This document shows positions 1 to 46,734 of a DNA stretch of 46,734 nucleotides, piece after piece. Location: positions 1-46,734 of the IMG/VR virus record IMGVR_UViG_3300009168_000024; one strand, 5' to 3'. This stretch comes from a virus. The notes below the pieces were generated by a model. It did not search any database, had not been told where the DNA came from, and saw nothing but the letters and a program-made list of their open reading frames with translations. Numbering within the stretch: the first letter of the stretch is position 1; each line of letters begins with the position of its first letter. The position numbers and the translations under genes are program-made.

Positions 1-123
1 GTGCTGGTACATCTTGTTGACGTTCTGGATGCCGACCAGCGGCATCTCCAGACCGAACGGCTTGAACAGCAGGAACTCCAGCATCTCGGGCAGCACCTTG
101 CCCCACATGTAGGACAGCGGGTA
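1..123. repeat. Terminal overlap, left copy
   Basis: These 123 bases are identical to the last 123 bases of the window (46612-46734). The open reading frame of the giant minus-strand gene continues through the join without a break. The simplest reading is an assembly overlap from a circular or circularly permuted genome, not a biological terminal repeat, because it lies inside a coding sequence. The unique genome length is then 46,611 bp. Confidence 0.95.
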
Positions 124-3100
124 CATCCCGAAGTACTGGTGGTTGAGGCTGCGTTCCAGCCACGACCGCTCGCTCCGGGCGTTGATGAGTTCACGGCTCA
201 CCCGGTCGGCGCGGTGGTGTGAGGCGTACATCCAGCGCAGCGCCAACTCCTCGTCCACGTCGAAGGCGTACGGGTTCTTCGGCGGTGGGGCCTTGGCCGT
301 GTCGTCGAACAGCGAGCCGACCTCGGGCACGAGCGTGCGCTTGCGGGTCTTGGGGCCACGGGGCGGAGCGACCGGCTCCGCCGGGGCGACCATGTTGAAC
401 TCGGGCGGCGGCTCCGGCTTGGGGCGGACCGGCACCACGTCCTCGACCGTGCCCACGTTCTTGAGCGACGCCTGCAGGCCAGCATCGGTGAGGTCTTCGG
501 GGATGGTCTTCGACTCCAGCGAGTTGAGCAGTTCGTCCCACGCATCCTGCCGGGCGTCCTTGTACTCCTCCATGTCGCCGAAGTCACGGCGCTCCATGTT
601 CTCCCAGTCGTCGACCATATCAATCTCGTCCTTCACGTCGTGGCCAGAAGCCGACAGACGTTCAAGGTCGGCCCGCATCCGTGGAGCGTTCTTGGCCCCA
701 CTGTCGTTCCACTTCGTGTAGACGGCCTTGACCTCGGCCACGTCCGCGACCGGCTCGGCAGCCTTGGCCGCAGCCTTCTTCTGCTTGTTGGCGAGGAACA
801 GGCGACGCTCGACCACGTTGCGCAGGTCGTTCTCACGTGACCTGATGTCGGCCTGATGGACAGCCATGGCCTCTTCGTACTCGGCCCGCTTCTCCAGCCC
901 GTAGTCACGCAGGTTGGGCGGGACTGCCTCGTCGATGCCCTTCTGGATGTCCTCCTGCATCCGCAGCAGTGAGCGCAACTCGGCCTCTGCCTTGTCCACG
1001 GGCGGGGCACCGGCGACAGGCAGCGCCTCCTGCGTGACGACGTCACCTTCCTTGGACACGTACCGGCGTGTGGTGGCAACAGGCGCGGGCCGGGTCTTGG
1101 GCATCGTGATGATGTGCGTGCCCGGCGTCTTGGGGTCGGGCGTGATGAAGTGCGAGTAGCGCGAGAGGACACGGCTGTAGTCCTCGTCGCTCATGAGAAT
1201 CTGGTGGAGCGGCTTGGACTGCCCCGGCTTGATACGCCGGACCCGTTCCGGGTCGGTGACCAGTTCGTCCCACTGCATACCCGCTTGGTCGCCGGGGTGG
1301 ACCGGACCGAGGCTGGCACCCTCCGGCACAGGGGGGAAGCGAATCTCCCCCTCTGCCGGAGCAGCCGCAGCCTCGGCCTCCCAGTCGGCCAAGTCCTTCT
1401 GGTGCTGGGCGGTGGCCTGCTCGTGGGCGATACGGGCGTTCTCGTACTCGGCCATGTCGGCCTCGTACTGGCGCTGCGCCACGCGGTGGGCCTGCTCCTC
1501 GGGTGTGGGCGGAACCGGCACGCGCTTGTCGCGGAGGCTCTTCTTGTAGTGGGCAGCCAGTGGCCGCAACGTCGGCGACACCATGGCCTCGTCGCCTTGG
1601 CGCAGGTACTCCACGAACTGGTCGGCCAGCCACTCCTGCTCGTCGACCGTCAGTTCGGTCACACGCGAGCGCGGGTCGTACGTGAGGCCATGCTCGTCGG
1701 CGTACACCCGCTTGGCCCGGCGCTTGGCCGATGCCTGCATGTGACGGTTGACCCAGTCGTGGGCCATCTCGTGGGCGGCGGTGTCCTTGGCCCGCGTCTT
1801 CCCGATGTAGACCTGCGCCCGGCGGGTGCCCTTGGAGGTGGCACCACCGGCGTCGGTTATAGCGCCCCGGGCGCCGGCGGGAGGACCGGCGGCTGCCCCG
1901 GCTCCGGCGGCACCAGCGGTGCGGTCTGTCCCGTCGGCTCGGCTGGCACGTTGCCAGAGAGTGGTGCTTCGTCGGGCGTCAGAGGCGGCTGTTCGGGCGG
2001 CTCTTGTGCCCCGAGGATGCTGGGAGAAATGTCCGGTGTCACTGGCGAGGTCGAAGGCATCGTCTCCGGCGGCGGCTCGGGCAGTCCGGTGAGTGGCGAC
2101 TTCTCGGGGCGCGACGGTGTTGTAGGCGCGGTCGATGACCATTCGCGCCCAATCCCTGCCGTCACTATCCAAGTACTCTGCTGCTGCCTGTCGTCGTCCG
2201 ACATCGACCTTCTCCTCTGCCGCCGGGATGCGGCGCAGTGCCTCCATGTACTGCTCGCCGTTGGGGTACAGCGACCAGTCGTTGCTCAGTTCGATGACAT
2301 CAGCGTAGGTGCGCGACACACCGTACGCCATGGCCGGGTCGTGCTGGGCCATGTACACCCCGTTGCCGGAGGTGTAGTCGTACGCCCCACCCCGGCGCTT
2401 GAGGTGGGTCTGCAGGGCCTCGGCATCCTCCAGCGTGTCGGTCAGCCAGTTCACGTCGAAGTCGATGGTCCCGGTGTCGACATCGTGGAACACCCCGAGC
2501 CACACGCCCTCGCGTTCCAGATGGCCATGGTTGGCATCGACGAACTGGCGCAGCGCCGCTTCGAACTCGGCCCGTGTCCCGCCCGGGGCGATGCTCAGCG
2601 TCTCCCCGAAGGCGGACGAGAAGGGGCCACCGCCATTCTCCTCACCAGCGGGCGTGACCTTGGCGTCGGAGTGGGCGTCGATGGACTCACCACCCCACGG
2701 CTCGCGGGTCTTGGCATACAGGTCATCGACGATGTCATCCCAGTTCTCGTCGAGGTAGTCGATGGGCGTGGCCGGGCTGGTGGCAATCTCGCGCATGACG
2801 CCCTTGCCCTGTGCCTCGATGGACTCCAGTCGCTGGGGCTGGACGTAGCGCCCACGGGCGTAGCCGTCCTGATGGACGATGCTCGTGTACAGGTCGTTGA
2901 GGGCGGTGTCATCCATCCGGCTGGTGAACGAGGGCAACCCCTCGCCCGGCTCGCTCACCACCCGGATGATGTACGACCCGTCCGGTGCCACCTGCAGGTC
3001 GGCGTTGCGGAAGAACGGGTTGTCCTCCGCCAACTGCTTCATGACCCCACGCATCTCGGGCCGCGTGATGTTGGAAGGAAATGTGATGTTGGCCGCGTGC

Positions 3101-6100
3101 CTGACCGAGTTCTTGGCGGTCGGCTTGGTGACCGTTGTCCGCACCGAGCGGATGCTGGGCAGGCGCAGTTGGACACCGAGGACGGCAGCGTGCGTCTCGG
3201 CGTTCTGGGGCGTGGACAGAATCTCGATGTTCACGGCGGAGCCCAGCCGACCCTCGCCTGATGCCCGCACGGACCCGTTCATCGAGATGACCTGCACGCC
3301 CGCCACGTGCGCGGCCTCGTCGCTGATGTCGTGGATGGCCAGCGAGGCCACCTCGTTGCTGGCCTCCTCGCTCAACTCGGGCAGGTCGTCCCACGTCATC
3401 CGCTCGTTGGGCGTGACCTCGACCGTGGTCTGGTACGAGTTCTCAAAGAACGCCGAGCGCACGTCACCGGTGTCGTCGCCGAACGCCTTCTTCGCACGGA
3501 ACCAGCCCATCGCCTGCGCCTCGGCACCGGTCCAGTCGGTGCGCCCAAGGAACTCCTGCTCGTTGAGGTGGTCGACGATGTCGTTGTAGAACTCGACGAT
3601 GGCGTCGTACTCGTGGTCGTTGGGGTTCGACCCCACGTCCTTGGCCGGGATGGTGTGCGTCTCGCCGGTCGTCCGGTTGGTGAACTGGAACGAGTCGAAC
3701 TTCTCGGAGGTGACGACCTTGCCCTTGGCGTTGACCTTGGTCACCTTGCGCACGTTCGTCTTGGTGACCCGGAACTCGGAGCCGTACACCTTCTGGAGGT
3801 AGGCGAACATCTTCTTGTCGAGGTAGCCCGCATCGCGCTTGGCCCAGATGTCACCGGCCACCGGCATCCAGTTGCCCTTGGGCCCACGGACGGGGATGGT
3901 CCGGGTGGGCATGCCGAGGAGCGAGTCGATGAAGTCGATGAGTTTGAAGCCGAAGCCCTCACTGGTGAGGGGGTTGCTGTAGGCGTCGGACATGAACGCC
4001 TTGAGGGCAGGCCCGTTGAGCCCGGCGTACTTCTTCAACTCCATCAGGTCGTCGGGCAGTTTGCCCCCACCCCGCAGCGTCTCGCTGATGCGCAGCAGGA
4101 AGCGCATGCCATCGACCGGCGACGTGTTCAACTGGGTCGCGCCGAAGGCCATGAGCATCTGCACGGCCTCCTCACGCTGGTTGTCGTTGAGAGCCATGAA
4201 CGACCGGCGCATCGAGGAGTACCACTGCGCGGCCTCCCGAATCTGGTCGTCGGTCAGGTTGTTCTGCAGTTCCTCCAGCCACTGCACCGGTTCCTTGCGG
4301 CCACCGATGGAGTGGATGACCCGCCCGTTGTTGTCGTGGGCGAGGAGCCGACCATCGGGTGCGTTGGGCACCTGCCCGGGCACGCCCAACTCGGGATTGC
4401 GGGCACGGTCGACACGGGCCTTGAGGGCGGCACGTCCCTTGCGCTCGGCGTCGGTCAAGTCCTTGGTCGCACGCAGGCGCTCGGCCTCGTTGCGCCGGAA
4501 CAGCGCCACCTCCGGGTCGACGAGGCCGATGTCGCTCGGCTTCATCTGGTTGGGGATGTAGCCGAACTCGTCCGGCGGTCGCCCGGGCACCACCGTCCCA
4601 CCGAGGGGGCGGCGCTTGTTGAGGAACACGGTCACCGGGACCATGACCTTGTCCTGCCCCTTGGGGTGGGACCGGCGCAGTGCCTCCAGCCGGTGGTTGC
4701 CCTCGTCGATGAGGACCGTCCGGTCCTGCTGACCATAGGTCAACTGGATAGGCTCACGCATGCCCTCGGCATTGAGCGAGGCAGCGAGGTCGTCGACCTC
4801 CTCCGACGACAGCCGAGTGGCCGGGTTGCCCGGGGCCATGGCCAGCAGTTCGGACAGCGGGATGAGTTCGGTCTGGGTGGCGTGCGGGTGGCCGACCCAT
4901 GCCAGTTCCCGGTCAGGTGCGGGCAACGACAGGTCGGGCATCCGGGCCCGACCAATCTCGACGTACGCCTTGAGGATGTCGTCGTCGATGTCGGGCACCT
5001 TGAGGCCACGCGCAATCATCGCGTCCTCGATGACTTGGAACAGGGCCATGCCCCGCTTCTCGTTCCACTGGTCGAGGGACTTGGGGGCGTCGGCGTACTT
5101 GTCACCCAGCGACTCGCTGATGTGGATGCCCTCGGCCTCGGCCACCGCCCGGTGGTAGTCCATCACCGCCTTGGCCTCGTCCTTGCCCAGCAGTGCAGTC
5201 ATACGCCGTTCGAACTCGGCCTCGTCGGCATAGCCGAGGTGCAACTTGGCCCGCTCGATGTAGTTGGGGTCGGCCCCGGCCTCGGTCAGGATGTCGGTCA
5301 GCCAGCCCTCGGTGACCTCGGTGTCCTTGGGGTCACGGAAGCGACGACGCAGGGTGCCCCACGTCTCGATGGGGGTGACCCGGTTCTGGTTCACCACCTC
5401 CATGACAATCTGCTGGCTGACCCGGGTCTTCGCCCCCACGAACGAGGGCCGGAAGAACTCCGCCGGATGGGTCTGGGCCTTGACCGCGCTGTACGCGGAG
5501 TCGGGGTTGTTGCGGGCCAACAGGTCGTTGAACCAACGGATGGCGGTGTCGCCGTCGGACGCCCCGTAGAACGTCTTCATCGTCCACCACGCCCGTGGCG
5601 ACTCGGCCTCCATCATCCGCCGCATGTTCTGCCCGGCGTTGCGCCGGAAGGCCATGACCTGACCACGTGCCTTGATGCCCGCGACGAGGCTCGTGCCGGT
5701 CAGGCGGGCCAGCATCTGGCCCTCGCCCGAGGACGCCATCTTGGCCGAGGCAGCCCGGCCCCAGCGGACCACGTCGGTGCCCTCGACCACGTCCATCAGG
5801 ACGTTGGTCCCGGTGGCCATGGCATCCATCATGACCGCCGTCTGGTACAACTCGTGGGCCTCGGCCTCCTTGAGCGCATTGCGCGTGGCCTTGCCCCGGC
5901 TGATGCTGATGCCCGGGCCACCCGTGACCGCTTCCTTGGTACCCGACCACAGCGCCCGTGGGACGTACTGGCCCGGGTTGAGCCAGCCACGCACGGCCAG
6001 CAGAATGGGCGTCTCGGTGACCTCCATCGACTGGAACTTGGGCGACCAGCGGAAGCGGATGTTGGGGAACATGCGTTCCGCCCACGTGCCCAGCATGGTG

Positions 6101-8844
6101 GTCGCCGGACCACGCATGACCTCACGGGTCTTGAGCCAGCCCGTGAACTTCTGGCTGACACCGACCACGCCGAGCGAGCCCTCGTAGGCGAAGAAGATGG
6201 ACCGCGCCAGTTCCTTGCGGGTGATGGAGTCCTTGACCTTCTTGGGTAGGTGGACCTTATCGGCGGCCCTGACCATCTCCTCGGCGGTGAGGCCACGAGG
6301 ACTGGAGGCGTTGGCCTCGTTGGTCGCCGTGCGCAGGGCCCGCATGATGGAGTCGGACTGGTAACGCGAAAGGCCGTAGACCTCACCCATGCGCTGGGCG
6401 AAGCGACGGTTCTGCTCGGTCGCCACCTGCACCCCGCCGATGGCCTTGGTCATCCCCGACAGGTGGCTCATCAACCGGTCCTGCGGCATCACGTCACCGA
6501 TGCCGATGGTCTTGCCACGGACGTAGTCCATGAACGGGTTGATGCTGACGATGGACCCGTTCTTGGTACCGACCCCGAAGACCTCCTCAGGGCGCAGGCT
6601 AATCTGGGCCACCTCGCCGAACCGTGACATGAACGCCTTGAGGGCAGGCGTCAGGTTCTTCTCGGGGATGGCCTTGGGCAGGAACTGCTTCTGCGAGTCA
6701 AGGACGTTGGTGACCTGCCGCAGCAGTTCGTCGTCACCCAGCGACTGGTTGACGTTGTAGGTCAGCGTGTCGTACCGCTCGACCGCAGCCCGGACATCGG
6801 CATACCGCTTGGCCTTGATGTGCTGGCGGATGAGCCGTTCGGTGTCGACATCCAACTGGTTGTAGCCAAGGAAGATGGCCCGCTCGACGAAGGATGGGTC
6901 GAGCCCGGCAGCGATGGCCTCCCGCATCCCTGCCTCGCGAGCGGTCAGGATGCTGTCGGCCATGTTCCCGTAGATGAGCATGCGGAGGGCACCGATGTCG
7001 TTGGCATCGGCCTTGGCCACCGCCTGCTCGGCTGCCTCACCCGTGATGTCGTAGGCCGAGACGAGCAGCCGTGCGGTCAACGCCCGCTCACGCTTGAGCG
7101 CCGTCTCCATCGTCTCACCGGCGGTGGGCACCACGAGGTGGCGGACCTTGCCCGTCTTGTACTTGGTCAACTGGCGCACGTCCTTGCCGTGGCGCGACAG
7201 CATGTCGGCCCCGAGTTCGGCAGCACCCAGCACTGTCTCCGCGTTGTGCGGGCGCACGCCCATATGCGCGTACGTCGTGGCGATGGACTCACCACCGACC
7301 TGCTGGCCGATGTTGGCCGCAGCCGTGGCCATGTTGTCGGACAGGCGGGCCTCGTCAACACCGGCTGCCCGCAGGGCCGTGAACACCCGGCGCAGTGGAC
7401 GCTCGCCGATGGCGTCACGGAACCCGGCCACCATCTGGATGGCCACGCCCTGCTGGGTGAAGCGACCGACCCGGTCGCCACCGAACATGGACAGTGGGTC
7501 CAACACCTTGTTGACCCGTTCGACCCACTCCAGCGCGTGCTGGTGACTGACCAGCGGGCGGGTCAGTCGACCCACCGAACGGGTCGCAGCCCGCATCGCC
7601 GGGTCACCGGTGGAGAGCGCGTAGCGGACCATGTTCCGGGGCGATGCGGCCACGCCCTCGGGCAGGTTCTTGGTCAGGCCCTCGATGGCCTGACTGCGGA
7701 TGTCCTTGACCACTTGCTCGCCCATCTCACGAGACAGCAACTTGGTCAGCGCCGAGCCAGCCACGTCCTCGGCCACCTCCCTGCCAGCGGCACGCGCCGC
7801 CGCCCGCAAGGCATCGTCGCCGTAGGCCATCACCATCTGGGTCGCCGCACGGCCAGTGAGCCTGATGGCCCCACCGGTACCGCTGGAGAACAGGGTCAAG
7901 GGGTCGGTGCCCAACTCCAGCCCCATCGAGACAGCAGCAGCCACCACGTTGGCCGTGACCTCGGCAGGCAACTGGAGCAACGTGCCCTGCCCGAACCCAC
8001 GGATGGCCTTGATGGGGTCGGACTGGCCGACAGGGTTCATCAGGGCTTCACCCGCGAGGGTCAGTTCATCGAGAGCCCGGTCGTCGTCGTACTCCCCGGA
8101 GAGCAACTTGTCGCGGATAGCCATGGCGACCTCGTCGCCTTCCAAGTCCTCGTCACTGGCCTTGCGAAGGGCATCCAACCGGTCTTGCGGGTCGAGGCCG
8201 ATGATGCTGCGCTTGAGCCACTTGGACGAGATGTCCAGTCCTTCCATCGCCGTGTTGAGGCCACCGCCGATGGTTTGGTCGGTCGGGGTCGGGACGATAT
8301 TGGCGAACAGGGCCGATGCCTTCTTGGTGGCCACGAGGTGGTCGCGCATGAACTGGCTCTTGGCCTGCGCCTCGGACATCCAGTTGGACCCACTGGACAT
8401 CGACGCGAAGTACTGGTCGTAGTCGGCCTGATTGCCCTTGGCGTACTCGGCAGCGAAGGCATCGTTGACCAAGCCGAGGTTCGTGACAGCCTGACCGACG
8501 AAGGGGATGGCCGAGATGGGTGCCTTGGCAATCTCGCCGATGATGTGGGAGATACCCCCGAGGATGGGCACGCCTGCGAACGCCTCGGGTGTCTCGATGG
8601 GTTCCGCCCGCCGGGGCGTACTCATCAGGTTGGCGTTGAACTTCCCGATGGCGTTGAACGGGCGCGTGTCGTCCTTGGACTGGACGCTGCCGCCACCACT
8701 GGTGCCCTGCCGGGGCACGCCCATCGTGGCCGACTTCTGGTTCTGCTTGAGCCACTGGGCCGAGGACGCGGACGACTGCGACCCACCACCGCCGCCGCCG
8801 GACCCGCCCTGTCCGGTGTCCCGACGGTAGCCATCGAGGACCAT
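1..8844 (-). CDS. Giant polyvalent-type virion protein, N-terminal 2,948 residues (3' end cut by window edge)
   Basis: The ATG at 8844 lies directly against the TAG stop of the upstream gene. The frame stays open to base 1 and continues at 46611, giving 3,142 residues in total. The N terminus has a Gly/Ser-rich stretch (about 12-30) and then a hydrophobic segment (about 85-115). A ParB/sulfiredoxin-like domain spans about 1320-1405, with DEGNHR at 1380-1385 preceded by an LSxxE...EGMREPI pattern. A region at about 1640-1790 with paired aromatic and acidic motifs (QAMGWF near its end) resembles domains of phage polyvalent proteins. An HEMAH zinc-peptidase motif lies at 2358-2362. Glu/Ala/Lys-rich coiled-coil-like stretches follow at about 2420-2520 and 2690-2760. 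Placement between portal/892-aa protein and scaffold suggests a virion-packaged, possibly injected, protein; this is inference. A Pro-rich segment around 1857-2204 looks better in another frame (see findings). Function is unknown beyond these motifs. Confidence 0.85.
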   Translation of the reverse strand, partial: MVLDGYRRDTGQGGSGGGGGGSQSSASSAQWLKQNQKSATMGVPRQGTSGGGSVQSKDDTRPFNAIGKFNANLMSTPRRAEPIETPEAFAGVPILGGISHIIGEIAKAPISAIPFVGQAVTNLGLVNDAFAAEYAKGNQADYDQYFASMSSGSNWMSEAQAKSQFMRDHLVATKKASALFANIVPTPTDQTIGGGLNTAMEGLDISSKWLKRSIIGLDPQDRLDALRKASDEDLEGDEVAMAIRDKLLSGEYDDDRALDELTLAGEALMNPVGQSDPIKAIRGFGQGTLLQLPAEVTANVVAAAVSMGLELGTDPLTLFSSGTGGAIRLTGRAATQMVMAYGDDALRAAARAAGREVAEDVAGSALTKLLSREMGEQVVKDIRSQAIEGLTKNLPEGVAASPRNMVRYALSTGDPAMRAATRSVGRLTRPLVSHQHALEWVERVNKVLDPLSMFGGDRVGRFTQQGVAIQMVAGFRDAIGERPLRRVFTALRAAGVDEARLSDNMATAAANIGQQVGGESIATTYAHMGVRPHNAETVLGAAELGADMLSRHGKDVRQLTKYKTGKVRHLVVPTAGETMETALKRERALTARLLVSAYDITGEAAEQAVAKADANDIGALRMLIYGNMADSILTAREAGMREAIAAGLDPSFVERAIFLGYNQLDVDTERLIRQHIKAKRYADVRAAVERYDTLTYNVNQSLGDDELLRQVTNVLDSQKQFLPKAIPEKNLTPALKAFMSRFGEVAQISLRPEEVFGVGTKNGSIVSINPFMDYVRGKTIGIGDVMPQDRLMSHLSGMTKAIGGVQVATEQNRRFAQRMGEVYGLSRYQSDSIMRALRTATNEANASSPRGLTAEEMVRAADKVHLPKKVKDSITRKELARSIFFAYEGSLGVVGVSQKFTGWLKTREVMRGPATTMLGTWAERMFPNIRFRWSPKFQSMEVTETPILLAVRGWLNPGQYVPRALWSGTKEAVTGGPGISISRGKATRNALKEAEAHELYQTAVMMDAMATGTNVLMDVVEGTDVVRWGRAASAKMASSGEGQMLARLTGTSLVAGIKARGQVMAFRRNAGQNMRRMMEAESPRAWWTMKTFYGASDGDTAIRWFNDLLARNNPDSAYSAVKAQTHPAEFFRPSFVGAKTRVSQQIVMEVVNQNRVTPIETWGTLRRRFRDPKDTEVTEGWLTDILTEAGADPNYIERAKLHLGYADEAEFERRMTALLGKDEAKAVMDYHRAVAEAEGIHISESLGDKYADAPKSLDQWNEKRGMALFQVIEDAMIARGLKVPDIDDDILKAYVEIGRARMPDLSLPAPDRELAWVGHPHATQTELIPLSELLAMAPGNPATRLSSEEVDDLAASLNAEGMREPIQLTYGQQDRTVLIDEGNHRLEALRRSHPKGQDKVMVPVTVFLNKRRPLGGTVVPGRPPDEFGYIPNQMKPSDIGLVDPEVALFRRNEAERLRATKDLTDAERKGRAALKARVDRARNPELGVPGQVPNAPDGRLLAHDNNGRVIHSIGGRKEPVQWLEELQNNLTDDQIREAAQWYSSMRRSFMALNDNQREEAVQMLMAFGATQLNTSPVDGMRFLLRISETLRGGGKLPDDLMELKKYAGLNGPALKAFMSDAYSNPLTSEGFGFKLIDFIDSLLGMPTRTIPVRGPKGNWMPVAGDIWAKRDAGYLDKKMFAYLQKVYGSEFRVTKTNVRKVTKVNAKGKVVTSEKFDSFQFTNRTTGETHTIPAKDVGSNPNDHEYDAIVEFYNDIVDHLNEQEFLGRTDWTGAEAQAMGWFRAKKAFGDDTGDVRSAFFENSYQTTVEVTPNERMTWDDLPELSEEASNEVASLAIHDISDEAAHVAGVQVISMNGSVRASGEGRLGSAVNIEILSTPQNAETHAAVLGVQLRLPSIRSVRTTVTKPTAKNSVRHAANITFPSNITRPEMRGVMKQLAEDNPFFRNADLQVAPDGSYIIRVVSEPGEGLPSFTSRMDDTALNDLYTSIVHQDGYARGRYVQPQRLESIEAQGKGVMREIATSPATPIDYLDENWDDIVDDLYAKTREPWGGESIDAHSDAKVTPAGEENGGGPFSSAFGETLSIAPGGTRAEFEAALRQFVDANHGHLEREGVWLGVFHDVDTGTIDFDVNWLTDTLEDAEALQTHLKRRGGAYDYTSGNGVYMAQHDPAMAYGVSRTYADVIELSNDWSLYPNGEQYMEALRRIPAAEEKVDVGRRQAAAEYLDSDGRDWARMVIDRAYNTVAPREVATHRTARAAAGDDAFDLASDTGHFSQHPRGTRAARTAASDARRSTTLWQRASRADGTDRTAGAAGAGAAAGPPAGARGAITDAGGATSKGTRRAQVYIGKTRAKDTAAHEMAHDWVNRHMQASAKRRAKRVYADEHGLTYDPRSRVTELTVDEQEWLADQFVEYLRQGDEAMVSPTLRPLAAHYKKSLRDKRVPVPPTPEEQAHRVAQRQYEADMAEYENARIAHEQATAQHQKDLADWEAEAAAAPAEGEIRFPPVPEGASLGPVHPGDQAGMQWDELVTDPERVRRIKPGQSKPLHQILMSDEDYSRVLSRYSHFITPDPKTPGTHIITMPKTRPAPVATTRRYVSKEGDVVTQEALPVAGAPPVDKAEAELRSLLRMQEDIQKGIDEAVPPNLRDYGLEKRAEYEEAMAVHQADIRSRENDLRNVVERRLFLANKQKKAAAKAAEPVADVAEVKAVYTKWNDSGAKNAPRMRADLERLSASGHDVKDEIDMVDDWENMERRDFGDMEEYKDARQDAWDELLNSLESKTIPEDLTDAGLQASLKNVGTVEDVVPVRPKPEPPPEFNMVAPAEPVAPPRGPKTRKRTLVPEVGSLFDDTAKAPPPKNPYAFDVDEELALRWMYASHHRADRVSRELINARSERSWLERSLNHQYFGMYPLSYMWGKVLPEMLEFLLFKPFGLEMPLVGIQNVNKMYQH

Positions 8845-11523
8845 CTACCGCCCGCCGGGCAGTCCGCCTTCGCCCTCTTCGTGCTTCACGATAGGAGGCG
8901 GAGGTGGAGGCGATGGAGCGTACGACCACGGGTTCGGCACATCCCGAGGGATGGTGGGCGGAGGCGGTGGCGCAGCCGGAGCCGGAGGCTTCGTTGGCGT
9001 GGCCGTCTTCGGCGGCGGGACATAGACCCCACCCCGGTACGTCCCACCACCAGTGACGACCGTGCCCTTGGCCGTGATGGGCTTGGGCTTGGCGAACCCG
9101 ATGTTGTCCGCGATGAGCGACCGGGTCCAGCCATTGAACATGCCGACGGTCTGCGCCCCCTCATCCACCGGCGTGCCATCCAACGGTCGACCGGCCACGC
9201 GGGCGGCACGGCGCAGGCCAAGGGCCACGTCGTCGAACTTGGTGTCGTTGAAGGTGATGGTGTTCTGCTTGACCCCAGCCTGCTGGAAAGCCCGGATGGT
9301 CAGCGGCGTAATCTCGCCCTTGAGGGCGTCACCGATAATCTTGTCCCGGTCCTTGATGTACTGCGGGTCAGCGAGGGACTGCGGACCCCGGTTCTCCTGC
9401 CGCCGGAAGTACGCATCCAGTTCATCAGCCATGCCCACGAACGCGTTGTCCTTGATGCCCGCTTGGTCAGCGAGGGCCGGGATATCGCCTGCCCTGTTGG
9501 CCGCACGCAGGCGCTTTTCGAAGTCGGGCGTGCCGCGCATGAAGTCGTTGCGTGCCTGCTCGGCGTCCAGATACACCCTGACCTGCTCAGGCAGACCGGC
9601 GTTGGGGCCGAGTTCGGCGTCGATGGCGTAGCGCACCGACTCGCTGCTCTCGCTGAACGCGATGCCCGTTTCCTTACCGGGGCCGGACACCCACGACGCG
9701 TACGAGGACAGGCCCACCGCGTTGGGCATCAGGTCGGCGGTGCGGGGGTCACTGAACTCAGGCGCGACCGACACGTACGGGTCGAAGTCGGTCTTGTCGC
9801 CACCCTTGGCAAACCCCCCGACATCGACTTCGAACGTTCCTGCCACCGGGTTGAGTTCACCGACGAACGGGTTGACGTTGGAGTACCGCTTGGTCCCGTC
9901 GTTGGTCCAGTACTGGTAGACCGTCGAGCCGTCGGGCATGGTGTGGGCAACGCCCACCGTCGCCACCGACTTGGGGTCACGGAAGCCCAGCGGTCGACCG
10001 GCGAAGTCGAGTTGGCTGGTCGAGGCGATGGCGTTGATGGGACGACCGATGGACCCGGTCAGCACACCAGCCGTGCGCACCTGCGTGCCATCCGAGAGGG
10101 TGATGGTCGCGGGCATGCCACCGGCGGACGGCACGAAGGCCGAACCCTCGGGCAGGTCGGCGATACGGGCAGTGCCGAACTTGCCGGTGCCGTCCTCGGT
10201 GATGGCACCGCTGCTGTCCTTGCGGACCATGACCGCCGTGCCATCGGTCAGTTCCTTGACCTGCGCCTCCAGTTCGGCGAACGCGGCCACGTTGCGGCCC
10301 GTCTCCCCGTCGCCGTTCTCGTGGGCCTTGGCCGACTCGCCCCGGCTGTCCTCCATCCACGTCGGCGCGTTGATGTCGCCCTTGCCCAGCAGGGACTCAA
10401 TCTCGTTGTTGACGTGGCCGAGCGCCGTGTCGATGGGCTTGTAAGCGTCCTGCCCGAAGGCGTTGACGATGTCCTGCGACGGGCCAATCTGGGACAGGTG
10501 GTCGCTGACGTTGCGCAGGCGTCCGACGAGGTCGTCCTTGGCCAGCAGCAGGTCGATGGGCGTGACGTTGGGGTCGGTCGCCACGTCGTTGAACAGGCGG
10601 CGGGCCTCCTCGTACTCGGCCAGTGGCGGCGCGGCGACGATGGACAGGAACATGTCCGAGCCCTCGCCCATCTCCTTGGTGATGGCCGTGGTGTCGCCCT
10701 TCATGCCCGCCTTCTGGGCCTTGGTCAGCCGTCCCTCCATGCCGTTGGTCTTGTCGGCGAACATGCCGTGCAGGGCTTGGAACGAGTAGTCGCCGTTGAA
10801 GTTCGGGTCGCCGTACCGCTTGATGTACGCCGTGAGTTGGTCACGGCGCGGCTGGTTCTCGGGCGAGTTGAACAGGTCGATGAGTTCCATCAACCGCGTG
10901 CCGTCCTTTTCGAACGCACGCAGGTCGGACAGCGTCTCGTCCTCCTCGTTGAGGATGCCGGTCTGGCGGGCGAGACGGGTCAGTTCCCCCATGAACGTGT
11001 CGTAGGTCAGTTCCTTGGCCGAGGGCAGGCGGTTCTGCTCGCTGTTGTAGCCACTGCCCCGGCGACCGCCACCACCACCGCCGCCACCGCCACGGCCAGC
11101 AGCAGCAGCCCGGTCGGCGTACTGCGCGGCCAACTTCATCATGTTGCGCCACGCCTCGGAGTCCTTCGGCAGGGCACCGGCAGCCTGCTTGTAGAAGCGG
11201 GACATGGCGGCGTCACCGACCTTGCCCTCGGCGTACAGCAACTCCTGCTTGGAGTTCTTCACCGCCCACGTGTACTCGGTCACGCGCTGGTCGTACTGGT
11301 CGTACAGCGGGTCGTCCGGGCTGACGTTGGCGCGGCGTTCCTTGAGGTGGGCGATGAGCATGTCGTCGGTGACGGCCTGCCCTTCGAACTTCCCGCCCTC
11401 GTTCCATGCGTTGACGATGTTCTGGTCACGCATGTTCTGGTACTCACGGGCCATCGAGGCGACCGTCGCCGAGAGGTCGACCGAGGCTCGCGGTCGGCGA
11501 CCCCACCGACCCCTACGGGCCAC
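8845..11523 (-). CDS. Uncharacterised large virion-region protein (892 aa)
   Basis: The GTG start lies just after the TAA of the portal gene with a GGGGAGG-type ribosome binding site. The N terminus is Arg-rich and followed by a helical region. A poly-glycine run lies at about 145-155, with a long mixed region of moderate hydrophobicity behind it. The C terminus (about 840-892) is Pro/Thr-rich with repeated PPPPP blocks, ending GGLPGGR. No catalytic motif was recognised. The stop TAG abuts the ATG of the giant protein gene, so the two are probably translated together. Its position after the portal suggests a head or ejection protein; the low-complexity hinges fit a virion-internal or adaptor protein. 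This is inference from context only. Confidence 0.8.
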   Translation of the reverse strand: MARRGRWGRRPRASVDLSATVASMAREYQNMRDQNIVNAWNEGGKFEGQAVTDDMLIAHLKERRANVSPDDPLYDQYDQRVTEYTWAVKNSKQELLYAEGKVGDAAMSRFYKQAAGALPKDSEAWRNMMKLAAQYADRAAAAGRGGGGGGGGGRRGSGYNSEQNRLPSAKELTYDTFMGELTRLARQTGILNEEDETLSDLRAFEKDGTRLMELIDLFNSPENQPRRDQLTAYIKRYGDPNFNGDYSFQALHGMFADKTNGMEGRLTKAQKAGMKGDTTAITKEMGEGSDMFLSIVAAPPLAEYEEARRLFNDVATDPNVTPIDLLLAKDDLVGRLRNVSDHLSQIGPSQDIVNAFGQDAYKPIDTALGHVNNEIESLLGKGDINAPTWMEDSRGESAKAHENGDGETGRNVAAFAELEAQVKELTDGTAVMVRKDSSGAITEDGTGKFGTARIADLPEGSAFVPSAGGMPATITLSDGTQVRTAGVLTGSIGRPINAIASTSQLDFAGRPLGFRDPKSVATVGVAHTMPDGSTVYQYWTNDGTKRYSNVNPFVGELNPVAGTFEVDVGGFAKGGDKTDFDPYVSVAPEFSDPRTADLMPNAVGLSSYASWVSGPGKETGIAFSESSESVRYAIDAELGPNAGLPEQVRVYLDAEQARNDFMRGTPDFEKRLRAANRAGDIPALADQAGIKDNAFVGMADELDAYFRRQENRGPQSLADPQYIKDRDKIIGDALKGEITPLTIRAFQQAGVKQNTITFNDTKFDDVALGLRRAARVAGRPLDGTPVDEGAQTVGMFNGWTRSLIADNIGFAKPKPITAKGTVVTGGGTYRGGVYVPPPKTATPTKPPAPAAPPPPPTIPRDVPNPWSYAPSPPPPPPIVKHEEGEGGLPGGR

Positions 11524-11526
11524 TCG

Positions 11527-13494
11527 TTAGCCCTCCCCGAGGATGCGCTGCTGGCTCACGATGCGAGTGCGCGGAGCCTGTCCGGTGGGGGTCTGCTGCT
11601 GCAGCAGCATGTCGCCCGCCATGCCACCGGCTGGTGCCTGCGGCGGACCACCCATCAGTTCCTCGCTGGGCACGCCCTGACCCTGCTCCGGCGGCACGAC
11701 CGGCTGCTCCTCGGGTGACTGCATCGACTCGCCCGCCGCCTCGTTCGGACCACCGAGGAGGCGTGAAGCGTTCAACGACGACTGCGCTGCCCCGGCAGCG
11801 TTGACCGCCTCCTCCGGTGGCTGCAACTGCAACTGGCGCAGGACGGTCAGCAACTGGGCGAGGGTCATGACCGAGGCCGGGTTGTAGGTGGCGTCGGTCT
11901 GCTCCTCGCGGATGACGTCCATCTCCATCTCGGGGTCGTCGACACCGACCCGGTCCATGCCGCGCTTGGCCGACCACATCTTGGCCATCACGAGGTTGGC
12001 AGCCATGGTCGCTGTCTCAAGGTCGTCACGTGGGGTCAACGTCGGCGGCGCGATGTCGTGGCGGTAGGCCGACTCCAAGATGTCGGCGATGTCCGATTCC
12101 TGCTCGGCCCACAGGGTGCGGGCCACGGTCCACACGTCGCGTCGCGCTTGGAAGTACAGGTCACGCTTGATGCGGATGCGCGACTCGTAGTTGCTGACGA
12201 GGGCGTTGATGGCCTTGCCCGAGTTCATGACCGCCGTCGGGGCCATGCCACGGAGCAGGTCGTTGAGCCCACTCACGTCGCTCAGTTCGCGGTCGATGCG
12301 GGCGAGGTGCTGCTCGACTTGGAACGAGGGCATCCATGGCTGGATGGCCTCGATGCGGTTGCCAGCACCGGGGCTCACCACCTGATTGGGCGTGGGCCGA
12401 AGGCCGAGCGGCACCTCGTTGGCCTCGGGCCCGGTCAACTGCCAGTACTGGCCGTTGATGGCGCGGCTCATCATCTGCGCCGCCTCGGACATGCGCTCGT
12501 CCTTCTCGCGCACCAACTGCTCGATGTCGAACAGTTCGCTCTTGCCGTCGGGCATGCCCGGCATGTACGTGTTGAACAGCGGCACGTACGGCAGCAGGCC
12601 CCGGTACTCGCCCCGCTTCTCGCGCCGGATGAGGGCGTTGCCGATGAACAGGGCGTTCCACGTTTCGAACTCGACCGGCTCGCCGATGACGTGGTCCTGC
12701 CCGGGGCGGGGCAGGCGGTACCAGTAGTCGTACACCTCCAGCCGGAGGTCCGAGAGCGGGGTGTTCATGTACGCCCGGGCCTCGTAGGCACCGGCACCGG
12801 CCACGTACGGGTAGACCACACCGGACTTGGTGTCCTTCATGGTCATGACCGGCAGGCCGTACTCCTCCTCCGCCGTCTCGGGCGTGATGAGATACGTGTA
12901 CAGCCCCCACTGGAGGCGGGTGTAGTCACTGGAGGCGTAGCCGAGGCGCAGGTTGCGCGGCTGGTCGACGACCGACACCTGCGGATGGCCCGCATCGTCG
13001 TCCCACCACACCTTGAACGCCGTCCGACCGTACAGCGCCTTGGTGGTGCAGGCCATGTGGCCCTTCATCTCCAGCGAGATGGTGTCCTTCCACGTGGTGT
13101 ACAGGCGTTCGGCCATCGAGGCCATCTCACGGGCCTGCTTGCCGTCTTCGGTGTCCTCGATGGAGGCCACGAAGTTCTCGATGGGCGGGACGGAGGTCAG
13201 CGAGGCGGGGATATCGACGTAGGCGGGGTAGATGTTGACCGAGACGTGGCTGCGACCGGGCAACTGGGCGCTCTCGTGTTCGCTCCAGTGTGATGCGCCA
13301 CCCGACGTGAAGCCTGCGGGGTAGTACAGGTTGTCGAAGCGGTCACACAGGGCCCGGAAGGTGGCCATGTCCTGCTCGGACTGGAGGAGTCGCCCACGCA
13401 TCCGCCGAAAGATGTGGAGGTCTTCCTCCGACATGGCGTCTTGGGCTGCAGCAAGGTCGACTGCTGCGTCGATGGGGAGTGCGACGACCGCCAA
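11527..13494 (-). CDS. Portal protein
   Basis: 655 residues, typical for podovirus-like portals. It would form the dodecameric ring at the capsid vertex through which DNA is packaged and ejected. Supporting features are an N-terminal helical section (SEEDLHIFRRMRGRL), the wing/stem-like segment YSDYTRLQWGLYTYL-type aromatic strand region, and the section SGLNDLLRGMAPTAVMNSGKAI, which resembles the portal-family stem and crown region. The C terminus (about 555-655) is Gln/Pro-rich, as in portal tails. It sits immediately downstream of the large terminase, the usual order. Identification rests on context plus overall pattern, so the family is likely but the subtype is not resolved. Confidence 0.8.
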   Translation of the reverse strand: MAVVALPIDAAVDLAAAQDAMSEEDLHIFRRMRGRLLQSEQDMATFRALCDRFDNLYYPAGFTSGGASHWSEHESAQLPGRSHVSVNIYPAYVDIPASLTSVPPIENFVASIEDTEDGKQAREMASMAERLYTTWKDTISLEMKGHMACTTKALYGRTAFKVWWDDDAGHPQVSVVDQPRNLRLGYASSDYTRLQWGLYTYLITPETAEEEYGLPVMTMKDTKSGVVYPYVAGAGAYEARAYMNTPLSDLRLEVYDYWYRLPRPGQDHVIGEPVEFETWNALFIGNALIRREKRGEYRGLLPYVPLFNTYMPGMPDGKSELFDIEQLVREKDERMSEAAQMMSRAINGQYWQLTGPEANEVPLGLRPTPNQVVSPGAGNRIEAIQPWMPSFQVEQHLARIDRELSDVSGLNDLLRGMAPTAVMNSGKAINALVSNYESRIRIKRDLYFQARRDVWTVARTLWAEQESDIADILESAYRHDIAPPTLTPRDDLETATMAANLVMAKMWSAKRGMDRVGVDDPEMEMDVIREEQTDATYNPASVMTLAQLLTVLRQLQLQPPEEAVNAAGAAQSSLNASRLLGGPNEAAGESMQSPEEQPVVPPEQGQGVPSEELMGGPPQAPAGGMAGDMLLQQQTPTGQAPRTRIVSQQRILGEG

Positions 13495-13511
13495 CGAGGC
13501 CCCTCTGCGCT

Positions 13512-15269
13512 CTACCTCCGGGGATATCGCGCGACGGTCGCTGTGGCGAGCGTGTCCAGACGGAGGACACGGTCGTCCACGTATCGCCGTGGCGTCTCGG
13601 GTACGGACGATACACCCCGCGTGGCCCCCGGCATAGGCCGAGTGCTGGCAGCGGGGTGGAAGAAGTCGAATGGTAAGGGCTTACCAGCGCCGTACTGTGC
13701 CCGCAGCGCCATGCGCGTTGCGACCACGAGGGCCATCACCGCGTCAGTCGAGAGTTTGCGGTCGGCCAACTTGTAGGCCAGCAGTTGGCGACGCAGTTCC
13801 AGCCACGTCCCAGTGCGGGGAAGGACCAGTCGACCGGTGTCGAGGGCCGTTCGCAGGTTGTTCAGCAGGCGCTGCTTGGTCACCGACCGGCCACCGAACT
13901 CGACCGACGTGGCGATGACCCCACTGGAGCGCAGCAAGTCGGCGAAGACCTTGCCCCCGAAGCCCGTAGCGTCGATACCTGACTGGCACAGCCCACCTTG
14001 GTGGTACTCGTGGTGCTGGTCCGAGGCCAATCCGACGATGGACTCGGCTGTCTGGCGTCCGGTCCGCTTCTGTGCGCTCACTCCGACCCAACGCTCGGGG
14101 TCTGTGATGTCCAGCACGATGCTCCACGTGCTGTCGTAGGTCAACGCCGGGTCGACCCCGTGCGCGTAGCGGTGCCGCTCCTCCCACGGCACGTACTCGT
14201 CGAGGTCGCGCCCGGTGTCGAACGCCTTGTTGACCGAGGACGAGGCGAAGAACGAGGTGCGAGCCTCGATGAAGTAGCCGTCGATGTTCTGTGGCACCAA
14301 CTCGGCGGGCACGGTGCGCAGCATCCGGTCGAACATGGGCTGGCTGATGCCGTACCCGACGTTGTCGCGGGTCGACATGCGGATGGACATGTAGTCGGGC
14401 TGTCGGTCCGGCGCGAGCGGGTCACCCCGGCTCCACAGTTCGTGGTACGCCTCACTGCCCTCGGTGCTGGTGGCGATGAGGAACGCCTGTCCGCCGGTGG
14501 ACATGCGCCGCAGGTTCAGCACCTCGTCGAACACGAACATCACGTTGGGGTCGAAGGCCGGTTCGTCCCACGACCAGCCGTTCATGTCCCGGCCCAGCGT
14601 GCTGAGAGCCTTCTCGCCGGTGGTGCGGAAGTGGACCTCTGCCCCGCCCAGCAGCGGCGACCACTTGAACCATGCCCACTCGCCACGCTCCTTCCGCGAC
14701 CAGTCCGCCACGTCCTCGCCGAGGGCCTGCGTGAGCGGACAGCCGCCCCGCTTCTGGGCTTCATGCACGCCCGTGAGGATGCGCACCATCTCCAAGAACA
14801 GGAGTTCGCTGACCTCCTGCGACAGGCCGAAGTGGTACCAGTCGTAGGGCGCACGGGCCCATGCGTTGGCGCTGTCGTCGTCACCGGCCACGGCAGGTGG
14901 CAGGCCCATCTTGAACAGGGTCTGGTGCATGACCGCCACGCACAGCCCGAGGGTCTTGCCCGCACGGTTCCCGGCGGCGGTGCAGAGGGTCAGGTAGGCG
15001 GGCGAGTAGCCGTCACCGGTGCGGGCGATGGCCATGTCGAAGAGGGCTTGCTGCCCCGCGTGCGCGTCGATGCCCAGCACCTTGGCGCAGAACAGGCCCA
15101 TGTTCCAACGGGACGCCGCGAGGAGGTCGACCATCGTGCCCGTGGCGATGGCTTGGATGGTCGCCAGTGCGTCCGCTTCGGCATCGGCTGTCTCGTCAAT
15201 CTTCCGTGAGCGCGAGGTCGTCTGGGTCGAACGCACCGCCCGCGTCGTCGCTTGTCGTGCCGTTGACAC
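13512..15269 (-). CDS. terL: Terminase large subunit
   Basis: 585-residue packaging motor that would cleave DNA and pump it into the prohead. A Walker A motif GNRAGKT is at 100-106. A Walker B-like GWSWDEP is at 231-237, and the coupling motif TSTEG at about 267-271. A C-terminal RNase H-like nuclease region begins near YAHGVDPALTYDSTW (about 380), whose Asp would be the first metal ligand. The GTG start is chosen because AAGGGAG lies about 10 bases upstream; it overlaps the small terminase-like gene by 74 bases. A later ATG at codon 46 is possible. The portal follows 17 bases downstream. Confidence 0.92.
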   Translation of the reverse strand: MSTARQATTRAVRSTQTTSRSRKIDETADAEADALATIQAIATGTMVDLLAASRWNMGLFCAKVLGIDAHAGQQALFDMAIARTGDGYSPAYLTLCTAAGNRAGKTLGLCVAVMHQTLFKMGLPPAVAGDDDSANAWARAPYDWYHFGLSQEVSELLFLEMVRILTGVHEAQKRGGCPLTQALGEDVADWSRKERGEWAWFKWSPLLGGAEVHFRTTGEKALSTLGRDMNGWSWDEPAFDPNVMFVFDEVLNLRRMSTGGQAFLIATSTEGSEAYHELWSRGDPLAPDRQPDYMSIRMSTRDNVGYGISQPMFDRMLRTVPAELVPQNIDGYFIEARTSFFASSSVNKAFDTGRDLDEYVPWEERHRYAHGVDPALTYDSTWSIVLDITDPERWVGVSAQKRTGRQTAESIVGLASDQHHEYHQGGLCQSGIDATGFGGKVFADLLRSSGVIATSVEFGGRSVTKQRLLNNLRTALDTGRLVLPRTGTWLELRRQLLAYKLADRKLSTDAVMALVVATRMALRAQYGAGKPLPFDFFHPAASTRPMPGATRGVSSVPETPRRYVDDRVLRLDTLATATVARYPRR

Positions 15270-15516
15270 CGTCGGTCAACTCCCTTGGGGTCACATCGAC
15301 GATGACGGTATCAGGCGTGCGCCCACCACCAATCATGGCCGCGAGCCGGATGGCCAGTTGCCGGTCAGCCGCCCGCTCCGCCCGCTTGTCGAGCATGGAC
15401 TGGGCGATGAGGCCGTGCTGGAGGGTCGGCTTGAGTTTGCCCTCACTGACCGCCTTGAGCGTCTTGTCCCGCACGATGACGGCCAAGTCATCAGGCGGCT
15501 TGCGCTGTGCTGGCAT
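15196..15516 (-). CDS. Putative terminase small subunit-like protein
   Basis: 106 residues; first gene of the minus-strand late block. It contains an amphipathic helix-rich section (about 15-65, including LQHGLIAQSMLDKRAERAADR) and an acidic C terminus. I do not see a clear helix-turn-helix. The assignment rests on its position directly before terL and on size. The ATG at 15516 is preferred over a GTG at 15534 because GGGAG sits about 10 bases upstream of it. The reading frame overlaps the terL start, which suggests translational coupling. Confidence 0.6.
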   Translation of the reverse strand: MPAQRKPPDDLAVIVRDKTLKAVSEGKLKPTLQHGLIAQSMLDKRAERAADRQLAIRLAAMIGGGRTPDTVIVDVTPRELTDGVNGTTSDDAGGAFDPDDLALTED

Positions 15517-15636
15517 GTGGTATTGTTCTCCCACCTACTGACCGAAGAGGAGGACACAACCACCCACATCAGTCACTTCTAGTCACTTCCCGTAGGGGTC
15601 CACCCAACTACCTACTCTCACTGGAGACTACATCTC
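15517..15636. promoter_or_regulatory. Divergent intergenic region with tandem 10-bp repeat
   Basis: This short region separates the minus-strand late block from the plus-strand early block, so promoters in both directions are expected. It holds a tandem direct repeat AGTCACTTCT/AGTCACTTCC at 15571-15590, exactly one helical turn apart, which resembles a binding site for a regulator acting on one DNA face. I cannot assign a confident -35/-10 pair on either strand. A GGAGA ribosome binding site precedes the ATG at 15637. Confidence 0.45.
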
Positions 15637-16152
15637 ATGAGCCTGTTCGAAGCCCAGCCTCGGTCGACCATCGAGGACGGCAACTACGTCGCCACGGTGC
15701 GCAGCGCCGAGCGCGACGTCATCACCCCGCGCAAGGGCCGCAACGCTGGCAAGGACGTCGATATCGTCCGCTGGACGTGGTACCTCGACGAGGTGCAGGA
15801 GGACGTCGAGTCCATCACGGGCATCGACCCCACCTCCGAGAAGTCCAACCTGTTCAGCGTCCTCGTGGCGCTGGTCGGCACCAATCGTGACGCGTGGCTC
15901 GCTCTGACGCCACCGGAACTGGTCGGTCGCAAGGCGCTGGTGCAGGTCACCAACGACGCCGACGGTTGGCCCAAGGTCACGTCCGTGACCGCTCTCCCCA
16001 AGGGCATGCGCCCTCCGGCCCAGCCGGTCGGTGCCCCCGTGGGCTCGCCGGTCGCCACGACCGTCCCGGTCGAGGTCACCGAGGCCCCCATCGCGGAGGC
16101 CGTGCAGGCGACCCTCGTCCCGGCTGATGCCGAGGACGACCTGCCCTTCTAG
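15637..16152 (+). CDS. Single-stranded DNA-binding-like protein
   Basis: 171 residues. The N-terminal part (IEDGNYVATVRSAE...) alternates hydrophobic and charged residues like an OB-fold beta-barrel and includes WTWYL at about 47-51. A Pro/Val/Ala-rich flexible linker spans about 130-160, and the protein ends in the acidic tip DDLPF. That layout (fold, disordered linker, acidic DDxPF tip) is the hallmark of bacterial and phage SSBs, whose tip recruits replication partners. It is the first gene of the early block and is followed by a hairpin terminator and the primase-helicase gene. A non-SSB OB-fold protein with a similar tail remains possible. Confidence 0.65.
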   Translation: MSLFEAQPRSTIEDGNYVATVRSAERDVITPRKGRNAGKDVDIVRWTWYLDEVQEDVESITGIDPTSEKSNLFSVLVALVGTNRDAWLALTPPELVGRKALVQVTNDADGWPKVTSVTALPKGMRPPAQPVGAPVGSPVATTVPVEVTEAPIAEAVQATLVPADAEDDLPF

Positions 16153-16163
16153 GCGGGTACAGC

Positions 16164-16203
16164 AGAGCCCCCTCATCGGCTTCGCAGCAGGTGAGGGGGC
16201 TCT
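16164..16203 (+). terminator. Rho-independent-type terminator after SSB-like gene
   Basis: A perfect 12-bp stem (AGAGCCCCCTCA with TGAGGGGGCTCT) and a 16-base loop begin 11 bases after the stop codon and are followed by a short T-run. It may insulate the SSB-like gene from the primase-helicase gene or attenuate between them. Confidence 0.75.
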
Positions 16204-16369
16204 TTGCGCGTCGGACATCACCCCAACGCTCTGGCTGCAGGGCCGAGGAGAACCGTGTTCACCACCCCGCATCCACACTCCAGACCATATCAGAACCGGC
16301 GTAGACTGCGTAGTCCCTGCGAGAGGACGCTCGTCACGCGGCTCCGCATCCGAGGAGTTCCTGTACATC
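16204..16369 (+). promoter_or_regulatory. Leader of primase-helicase gene with candidate -10
   Basis: 166 noncoding bases after the terminator. A TAGACT at 16302-16307 is a plausible -10 element; no convincing -35 is visible. GAGGAG at 16352-16357 is the ribosome binding site for the ATG at 16370. An open frame runs in from upstream (from 16031), but it lacks a separate signal and overlaps the SSB-like gene. Confidence 0.35.
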
Positions 16370-18673
16370 ATGCCAGATGAGGATGAGTTCCGCCCGGTCC
16401 GCGATATCGCGGCAGAGGCGGAGGTGGTCGACGATGTCGTCGAACAGACCACCGCCCGGCTGGAACAGAACCGAGCCCAGCAGGACGACACCAGCAAGTA
16501 CCCGGCCATGCTCGCCGCCCTCGGCCTCGCCGCCATCGGGTGCGCCATCATCCCGGTCCAGACCCACAAGAAAGACCCGCTCATGGGCAAGCGGTGGGAG
16601 GAGACGGCCCGGACGTACCCGCAGACGTTCCTGCGCAACCCGGGCACCCTGAACTACGGCGTGCTGCCCCCTCCGGGCTGCGTCATCCTCGATGTCGACG
16701 GCGACAACCCGGCGTGGATGGCCGAACTGGCCCAGACCCTCGGCCAACTGCCCGAGACGCGCATCCACGCCTCTCCCAACGGCCAGCACTGGTTCTTCCG
16801 GTGGCCAGACACCCTTCCCCGCCCTTCCGGCCCGTGGTGGGGCCGTGTCGTGGCTCGCTGGCCGTACGGTGACGACGGTCAGGGCTACGTGGTCGGCCCG
16901 GGCTCGCAGGTCAAGCAGCCGGACGGGTCCATCAAGGCGTACAGCGTGCTGTGGGACGAGCCCATCGCCGACCTGCCCCTGTCGTGGGCCGAGAGCGTCC
17001 TTGCGTACCGGCCACCGCGTGCGGTGCCGACCCCTGAGGGGATGGACTGGGACGCAGCGGGAGGTGAGCCGTACGTCCTGCCCGAGTCGGTGCATGAGGG
17101 TGGCCGGTACGACAGCATCGTGCGCTACACCGCACATCTGTACAACCAAGGGCTGTCGATTGCTGAGATGGCCGAGAAAGTGCGCGACGAACTGGTCCCA
17201 CGCTGGACCAAGCCCAAGTCGCAGGCCGAACTGCGCGGTGACTTCCGGCGTGCGACCAAGGACATGGTCGACCGGCTCGGCCCACCGGCCCACGTCCCGC
17301 TGCCCGGCGGCATCGTGCCCGGGTCGCTGCTTGACCCCACGAGTCAGTCCGACGAAGCGTCGGTTGAGCCCACGACACTTGACACGGGAGCGTACGCTCA
17401 GGACTCGCCGACCGTACAGGCGAGTCCTGAGCGTACGAACACGGTTGACCCCACGCCCCTGTTCGGCGCACCATCTCAAGGGGCTCCTGCCGCTGTTTCC
17501 CCCGAGCCAGCGGCGGTCGAGCCCCCGTTCTTCGAACGTGGTGACGTCCTCGCCGACCGGCTCCGGGCGATGGGCCCGGTCCCGTACCTGCTCGACGGTC
17601 TGGTCACGTCATCCGGCCTGAACCTCATCGGTGGCCACCCGAAGTCCGGCAAGTCGCTGGCGGCGCTGCAGATGCAGGCAGCATGGGTCATGGGCGGCGA
17701 CTTCCTCGGCCACGCCGCCGACCAGCGCGGGCACCGCGTGGCCGGGTACGTCACGCAGGAGGGCTCGCGTGACCTCATGCGTGAGCGTCTGGACCGGCTG
17801 TACGCCGCCCATCCGGGCATGGACGCCACGGGGCGCTTCCTGACCGCCTTCCTCAAGCCGCTCCTGTTCACGAAGGAGGGCTACGCCTTCATGGCCGAGC
17901 GCATCTCGGCCATCGAGTCCGAGTACAGTGCCCGGCCCGGCCCGCTCGACCTGTGGCTGACCCTCGACCCGCTCCGTGACTTCATGCCGTCCGGTGCCGA
18001 CGAGAACGACGCCAAGCACATGGCCGAGGTCAAGCGGTGGTGCCGCACGCTGCTGTCCGAGTTCACGTTCCTGTCGTTCACGGTCGTCCACCACCTGCGC
18101 AAGGCGGCGAACGGCGACACCGGGCTGGAACTGTCCGGCTCGGGGGCCACGTACGCGATGACTGACTCGACGCTCACGTGGAAGGCCAAGAAGAAGGACG
18201 AGGACGAGTACGACGACACTGGCTTCCTGCGTACGCGTCGACCGCTGCGTGGGACGTACAACATCGAGTCGCGCGGTGGTGAGCCGAGTGGTGGCCCGTG
18301 GCGCTATGACCAGCACAGTGGCCTCATCGTTCCCGACAACCAGCGCGAGACGGACACCCTTGGCCGCTCACAGCCCGGCGAGACGCAGCGCACCGTCTAC
18401 GACCTCCTGCTCGACGCCGGTGGTCGCGGCATCACCGGCCCCGAGGTCAGCGCCCTCTTCCCCGAACTGACCCCGGCGGCAGCCGGTGCCGCCCTTCTCC
18501 GGCTGTACAAGGACGGCAAGGCCGACCAGACCGGCGATACCACCAGTGGTGGCCGTGGCAACGCCAAGCGGTACTACGGCAGGGGCTGGAGCCCGGCGAA
18601 TGACCCGGCTGGGTTGGTGCCGCCGGACGAGTCCGAGGACTTCACCCCGGACCCCCTGCATCCGGTCGACTGA
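16370..18673 (+). CDS. Bifunctional primase-polymerase / RepA-like helicase
   Basis: 767 residues. The N-terminal archaeo-eukaryotic primase-polymerase fold (about 50-250) has the catalytic DVDGD with Asp 108 and Asp 110, SPNGQHWFFR with His 140, and VVGPGSQVK. A low-complexity linker follows (about 300-385). The C-terminal RecA-like helicase (about 395-640) has Walker A GGHPKSGKS at about 421-429 and Walker B WLTLDP. A winged-helix-like tail is at about 655-705 (TGPEVSALFPELT). It would prime and unwind DNA at the phage origin; iteron-like repeats lie just downstream. No other DNA polymerase gene is present, so either the host polymerase or this PrimPol must extend DNA. The start was chosen for its GAGGAG site. 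Confidence 0.88.
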   Translation: MPDEDEFRPVRDIAAEAEVVDDVVEQTTARLEQNRAQQDDTSKYPAMLAALGLAAIGCAIIPVQTHKKDPLMGKRWEETARTYPQTFLRNPGTLNYGVLPPPGCVILDVDGDNPAWMAELAQTLGQLPETRIHASPNGQHWFFRWPDTLPRPSGPWWGRVVARWPYGDDGQGYVVGPGSQVKQPDGSIKAYSVLWDEPIADLPLSWAESVLAYRPPRAVPTPEGMDWDAAGGEPYVLPESVHEGGRYDSIVRYTAHLYNQGLSIAEMAEKVRDELVPRWTKPKSQAELRGDFRRATKDMVDRLGPPAHVPLPGGIVPGSLLDPTSQSDEASVEPTTLDTGAYAQDSPTVQASPERTNTVDPTPLFGAPSQGAPAAVSPEPAAVEPPFFERGDVLADRLRAMGPVPYLLDGLVTSSGLNLIGGHPKSGKSLAALQMQAAWVMGGDFLGHAADQRGHRVAGYVTQEGSRDLMRERLDRLYAAHPGMDATGRFLTAFLKPLLFTKEGYAFMAERISAIESEYSARPGPLDLWLTLDPLRDFMPSGADENDAKHMAEVKRWCRTLLSEFTFLSFTVVHHLRKAANGDTGLELSGSGATYAMTDSTLTWKAKKKDEDEYDDTGFLRTRRPLRGTYNIESRGGEPSGGPWRYDQHSGLIVPDNQRETDTLGRSQPGETQRTVYDLLLDAGGRGITGPEVSALFPELTPAAAGAALLRLYKDGKADQTGDTTSGGRGNAKRYYGRGWSPANDPAGLVPPDESEDFTPDPLHPVD
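17391..17437. repeat. Perfect 19-bp inverted repeat inside primase-helicase linker
   Basis: Arms 17391-17409 and 17419-17437 are exact reverse complements separated by 9 bases. It encodes about residues 340-356 of the interdomain linker. It is flanked by near-identical CGGTTGA(G/C)CCCACG segments on either side (about 17361 and 17445). Confidence 0.9.
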
Positions 18674-18674
18674 T

Positions 18675-18730
18675 GCGCTAAACCCCTCACCTCGGCCCCC
18701 TATAGGGGGGGGCCGTGAGGGGTTTAGCGC
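18675..18730. repeat. Long nested hairpin after primase-helicase gene
   Basis: Outer arms GCGCTAAACCCCTCAC and its exact reverse complement (18675-18690 and 18715-18730) enclose an inner GGCCCCC/GGGGGCC stem with a TATA loop. The result is an almost continuous stem of more than 20 bp. It starts 2 bases after the stop codon and contains one iteron copy in each arm, so it could be both terminator and origin element. Confidence 0.85.
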
Positions 18731-18835
18731 AAACCCTTCGTCGTTCCGCACGTGAGGGGTTTCGTTCGTGCTTGTGAGGGGTATGTGAGGGGTTTCGTGA
18801 GGGGTTAGGGCTGTTGGGTTTCGTGAGGGGTTTTC
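18715..18835 (+). other. Candidate replication origin: six GTGAGGGGT iterons
   Basis: Direct copies of GTGAGGGGT begin at 18715, 18752, 18774, 18785, 18797 and 18823, plus an inverted copy at 18682-18690. Several spacings are 11, 12 or 22 bases, close to whole helical turns. Most copies extend to GTGAGGGGTTTCG. Clustered, phased iterons next to a primase-helicase gene are the classic architecture of a replication origin recognised by a Rep or primase-type protein. Transcription-factor sites are the main alternative. Confidence 0.6.
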
Positions 18836-19209
18836 CACGGACTCGGGCGTACCGGATTGACACCCTGCAGCCCAGCCCCCCACCCCTACCCGGGGGCCCA
18901 TGTCCCCCAAACGCGACGGAGCGCGGCGAAACGTGGGGGGAGAGGGGTCTTGCCCTCACCAAACGTGCTGCGGGGGGGCACCCACCACCCACGCCGCGCC
19001 CCGGGGCACCCTAGATAGACCGCACGCACGGCACCCAGCACCCAGACCCAGCACACACTGCGGCTCAGGCTCTGACATGCCGGGTGAGAGGAGGCAGGTG
19101 AGCGTGGCCTGAGCGTGGGCCGAACGTGGCGACCTGCCAGCCGGGCCGGACTTGCGGCCCGATGGGTCGACCCATGACCCCACCCACCTGCCACCACTCA
19201 CGCTCACAC
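18836..19209. other. Noncoding G-rich stretch with hairpin and palindrome
   Basis: No convincing gene: frames here lack ribosome binding sites and normal codon use. It contains C- and G-tracts (18871-18980), tandem TGAGCGTGG at about 19098 and 19110, and a 7-bp hairpin at 19142-19161 (CGGGCCG/CGGCCCG). Directly after it is the 14-bp palindrome ATGGGTCGACCCAT at 19162-19175. The last two lie just upstream of a promoter and could be operator sites. Confidence 0.5.
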
Positions 19210-19239
19210 TTGCGTTGCCCCCACCACCTGTGCTACCTT
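19210..19239 (+). promoter_or_regulatory. Extended -10 promoter for structured RNA and small-gene operon
   Basis: TTGCGT at 19210-19215 is followed after 18 bases by TACCTT at 19234-19239, with an extended -10 TG at 19231-19232. The TGNTACNNT pattern recurs before three other early transcription units. Predicted start is near 19246. Confidence 0.6.
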
Positions 19240-19245
19240 ACGGCC

Positions 19246-19764
19246 ATCAGCCACCCCGAGCGTTGAGGAAACGGGGTCGAACTCGCGGCGAACAGGCTCC
19301 TCGGAGCCGATGAAAGAACCGGGCGAGAGTCGACAACAGGTGACTGAGCCAGACCGAACGGAGCGCACACGAGGCAGGGGCCACGACCTAAGTGGAACCA
19401 CCCGATGCCGAGCGCGAGACTCCCCTGCAAGACGACCTGCTGACGGCGACCGAACCAACGGTCCAACGGCGCAGGGCCGGACACTGGGGTCGGACGGACC
19501 ATGAGAGCGAAAGACCCGAACGGGCCGCTGCACCATCGCCAGCACGGATACCGGCAACGACGACCGGAACGTGACAGCCGAGAGGCTGAGATGAAGCGGG
19601 CTCCAAGTAGGCCCCCGGCACCAGCCGGGAAGTAGCCCTGAGCAGGCCGATTGCAAGGCCGCTCCGAGTAGCCCCCACCCCGGGGTCCAGCCGCACGAAC
19701 ACCATCACCATCCCGATGGAGCGACCCTGCTGGAGCCGGTGCGTGGGCCGAACCACCGATGGTC
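19246..19764 (+). ncRNA. Large structured noncoding RNA leader (about 520 nt)
   Basis: This stretch has no plausible gene but is dense in perfect local hairpins with small loops. Examples are GGCTC-CTCG-GAGCC at 19295-19308, a GACCG/CGGTC stem at 19448-19463, GGTC/GACC at 19488-19500, CAGCC-GAGA-GGCTG with a GNRA loop at 19575-19588, and CCCGGC-ACCA-GCCGGG at 19614-19629. Three AGTAGSCCC-like segments alternate with hairpins between 19594 and 19665. Joining regions are purine-rich with repeated GAA/GCGA elements, as in large ornate phage RNAs such as ROOL or GOLLD; membership in either class is not established. It starts at the promoter and would end at the predicted hammerhead cleavage site after 19764, giving a defined 3' end. 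Role unknown. Confidence 0.55.
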
Positions 19765-19810
19765 GCCGGGATGCATCACCCGGCCTGATGAGCCCACAGA
19801 GGGCGAAACC
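19761..19810 (+). ncRNA. Candidate type III hammerhead ribozyme (short stem III)
   Basis: All catalytic-core elements are present in order. GGT then C17 at 19764 (predicted cleavage after it) is followed by stem I GCCGGG/CCCGGC (19765-19770 with 19779-19784) and CTGATGA at 19785-19791. Stem II GCCC-ACAGA-GGGC (19792-19804), GAA at 19805-19807, and ACC at 19808-19810 pairing with GGT complete it. Stem III has only 3 bp. A competing type II fold pairs GTGGGC (19743-19748) with GCCCAC (19792-19797), but it lacks one A of the conserved GAA-A and needs a bulged C. Cleavage would separate the upstream structured RNA from the small-gene mRNA. Confidence 0.55.
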
Positions 19811-19824
19811 TAGGAGAACCACCC

Positions 19825-20085
19825 ATGGCCACCATCCGAACCATCCGAACCGTCCGCCCGGCCTACACCGAGAGCGAGGCGTTCGCCGTCGCCGAGGCCC
19901 TGAACACGCAGGCCGTCGCCATCCGAACCCGGATGCTGGAGACGGAGCATCGTGCCAAGAACCACCGCCTCAATGGCCGCGACACGGCCAGCGACATCGT
20001 CCTGCAGGAACTCCCTCTGCTGACCGCACGGCTCAACGCCGTGAACGCCGCTCGCATCGCTCTGGCCGATGCCATGAACGTCTGA
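19825..20085 (+). CDS. Small helical protein of ribozyme-flanked operon (86 aa)
   Basis: Unrecognised protein with a Thr/Arg-rich N terminus (MATIRTIRTVRP) and then two predicted helices (ESEAFAVAEALNTQ, and ITxR to the C terminus) with heptad-like Leu/Ala/Ile spacing. No Cys/His pairs or membrane segment. TAGGAGAACC lies 5 bases before the ATG. The gene sits between two hammerhead candidates; the last base of its TGA stop is the first paired base of the next ribozyme, so terminating ribosomes may affect ribozyme folding. Function unknown. Confidence 0.75.
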   Translation: MATIRTIRTVRPAYTESEAFAVAEALNTQAVAIRTRMLETEHRAKNHRLNGRDTASDIVLQELPLLTARLNAVNAARIALADAMNV

Positions 20086-20140
20086 GCCGAAACCCCGAGA
20101 GGGGTCGTTCCGACCTGACCGCCCGGAGCCTGATGAGGCT
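20085..20140 (+). ncRNA. Type II hammerhead ribozyme
   Basis: Complete consensus. Open stem II pairs AGCC (20085-20088) with GGCT (20137-20140). Then come GAA (20089-20091) and stem III ACCCC-GAGA-GGGGT (20092-20105) with the required A15.1-U16.1 pair. C17 at 20106 precedes the predicted cut before G20107. Stem I pairs GTTCCG (20107-20112) with CGGAGC (20124-20129), including one G-U, and CTGATGA lies at 20130-20136. The order of elements is that of bacterial and phage type II hammerheads. It lies in the gap between two small genes and would split their shared mRNA. Confidence 0.88.
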
Positions 20141-20170
20141 AGGTCACCGCATCACCGAGGAGAACGCCCC

Positions 20171-20419
20171 ATGGCGCTCATCTACCCCAGCAACGTCCAG
20201 CCGTTCGCCAACCGCTGGGCGAACCGTGCGGACTACCGTGCGGCCTACGCCGCTGACCAGCCGGACGACCGGTGGGTCGTCGCGGCGAACGGCGACGAAG
20301 TCCCGTTCCTGCGCCAGAACCGCTGGTGCATCCGGGTCTGGAACCCGCGCACCGTCACCCACGGCATCCTCGACATCGGCACGGACATCGTGACCGACGA
20401 GACGAACCCGTGGGACTAG
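20171..20419 (+). CDS. Small hypothetical protein (82 aa)
   Basis: Compact, Trp-rich protein (about five Trp) with a mix of beta-prone segments: DRWVVAANGDEVPF and RWCIRVWNPRTVTHGILDIG. The spacing suggests a small beta-sandwich or barrel, but no family is recognised. GAGGAGAACGCCCC precedes the ATG. It is flanked on both sides by type II hammerhead ribozymes, so after processing its coding sequence would be carried alone on a fragment of about 360 nt. Function unknown. Confidence 0.75.
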   Translation: MALIYPSNVQPFANRWANRADYRAAYAADQPDDRWVVAANGDEVPFLRQNRWCIRVWNPRTVTHGILDIGTDIVTDETNPWD

Positions 20420-20443
20420 TCGCCATCCCTGTCGCCGGTCCGT

Positions 20444-20497
20444 AGCCGAAACCCCCACGGGGGTCGTCCCGCCTGCCGAGCGGGGCCTGATGAGGCT
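20444..20497 (+). ncRNA. Type II hammerhead ribozyme
   Basis: Second complete copy. Stem II pairs AGCC (20444-20447) with GGCT (20494-20497). GAA is at 20448-20450, and stem III is ACCCC/GGGGT with loop CACG (20451-20464). C17 at 20465 gives a predicted cut before G20466. Stem I pairs GTCCCG (20466-20471) with CGGGGC (20481-20486), and CTGATGA lies at 20487-20493. Compared with the copy at 20085, both stem I strands changed together (TTCC/GGAG becomes TCCC/GGGG). That covariation supports the pairing. It begins 25 bases after the stop of the 82-aa gene. Confidence 0.88.
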
Positions 20498-20519
20498 AGG
20501 CATCACATCGAGGAGAACC

Positions 20520-20840
20520 ATGGCCACGACCATGCGCACCGAGGACGAGGGTGTCCTCAACATCAACACCACGCCGAACGGGCGGGTCCGCCTGTTCGTC
20601 GAGGACGGGTGCGGCGACCGCGCCGTGGTCTACCTGACCGCGACCGAGGCCGAGGCGCTCATCAGCGACCTGCGCCAGCGCATCGCGCCGGTCGAGTCGA
20701 CGCCGGTCCACACCGTCCGTGGTGGCAAGCCTGCCGCCGAGTTCGGGGCGTACGGCGTGCCCCACGACATGGACTGCCCCGGCTGTCAGGGCACGTCGTT
20801 CACCGCATCGCCGCGCAGCGAAGCGTACTGGGCGTCGTGA
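20520..20840 (+). CDS. Small hypothetical protein (106 aa)
   Basis: The ATG at 20520 directly follows an AGGAGAACC site; an in-frame start at 20490 lies inside the ribozyme core and is rejected. The N-terminal half looks like a small beta-rich domain (GVLNINTTPNGRVRLFVEDG) followed by a helix TATEAEALISDLRQRI. The C terminus carries a CPGC pair near residue 90 that could be half of a zinc site, but no partner pair is seen. Its stop overlaps the next start (TGATG), giving tight coupling. Function unknown. Confidence 0.75.
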   Translation: MATTMRTEDEGVLNINTTPNGRVRLFVEDGCGDRAVVYLTATEAEALISDLRQRIAPVESTPVHTVRGGKPAAEFGAYGVPHDMDCPGCQGTSFTASPRSEAYWAS

Positions 20841-21109
20841 TGAGCCGCCGCATCCTCAGGTCATGGACGGTCAACGTCGTCGAGGACGAGCCGTTCACCA
20901 TGCTGACCGTCAAGGACGGCAAGTCGGTCGACACCGGTCGCAGGGCCGTCACGGTCCTGCGCACCAAGGGTGACCGGAACGTGACCCACGCCGCCGACAT
21001 CCCCGAGGGCTGGGACACGCGGTACCACCTGTACTGCCGGGTCGCCCTCGGTCGTCGGGCCAAGTCCGACCCGCTCGGTGCGGGCTACGTCATCCTCCGC
21101 TGCCTCTAG
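20840..21109 (+). CDS. Small hypothetical protein (89 aa)
   Basis: The start overlaps the stop of the previous gene. It is basic and beta-prone (RSWTVNVVEDEPFTMLTV and YHLYCRVALG), with a C-terminal GYVILRCL. Two cysteines are too far apart for an obvious zinc site. No family recognised. It is the last gene of the ribozyme-flanked operon and is followed by a multi-stem RNA element that may end the transcript. Confidence 0.7.
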   Translation: MSRRILRSWTVNVVEDEPFTMLTVKDGKSVDTGRRAVTVLRTKGDRNVTHAADIPEGWDTRYHLYCRVALGRRAKSDPLGAGYVILRCL

Positions 21110-21121
21110 ACCCCACCGCCT

Positions 21122-21196
21122 TGTGCCCTGACCCTGCCGAACCGGCAATGGCATGACCCAACCGACACGGGGGCGTCCCCGAGGGGTCAGGGCACA
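21122..21196 (+). ncRNA. Three-way-junction RNA element or terminator
   Basis: A perfect 13-bp closing stem (21122-21134 with 21184-21196, TGTGCCCTGACCC and its reverse complement) encloses two perfect 5-bp hairpins. These are TGCCG-AAC-CGGCA (21135-21147) and CGGGG-GCGT-CCCCG (21168-21181), joined by a 20-base linker. No T-run follows. It could terminate or protect the 3' end of the small-gene transcript, or be a cis-acting regulatory RNA for the downstream AAA+ gene. It does not match the hammerhead core. Confidence 0.6.
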
Positions 21197-21213
21197 CACG
21201 GTGCGCTCTACGG

Positions 21214-21222
21214 TGCTACCAT
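21214..21222 (+). promoter_or_regulatory. Extended -10 promoter for AAA+ gene
   Basis: TGC-TACCAT matches the TGNTACNNT element shared with the promoters at 19231, 24194 and 26227. Transcription would start near 21229, giving a leader of about 50 nt that ends in CACACGAGGAGAAC before the GTG start. Confidence 0.5.
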
Positions 21223-21277
21223 CATCCATCCACACAGGGCCGCTCATCACGGCCCACCACACGAGGAGAACGCACAG

Positions 21278-22819
21278 GTGGCGAACATCGCAACCAACCT
21301 CAAGGACGGCCACGTCTGGAAGAGGTCATCCCGCCCGCTGGTCGGGCGGGCCATCGGCTACGGCCCACACGCCGTCATCTACCGCGACGCCGCCGGGGAG
21401 ATTGAACTCCAGCGTGGCAGCACGGTGCTGGCCAAGACGGACGGTGACAAGTACCGCCTGTTCCTGAACAACATGTGGGCTGCCGACCCGAACGCGGTGC
21501 CTGCAGTCAAGGCCGACCCGGTCATCCCGTACGTCAACAAGTTCCTCGGCACGTACGGCAAGGTCGAGACGTACTGGCGCACCAAGGAACTGCGCTTCGT
21601 GCCGGGCAAGAACGCGCCGCTGCTTGCGGCCACGCCGGTGGTCCGCACCGAGCAGGTCACGCCGCTGGCGGCAGTGTCCGGCACGGTCGCGGCGAGCAGC
21701 GCCATCCAGCAGGCTGCGGTCGAGGCCGAGGCCGAGCGCCGTGCGCAGGCTCAGGCCGCGCTCGACGAGGCCAACCGCATCGAGGATGCACGCATCGAGG
21801 CGCTGCTCCGCGAGGAGCAGGCTGCCAAGGCACGTGCCGATGCCGAGGCGCAGGCCGAGCGTGAGCGACTGGCTGCGATGGCCGCGCAGCATCCGACCGT
21901 TCCGCTCACCGGTGTCACGCACTCGGTCATCGAGGGCATCGACATGACCACGCTGCCGGGTGGCATCGCGGTCGAGGCACGGCACACCCGGACCATGGTC
22001 GACGGCGTGGCTGCAAGGCTGCGCGATGACATCGCTGCGGTCCTCATCACCGGTCCGTCGGGCACGGCCAAGACGATGCTCGTCCGGTCGTTCGCCAAGG
22101 CCGCTGGCCGTGACCTCATCACGGTGCAGGGTGTTGCGGTCACCGAGGCTGCCGATTGGTTCGGCCAGACCATCCTCGATGGCAACGGCACGCGCTACGT
22201 CCTCTCCCCGTTCGGTCAGGCACTGGCCGATGGCCGGGGCGATGTCATCGTCCTGCTCGACGAGGCCAACCGGGCTGCGTCACCTGCCGCGCTCAACGCG
22301 GTGCTGTCGCTGCTCGACGGGCAGCGTGAGGTCTACGTGCCGGGCTACGGCACGCTGCGCCTGCCCAAGGGCATGCTCGTCATCGTCACCGCCAACGTCG
22401 GTGCGGAGTACGTCGGCACGGTGCCGTTCGACGCCGCAGTGCGCCAGCGGTTCAGCCTCGGCATCAAACTCGACTACCCGGTCGAGTCGGTCGAGGTCGA
22501 CATCCTCATGAGCCTCGCCGGTATCGGCAAGCCCACGGCCCAGCGCATGGTGCGCATGGCCAACCAGCAGCGCCCGCTCAAGACGGACATGGTCCAGTTC
22601 CCGAGCGGGACCGGCCTCTCGACCCGGATGCTGGTCGATGCGGCCACGCGCCACGCCCATTCGGGCACCGACCTCCGCGAGGTGCTGGTCGGCCTGTTCG
22701 ACGCACAGTTCGACCCCGAGGACATGAAGGCCCTCGGCATCATCCTCGACCAGTACTTCCCGGCTGGCGGCAACGCCACGCTGCCGGTCGACACCCAGAA
22801 CGTGGACGAGGCGGTCTAG
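21278..22819 (+). CDS. MoxR/CobS-type AAA+ ATPase
   Basis: 513 residues. The N-terminal domain (1-130) is unrecognised. A charged Ala/Glu/Arg coiled coil spans about 145-210. The AAA+ core (about 235-440) has Walker A GPSGTAKT at about 257-264, Walker B VIVLLDEANRA at about 325-335, sensor 1 VIVTANVG at about 370, and an arginine-finger-like AAVRQRFS at about 390. The LDEANRA and P-loop style are those of MoxR, CbbQ and CobS ATPases, which remodel partners through VWA-domain proteins. An HExxH protein and a VWA protein follow, so a three-part machine is likely. The GTG start has GAGGAGAAC upstream. Substrate unknown. Confidence 0.85.
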   Translation: MANIATNLKDGHVWKRSSRPLVGRAIGYGPHAVIYRDAAGEIELQRGSTVLAKTDGDKYRLFLNNMWAADPNAVPAVKADPVIPYVNKFLGTYGKVETYWRTKELRFVPGKNAPLLAATPVVRTEQVTPLAAVSGTVAASSAIQQAAVEAEAERRAQAQAALDEANRIEDARIEALLREEQAAKARADAEAQAERERLAAMAAQHPTVPLTGVTHSVIEGIDMTTLPGGIAVEARHTRTMVDGVAARLRDDIAAVLITGPSGTAKTMLVRSFAKAAGRDLITVQGVAVTEAADWFGQTILDGNGTRYVLSPFGQALADGRGDVIVLLDEANRAASPAALNAVLSLLDGQREVYVPGYGTLRLPKGMLVIVTANVGAEYVGTVPFDAAVRQRFSLGIKLDYPVESVEVDILMSLAGIGKPTAQRMVRMANQQRPLKTDMVQFPSGTGLSTRMLVDAATRHAHSGTDLREVLVGLFDAQFDPEDMKALGIILDQYFPAGGNATLPVDTQNVDEAV

Positions 22820-22829
22820 TACCGCCTCG
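22807..22829 (+). terminator. Hairpin at end of AAA+ gene
   Basis: Perfect 9-bp stem CGAGGCGGT/ACCGCCTCG with loop CTAGT that contains the TAG stop codon itself. No T-run follows, so it is more likely an attenuator or mRNA stability element than a full terminator. Confidence 0.45.
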
Positions 22830-22862
22830 GTTCACACCACATCACGAGGAGAACCACCAGTC

Positions 22863-24191
22863 ATGCTCACCATCTTCACCGAGCGGTTCGGCAAGGCCCG
22901 CCAGTTCCACACCACCCTGCACGCCGACAGCGATGGTGCCCGCGAACACATCGCTCGCACCACCGATGCGGTGCAGGCGGTGGTCGACACGCTGCGTGAC
23001 CCCAAGACCGGTGCCAAGTACCGCGTCGAACTCGGCACCGGCGTGACTGCCAGCACCAGCGAGGGTGCCAAACTCATCAAGGTCACCGCCGACCCCATCT
23101 TCGATGACCGCCTGACCGTGGCGCAGGCATGCACCGTGATGCTTGGCCTCACGCTCCACGAGATTGGCCACACGCTCGACACGTTCCCGCACAGCGAGCA
23201 GTTCCGGGCACGCTTCGGCAAGCCCGGCGACGTCATCGGTGGCGACGATGGGGTGCTCACCCATAACTTCGACCGCCTCGCCTACCACGTGCTGAACATC
23301 GCCGAGGATGCGCGGTTGGAAGCACGCATGGTCGAGCGCCTGCCGGTGGCAGCCGACTGCTTCCCGACCACGCTTGACTGGGTGGCAGGCAAGGCCAACA
23401 TGAAGGGCCGACCGATGATGTGGGACGCACGTGGCCCCATCAAGAGCCGGGTCGACTTCTTCCTGTGGGCGACACGCTATCCGTGGACCGCCAAGTGGGC
23501 GGTCGATGCGACCACACGTGCCGAGCGCAAGTGGTGGCAGGACTGGCGTGACCGCTACGTGCAGGTCGAGACTGGCGATGCGGTTCGCCTCATCGCCTAC
23601 ATCGAAGAGGCACTGACCCGGCTGCGTGAGCCGAACCGCGACGAGCCTGAGCCTGAGCCAGAGCCGCAGCCCGATGAGCCGGGCGGCGACGAGCCCGAGC
23701 CCGGTGAGCCCGAGCCCGGTGAGGGTGAGCCTGAGCCCGGTGAGGGTGAGGGCGAGGGTGAGTCGGAGCCGACCGATGAGGACGGCGATGGCGACGGGTC
23801 CGATGACCCCACGTCCGACGAGGACGAGGGTGAGGACGGCGAGGGTGATGGCGACGGCGATGCCGACGACGACACCGACGAGGCAGGCCAGCCCGGTGAT
23901 GGCAAGGGCGGCGAGCAGGATGGAGAGGACGAGCCGCACCCCGAGGGTGGCGATGCCCCGCAGGGCACCGACGCACCGGTGGTGGGCGATACGCCCGACC
24001 GCCAGCCCGATGACTTCACCGATGGCGACATCACGCCGGACCTGCATGGTCTGGACACCGGGTACAACCCGCTCTCCGAGGCAGCCGGTGCCATCCAGCG
24101 TGAGGTCAATCGCCTCGCCCGGGTGGACCTCGGCAAGTACGGCTCGGCACGCATCGACGTGCGCCCCATCAGCGAGAGGTACCAGCCCTAG
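22863..24191 (+). CDS. CobT-like HExxH metallopeptidase with acidic domain
   Basis: 442 residues. The N-terminal domain carries LTLHEIGH with zinc ligands His 99 and His 103 and catalytic Glu 100. About 45 residues later is NIAEDARLEAR, whose acidic residues fit the third ligand in the HExxH...N(I/V)xEDxRxE pattern seen in metallopeptidase-VWA proteins. Residues about 260-370 are almost entirely Asp, Glu, Gly and Pro, like the acidic region of CobT. The C terminus (EAAGAIQREVNRLARVDLGKYG) is a short helical tail. No VWA domain is in this protein; it is encoded by the next gene. This suggests a CobT-like protein split in two. A role in protein remodelling or metal handling is inference. Confidence 0.75.
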   Translation: MLTIFTERFGKARQFHTTLHADSDGAREHIARTTDAVQAVVDTLRDPKTGAKYRVELGTGVTASTSEGAKLIKVTADPIFDDRLTVAQACTVMLGLTLHEIGHTLDTFPHSEQFRARFGKPGDVIGGDDGVLTHNFDRLAYHVLNIAEDARLEARMVERLPVAADCFPTTLDWVAGKANMKGRPMMWDARGPIKSRVDFFLWATRYPWTAKWAVDATTRAERKWWQDWRDRYVQVETGDAVRLIAYIEEALTRLREPNRDEPEPEPEPQPDEPGGDEPEPGEPEPGEGEPEPGEGEGEGESEPTDEDGDGDGSDDPTSDEDEGEDGEGDGDGDADDDTDEAGQPGDGKGGEQDGEDEPHPEGGDAPQGTDAPVVGDTPDRQPDDFTDGDITPDLHGLDTGYNPLSEAAGAIQREVNRLARVDLGKYGSARIDVRPISERYQP

Positions 24192-24193
24192 TC

Positions 24194-24202
24194 TGATACA
24201 AT
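24194..24202 (+). promoter_or_regulatory. Extended -10 promoter before VWA gene
   Basis: TGA-TACAAT, 2 bases after the metallopeptidase stop codon, is the best -10 match in the window. The 5' leader of about 28 nt ends in CACACGAGGAGACAG before the ATG. It gives the VWA gene its own promoter in addition to any read-through. Confidence 0.6.
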
Positions 24203-24235
24203 CCACCACACATCAGCACACGAGGAGACAGAACC

Positions 24236-25105
24236 ATGACCACCAACGCCGAGCGTGGAGCAGCGATGACCCACGCCGTCAGGCTCGCCTTCCAGCGAGC
24301 AGCCGTAGCCCCCACGAACTGGAAGCATCAGGTCAAGTCGGGCCGGGTCGACGCTCGCCGCGTCACCCGGCTGCGCACCAACGGCAGCATGGACATCTTC
24401 CGACAGCGCGTGCTGCCGGGTGCCACCAAGGTCAACGTCCACGTGCTGGTCGATGGCTCGTCGTCGATGTCGACCGGCGGGGACTCGTTCAACCCGAACC
24501 GCATCACGCAGGCTCGTGACGTGGCCGAGGTACTGGCCGATGCGTTCGTGTCACACCCCTCGGTGCGGCTCAACATGTGGCTGCACAACAGCGGTGGTCC
24601 GACCGACCTGCAGGTGCTGAACGTGATGCGTGACAGCAAAGGCCGGGAGAACATCGCGGCCATGCCTGCCGCCTGTCAGGGTGGCAACGGTGACGGCTAC
24701 GTCCTGCGCTGGATGGGTGACCTCATCCGCAAGCAGCACCGCAACGACGAGGTCGACCTCGTGTTCATCATCAGCGACGGCTCGCCGTCGTGGATGCCAG
24801 CCGACCTGCGGACGCAGGTCCGGGTCGACATGAATGCCATGTACCCCGAGGGCAGTGGCAAGCGTGACTCGCTCGACGTGCGTGGCATCAACGTCCGCGA
24901 CACCGTCATCAACATGCGCCTGCAGGGCACGCACGTCGTGTCGGTGGCCATCGCCCCCAACGATGCGCAGGTGCCGATGTACGGCAAGGACTACGTGGTC
25001 CCGTTCAGCGGTGACTGGAACCGACTGGCCGTGGACTTCGGCAAGACGCTCGGCACCGTGCTGGCTACGGCCAGTGCGGTGGCGGCGAAGGGGGCACGGC
25101 GATGA
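24236..25105 (+). CDS. VWA (MIDAS) domain protein, partner of AAA+ ATPase
   Basis: 289 residues. The von Willebrand A domain starts at about 64 with the metal-ion-dependent adhesion site DGSSS (Asp 73, Ser 75, Ser 77), preceded by hydrophobic strand VNVHVLV. A second MIDAS-like ISDGSPSW lies near 182-189. The N-terminal 60 residues are basic. VWA proteins of this kind bind MoxR-type ATPases through the MIDAS and act as substrate adaptors. With the upstream AAA+ and HExxH genes it completes a CobS/CobT-like triad. A 4-base overlap couples it to the next gene. Confidence 0.85.
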   Translation: MTTNAERGAAMTHAVRLAFQRAAVAPTNWKHQVKSGRVDARRVTRLRTNGSMDIFRQRVLPGATKVNVHVLVDGSSSMSTGGDSFNPNRITQARDVAEVLADAFVSHPSVRLNMWLHNSGGPTDLQVLNVMRDSKGRENIAAMPAACQGGNGDGYVLRWMGDLIRKQHRNDEVDLVFIISDGSPSWMPADLRTQVRVDMNAMYPEGSGKRDSLDVRGINVRDTVINMRLQGTHVVSVAIAPNDAQVPMYGKDYVVPFSGDWNRLAVDFGKTLGTVLATASAVAAKGARR

Positions 25106-25356
25106 CCCGGCCCACGTTCGGGGCGCAGGTGGTCGCAAGCCCACACGTGGTCGACCACTGGGTCGACGCACCGTGGGTGCATGACCTCGCTGCCGACCAT
25201 GCCAGCCGACAGGCTGACCTGTTCCCTCATGCGTTCGCCCCACTCCCTGAGGTGGCGACCTACCACTGGCCGTGTCCGGGCCAGCGCATCCTGTGGCCCG
25301 AGTTGGACACACTCGGTGCCGCCTTCGCACGAGGTGCCGTATCGACCCTCGACTGA
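25102..25356 (+). CDS. Small hypothetical protein after VWA gene (84 aa)
   Basis: ATGA overlap with the VWA gene. Rich in His, Trp and Pro (VVDHWVDAPWVHDLAADH and YHWPCPGQRILWPE). The His/Asp clustering might bind a metal, but no known motif is seen. Coupled translation suggests a role with the VWA protein. No family recognised. Confidence 0.65.
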   Translation: MTRPTFGAQVVASPHVVDHWVDAPWVHDLAADHASRQADLFPHAFAPLPEVATYHWPCPGQRILWPELDTLGAAFARGAVSTLD

Positions 25357-25402
25357 ACCGAAACCAAACGTAGACCCCACACATCACGAGGAGAACCAAG
25401 CC

Positions 25403-25579
25403 ATGTCGTTCATCACCACCGCCACCGTGCTGCTCGCGCCGCACGCCATCGCCTACCAAGACCTCAGCCGTGAGGAGAAGCACAACATCGCCGCCGCCAG
25501 CCAGTGCGGCTTCATCCCGGTCAACGGCGGCTACCTGCGTGGCTGCTACGAACTGGCGACCAAGACGGTCGGCATCTAA
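25403..25579 (+). CDS. Small hypothetical protein (58 aa)
   Basis: The ATG lies 5 bases after a GAGGAGAACC site within the repeated early-leader cassette. Short and mildly hydrophobic at the N terminus (ITTATVLLAPHAIAY), but not a clear membrane segment, followed by a helix LSREEKHNIAAASQ. Two cysteines. Function unknown. Confidence 0.65.
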   Translation: MSFITTATVLLAPHAIAYQDLSREEKHNIAAASQCGFIPVNGGYLRGCYELATKTVGI

Positions 25580-25871
25580 CAAGGAGAAGCGGTGCGACCG
25601 GCACGCTGACATCGACGAGCGGACCCACCGCAACCGCAACCGCCGGTACGGGTGGACGAACCCCTTCGTCTGCACCCCGTACGACGCACGCATCGCCATG
25701 GCACAGGCCATCGACACCATCGTCGGTGCGCGTGAGTTCCATCGCATCACCGGCATCGAGGAGAAGGCCGCGAACGCAGCCCAGTACCTGCTCAGCCATC
25801 TCGATGGCATGTCCCACCCCGAAGAGCGCCTGCTCAAGGAAGTCATCGCCCGAAAGCGAGGAGTCAAGTGA
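25539..25871 (+). CDS. Hypothetical protein, start uncertain
   Basis: Convincing codon use begins at about 25584, directly after an AAGGAG site (GYTNPF-like WTNPFVCTPYDARIAMAQAID through EERLLKEVIARKRG). No ATG, GTG or TTG is in frame at the right distance. The GTG that is well placed at 25592 is in another frame and stops after five codons. The GTG at 25539, inside the previous gene, is used here; an in-frame ATG at 25699 would drop the N terminus. A frameshift near 25592 or a non-standard start are alternatives. The helical C-terminal half shows no known domain. Confidence 0.5.
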   Translation: MAATNWRPRRSASNKEKRCDRHADIDERTHRNRNRRYGWTNPFVCTPYDARIAMAQAIDTIVGAREFHRITGIEEKAANAAQYLLSHLDGMSHPEERLLKEVIARKRGVK

Positions 25872-26083
25872 CCGCCGTTCGCACCACCCTCGTGTCCCTC
25901 GTCCGCATCAATCGGATGACGGGCACCGACCGCATGCGTGACTGCAAGGTCGAGGTCGAAACCAACCTGCGTGGCAAGACCACGCTGTCCATCCTCGATG
26001 CCGAGACGAGCATCGAGGTCAGCCTCGACGGGGCCGAGCGCATCGCCCTCATCGAAGCCCTCGGCGGGACGGTGGTGCGGTGA
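25868..26083 (+). CDS. Small hypothetical protein (71 aa)
   Basis: GTGA start-stop overlap with the previous gene. Beta-prone N-terminal half (VRTTLVSLVRI, RDCKVEVETNL, TTLSILDAETSIEVSL) with a C-terminal helix AERIALIEALG, possibly a small antiparallel sheet packed by one helix. No family recognised. Confidence 0.65.
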   Translation: MTAVRTTLVSLVRINRMTGTDRMRDCKVEVETNLRGKTTLSILDAETSIEVSLDGAERIALIEALGGTVVR

Positions 26084-26229
26084 ACGCCTTCACCATCACC
26101 GTCGCCATCGCCGGACTGGCCGGGCTCATCTACTGGGTGGACCGACCGCTCGTCGTGAAGAACCGTGGTGCCTTCGCCATCGCCATCGTGCTGGCGTGGG
26201 CATCGCTCATCCTTGGGACACCAGCCTGA
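26080..26229 (+). CDS. Small two-segment membrane protein (49 aa)
   Basis: GTGA overlap with the previous gene. Two hydrophobic segments (residues 3-19 and 31-47) are separated by a charged turn (VDRPLVVKNRG), which predicts an alpha-helical hairpin in the inner membrane. It is far from the lysis genes, so a holin role is less likely than for the 59-aa protein at 33663. Function unknown. Confidence 0.65.
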   Translation: MNAFTITVAIAGLAGLIYWVDRPLVVKNRGAFAIAIVLAWASLILGTPA

Positions 26230-26235
26230 TACACT
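26227..26235 (+). promoter_or_regulatory. Extended -10 promoter before ART-like gene
   Basis: TGA-TACACT overlaps the TGA stop of the membrane-protein gene. It matches the recurrent early element TGNTACNNT. The leader of about 34 nt ends in CACACGAGGAGAAC. Confidence 0.55.
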
Positions 26236-26275
26236 AGGCACCAACATCGCATCACACACGAGGAGAACAACTCTC

Positions 26276-27016
26276 ATGGACATGACCACATTCCTCATCC
26301 AGAACCCGGACATCGACCGGATGCCGACGATGGAGGAGGAGGTCGCACGCCAGACGCTGGCTGCCGACCTTGCCCGCAAGCAGGGCATCCCGTACATCAG
26401 CGCCGTCGTCATCGCCGGTGACATCACCAGCGGTGAGCGCAGCAAGGCGTGGGTCGAACGTGGCCTCGACGCCACCGATGCCGTCGGCTTCGTCGGCTCG
26501 TTCGCCCGCCTCGACTTCGTGGTCTGGGCGGTCGACCATGGGCACCTGTCGAACGAGTACCTGATGGAGAACCTGCCCGACCTGTGGCGTGGCTCCGACC
26601 CGGACGACACCGACCCTCGCTTCCTCCAACTGTGGAAGCGGGCGTGGCTGGCCGATGAGGCCACCATCTTCGACTCCCCCAAGGGCATGACCCTGCTCGA
26701 CATCGCCACCGATGGCGAGTGGGTCAAGGTCTACCGTGGGCAGGTCGGTGACCCCAAGCAGGCACCGGGCATCGCATGGTCGACCGACTGGAAGGTGGCC
26801 AACAAGTTCGCCAAGACGGGCGGGCTGCGTGGGGTCATCGACCTCGGCGGCTACGTCCTCACCCGCTGGGTCCGGCGCGAGGACATCCTCGCCTACCTCG
26901 TCGGGCGTGGCGAGAGCGAGGTCGTCGTCGACCCGCGTGACCTCATCAGCGACGACGACTACCTGTCCATCTTCCTGCCCGACATCGAGGCGATGCGGGC
27001 CGAGGCCGGGGCATGA
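26276..27016 (+). CDS. Putative mono-ADP-ribosyltransferase-fold protein
   Basis: 246 residues. The C-terminal half carries the three-part R-S-E signature of ADP-ribosyltransferases in correct order. YRGQ has Arg 154; IAWSTDWKVANKFA has the Ser-Thr core at 169-170 followed by the helix with FA. RGESEVVVDP has the ExE pair Glu 213/Glu 215, leading into a beta strand. It would transfer ADP-ribose from NAD to a host or phage protein; Arg-specific activity is suggested by ExE. The N-terminal half (1-140) is unrecognised and could determine the target. Own promoter and ribosome binding site; ATGA overlap with the next gene. Early expression fits host takeover or counter-defence, which is inference. 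Confidence 0.6.
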   Translation: MDMTTFLIQNPDIDRMPTMEEEVARQTLAADLARKQGIPYISAVVIAGDITSGERSKAWVERGLDATDAVGFVGSFARLDFVVWAVDHGHLSNEYLMENLPDLWRGSDPDDTDPRFLQLWKRAWLADEATIFDSPKGMTLLDIATDGEWVKVYRGQVGDPKQAPGIAWSTDWKVANKFAKTGGLRGVIDLGGYVLTRWVRREDILAYLVGRGESEVVVDPRDLISDDDYLSIFLPDIEAMRAEAGA

Positions 27017-27243
27017 CTGCGCCCGAGCCCAAGCCCCCGACCCGGGTCACCGTCAGCAGTGGGCCCAAGGCTACGCCCCACCTGCATCAGGCCCCGCTCA
27101 TGCACGTCAAGCCGACGCCCGAGTACTACCGGATGCAGGCCCACCGTGAACGGAGTGGGCCCGGCGTCTTGGGCTGGGTCGTCATCGGCATCGCGTTCTG
27201 GGTGGCCCTCGGGCTGCTCGTCTTCTGGCTCTGGCCGGGCTGA
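27013..27243 (+). CDS. Small single-pass membrane protein (76 aa)
   Basis: ATGA overlap with the ART-like gene. The N-terminal 48 residues are polar and Pro/His-rich. A single strong membrane segment (about 51-74, VLGWVVIGIAFWVALGLLVF) lies at the C terminus, ending WLWPG. This tail-anchored layout would leave the N terminus in the cytoplasm. Coupled translation suggests a link with the ART-like protein. Function unknown. Confidence 0.65.
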   Translation: MTAPEPKPPTRVTVSSGPKATPHLHQAPLMHVKPTPEYYRMQAHRERSGPGVLGWVVIGIAFWVALGLLVFWLWPG

Positions 27244-27285
27244 CCGACCACCCACATCCATCCGCTCATGACAGAGGAGAACGAC

Positions 27286-28074
27286 GTGAACATCGGACTG
27301 CCCGACAGGGCTGCGCCCGTAGAAGAGGGAGCATCCCGTGGCTACATCAAGGTGACGCCGGACCTAGAAGCCCGGGTCATCGCCTACAAGACACGCTTCC
27401 CGCTCGTGGACTACAAGGAACTGGGCGACATGCTCGGCCTCCCGGTCCGCACCATCCAGTACATCGTCGCCGAACTGCCCCGCCTCCGTGCGGCCAATGG
27501 CGAAGGCCGGGCAGGCACGCTCAAGCAGCGCATCCTGTGGACGCTCGATGCCCTCGACATGGACAGCGTGACCGAACTCCGGCGCGTGCTGGGCCGGGCC
27601 GATACCGACCACGACATCGTCCACGTGCTGCACTCGCTGCACAAGGAAGGCAAGGTCGACTTCAAGGAGAAGGGTGCGGCCAAGGAACCCGTCAACATCC
27701 ACCTCACAGCCCGAGGCCGAGGCCAAGGACTGCCCAAGGTGGTGAAGGCAGAGGTCGATGCCGCCACCTCAGCCGAGGCTGCCACCGCCCCTGAGCCCAG
27801 CCGCATGCACGACGACCAAGACGAAGCCGACGTGGCGGCTACGTCAGCGTACCCCCTGCTCGACGCACTGCTCGACCGTGAGCGCAAGCGTCAGGCACAG
27901 GACAACTCGGCGTTCAAGTATCTGGAGGCAGCCGAGGCCATCAAGGACATCGACCCGGTCATGTACTCGGCCCTCGTCGAGAAGGCCCAGTCGGACATCC
28001 CGTTCCCCTCACCCATCGAGGCCGAGTACCTGCGGTACGTGGCTGCATGCCCCGGTGGTGGCAGCGATGACTGA
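27286..28074 (+). CDS. Helix-turn-helix DNA-binding protein (262 aa)
   Basis: The GTG start is chosen because GAGGAGAAC ends 3 bases upstream; an ATG at 27268 in frame would place that site inside the gene. A helix-turn-helix lies at about 40-62 (DYKELGDMLGLPVRTIQYIVAEL). A second winged-helix-like domain is at about 78-125 (LKQRILWTLDAL...VLHSLHKEGKVDF). Then come an Ala/Glu/Asp linker and a C-terminal helical domain (about 190-255). Two DNA-binding domains plus an acidic linker suggest a transcription regulator or a replication adaptor. The next gene overlaps by 8 bases. Confidence 0.7.
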   Translation: MNIGLPDRAAPVEEGASRGYIKVTPDLEARVIAYKTRFPLVDYKELGDMLGLPVRTIQYIVAELPRLRAANGEGRAGTLKQRILWTLDALDMDSVTELRRVLGRADTDHDIVHVLHSLHKEGKVDFKEKGAAKEPVNIHLTARGRGQGLPKVVKAEVDAATSAEAATAPEPSRMHDDQDEADVAATSAYPLLDALLDRERKRQAQDNSAFKYLEAAEAIKDIDPVMYSALVEKAQSDIPFPSPIEAEYLRYVAACPGGGSDD

Positions 28075-28930
28075 CCGGACCGCCGCCCCCTCTGACGGAC
28101 TGCGAGAGGCGGGGAGCGACAGCATCTCGTACTGGCAAGCGCGGGCGCTCGCGGCAGAAGCCCGGACCGCCGACCCCGGTGGGCTGCGAGAGGCGTGGCT
28201 TGCAGGCTGGTACGCCTATGGCGACGACGAGTCGCGGTCGTTCAACGCGCTCCGGTCCGAAGTCGAAGCATCCGCCGATGCCTATGTCGCCGCCCACATC
28301 CCAGAGGCGACAGCACCGGAGCCGTTCTGGTGTCCGAAGTGCGGGCGTTCCGAGTCGCATGACCACTCCACCCAGCCCGAGGACGCCCGGACCGCCGACC
28401 CCGGTAGGCTGGACGTGGCCCCCGGCCGATGGGCGTTCCTCGATACCGAGACTGGCGACTGGATTGAAGTCAAGCCGGGAGTCGTTCATGTCGCCGCCCT
28501 CACCCCAGAGGCGACAGCACCGGACCGGACCGCCGACCTCGGTGGGCTGCGAGCGGCGGCGGATGCGGTCGTGGATTTCTGGGACACCGAAGGCGAAACC
28601 CTGCCACATCTAATCGACGCTCTCCGCGCCGCCCTCGCTACCATCGACCAGCCCCGCGCCCTCACCCCAGAGGCGACAGCGCCGGGTCTATGTGTAGAGC
28701 GCGGCGGAACCGAACCTTGCACACACCATGCGGGCAGCGGTCCGGTACATCCCGGCCCCGCTCTGACGGGTGCGAAGCCGCTGCCCGCCCTCACCCCAGA
28801 GGCGACAGCACCGGAGCCGGACTGCAAGCACCGCTTCAACTACTACGGCGACAAGCAGAAGAAGTGCGCCATCTGCCGCTACGTCACCGCCCTCACCCCA
28901 GAGGCGACAGCACCGGACGGTGCGTCATGA
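28067..28930 (+). CDS. Modular repeat protein with LTPEATAP spacers and zinc knuckles
   Basis: 287 residues built from unlike modules separated by the spacer (L/I)(T)PEATAP, which occurs five times. Several modules open with a (D)RTADxGGLRxA segment. Module contents differ: one holds a CPKC plus Cys/His cluster (FWCPKCGRSESHDH), and one near the C terminus holds C-H...C-x2-C (CKHRFNYYGDKQKKCAIC), both resembling small zinc knuckles. Another is a short acidic helix. The spacer DNA is nearly identical between copies, so modules may be gained or lost by recombination. Similar LTPEATAP-type proteins occur in actinobacteriophages as far as I know, with no assigned function. It overlaps both neighbours by a few bases. 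Confidence 0.7.
   Translation: MTDRTAAPSDGLREAGSDSISYWQARALAAEARTADPGGLREAWLAGWYAYGDDESRSFNALRSEVEASADAYVAAHIPEATAPEPFWCPKCGRSESHDHSTQPEDARTADPGRLDVAPGRWAFLDTETGDWIEVKPGVVHVAALTPEATAPDRTADLGGLRAAADAVVDFWDTEGETLPHLIDALRAALATIDQPRALTPEATAPGLCVERGGTEPCTHHAGSGPVHPGPALTGAKPLPALTPEATAPEPDCKHRFNYYGDKQKKCAICRYVTALTPEATAPDGAS
28301..28917 (+). repeat. Five dispersed direct repeats (20 bp)
   Basis: The unit CCAGAGGCGACAGCACCGGA begins at 28301, 28505, 28667, 28796 and 28898, with one base change in the third copy. Spacings of 204, 162, 129 and 102 bases are all multiples of three, so any recombination between copies keeps the frame. A second repeat family (CGGACCGCCGACCCCGGT-like) at about 28077, 28154, 28388 and 28514 marks module starts. 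Confidence 0.9.
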
Positions 28931-29322
28931 CCGCCCTCATCATCGGGCTCACGGTGCTGGCGAGCGGGCTTGGGCTTCCCACCCCAGAGGAGGCCCCGCC
29001 CCGCGTCCAGCCAGCACCGCTTGCCCATACAGAGGCCCGGCCTGACGGCACGCTCACAGGCCGGGCGTCGTGGTACGACTACGTCCCGGGAGGGGCAGCC
29101 GCCGGACCACGTCTGCGCAGTCTACTCGGCAAGCACTGGCGCGGGCAGGTGGTGCAGGTCTGCACCTCCGACGCCTGCGTCCGGGTCACCTTGTCCGACT
29201 GGTGCCAGTGCTACAAGGGCGAGAAGCGTGAGCGCATCATCGACCTCGACACTGGCTCGTTCGCTGCACTTGCACCCACATCAGCCGGGCTGGTGCGAGT
29301 GACAATCAGGCGTGAGCAATGA
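28927..29322 (+). CDS. Secreted RlpA-like double-psi beta-barrel protein
   Basis: 131 residues. The hydrophobic N terminus (2-18) looks like a signal peptide or anchor, followed by a Pro-rich linker. The barrel runs from about 42 with the family's GxASWY (45-50). It continues with VCTSDACVRVTLSDWC (Asp 91 in the position of the RlpA catalytic Asp) and IIDLDTGSFAALAPTSAGLVRVTI. Four cysteines (79, 84, 93, 95) may form disulfides. RlpA proteins are lytic transglycosylases acting on cell-wall glycan. It lies in the early block, away from the lysis genes, so superinfection or envelope modification is possible as well as lysis. Confidence 0.75.
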   Translation: MTALIIGLTVLASGLGLPTPEEAPPRVQPAPLAHTEARPDGTLTGRASWYDYVPGGAAAGPRLRSLLGKHWRGQVVQVCTSDACVRVTLSDWCQCYKGEKRERIIDLDTGSFAALAPTSAGLVRVTIRREQ

Positions 29323-29434
29323 CGACCCTCCCATCGGCGCGGCGATGCTCGCCGTCCTCATCCTGTTCGCCCTCTATGGGCTGGGCTGGTTGCTCGTCGC
29401 GCTCTACGTAGCCCTCGACCCACCCTCACACTAG
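29312..29434 (+). CDS. Small single-pass membrane protein (40 aa)
   Basis: GTG start inside the end of the RlpA-like gene (11-base overlap). A charged N terminus (MSNDDPP) is followed by one membrane helix at about 9-35 (AAMLAVLILFALYGLGWLLV). The alternative ATG at 29319 is in another frame and gives a non-membrane, shadow-like peptide. Proximity to the RlpA-like gene suggests an envelope role. Function unknown. Confidence 0.55.
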   Translation: MSNDDPPIGAAMLAVLILFALYGLGWLLVALYVALDPPSH

Positions 29435-29450
29435 GTGTGGGCGCAACACA

Positions 29451-29485
29451 TTGCTGTGTCACAACCCTGTCACACCATCTATACT
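29451..29485 (+). promoter_or_regulatory. Promoter region before HTH gene
   Basis: TATACT at 29480-29485 is a good -10. TTGCTG at 29451 is too far away (23 bases) for a normal -35. TGTCACA occurs twice (29457 and about 29468) as an 11-base-spaced direct repeat overlapping the spacer, resembling an operator. AAGGAG precedes the ATG. Confidence 0.45.
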
Positions 29486-29519
29486 CCCACATGCCATCCC
29501 ATCAACCACAAGGAGTCCC

Positions 29520-29744
29520 ATGACCACCCCGTCCACCACTGCGCCTCGCCGACCACAGGCGGAGGTGCCCGCAATCCAGTGGCTGTCGTCGCAACAGACG
29601 GCGGACATGCTGGGTGTCCACATCAACCACCTGCGCACCATCCCACCGGCCCGGCTGCCCTACTACAACATGGCGGGCAGGCTCCGGCGCTACCGGTTGG
29701 AGGACATCGAGAAGTTCCTCGCTGACTCGCGCATCGACCAGTGA
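29520..29744 (+). CDS. Excisionase/MerR-like helix-turn-helix protein (74 aa)
   Basis: The HTH at about 21-40 (WLSSQQTADMLGVHINHLRT) is followed by a wing with YYNMAGRLRRYRLEDIEKFL, the standard layout of small winged HTH_17 proteins where the YR...DIEKFL end closes the fold. No integrase is present, so a transcription or replication factor is more likely than an excisionase. Preceded by a promoter with a paired TGTCACA repeat that it might bind. The next start overlaps its stop by 4 bases. Confidence 0.75.
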   Translation: MTTPSTTAPRRPQAEVPAIQWLSSQQTADMLGVHINHLRTIPPARLPYYNMAGRLRRYRLEDIEKFLADSRIDQ

Positions 29745-30202
29745 CCATGACGGTGTTCGTCCCGGGCGACGCCGTACCTCAAGGCTCGATGCGTGCCATC
29801 CAAGGGAAGCACGCCCGGTTCCCTTCGGTGGTCGCATCGAACAAGCAGCACCTCGCCGAATGGCGGGCGCAGATGGCCGCGTACATCAAGCGGTATGTGC
29901 CGGTCGACAGCATGCCCAAGGACGTGCGCTATGCAGTGCGCATCGAGTTCGCCCTGCGTCGTCCGTCCACCCACTACCTCCCACCCAACAGCAAGCGGAC
30001 CCAGCCCGAGTTGCGTGAGAACGCACCGATGTGGGTCGAACGCCCGCCCGACCTCGACAAGTTGGTGCGTGCCGTTCTCGACGCCACCACCGACGCCGGT
30101 GTGTGGAACGACGACGCGCAGGTTGTCCACCTCGTGGCCAACAAGAAGTACGCCGACGACCCCGCATCCGTTGGGGTCACCATCACCTACTCAGGAGCAT
30201 GA
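29741..30202 (+). CDS. RusA-like Holliday junction resolvase
   Basis: 153 residues, close to the usual 120-150 of RusA. The family signature is complete: [16 protein letters not shown] with Asp 104, Asp 106 and Asp 114, VWNDDAQV with Asp 124/125, and the following Lys 135/136. N-terminal basic strands ([17 protein letters not shown]) match the DNA-binding part. It would cleave branched recombination or replication intermediates before packaging. GTGA start overlap with the HTH gene. Confidence 0.88.
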
Positions 30203-30206
30203 CCAC

Positions 30207-30962
30207 GTGAAGAGACTCACCGCCGGGCTGGCACTCGTCAGCCTCATCCTCGCTGGCATCGTGGTGCCGGTGGCTGCGGCCAATGCCAAGGTCACCATCT
30301 GTCACTCGACCTCATCCGAGGGCAATCCCTTCGTCGCCATCACCGTCGACGAGAACAGCGGGTACACCCCACACCTGTCGGACAACCCGGGGAACAGCCC
30401 ACTGGCTGGCCACGAGCAGGACTTCCTGCTGCCGGGTGAGCAGACGGCACAGGACTGCGAGGATGCGGCCAACCCGGAGCCGACGCCGACGCCGACGCCT
30501 GCCCCCACGGCAACACCGACGCCGGAGCCGACTCCGACACCGGAGCCTACGCCAACCCCGGCCCCTACACCCACGCCTGCCCCTACACCCACGCCTGCGC
30601 CCACCGCTACGCCGACGCCGCCCCCGGGTGGTCAGTTCAGCCTGCCGGTGTTCACGCTGGCCTGTGGTGGCACGCTGACGGTCAGCAACTTCGCCTTCGC
30701 CAACGTGGATGACGTGTTCATCACACCCGGTGACCTCGTCATCGACGTGGATGGCGTGTACCCGCTGGCTGTCGGTGAGTACATCGCCTACGGGCGCATC
30801 GCCGGTGAGCAGGTGACCGCCGAGGTCAACTTCACCATCGAGGCGTGCCCGGTCACGCCGACCCCGACGCCGACCATCCCGCCGGTCGAGCCGACGCCGA
30901 CTCCTGTCGTGCCGACGCCGACTCCGGCCCAGCCTACCCTTCCGCCCACCGACACCGAGTAG
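30207..30962 (+). CDS. Secreted Thr-Pro-rich two-domain protein (251 aa)
   Basis: GTG start with AGGAG upstream. A clear signal peptide spans 1-27 ([26 protein letters not shown]). The first domain (28-90) begins [20 protein letters not shown] and contains Cys and His spacing seen in bacterial secreted ICHxT...NP...H domains. A long (Pro-Thr)-rich linker (about 90-145) follows, then a beta-rich domain (about 147-215, with cysteines) and a second Pro-Thr tail. It is predicted outside the cell membrane, attached to or released from the wall. A phage-made exported protein in the early block could alter the cell surface, for example in superinfection exclusion; that is inference. Confidence 0.7.
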
Positions 30963-30968
30963 TACATC

Positions 30969-30997
30969 AGGGCCCGGCCACACTGTGGTCGGGCCCT
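30969..30997 (+). terminator. Hairpin terminator after secreted protein gene
   Basis: 12-bp stem (AGGGCCCGGCCA with TGGTCGGGCCCT, one G-U pair) and loop CACTG start 7 bases after the stop. No clear T-run follows. Confidence 0.6.
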
Positions 30998-31018
30998 ACC
31001 TGTATCCCGAGGAGAACC

Positions 31019-31252
31019 ATGGCTACCAACCCGCTGGAAGCAGAGCAGACCACGCCACCGATGTCGGTGACCATCGTGCGGGCAACGCACGACCTCACCG
31101 GGACCGACGCCCGGCTCACGCTCCGCCTCCTGTTCGCCCTGCTGGTCATCGCCGTGACCGGAAGCACCGCCCCCTTCCCGTACGTCCTGTTCTTCATGGC
31201 CGCACTGGTCATCGTGTGCGTCGAGGTCGCCCGTCTGGCATGGAAGAAGTGA
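31019..31252 (+). CDS. Small two-pass membrane protein (77 aa)
   Basis: The ATG directly follows GAGGAGAACC. The N-terminal 30 residues are polar (MSVTIVRATHDLTGTD), then come two hydrophobic segments (about 36-52 and 54-71) and a Lys-Lys end. Overlaps the exonuclease gene start by 13 bases. Function unknown. Confidence 0.65.
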   Translation: MATNPLEAEQTTPPMSVTIVRATHDLTGTDARLTLRLLFALLVIAVTGSTAPFPYVLFFMAALVIVCVEVARLAWKK

Positions 31253-32061
31253 CGGTCGAGGCCCAGCCCCTGTTCGAACCACGCAACGCACGGACCAGCG
31301 AGGACGGGCTGCGGTTCTACACGTGGAACGGCATCGAGTACCCGTCGGTCACCACCATCCGGCGCATGGCCGGGGTGCCCTTCCCCCTCCTGCAGTGGAC
31401 GGTCACGCAGGTGGTCAACCGGGCGGTCGACCAACTCGGTGACCTCAACCGCATCGTCGACCGGGACGACGACGATGTCCGGCAGGCAGCCAAGACGTGG
31501 CTGCGCAAGGCGTCGACCGAGGAGCGCGACCGTGCGGCCAACCTCGGCAAGCGCATCCACGCTGCGGCCACCGACGGGGTGAAGGCAGGCTCGGCACCCG
31601 CCGACATCGCCCTGTTCCTGCGCCAGTTCGAAGACTGGCTGACGGTCAGCGGCTTTGAGATTCTGGCCGTCGAGCGACAGGTCTTCAACCTCACGCTCGG
31701 CTACGCCGGGTCGTTCGACCTGTTTGGGAAGTTCAAGTCCGGCCACATCGGCGTGGTCGACATCAAGTCGGGGAAGAACACCTACCCGGAGCATTGCCTG
31801 CAGTGCTGCGCGTATGCCCTCGGTGAGTTCATCGGGGAGAACGACGTGGTCGACACGGTGTTGACCGCACAACTCCACGATGCCAGCCGCATCGGCATCC
31901 TCCACCTCCGGCCCAATGGCTGGGCGTTCGAAGAGGTGCGCGTCGACCGTGACCTCATCATGTCCTTCCGTGGCCTGCTGACCTACGCCAAGTGGGCGTA
32001 CGCCAACCCCAAGGTGGACTCCCTGCTGCGTGACCGGCAGAGTGGGGCCATCACGTGGTGA
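31240..32061 (+). CDS. Cas4/RecB-like PD-(D/E)XK exonuclease
   Basis: 273 residues. The signature is GKRIHAA (His 107), VERQV (Glu 145), GSFDLFG (Asp 160) and VVDIKSGK (Asp 174, Lys 176), with QxxxY in YPEHCLQCCAY (Gln 188, Tyr 192). These are the metal-binding and catalytic residues of the Cas4/RecB-type nuclease fold. No cysteine cluster for an iron-sulphur centre is evident, so it is closer to phage PD-(D/E)XK exonucleases than to true Cas4. With SSB and RusA it would form the recombination set. GTGA overlap with the next gene. Confidence 0.82.
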   Translation: MEEVTVEAQPLFEPRNARTSEDGLRFYTWNGIEYPSVTTIRRMAGVPFPLLQWTVTQVVNRAVDQLGDLNRIVDRDDDDVRQAAKTWLRKASTEERDRAANLGKRIHAAATDGVKAGSAPADIALFLRQFEDWLTVSGFEILAVERQVFNLTLGYAGSFDLFGKFKSGHIGVVDIKSGKNTYPEHCLQCCAYALGEFIGENDVVDTVLTAQLHDASRIGILHLRPNGWAFEEVRVDRDLIMSFRGLLTYAKWAYANPKVDSLLRDRQSGAITW

Positions 32062-32273
32062 ACATGTGCCGCCACAAGAAGCCGGAGACGGACTGCGACT
32101 ACTGCACCACCTCGATGGCGTGGGCCATCGTCAAGGACAGCAAGGGCATGCGCGATACAGGCCACGACCGTGCCGTCCGTTGGGCCCGGGCGTATCTGGA
32201 ACTGGATGACCAGCCGGTCATCGTCGGCACGAGGAGGACGCATGGACAGCCCGGCGAAGGCGCGGACGACTAG
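32058..32273 (+). CDS. Small Cys/His protein (71 aa)
   Basis: GTGA overlap with the exonuclease gene. The N terminus MNMCRHKKPETDCDYC has Cys/His spacing (C-x-H...C-x2-C) typical of a zinc knuckle. The rest is helical (AVRWARAYLEL) and ends polar. It could bind nucleic acid. The next gene starts inside its 3' end in another frame. Confidence 0.65.
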   Translation: MNMCRHKKPETDCDYCTTSMAWAIVKDSKGMRDTGHDRAVRWARAYLELDDQPVIVGTRRTHGQPGEGADD

Positions 32274-32409
32274 CCCTTGGGAGTGCATGAAGCCTGAATG
32301 CAGCGCCGCCGTCCGACCCGACCCGCACACGACGTTCGACGCACGCTACACGACGGGCAAGTGCAAGACCCACGGCAAGGTGGTGCTGGTCAGGAGGGTG
32401 GGTGCGTGA
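32242..32409 (+). CDS. Small Cys-rich protein (55 aa)
   Basis: The ATG follows a strong GAGGAGG and overlaps the previous gene by 32 bases. CMKPEC near residue 15 and KCKTHGK near 40 give a C-x4-C...C-x2-H pattern, which may form a small zinc ribbon. Basic C terminus (VVLVRRVG). TGATG overlap with the next gene. Confidence 0.6.
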   Translation: MDSPAKARTTSPWECMKPECSAAVRPDPHTTFDARYTTGKCKTHGKVVLVRRVGA

Positions 32410-32648
32410 TGGACGAGGAGCGTGAGCCCGATGGCTACGTCCTGTGCCACGGTGAGGGCATGGTGTGGGGCCCGCTGCCAGATGCCGACTTCCTCATCGC
32501 GGTGATGGATGCCATGACCTGTGACTGCATCAAGTCGGTCCGCCCGGTGTACTTCCCGATGGGCGTGAGCATGCACTTCCACCCACCTGAGCAGACGCTA
32601 CAGGCTGCAGCGTGGGCTGACGCCACAAACTCGCGACTCGTACACTAG
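32409..32648 (+). CDS. Small hypothetical protein, last early gene (79 aa)
   Basis: The start overlaps the stop of the previous gene (TGATG). Contains DCIKSVRPVYFPMGVSMHFHPPEQTLQAAAW, with a DADFLIAVMDAM helix and scattered Cys/His. No family recognised. Its stop lies 6 bases before the terminator that ends the early block. Confidence 0.6.
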   Translation: MDEEREPDGYVLCHGEGMVWGPLPDADFLIAVMDAMTCDCIKSVRPVYFPMGVSMHFHPPEQTLQAAAWADATNSRLVH

Positions 32649-32654
32649 GCGCGA

Positions 32655-32695
32655 CGAGAGCCCGAACCTGTTCCCCCGGCAGGTCCGGGCTCTCG
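32655..32695. terminator. Bidirectional terminator between convergent blocks
   Basis: A 16-bp stem with one mismatch (CGAGAGCCCGAACCTG against CAGGTCCGGGCTCTCG) and a 9-base loop lie between the last plus-strand gene and the last minus-strand gene. No T-runs on either side, as is common in high-GC genomes. Confidence 0.75.
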
Positions 32696-32718
32696 GCATG
32701 TCCGGGGTGCAGCCCCGG

Positions 32719-33126
32719 CTAGGACTTCGACTTGGGGGTGGGCTGCTTGCCCTGCTCGGACCGCTTCGACTGCTGCCGGGCCTCGGCCTCGTCACGAGCC
32801 TGCTGCGAACGAGCGTTGCCGCCCGTCTCGCTCGGGTCCGGCACGTCCGGCTCCGCCGGAGGCGCGTCCTTGCGGTTGGGGTCGAGCGCGTTCTGGGCCT
32901 GCTCGGACGGCTGCCCGATGTGGCCGACGGCACGCTCGGCCATCGCCTCACGCTCGGCCTTGGCCTCCTCCTCGCGGGCCTCGCGGGCCTCCATCGTCTC
33001 GGCCAACTCGGCCTCGCGGATGTCGGCAGCCTCCTGCTCGGTCAGTTCCTCGGCAGGCTCCGCGCCACGCCGGGAGGTGACCGGCTGGGACTGCTGGGTG
33101 GTGCTGCCTTCGGGTGTGGTGGACAT
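32719..33126 (-). CDS. Charged low-complexity protein, last late gene (135 aa)
   Basis: Very rich in Glu, Ala, Gln and Arg with a long helical or coiled-coil run at about 25-65 (EQEAADIREAELAETMEAREAREEE-like pattern), flanked by Pro/Ser/Gln-rich disordered ends, finishing PTPKSKS. No membrane segment or motif. Position after the lysis genes gives no firm hint. Possibly a structural filler or chaperone; function unknown. Confidence 0.65.
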   Translation of the reverse strand: MSTTPEGSTTQQSQPVTSRRGAEPAEELTEQEAADIREAELAETMEAREAREEEAKAEREAMAERAVGHIGQPSEQAQNALDPNRKDAPPAEPDVPDPSETGGNARSQQARDEAEARQQSKRSEQGKQPTPKSKS

Positions 33127-33135
33127 GACGCCCTC

Positions 33136-33291
33136 CTACTTCTTCTTCTTCGTGTCCTTGCTGTTGGCGTAACGAGCCTTGACGCTCGCATCGGCCTTGG
33201 CCTTGGTGTCGGAGTGACCGACCTTCTTGCCAGTGTCGGACTTCACGATGTCGTAGCCCTCACCACTGGCCTTCTTCGTCTTCCAAGGCAT
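33136..33291 (-). CDS. Small Lys-rich conserved phage protein (51 aa)
   Basis: Begins MPWKTKKASGEGYDIVKSD and continues TGKKVGHSDTKAKADASVKARYAN, ending in four lysines. The pattern YxIVxxxTGKxVGxHxTKxxAxxxxxALYAN is one I recognise from short proteins widespread in actinobacterial and other phages, of unknown function. GAGGACGCC precedes the ATG. Sits between other small late genes. Confidence 0.65.
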   Translation of the reverse strand: MPWKTKKASGEGYDIVKSDTGKKVGHSDTKAKADASVKARYANSKDTKKKK

Positions 33292-33300
33292 GGCGTCCTC

Positions 33301-33663
33301 CTAGACGCTAACCACCCCGACCTGCCCGCCGGACAGTTCCTGCCCGTCGTTGTAGGCCAGTCGACCAGTGCCCGGGGCACCCGGGGTGTAGGTGACGACG
33401 ACCGTCTGACCGGCGGTCAGGTTCGGTGCGGTCAACGTGACCGAGAGGATGCTCCCGGCGGTCGCGACCGACGCGATGCTTCGGGCCACGCCATTGACCG
33501 TGGCCGTGAACTGTCCGGCGCTGGGCTGCGGTGCAGCACGGAGCGCCCTCGCATAGGTGAAGTTGGCCACCACTGCGCCAGCCGGGGCGGACCCGGACTT
33601 CTCGGAGGCGACCCCGCCTCCAGCCCAGCCGAACCATCCGGCTCGGATAGCGTATGCACCCAT
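33301..33663 (-). CDS. Beta-rich small protein (120 aa), possible head/tail decoration
   Basis: ATGA overlap with the holin gene. After a Gly/Trp-rich N terminus there is an Ig-like alternation of strands (QFTATVNGVARSIAS, SILSVTLTAPNLTAGQTVVVTYTPG). The segment resembles bacterial Ig-like surface modules where VTYTPG closes the fold. No signal peptide. It could decorate the virion or bind the cell surface. Confidence 0.6.
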   Translation of the reverse strand: MGAYAIRAGWFGWAGGGVASEKSGSAPAGAVVANFTYARALRAAPQPSAGQFTATVNGVARSIASVATAGSILSVTLTAPNLTAGQTVVVTYTPGAPGTGRLAYNDGQELSGGQVGVVSV

Positions 33664-33842
33664 CAGACTTCCTCCTTGCTACCACGCCACGCGATGGCGA
33701 ACAGAACCGTTGCAATCGCAGCGAGGACTGCGCCTCGCTCGTTCACGCCCACCTGCCCCGGCGTCAGGATTGCGCCCACCAGCACCAGACAGATGGCGAT
33801 GAGCGCGAACTGCGCCGCAGACTTGGGCGTGAGGTGCGGCAT
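33663..33842 (-). CDS. Putative holin (59 aa)
   Basis: ATGA start overlap with the upstream peptidase gene fixes the start at 33842; an earlier ATG at 33887 would overlap that gene by 46 bases. Two hydrophobic helices (about 10-25, AAQFALIAICLVLVGAIL; about 36-50, AVLAAIATVLFAIAW) and a charged C terminus (RGSKEEV) are the usual features of small phage holins. Location directly after the lysin supports a role in timed membrane permeabilisation. Confidence 0.65.
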   Translation of the reverse strand: MPHLTPKSAAQFALIAICLVLVGAILTPGQVGVNERGAVLAAIATVLFAIAWRGSKEEV

Positions 33843-34867
33843 CAGGTGGCGGAGCCGGGTGACCCAGCGAGCAGCCACTCGCGCCACTCCTCGTCACGAG
33901 CGGCGGTGTCGCCCGTGGTCGGTGGGTTGGGCGCGTAGTTGGCAGCCGCTGCCAGCAGCAGGCCCGCCTCCTCACTGCCCGGGATGACCACGAGGTAGGC
34001 CGGGTCGCCCTTGTACTTGCCGTCGGTGATGGTCACCAACTCGTAGACGTTGCGGACGAGCCCGACGGTGGTGTCGTGGAACTCCCCGTCGGAGCAGGCG
34101 ATGATGCTCACATCCGCCGTCACCGTCGCCTTGCCGATGGCTGCACTGGTCGGCTTGAAGGTTGGTCCCACGTCGTCGGTCCCTCCCGATGTCGCCAGTG
34201 GCTGGCGGTTGGTGGTGGTGAACATGATGGGCAGGTACCCGCCGGTGTCCTCGGGGTCGTCGACGGTGTCCTCGCTGACCGGCATTTCTCGACCCGGCTG
34301 GTACAGGCGCATGAGCAGGCGGGCTGCGACACGCAGCAGGGTGACGGTCGGCTCGCGCATGCCGGTCTGCTCACGCACCCGTCGACCCCAGTCCTCGGCT
34401 GCCTTGCGCAACTCGGCCTCGCTGATGCGCACCCACTTGGCCGGTAGACACCACGGGTCGGACACCAGCCACTTGCTGCCGTCGAAGTCCGGGTGGACGT
34501 AGATGTTGTGGCCGTACCTGCCACCGCCCGAGATGCAGCCGGAGAACAGCAGCGCATGCCACACGTCGAGGTTGACTCCACGCCCCTCACGCAAGGCGAC
34601 CATGACGCTGGCCCATGAGCCGCCGTCCTTGATGACGAGGCTCTGCTTGAAACCACGCTGCCACGCTTCCTTGGCATCGTCGCTCCCGGTGCCACCGGAC
34701 TGGTCGGTGGTGAACGAGCGCATCTTCCCGGCGGTGCTGGTCCTTGCCCCCACCGTGTGGAAGTCAACGCCGGTCGAGATGCTGGCCATCCGGCAGTTTG
34801 CGTTTTGGAGCGTGGTGTTATCACGCTGCGTGACGGGCTTGGGTCGACGCTTGGGTGTCTGGGTCAT
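33842..34867 (-). CDS. C39-like cysteine peptidase, probable endolysin
   Basis: 341 residues. A papain-like/C39 triad is visible: Cys 25 in NANCRMAS, His 120 in RYGHNIYVH, and Asp 137 in WLVSDPW, with spacing normal for C39-type domains. Residues after about 175 form a linker. A C-terminal region (about 215-310, beta-prone, GVTADVSIIACSDGEFHDTTVG-like and YELVTITDGKYKGDPAYLVV) could be an SH3-like wall-binding domain. Genes for a coiled-coil protein and a holin flank it with ATGA overlaps. Peptide cleavage in cell wall cross-links is the likely role; a virion maturation peptidase is the alternative. Confidence 0.6.
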   Translation of the reverse strand: MTQTPKRRPKPVTQRDNTTLQNANCRMASISTGVDFHTVGARTSTAGKMRSFTTDQSGGTGSDDAKEAWQRGFKQSLVIKDGGSWASVMVALREGRGVNLDVWHALLFSGCISGGGRYGHNIYVHPDFDGSKWLVSDPWCLPAKWVRISEAELRKAAEDWGRRVREQTGMREPTVTLLRVAARLLMRLYQPGREMPVSEDTVDDPEDTGGYLPIMFTTTNRQPLATSGGTDDVGPTFKPTSAAIGKATVTADVSIIACSDGEFHDTTVGLVRNVYELVTITDGKYKGDPAYLVVIPGSEEAGLLLAAAANYAPNPPTTGDTAARDEEWREWLLAGSPGSAT

Positions 34868-35037
34868 GTCGGTACGACCTCGCGCTTGCTCGCACCGTTC
34901 CGGTCGAACTCCAGCGTGGCCCGCAGCCGCTCGTTCTCGGCCTCCAACTCCGCTACTCGTGCGTGCAACAGGGCGTTCTCGACGACGCGTTCCCCGAGCA
35001 TTGCCAGCACCGTGGTCAGGTCAGCCTGTAGTTCCAT
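34864..35037 (-). CDS. Small coiled-coil protein (57 aa)
   Basis: ATGA overlaps on both sides. Leu/Ala/Glu heptads run through most of the length (LTTVLAMLGERVVENALLHARVAELEAENERLRATLEF), predicting a dimeric or trimeric coiled coil, with a basic polar C terminus. Its place between fibre and lysin genes suggests a fibre chaperone or lysis accessory protein. Function unknown. Confidence 0.65.
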   Translation of the reverse strand: MELQADLTTVLAMLGERVVENALLHARVAELEAENERLRATLEFDRNGASKREVVPT

Positions 35038-36215
35038 CACGCTCCAATCAATCCGTGGGCGATGAGGTCGTCGATGAGCGCCTTCACCCGCTCGGCCAGC
35101 AGGGGCAGGGTCACCGACGAGGTCACGAACGTGGTCCGGGTGGCGGTCCCGGTGGCCGCAGCCCAGCCAGTCTTGCGTGAGCCGACGACCTGCGTACTGG
35201 CGTACTTGTAGGACGCACCACCACCGACGATGTTGAACGAGTCGCCCGACGCGAGGGACAACTCGTTCGCCGCAGTCCGCGAGAGGACCACATCCTGACC
35301 GGCATTGCCGGGGCCGAACCAGATGGCGCTGCCGGTCGCGTCACCGCGCAGGATGGTGCGCAGACCGGTGTCACCGGCCACCATCAGCCCGACGTACGAC
35401 GACTGCCCGGCGGTGGACTCGACGGTGATAGACGACGACGCAGCAGCACCACCGCTGGAGAACCTGACTGACCCAGCCGAGTCACGGGACACCACGATGT
35501 CCTGTGCCGTCGTGCCACCGGGGCCAAGCATCAGCCTGCCATACCCCGACGCATCGAGGCCCAACGATGCTCGTGGCTGGTTGTCGCCAGTGACCATGGC
35601 GAACAGCGAGAAGACGGCAGCCGCCGAGTTGGCAGCGACCCCGAAGCGGGCGCTGGCCGAGTCGCCAGTGACGACCATCCGCTCGTCTTGGTCGGAGGTG
35701 AGGCGAACGGTTCCCGCCGTGCCCCGGCGCATGTACAACTGCGGGTTGTCGAGGTTGTCGAGGGCGAGGGCGAGGCGATAGTTCGCATCCCCTACGACCT
35801 TGACGCCGACGTGCTGGGTCAGGGAAGCCACCCCGACGGGGCGAGCAACGACGAACAGCGGACCGCTCCCGCCCACGCCCTCCAGCGTCACCGACCGGGA
35901 CGAGTCCCGGTAGAGCGAGACATCTTGGGCATTGGTCCCACCTGCCCCGAACCTGATGCGTGCCCTGTCGCTGCTATCGAGTCCAGACCAGAAGCGGTAC
36001 TGGGCATCGCCAGCAATCTTGGCTTGGACAACGTGCTGGTCGAGGCCCGAGATTCCGTTCGGCTGGCTGACCTGCTCTGGCGTGAAGCCAGCAGGCACGG
36101 CATGCCGATGGTCAGCGAGTGCCGCGCTGACACCCGCTGACCCGATTGCCGCCACATCACCGACAGTGAGGGTGGTCGGTGATGTGCCGACGGTTCCGAG
36201 TTGGGGTCGAGGCAT
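35037..36215 (-). CDS. Tail fibre-like repeat protein (392 aa)
   Basis: ATGA overlap with the upstream fibre gene. The N terminus has LADHRHAVP, an often-seen fibre cap motif. The body is a series of about 55-residue beta-rich repeats with VSLYRDSSRSVTLEG, VVSRDSAGSVRFSSG and VVLSRTAANELSLASG, each preceded by IRFGAG/MLGPGG/IWFGPG turns. This indicates a trimeric beta-helix or prism. A C-terminal helix (LLAERVKALIDDLIAHG) may trimerise it. Probable receptor-binding or shaft protein. Confidence 0.75.
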   Translation of the reverse strand: MPRPQLGTVGTSPTTLTVGDVAAIGSAGVSAALADHRHAVPAGFTPEQVSQPNGISGLDQHVVQAKIAGDAQYRFWSGLDSSDRARIRFGAGGTNAQDVSLYRDSSRSVTLEGVGGSGPLFVVARPVGVASLTQHVGVKVVGDANYRLALALDNLDNPQLYMRRGTAGTVRLTSDQDERMVVTGDSASARFGVAANSAAAVFSLFAMVTGDNQPRASLGLDASGYGRLMLGPGGTTAQDIVVSRDSAGSVRFSSGGAAASSSITVESTAGQSSYVGLMVAGDTGLRTILRGDATGSAIWFGPGNAGQDVVLSRTAANELSLASGDSFNIVGGGASYKYASTQVVGSRKTGWAAATGTATRTTFVTSSVTLPLLAERVKALIDDLIAHGLIGA

Positions 36216-37384
36216 CAGCCCATCACCACGACGCGGTACTGGTTCGACGTGGGCGCAACCGCGTGGGCGATGCTCACCGTGTTGACGCTGGCCCGGGTCA
36301 CATCGACCTCGACCTCGACACCGTCCGACTTGCGGTACACCTGCACCACCACGTCGAGCGAGTTCAGGCTGTGGGTGATGGTGTACGCCAGCGCCGCACC
36401 GTCGCCGTAGTCCTGCGCGTAGCGCCCCATGAACCCGAGCGCCGTCTTGCTCGCACCGACCGTGGCCCCACCGGTACCACCATTGCCGACCGGCAGCGTA
36501 CCGGTCACGTCGGTCGTGAGGTTGACCGCACCGAACGCCGGGTCAGCGCCGGTCGCGCCTCGCAGGACGGTGCCCGTGGCACCAACAGCCAGCGCATCGA
36601 CGGCTGCCGTGCCCGAGCCGACCAGCACGCCGTGGTCGGTGAGCGAGGCCGCGCCCGTGCCACCGTGGGTCGGCAGCAGGACGCCGCCGTTCTCGATGCT
36701 GATGACGTTGCCCGCGACGGAGATGCCCGCACCAGCGGTGTAGGAAGTTCCCGCCCCAATCTGGGCGAAGGTCAGAGCCGTGGTGCCAAGCGTGATGGGG
36801 CTGGTCTGGTTGACCCACAGGGTGTCGGCAAGGGTCGAGCCCTCCTCGACGAACACCGCCGCACCGACCAGTTCAGCCCCCGTATCGGCATCAGTCGCCC
36901 GGGCTGGCGCACCCGAAGCCGCCACGATGTAGATGCCGTTCTCCGCACCGGCTGCTTGGTTCTTGATGAGGATGCGGTTGCCCGTGACGAGGGCCACGCC
37001 ATCGACCGTCTGGCCGTTGGCGAAGGACGACGCCAGCGTGCCCGCCGCAGCGGTCGCCACCCGGACGCTGTCCTTCCACGACAGGCCCTGCGCGAACGAG
37101 TCGACGTAGTTCTTGGTGGCCGCATCCTGTGCCCCGGACGGGTCGGTCACGTTGGTGATGCGCTGCGAGTTCATCGAGACAGGGGCAGTCGGTGCGGCCA
37201 ACTGGTCGAGCCGACCGAGGTCCAGCCATGCCGTCCCGTTCCAGAACCGGATGGTGGCGGACGCCGTGTTGTAGTAGGTCTGCCCCGTGACCGGCGAGCC
37301 CGGGTCCGACGCCAACTGCTGGAGTCGCAGGTTCAGCAACTCCAACTTGTTGAGGTCGATGGGGGTCAGGAACGAACGCGCCAT
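36215..37384 (-). CDS. Tail fibre protein (389 aa)
   Basis: The N-terminal RSFLTPIDLNKLELLNLRLQQL helix and RITNV...DAATKNYVD (about 75-95) are typical of phage tail fibre attachment repeats. Gly/Thr-rich segments with GGTGAASLTDHGVLVGSG and LPVGNGGTGGATVG turns suggest a beta-structured shaft. The C terminus ends in a small beta domain (SLDVVVQVYRKSDGVEVEV). Start ATG; overlaps the next fibre gene by one base in an ATGA. Confidence 0.8.
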   Translation of the reverse strand: MARSFLTPIDLNKLELLNLRLQQLASDPGSPVTGQTYYNTASATIRFWNGTAWLDLGRLDQLAAPTAPVSMNSQRITNVTDPSGAQDAATKNYVDSFAQGLSWKDSVRVATAAAGTLASSFANGQTVDGVALVTGNRILIKNQAAGAENGIYIVAASGAPARATDADTGAELVGAAVFVEEGSTLADTLWVNQTSPITLGTTALTFAQIGAGTSYTAGAGISVAGNVISIENGGVLLPTHGGTGAASLTDHGVLVGSGTAAVDALAVGATGTVLRGATGADPAFGAVNLTTDVTGTLPVGNGGTGGATVGASKTALGFMGRYAQDYGDGAALAYTITHSLNSLDVVVQVYRKSDGVEVEVDVTRASVNTVSIAHAVAPTSNQYRVVVMG

Positions 37385-37394
37385 GTCTTTCCTC

Positions 37395-37670
37395 CTACGA
37401 GCAGTCTGCCGTACCGGACACGGCGTAGGACAGTGTCAGGACCAACTGGTCCAAGGTCACATGGGCCACGGATACCTCGACCTGTGACCCGGCAGAGTCG
37501 AGGACGGAGACGACGGGGTGTCGTCCCAGCATGTGGTTGACGGTCCACGTCGTGGACGCGGTGGACTGAGTGTGGTGGTAGGAACTGTCACCGCCGCCAG
37601 CACCGGGGTGCGTGCCATCAGGGTCGAGCAAGTGCGCGTGCTTCGTCAGTCGGCTTGCGTAGTCAGCCAT
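37395..37670 (-). CDS. Small tail-associated protein (91 aa)
   Basis: The start at 37670 is fixed by an ATGA overlap with the tail tip gene. His-rich N terminus (KHAHLLDPDGTHPGAGGGDSSYHH), then a beta-prone domain (WTVNHMLGRHPVVSVLDSAGSQVEVSVAHVTLD) that resembles the terminal beta domain of the downstream fibre. Probably a fibre adaptor or small fibre. Family not established. Confidence 0.6.
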   Translation of the reverse strand: MADYASRLTKHAHLLDPDGTHPGAGGGDSSYHHTQSTASTTWTVNHMLGRHPVVSVLDSAGSQVEVSVAHVTLDQLVLTLSYAVSGTADCS

Positions 37671-40600
37671 CAGGCCAGCGTTCCCCACATCTCAACGTCA
37701 CCCAGCACAAGGTAGTTGCTCACGGTCTGGAGGATGCGGATGTAGCGGTATGCCGCCGCACCCGTGACGGCCCAACTCGACCACAGGTTGTCGGCGATGC
37801 CCGGCGTGGGCACGGACAGCAGGTCCACCCATGCCGTGGCCCCATCATCGTTGGAGCCCTGCACCACGAACGCCCCGGGATGGGTGCCACCACTGCGCCC
37901 GAGGATGCCCAGCCGGGTGAGCGTGAACGTCCGGCCCGCCCCGAAGTTCGCCTTCCACCACTGGTTCGCACCACTCTGCGTGTGCGAGCAACCGGCTGAC
38001 CCCTCGGTCAGGTGGTCGGTCGCCTTATTGGCCGTGCGTGCCCCGTCTTGGTCCGTGGACTGGGTCGCCGTGTACTTGGACGGGTGCGGGTTGGTGTACG
38101 TCCCGGCACCAGCGTTCAGGCCGAGGGCGTTGAACACACCGTTGAACCCGTTGACCGACCACGGCCACGTCGTCGGGTAGGTCAGGGCGATGAACGTGTC
38201 GATGGACACGATGCCCCCACCGAGGTCGGACACATACAGGGCACCGAACCGAATCTCGGTCACGTCATCGACGCTGACGCCGTGGCTGTCGGACACGGTG
38301 ATGGACCCACCGCCACCACCGGCTGACCCCTGCACGTAGGTGACCAGCACCTCGGCGAGGTTGGCCGGTGGTGCATCGAAGGCCAGCGATGACCCGGTGA
38401 TGGCGTAGTCGGCAGGCAGTGCCTGCACACCGTTGATGGTGACCACGGCGATGCCACCGGGTGGGGCTGCCGTCAGGGCAAACGTCGTCAGGATGCCGTT
38501 GCCGATGAAGGCGTCCTGCGTCAGCGTTCCTGTCGGACCAGCGGGCCCTGCCGGACCGGCGGGACCAGCCACGCCGCCACTGAGTTGGGTGATGGCGAAG
38601 GACAGGAACAGGCGGATGTCGGAGGCGTGGCCGTATGTGGCAGCCGATGCCGTCGTGAACTCGACATAGTCGCCAGCATTCAGGTACGCGATGGCCGTCG
38701 AGATAAGGCCGTTGAGCGACGTGCCCGGCTGGTTGTACGTCCCACGGATGTTGGTCGTGCCGTTCACCCGGAACTGCGTATCGGACGCGCCCGCGCTGGC
38801 ACGGTAGGCGTTGGCCACGAGCAGGTAGTAGCCGCTCACCGGGATGGTCAGTCGAGACGGGTTCGCCGCATCGTGGAAGCCGCTGGTGTCGAACTCCTCG
38901 GCGTCGTACGCGAACGCTGTCATGCCGCTCGTGGTCTGTACCGTGGTCCGGTAGACCTTGGCCCCGGCGAACGCTGCGCCACCACCGCCGCCACCAGCAG
39001 CCACGGTGCCCGGCTTCCAGATGCTCCCGTCCCAGACCAGCGCCTGCCCACTGGTGGGCGGAACGGTCGACGTGTTCACGTCGGACAGGTAGTCGAGCGG
39101 GATGGGCGGCAGGTCAGCGAGCGTGAGCGGTGGCCCGTAGATGTTCTCGCCGGTGTTCACCCACTCGGCGGTCGTCTGGTCGTACTCCCAGATATCCCCC
39201 GTGTCGGCGTCGATGTAGGTGTGGGTCGCGTCCGTGTTGACCGTGGTGGTGGGCGGCGTCGGTGGCGGCGTGCCCGGAATGGCCATCCACTCGACGGTCA
39301 CCACGCCGTCGCACTGCGGTGCCCACTGCCCGTTGCGGGCGAGTCGGTACTGGGTCGGTGTGCCCCACGATGGATGGGCGTGGGTCAGGTCGGCGTACGC
39401 CCAGCCACCGGTGCCAATCTGTGAGTTGTCCACCCACCCGTGGACGTTGCTGCCTGCGTTGTAGCCCCACACCTTGTCGAACGTGCCGGTGCCACCGACG
39501 CCCCATGCGAAGCCGGGATGGAGGACGACGCCGCCCGACCCACCGTCACCGTCGAGGTCTTGCAACTGGAGTTCCAGCGCACCCGACTCGGTCCATGGAT
39601 AGGTCGATGACGCCACGACCGTCCACGTCCCACGAGCCCGCAGCGCGTAGCCCGACGAACACAGGTTGACCTTGCCGGTCATCCAATGCATGTGCCCGCC
39701 GATGGACGCACCCGGCGCGGCGGTGACCGTGTGGGTAACGGCGGGACAGGGACCGGTGCCGCCCGTCGTCGTGACGGGCGGGCCATGGCCGAGGGCCCAC
39801 TCGGGGTCGTCAAGGATGGGGATGGACGGGAGCAGGTCGGGGTTGGGCGGGACGGTGTCCTGCCGTGGGGAGATGGACAGGTCGAGGTCGGTGTGGCCAT
39901 CGGGATAGGACGACCACGTCCAGCCCCAGATGGTCCAGTAGTGGGAGCCCCAGCGGGTGGTGTCGACGACGCCCCGCTTGATGACGATGGGAATGTCGTC
40001 GGTGATGTTCCAGCCATCCTTGACATCGAGTGAGCCGACCCGGATGCCGATGGCCAACTGCTTGCCCACCTTGGAGATGGACATGGCCTGCTGCCGTGCC
40101 CGCCGCCGGAGGTCGTTGAGGTCGGCCAAGTCCTGATACACGACCGACTGCGGGAACGCGCCCCACGTGGACGGCGCGATGCCCGGGGCGGGCTCCTTGT
40201 GGTAGAAGGTCTTGGCCCCGGTGGCCGTTCGCCCGATGGCGTTGAGGCTGGTGCCGAAGTCACCGAAGGGCACGGTGCGGAACCCTTGGATGAGCCCGCC
40301 GTACTCCATGCGCAGGTTGTCACGAGCCGGGGCCAGTGGCTCGATGACCCGCCAGCGATAGATGCCGTCGGCACCCTTCTCGCAGATGATGCGGGTGCGC
40401 TTGCCGGTGCCTGCCCGGTGTGACTCCAACAGCCCGGCGATGAACGGCAGCCGTGACTTGAACGAGGCGTACAGGTCCAGCACCGCGTCCATCTCGACGA
40501 TGTCGCCGACCTCGATGAACCCGACCGGGCTGTTGGCCGTGGCTTTGGCCCTCGCCAACTGGTCGGCCACAATCTGCTTGATGGTCTGCTGGACGTACTT

Positions 40601-42415
40601 GCCACCACCCTTGGTCGTGGGCAGGTCGGCGTTCTGTGGGTCGTACCGCTCCTCCTGCGACAGCATCAGCAGGCCGAGGTAGTCGGTCCCGTAGAAGACC
40701 ACCTCGTCCTCGGTGGCGTCGAAGTCGGTGACGAGCCCGGCGGTCATCTCGCGCCAGCCCTCACCCCGGTACATCTCCAGCGCCCAGTGGGTCTGGTACG
40801 GCTCGATGACCGACGCTTGTGGGTGGGTCACCGGGAGCGTGAAGAAGAACTCACCGGCGGCGTTGTAGTACTCGCTGGCCCCGGCGTTGCCCGCATCGGA
40901 CAGCGTTGCCACCACCGTGCCCGGTCGCCGGTCGGCGTAGGCCACACCGGCGCTGTTCTTCATGTTGCGCACGACGATGCGCCAGCGGTCGCGCTTGCGA
41001 CCGTAGCCGGTCATGAAGTCGAGGACGCCCGGGTCCGGGTCGTACGGCGCGGTGATGGTGAAGTCGCCGTACACCCACGCGCTCACCCCACCCGAGGAGT
41101 TGACCGCACGGATGCGGTACGAGTACCTACCTTCGCCTGCTGGACCACCACCGACCCCGAGGGTCAGGCGTGAACCCCGGTACAGGGTCCGCAGGGTCTG
41201 CAGGTAGTCGCCGCCCGACACGGTGACCGGGGAACTCGCCGGGATGATGACGCGGCCTGAATCCCAGTACATCGTCCCGGCGTCCCATGTCGGGTCGCTC
41301 GGGACGGTTCGGTCCCTGACTTGGACCTCCATCGAACTTGCCGCCCGGGGGTTGGAGTCGCGGTACGAGACTTGAAAGTAGACGCCGTTGAGCGATGCGC
41401 GAGGGGCGTTGCTCGGTAGCGGGTTGGAGACGGTCGGGCTGACCGTCGTCAGGCGCAGTGCCTCGTACGCGGTCATCGGCGTCCACTCGCCCGCGTTGTT
41501 CTTGACTCGGGCTCGCCAGATGTACGACACGCCCTTCTGGAGGCTGCCCGGGATGGGCACTTCGAAGATGCCCGCCGTCACCTCGTTGGCGTCCGGTGTC
41601 AGGTCGGTCCCGCCGGGCCATACGTTCGTCCCTCCTGCGGTCTGGCGCACCTCGACCGTGTACTTGGTCATCTTGTTGCCAGCACGACCGGGCTCGTACT
41701 CGGCGCTGAACATGTTGTCGGGGCTCTCGGCGATATCCCCCACCGGGCCGATGAGGACGGTCTGGCCCGGCCCACCCTTGCGCTCGATGGTGAGGCGAAG
41801 GACGGGGTGGTACCCCGTGTTCACATGGTTGTTGCTGCCGACCACCCAGTCACGGTTGGCCCCGGCCTCGCCTGCCTGCAGCATGACCACGCCGTGGTTG
41901 GGCTTGTTCAGACCGGCGGCATTGTTGACGAGGACCGACGCCGGTGCCCATGCCTTGACGATGGGCAGGACCGGCACCACGTTCTCGCGTCCGGCGGTCG
42001 ACGACAGCCATGCGTAGACCTTGTAGTTCTCGTCGGTGGCGATGCCGTTGATGTTGTCGCCCGTCTCGGTTTCCCAGCCCTCCTCGTCACCACCGGCCTC
42101 GGTCCATGCGGTCTTCTTGTAGGCCATCCGCAGGTTGGTGTCGGAGGGGTCGATGGCCGTGGTCTTGAACCCGGCGTGGTCGGCAGCGGTGTACAGCAGG
42201 AGTTCGGCCTTCTTGACCGCCTTGATGTCGACCCAGTCGATGTCGAACTCAAGCAGTGAGGCGAACTCGGTCCACATGCCGGTGCTGCGCCCACCGATGA
42301 GGTGTTCCTCGCCCTTGGCCATCTTCCACTCGCCGAAGGGCACGTCCGCGCTGTCACGGTCACGGCGCAGCGAGGCTGCCTGCAGTGGCGAGAGATACAG
42401 AATCTCGTCGGCCAT
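37670..42415 (-). CDS. Tail tip / minor tail protein with collagen-like and discoidin-like domains
   Basis: 1,581 residues. The N-terminal part (1-210) looks like a jelly-roll or adhesin-type domain. Fibronectin-III-like strands follow at about 235-440 (YIWRARVKNNAGEWTP, YSYRIRAVNSSGGVSAW). A Tal/minor-tail core, with RWRIVVRNMKNSAGVAYADRRPG and a later GTSLNAIGRTATGAK, spans about 480-860. Near 1281-1293 there is a short collagen-like GPAGPAGPAGP run. The C terminus (about 1430-1581) resembles an F5/8 type C (discoidin) carbohydrate-binding domain, with FVVQGSNDDGATAWVDL and YRYIRILQT...VEMWG. It would contact the host surface. It follows the Dit-like gene. Confidence 0.78.
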   Translation of the reverse strand: MADEILYLSPLQAASLRRDRDSADVPFGEWKMAKGEEHLIGGRSTGMWTEFASLLEFDIDWVDIKAVKKAELLLYTAADHAGFKTTAIDPSDTNLRMAYKKTAWTEAGGDEEGWETETGDNINGIATDENYKVYAWLSSTAGRENVVPVLPIVKAWAPASVLVNNAAGLNKPNHGVVMLQAGEAGANRDWVVGSNNHVNTGYHPVLRLTIERKGGPGQTVLIGPVGDIAESPDNMFSAEYEPGRAGNKMTKYTVEVRQTAGGTNVWPGGTDLTPDANEVTAGIFEVPIPGSLQKGVSYIWRARVKNNAGEWTPMTAYEALRLTTVSPTVSNPLPSNAPRASLNGVYFQVSYRDSNPRAASSMEVQVRDRTVPSDPTWDAGTMYWDSGRVIIPASSPVTVSGGDYLQTLRTLYRGSRLTLGVGGGPAGEGRYSYRIRAVNSSGGVSAWVYGDFTITAPYDPDPGVLDFMTGYGRKRDRWRIVVRNMKNSAGVAYADRRPGTVVATLSDAGNAGASEYYNAAGEFFFTLPVTHPQASVIEPYQTHWALEMYRGEGWREMTAGLVTDFDATEDEVVFYGTDYLGLLMLSQEERYDPQNADLPTTKGGGKYVQQTIKQIVADQLARAKATANSPVGFIEVGDIVEMDAVLDLYASFKSRLPFIAGLLESHRAGTGKRTRIICEKGADGIYRWRVIEPLAPARDNLRMEYGGLIQGFRTVPFGDFGTSLNAIGRTATGAKTFYHKEPAPGIAPSTWGAFPQSVVYQDLADLNDLRRRARQQAMSISKVGKQLAIGIRVGSLDVKDGWNITDDIPIVIKRGVVDTTRWGSHYWTIWGWTWSSYPDGHTDLDLSISPRQDTVPPNPDLLPSIPILDDPEWALGHGPPVTTTGGTGPCPAVTHTVTAAPGASIGGHMHWMTGKVNLCSSGYALRARGTWTVVASSTYPWTESGALELQLQDLDGDGGSGGVVLHPGFAWGVGGTGTFDKVWGYNAGSNVHGWVDNSQIGTGGWAYADLTHAHPSWGTPTQYRLARNGQWAPQCDGVVTVEWMAIPGTPPPTPPTTTVNTDATHTYIDADTGDIWEYDQTTAEWVNTGENIYGPPLTLADLPPIPLDYLSDVNTSTVPPTSGQALVWDGSIWKPGTVAAGGGGGGAAFAGAKVYRTTVQTTSGMTAFAYDAEEFDTSGFHDAANPSRLTIPVSGYYLLVANAYRASAGASDTQFRVNGTTNIRGTYNQPGTSLNGLISTAIAYLNAGDYVEFTTASAATYGHASDIRLFLSFAITQLSGGVAGPAGPAGPAGPTGTLTQDAFIGNGILTTFALTAAPPGGIAVVTINGVQALPADYAITGSSLAFDAPPANLAEVLVTYVQGSAGGGGGSITVSDSHGVSVDDVTEIRFGALYVSDLGGGIVSIDTFIALTYPTTWPWSVNGFNGVFNALGLNAGAGTYTNPHPSKYTATQSTDQDGARTANKATDHLTEGSAGCSHTQSGANQWWKANFGAGRTFTLTRLGILGRSGGTHPGAFVVQGSNDDGATAWVDLLSVPTPGIADNLWSSWAVTGAAAYRYIRILQTVSNYLVLGDVEMWGTLA

Positions 42416-42418
42416 GGC

Positions 42419-43384
42419 CTAGGCGAACGATTCGCTGTACATCACCCGGGTGTTGTCACCGAACGGACCGGTCGACCACGCCGTGCTGATGGTCAGGTTG
42501 CTGACCCCGGGCGGGACAGTGGGGTGAACCGTGTCACCGACGAACTCCTGCAGGTCCATGCGCAGGGCCTCGTGGCTGTCGACCTCCAGCGTGGTCACCT
42601 TGAGCGAGCCCGAGTAGCGGATGACCTGCACCTTGTTGACCTGCGGCACGTGCAGCCGCAGCATCGTGGCCCCGATGGCGAACTGGACGTAGGCCCCACT
42701 CGGTGACCCGGCCCAGTTGGCGGGCAACTCCAGCAGGATGTCGAGCGGTGCGGGGTAGTCGCCCCGGTTGCGCAGGGTGAAGGTTCCGGCGGTCGTCCGG
42801 TACACCCAGATGGGCGGACGCACGTACATCCGGGGGTCGGCGCACTCCAGTTGTGCTTGGAACGACACGGCCCCACCCCGCGTGGGGTCTGCGCCACGGC
42901 CCTGCCCCGAGTCCCGGCGGAGCATGAACGCGGGCTGGCCACGGGGGCGGCAACGGAACTCCAGTGGCCGGTAACTGGGGATGGCCGAGCCCGCACCGAA
43001 GTCCACGCTGTCGGCGGTGGGCAGTTCGAACTCCAGTGGGAGGTAGCCGTAGCGGGACTGGTCGGCGGCATAGGCGATGGTCGGCGTCAGCGCCGTTCGC
43101 ACCACCTGCACCCGGTCCTGCAGGTCACCGGGCCCGATGCCGTAGATAGTGCCGCCGAGCCGGATGTAGCGTGCCCCCAAGAACACGTCGCTCACGTCGA
43201 GCCCATCGTCCTGTGCCCGCTTCTCCGTATACCCCACGGCCTGTGCGCTGGAGAAGTCGAACTCCTCCAGCAGCACGCCACGACGCAGGCCACCGGGCTC
43301 CATGGTGACCGTGTTGAGGTCGACTGCCTCCGAGGCGGAAAGCCGGTAGCGGATGGGCCGGGCCAAGGCGTCGAAGTCGGCCAC
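42419..43384 (-). CDS. Distal tail (Dit-like) protein
   Basis: 321 residues. The N terminus RPIRYRLSASEAVDLNTVTMEPGGLRRG followed by VGYTEKRAQDDGLDVSDVFLGARYIRLGGTIYG matches the pattern of Dit-type tail proteins, in which a beta-sandwich ring sits at the tail end (compare phage tail family proteins). The second half contains WVYRTTAGTFTLRNRGDYPAPLDILLEL, the galectin-like module of such proteins. It precedes the tail tip gene as expected. Start ATG; 3 bases after the connector gene's stop. Confidence 0.7.
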   Translation of the reverse strand: MADFDALARPIRYRLSASEAVDLNTVTMEPGGLRRGVLLEEFDFSSAQAVGYTEKRAQDDGLDVSDVFLGARYIRLGGTIYGIGPGDLQDRVQVVRTALTPTIAYAADQSRYGYLPLEFELPTADSVDFGAGSAIPSYRPLEFRCRPRGQPAFMLRRDSGQGRGADPTRGGAVSFQAQLECADPRMYVRPPIWVYRTTAGTFTLRNRGDYPAPLDILLELPANWAGSPSGAYVQFAIGATMLRLHVPQVNKVQVIRYSGSLKVTTLEVDSHEALRMDLQEFVGDTVHPTVPPGVSNLTISTAWSTGPFGDNTRVMYSESFA

Positions 43385-43387
43385 GGC

Positions 43388-44095
43388 TCAGGTCACGTAC
43401 TGGACGGTGGTCATCGGGCTGCGCCGTGGCCGGGCCGACTGCTTGCGCAGCCGCTCGTACGACTGCTCGGCCTGATTGCGCATGCCCTGCAACTGGGTCG
43501 GGCTCACGTCCGTGTTGTTGGTGGCCGCAAGCCACTGCTGGTACAGGCCACGGTCCGCCTCCAGCGTCTGGAAGGCGAGCGACTTCACGTGACGCACGAC
43601 GCACAGGTAGTCGACCGAGTCCTGCAGGTCGAGGATGTCGCTGTCGGCGTCGGGGAAGTGCCGTTCACGGTAGCCGTACAGGGTGCAGGTCACGCCCTCC
43701 GGCTGGTGCAGCCGGTGCGTCTCGGCCAGCATGTTGAACCACCACGTCGACAGCACGATGCGGTCGGCGTACCAGTTCCAGCCGTTGCGGATGAGTCCTT
43801 CCCCGGTCATGAACGGGATGACCACGGGCAGCCCTCCCGGCCACCGGTACTCAATCATCCACATGTAGTTCATCAGGTCGTAGAGGTCGGGGTCCATGCC
43901 AGCCGACGTGTAGAGCGCCGGGTCGAACGGCACCGACAGGAAGTACTCGGCGGGCCGGAACAGTGACAGGTCGGCCAGCGCCTCGGTGATGAAGTCGTCA
44001 AGCAGGGCGTCGACGAAGACCTTGCCATCGTCGTCGCGCAGGGACCGGCGCAGGACGGTCTTCATGTAGTCCCGCGTGGGCGGCGTGAACGGCAC
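43388..44095 (-). CDS. Putative head-tail connector / adaptor protein
   Basis: 235 residues directly after the major capsid gene. The N terminus is helical (TRDYMKTVLRRSLRD...FVDALLDDFITEALADLSLFRP), as in head-tail adaptor proteins of the gp6/gp4 type. It is rich in Trp, Tyr and Met in the centre (LMNYMWMIEYRWPGGLP) and has a charged C-terminal helix. I do not identify a specific family. Preceded by a strong hairpin that separates it from the capsid gene. Confidence 0.6.
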   Translation of the reverse strand: MPFTPPTRDYMKTVLRRSLRDDDGKVFVDALLDDFITEALADLSLFRPAEYFLSVPFDPALYTSAGMDPDLYDLMNYMWMIEYRWPGGLPVVIPFMTGEGLIRNGWNWYADRIVLSTWWFNMLAETHRLHQPEGVTCTLYGYRERHFPDADSDILDLQDSVDYLCVVRHVKSLAFQTLEADRGLYQQWLAATNNTDVSPTQLQGMRNQAEQSYERLRKQSARPRRSPMTTVQYVT

Positions 44096-44129
44096 CGGAC
44101 CTCACCCCTCTCGTGATGCGAAGTATCTA

Positions 44130-44165
44130 CCCCCGGCGGTGCTGGCTGAGAGACACCGCCGGGGG
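44130..44165 (-). terminator. Hairpin between capsid and connector genes
   Basis: Perfect 12-bp stem (CCCCCGGCGGTG/CACCGCCGGGGG) with a 12-base loop, 11 bases after the capsid stop codon. Partial termination here would raise capsid output relative to downstream tail genes. It has no T-run. Confidence 0.7.
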
Positions 44166-44176
44166 AGAAGTGAGGG

Positions 44177-45328
44177 CTACGGGGTGATGTCGGCCCGGAG
44201 GTACTTCCACGCGCCGGGGTTGGTGGCCGGGCCCATCGGGGGCGTGCCATCGAACCCGACCGCAGCCAGACCCCACATGCCCTTCCAGCCCACGAGTCCA
44301 CGCTGGGCCAACGGGTCCGCGTGGTCGCCACCGGGCGCGACCCGGTAGGTCTGGATGGTCTGCCAGTCGCCCCACGCGATGGCCTCGGGGCCCATGAAGA
44401 TGGTGTTGCCATCCACGGCCCGGGTCGTCTCGATGAAGCGGACGCCACGGAACTTGCCAATCTCGGCGTTGAGAAGGGCAGTCGCGTTGGCGTACTTCTG
44501 GGTGTCGGTCCAGCCCAACTCGCCGACCTCGGCCATCACCTTCGCGGCGTCAGCCGGGGAGATGAGGGCGTGGTAGGTGCCGTCGGGGAACTGCGGAATC
44601 TCGGCGACCTTCATCGCCGTGACCACGTCGATGATGCGACCGACAGCGGTGGTCGCCGTCGGGGTGTGGGCAAGCCCACCGGCAGCGAGGACAGCAGCCG
44701 CGTCCTTCTCCGCCGTGTCGACCGCGTTCCACGCGACCTTCTCGGCTGCCGTCGAATAGAGTTCGAACGGCGACAGGAGCGCGGCGAGGTCCGTGATGGC
44801 AACGACCTTGCCCTTCTGGACCCCGGTGTACTCCATGCTGTCGAACAGCATCTTCTCGCTCTCGGGCGGGACGCCTTCAAGCAGGGCCACCGCCGGACTC
44901 AGGTCCGCGAAGGCCGAGTACACCATCTTGTTCGTGCCCGGGACGTTCCGCGCCTTGAGGAACACCCCCTGCTGGAGGATGACCGGCTGGCTGCGCAGGT
45001 TCTCGATGAGGTTGCGCTGCACCAGCGCCGTCACCACCTGCGAGAACGCCCCCGCGTTGAAACCCGCGTTGCTGAATGCCACCCCCGCAGTACCGGCAGC
45101 AAGCGTGCCCGCGTTGGACGGCGGGATGGGCTGGATGTTGACCGCCGCGTCCCAGCCCTGCTGGCCACCCGACGGGCTACCGACACCACCGGCACTACCG
45201 GCGGTATTGGCATGCGGCGCGAGGACGTAGCCCGGGATGGACCCGGCACCCTTGGCGTTGGCGGGCCGGTACTCGGCCCAGACGGACGGCATCGCGCCTG
45301 CGATGAGCCCGCCGAAGAACTCCTGCAT
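44177..45328 (-). CDS. Major capsid protein (HK97 fold)
   Basis: 383 residues. Order follows scaffold and precedes the connector. The N-terminal arm is Gly/Ser/Ala-rich. Hallmarks of the HK97 fold are the E-loop-like region at about 120-190, including LVQRNLIENLRSQPVILQQGVFLKARNVPGTNKMVYSAFADLSP, and the long helix AAEKVAWNAVDTAEKDAAAVLAAGG. The A-domain sequence VMAEVGELGWTDTQKYANATALLNAEIGKFRGVRFIETT also fits. It would form the icosahedral shell. Confidence 0.85.
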   Translation of the reverse strand: MQEFFGGLIAGAMPSVWAEYRPANAKGAGSIPGYVLAPHANTAGSAGGVGSPSGGQQGWDAAVNIQPIPPSNAGTLAAGTAGVAFSNAGFNAGAFSQVVTALVQRNLIENLRSQPVILQQGVFLKARNVPGTNKMVYSAFADLSPAVALLEGVPPESEKMLFDSMEYTGVQKGKVVAITDLAALLSPFELYSTAAEKVAWNAVDTAEKDAAAVLAAGGLAHTPTATTAVGRIIDVVTAMKVAEIPQFPDGTYHALISPADAAKVMAEVGELGWTDTQKYANATALLNAEIGKFRGVRFIETTRAVDGNTIFMGPEAIAWGDWQTIQTYRVAPGGDHADPLAQRGLVGWKGMWGLAAVGFDGTPPMGPATNPGAWKYLRADITP

Positions 45329-45361
45329 CAGGTTCCCTCTCCTCGGCGGGCCTTGCTCAGG

Positions 45362-45985
45362 CTATCCGCCGTTGCGTAGCGCCTCCATCCGCGCCTGCTC
45401 TGCCGGTGACTGGCGGGCCAACTCCTGTAGGAGTTCGTCCTTGGTCATCTGGTCGAGCGGCTTGCGGGGCCCGTTCGGGGTGCGAGGCGGTTGGTTGGTG
45501 TCGACAGGTCCGGTCGGAGCGGGACGGGGCGGGGCACCCACCAGAGCATTCATCCGCGCCAGCGACTCCTCGTTGGCCGATGCCCAGACGGGGTCGGTGG
45601 CCGCAATCTCCCCGGCCAGTGCCGGGAACTGCGCCCGCCGGTTGGCCACGGTGGCCTGCCGTCGGACCTGCTCCAGTTCCTGTTGCGCCGCTTCGTACTG
45701 CGCCTTGTACGAGTTCCCAGCCGGTGTGGTCCCGTCAGCCGCTGCGGATGGAGTCCCGGTACCCCGGAGTTCTTCGACCTGCTTGCGCAGGCTTTCGACC
45801 TCGGCGTTATGGGCTCGGTCGCGCTGGCTAAACCGGTTCCGCCAGATGGCCTCGACTTCCTCGGGTGTCTGGGGCTGGGCTGGAGCGGAGCCTTCGGGCT
45901 GGGGCTGCTGTCCTTCGACAGGAGCCTGTCCTTCTGGCTGCGCAACGCCGCCCGAGATGGACGGGTTGTCAGGCGATAGGGCCAC
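45362..45985 (-). CDS. Scaffolding protein
   Basis: 207 residues. GTG start with GGAGG upstream. Pro/Gln/Glu-rich N terminus, a coiled-coil centre (WRNRFSQRDRAHNAEVESLRKQVEELRG and QYEAAQQELEQVRRQATVANRRAQ) and a Pro-rich hinge. The helical C terminus (LDQMTKDELLQELARQSPAEQARMEALRNGG) would be the capsid-contact end. Acidic, Cys-free composition and the place directly before the capsid gene fit a scaffold. Confidence 0.8.
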   Translation of the reverse strand: MALSPDNPSISGGVAQPEGQAPVEGQQPQPEGSAPAQPQTPEEVEAIWRNRFSQRDRAHNAEVESLRKQVEELRGTGTPSAAADGTTPAGNSYKAQYEAAQQELEQVRRQATVANRRAQFPALAGEIAATDPVWASANEESLARMNALVGAPPRPAPTGPVDTNQPPRTPNGPRKPLDQMTKDELLQELARQSPAEQARMEALRNGG

Positions 45986-46026
45986 CGTGTTACCTCCGTG
46001 AGTCTGCCATAGGGGTGGGCCGAATA

Positions 46027-46734
46027 CTAGCCGCCACCCAGCGACTCAGTCACATCCTCCAGTGCCTCCGTCAGTTCAGGCTCCACCTCGGCCTCGACAC
46101 CACCCACCGGTTGCTGGACGGGGGCCTCGACCGGGCCCTGCTGGGCGGGCGTGGGCGGAACCATCGGGGCCGGAGCGAAGCCCTCCGGCTCGCCGTTCAT
46201 CTGCAACTGCTCCTGACCCGAGGTGGTCCGTGGCCGGAAGTTCTCGCGCTGCAGGCGCTCCTCCTCGGTATCGGGCACGGCACCGGCGGCGATGTCGAGG
46301 GCCAGCCCCGGCCACGAACCCATGGTCTTGACCGTGTCCGCAAGGCCGACCGCCGAGTCGATGGTGTCGGAGAAGATGGACGAGTAGTCAGCGTCGCTGA
46401 TGGTCTTCCACGTGTCGGCCTCGCCCTCGTTCTCCATCTGGGTGAAGTACGACTCGGCGATGGCCTCGACCGAGCGCCGGGCCCAGTTGGGGATGTTGAC
46501 CGGCAAGTCCCACGGCAGCCCGGGGATGAACATGGCCAGTGCCCGGAAGGCATCCTCGTTGTCGGCGAGGAACTGGCGCAACTCGGGGTCGTTCTCCTGC
46601 TGGAGCATCACGTGCTGGTACATCTTGTTGACGTTCTGGATGCCGACCAGCGGCATCTCCAGACCGAACGGCTTGAACAGCAGGAACTCCAGCATCTCGG
46701 GCAGCACCTTGCCCCACATGTAGGACAGCGGGTA
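46027..46734 (-). CDS. Giant polyvalent-type virion protein, C-terminal part
   Basis: Continuation of the gene that begins at 8844. Bases 46612-46734 repeat 1-123, so the new sequence is 46611 down to the TAG at 46027, adding 194 residues. This part contains VGIQNVNKMYQH, a Trp-rich amphipathic section with WARRSVEAIAESYF, and a Pro/Glu/Val-rich tail ending SLGGG. An internal methionine at 46719 is in frame but is not a plausible start, because the frame is open and coding-like far upstream. No recognisable domain is seen in the tail. Scaffold and capsid genes follow at a short distance. Confidence 0.85.
   Translation of the reverse strand, partial: YPLSYMWGKVLPEMLEFLLFKPFGLEMPLVGIQNVNKMYQHVMLQQENDPELRQFLADNEDAFRALAMFIPGLPWDLPVNIPNWARRSVEAIAESYFTQMENEGEADTWKTISDADYSSIFSDTIDSAVGLADTVKTMGSWPGLALDIAAGAVPDTEEERLQRENFRPRTTSGQEQLQMNGEPEGFAPAPMVPPTPAQQGPVEAPVQQPVGGVEAEVEPELTEALEDVTESLGGG
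46612..46734. repeat. Terminal overlap, right copy
   Basis: Exact copy of bases 1-123. Joining the ends restores one uninterrupted reading frame, which supports circular closure. A true short direct terminal repeat cannot be excluded from sequence alone, but a repeat boundary in mid-gene would be unusual. Confidence 0.95.

Follow-up and report, generated by a model that had tools for sequence, protein, structure and literature searches.

Hammerhead ribozymes at the gene junctions of a phage operon and a tRNA-like element in their place in other phages

The locus and its genes

The analyzed stretch of DNA, hereafter the window, comprises 46,734 nucleotides of the IMG/VR record IMGVR_UViG_3300009168_000024. 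It contains portal, primase-polymerase and exonuclease genes, and judging from these hallmarks it can be marked as the DNA of a tailed phage. A search of INPHARED with two window genes found no protein-level kin in any phage, and DNA and protein searches for kin of the window phage retrieved a single near-identical contig (L003/L026), which belongs to the same population. The locus of interest is a row of small genes, whose proteins (genes 1, 2 and 3) are without a family match in Pfam or PHROGs. Each of these three genes, starting at 19825, 20171 and 20520, is preceded by a hammerhead motif, and the resulting array of three hammerheads spans 742 nt, all on the plus strand (Table 1). The earlier note on this DNA recognized the two copies in front of the genes at 20171 and 20520, both of which are indeed present, but missed the one at 19761-19810. 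Cleavage is predicted after C19764, C20106 and C20465 and would release a 342-nt RNA with gene 1 and a 359-nt RNA with gene 2, while the RNA 3' of the C20465 cut would comprise gene 3, the overlapping gene 4 and the sequence beyond.

Table 1. Coordinates of the hammerheads and small genes in the window.
Feature	Position	Strand	Details
Alternative type II-like fold of the third hammerhead	19743-19797	+	6-bp stem II GUGGGC/GCCCAC, 4-bp stem III
Third hammerhead, type III form	19761-19810	+	Intact CUGAUGA and GAAA; predicted cut C19764/G19765
Small gene 1	19825-20085	+	86 aa; Shine-Dalgarno AGGAG 19812-19816; stop overlaps stem II of copy 1
Type II hammerhead copy 1	20085-20146	+	Core and stems 20085-20140, pseudoknot strand 20142-20146; predicted cut C20106/G20107
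Small gene 2	20171-20419	+	82 aa; Shine-Dalgarno AGGAG 20158-20162; alone between two predicted cut sites
Type II hammerhead copy 2	20443-20502	+	Core and stems 20443-20498, pseudoknot strand 20499-20502; predicted cut C20465/G20466
Small gene 3	20520-20840	+	106 aa; Shine-Dalgarno AGGAG 20511-20515
Gene 4	20840-21109		Start overlaps the stop of gene 3

Three further features were observed in the neighborhood of the row. Directly after the primase-polymerase gene (16031-18673), the interval 18674-18832 contains five copies of GTGAGGGGTT and one inverted copy (0.07 expected) together with a palindrome with arms of 29 nt, and the whole looks like an iteron-type replication origin or an operator array. 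Just 3' of gene 4, at 21122-21196, 13 perfect base pairs close three inner hairpins (z -3.7); Rfam holds no match for this fold, which is a candidate for a terminator or an unknown structured RNA. Downstream of the hammerhead row, genes for a MoxR/CbbQ-type AAA ATPase and a CobT-like protein (21278-22819 and 24236-25105) lie close to each other.

Two type II hammerheads

Copies 1 and 2 were described in the earlier note as type II hammerheads with every core base, and this is what a strict type II pattern retrieves from the window: two matches, namely these two copies, against an expectation of 0.00. Both contain the type II core (CUGANGA, GAA, the A15.1-U16.1 pair and H17) in the type II layout with an open stem II and closed stems I and III. 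In copy 1, stem II pairs A20085-C20088 with G20137-U20140 (4 bp), GAA (20089-20091) is followed by a 5-bp stem III (20092-20096/20101-20105) with a GAGA loop and by C17 at 20106, and stem I (20107-20112/20124-20129, 6 bp) leads into CUGAUGA at 20130-20136. The equivalents in copy 2 are a 5-bp stem II (20443-20447/20494-20498), GAA at 20448-20450, a stem III of 6 bp (20451-20456/20459-20464) or of 5 bp with a 4-base loop, C17 at 20465, a 6-bp stem I (20466-20471/20481-20486) and CUGAUGA at 20487-20493. The 6-bp stem I proposed for both copies and the new 5' ends predicted at 20107 and 20466 are accordingly correct. The covariation that was claimed for stem I is real, but it amounts to one compensatory pair (U-A to C-G).

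The earlier note overlooked that loop I forms a pseudoknot with the 3' tail, which provides, as in most type II hammerheads, the tertiary contact of stems I and II in both copies. In copy 1 the strands of this pseudoknot are UGACC (20116-20120) and GGUCA (20142-20146), in copy 2 UGCC (20474-20477) and GGCA (20499-20502), and the two versions differ by one base pair that has been gained or lost on both strands. The loop I/tail pseudoknot is required for fast cleavage (Perreault et al. 2011; PMC3088659). The window copies share this pseudoknot, the core, the open stem II and the closed stems I and III with the Rfam type II family RF02276, but differ from it in that stem II is longer (4-5 bp) and loop I measures 9-11 nt.

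The statistical evidence comes from several sources. A relaxed type II descriptor found three matches among 2500 shuffles of the whole window. The covariance model R1, for which 60 hammerheads were taken from other phage contigs and the window population was excluded, scored copy 1 with 42.6 bits (E 2.3e-10) and copy 2 with 47.1 bits (E 1.2e-11). The Rfam type II search that had been proposed as a check matched both copies as well (22.1 bits, E 9.3e-4 for copy 1; 33.6 bits, E 9.3e-7 for copy 2; record-wide), but neither reached the gathering score of 37 bits, which is a database cut-off and not a structural definition, the structural features being all present. Folding energies are uninformative for the window hammerheads (MFE z-scores -0.9, -0.5 and 0.0). 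At the level of sequence, copies 1 and 2 are confirmed as genuine type II hammerheads with predicted self-cleavage.

A third hammerhead in front of gene 1

The third element shares the stem order, the core and the closed stems I and II with type III hammerheads, and its stem III is open. The stem I hairpin (19765-19770/19779-19784, 6 bp) and UC lie upstream of the sequence CUGAUGA-GCCC-ACAGA-GGGC-GAAACC, in which 19792-19795 and 19801-19804 form stem II, whereas two deviations from type III are a stem III of only 3 bp (19761-19763/19808-19810) and the presence of an alternative type II-like fold. The exact motif is expected 0.01 times in the window, and the type III descriptor found three matches among 2500 shuffles. 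Rfam provided no type III match for this element at E up to 10, and model R1 scored it with 19.5 bits (E 0.0012) in the type II-like register. The type II-like fold is about 5 kcal/mol more stable than the type III fold (-25.1 versus -19.9 kcal/mol). An intact type II ribozyme was nevertheless rejected as the identity of the third element, because CGA occupies the position of the core GAA in this register, and the alternative fold is expected to be inactive. Stems III of 3-4 bp are also found in the type III junction hammerheads of four other phages (L208, L217, L228 and L234), and the third hammerhead is therefore probably functional, with a certainty below that of copies 1 and 2. In the interval 19743-19810, what appears to be a remnant of a type II 5' segment precedes a 3' segment of type III that is intact, and the element may be an intermediate of circular permutation or a switch between two states.

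The Rfam scores under the gathering threshold and the weak stem III of the third hammerhead are what one would expect if the window hammerheads were inactive relics or chance motifs. Intact cores, covarying pseudoknots, nearly empty shuffles, the exact placement at junctions on the coding strand and the high scores of the independent model R1 are all at odds with this explanation, which we regard as the least probable of those considered here.

Number, placement and structure of phage hammerheads

Similar elements, whose stems all show covariation, are present in hundreds of phage loci, and two narrow patterns run over viral contigs retrieved 73 and at least 120 stretches. One example of a serial arrangement is a viral contig with up to nine hammerheads on one strand within 8.5 kb (L004), and model R1 counted 8, 9 and 12 hammerheads in the cultured Streptomyces phages Hank144, Diane and Salutena, respectively. 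Together with the prophage clusters published by Perreault et al. (2011; PMC3088659), these counts document that hammerhead rows are common in phages. The assumption of the earlier note that a serial, gene-by-gene arrangement is unusual is hence contradicted both by the report from 2011 and by the up to 12 copies per cultured Streptomyces phage genome.

The placement of the hammerheads was investigated with a set of 236 distinct elements, which were thinned to 125 clusters according to how similar their 1-kb surroundings are. In 74 of these 125 thinned hammerheads, the longest open frame upstream ends between -3 and +6 nt from the 5' end of the type II stem II; when the positions were displaced by 300 or 600 nt, the same stop window was occupied in 4-6 of 104-122 cases (about 4-5%). 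Downstream, a start with Shine-Dalgarno sequence lies 0-39 nt beyond the 3' end of the hammerhead in 92 of 125. Among type I hammerheads, whose 5' strand belongs to stem I, the stop is found at -2 to +1 from the 5' end in 9 of 14, thus indicating that the stop adjoins the 5' edge of the ribozyme and not stem II as such. In the deposited gene calls of Hank144, Diane and Salutena, 19 of 20 hammerheads are located between annotated coding sequences and none on the other strand; the distances between stop and hammerhead are looser in these three phages, with several copies 15-44 nt away. The core UGAUGA doubles as the stop codon of the upstream gene in 4 of 125 cases. Of the 46 thinned loops that measure 6 nt or more, 34 form a pseudoknot of at least 4 bp with the tail of the same element, compared with a mean of 10.4 and a maximum of 18 after permutation. 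The possibility that the ribozymes accompany a particular cargo gene was rejected, since 93 downstream proteins share no constant family; the downstream genes are of no constant kind, and the function is therefore not tied to one product.

The contact between stop codon and ribozyme raises the question of whether translation controls the cut. In copy 1, the final base of the gene 1 stop (TGA 20083-20085) is the first base of stem II, as had been pointed out in the earlier note; this overlap turns out to be a general tendency in phages (74 of 125), but within the window it is a property of copy 1 only. A terminating ribosome could cover the 5' strand of the ribozyme, so that heavy translation of the upstream gene would delay cleavage, light translation would permit it, and the cut would report or adjust upstream translation. 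Such gating would agree with the stops that abut or overlap the 5' end in most phage hammerheads, of type II as well as type I, and with the overlap in copy 1. The compactness of the genome alone could, however, place a ribozyme directly after a stop without any coupling to translation, copy 2 begins 23 nt past the stop of gene 2 (20417-20419), and the more distant copies of the Streptomyces phages likewise fit it poorly. We consider both the gating and its proposed dependence on the rate of translation to be unlikely, if less so than the other alternatives.

The proximity of the next Shine-Dalgarno sequence has a corresponding implication, namely that cleavage might activate the downstream gene, the upstream strand lost with the cut being one that otherwise masks the Shine-Dalgarno sequence or start of this gene. 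The predicted accessibility of this region is 0.41 before and 0.55 after cleavage in copy 2, but it is unchanged in copy 1 (0.35 to 0.36) and changes little for the third hammerhead. Over 94 phage hammerheads the median change is 0.004 in a fold model without pseudoknots, for which reason unmasking was rejected as a general mechanism; for the window it is very improbable.

Hammerhead cleavage leaves a 5'-OH and a 2',3'-cyclic phosphate, ends that can be ligated. With two cuts flanking gene 2, the 359-nt segment could be excised and circularized by the ribozyme itself or by an RtcB-type ligation in the manner of viroid-like and retrozyme RNAs. The survey speaks against such a scenario, because 140 of 174 sampled phage locus strands carry a single hammerhead copy, and because the spacing within multi-copy loci varies from 204 to 3998 nt, so that a unit circle is not preserved. 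Spliced or circular products were moreover sought and not found by Perreault et al. (PMC3088659), and we give circularization even slightly less credence than unmasking.

Exchange with a tRNA-like element

Other phages harbor a different structure at their gene junctions. It is a tRNA-like element of 40 nt in which an acceptor stem (5 bp) and a T-arm (6 bp) are joined by a linker of 11 nt, e.g. ACCGGCAGACA, and which is followed by ACU; the T-arm loop reads UUCGAGU/C, GGCA in the linker resembles a tRNA D-loop, and a CCA end is absent. Standard pairing is seen throughout its 11 pairs (231 of 231 cells), and both partners of a pair have changed in 41 instances, against 10.4 after shuffling. The element is recognized neither by ARAGORN nor by Rfam, whose closest tRNA-like match for two short stretches was a mascRNA fragment (E 3.7), and it appears to be undescribed. 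Seven to ten copies per genome are located at gene junctions of the Likaviruses Rana, Danzina and South40 and of the Camviruses Verabelle, Dexers, phiScoe15 and Amela, and the element is also present in the loci L251, L252, L254 and L255-L302. It follows stop codons within -3 to 25 nt in 153 of 201 cases (about 8-15% at shifted positions) and precedes a start with Shine-Dalgarno sequence within 70 nt in 175 of 201 (18-29% at shifted positions). It mimics the minimal substrate of RNase P and RNase Z and is a probable target of one or both enzymes. A scan of the window provided no convincing tRNA-like element (best E 0.25).

The distribution of both elements was compared, with a model for each, in 17 cultured phages of the Arquatrovirinae. 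Ten of them contain 8-12 hammerheads and no tRNA-like element, and the other seven contain 7-10 tRNA-like elements and no hammerhead. Given the kinship among the Streptomyces phages, this split may reflect few evolutionary events; a relatedness of these phages to the window phage was not detected. The viral contigs exhibit the same separation, with tRNA-like elements in 0 of 100 hammerhead loci and hammerheads in 1 of 48 tRNA-like loci. This one locus, on a metagenomic phage contig (L267:3080-5962), harbors a row of four hammerheads followed by one tRNA-like element, each of which precedes an RBS module of the GUGAGAGG type.

The junction upstream of an OCR-like antirestriction gene illustrates the exchange. 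It is occupied by a hammerhead in members of Janusvirus, Arequatrovirus, Celiavirus and Caelumvirus and by the tRNA-like element in Likavirus members and the Camvirus Verabelle; three other Camviruses (Dexers, phiScoe15 and Amela) have a short gap without either device. Protein comparison established that the OCR gene is preceded by either device and that the upstream gene is orthologous in Hank144, Paedore and Rana. Both devices were also found on both sides of the orthologs Hank144 gene 75, Rana 73 and Verabelle 620, and in front of orthologous acetyltransferase genes and the pairs Hank144 68/Verabelle 610, Hank144 77/Verabelle 621 and Paedore 82/Rana 75.

The hammerhead and the tRNA mimic are without common sequence or structure, and both would cut RNA. 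Since such unlike devices stand in for one another at the same junctions, their function is probably to cut the RNA there, and this would include the window hammerheads. The exchange is in our analysis the best evidence for this role, with the cutting of the tRNA-like element remaining putative. We lean toward the view that phages punctuate their operons with interchangeable RNA-cutting devices, which are swapped at orthologous junctions between stop codon and Shine-Dalgarno sequence, and that the array of the window belongs to the ribozyme form.

A side aspect concerns the neighboring genes. Either device lies upstream of the OCR-like antirestriction gene (e.g., L198:7413-7922) in most Streptomyces phages examined, and ardA behind hammerheads was noted by Perreault et al. 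(2011; PMC3088659). Anti-restriction genes thus recur beside hammerheads.

Proposed mechanism

The claim of the earlier note that junction hammerheads would split a shared mRNA gains support from their structure, the position statistics and the tRNA-like exchange, and we consider it quite likely that the three predicted ribozymes of the window divide the phage operon into one-gene RNAs. As the polymerase passes, each hammerhead would fold and cut the nascent transcript after its own C17, so that the operon would be converted into the two one-gene RNAs of genes 1 and 2 and a remainder beginning with gene 3. The upstream piece of a type II cut would end soon after the stop codon in the stem III hairpin and a 2',3'-cyclic phosphate, and a 5'-OH and the hairpin of stem I would form the beginning of the downstream piece, whose own Shine-Dalgarno sequence follows some tens of bases later. 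The likely use is that each gene would obtain its own mRNA with its own stability, uncoupled from its neighbors. Sequence, structure, covariation, position, recurrence and the exchange in other phages form the basis of this scenario, from which we infer cleavage, fragment stability and the benefit for the phage.

Relation to known systems and significance

The marking of transcript cuts by intergenic structures is known from the tRNA punctuation of mitochondrial transcripts and from mascRNA-type tRNA-like signals. The mark in the window differs from these in being a self-cleaving ribozyme, and the tRNA-like version, with putative cutting, is found in other phages. Tandem prophage hammerheads cleave in vitro, those of Agrobacterium tumefaciens also in Escherichia coli (PMC3088659), and Perreault et al. 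(2011; PMC3088659) proposed for clustered prophage hammerheads a processing into operon- or gene-length mRNAs. The clusters of Clostridium scindens, Azorhizobium caulinodans and A. tumefaciens (Fig. 3 in PMC3088659) likewise flank single genes or short blocks. What distinguishes the present case is the new phage, and the placement between stop codon and Shine-Dalgarno sequence, the copy numbers and the tRNA-like exchange did not turn up in a search of that paper's main text. The rule of placement, the copy numbers and the exchange are also absent from the literature searched, which covered few subscription journals and no bioRxiv-only work. A row of hammerheads is hence already known, and the exchange with a tRNA-like element is the chief point that is new to us.

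The role of phage hammerheads has been a standing question since 2011. The gap from the stop codon to the next Shine-Dalgarno sequence provides a search rule for further elements of this kind, and the question is testable, on laboratory hosts, in cultured Streptomyces phages that carry the ribozymes (Hank144, Paedore, Salutena) or the tRNA mimic (Rana, Danzina, Verabelle). The exchange of the two devices argues that their role would be the cutting of the transcript itself and nothing peculiar to the ribozyme.
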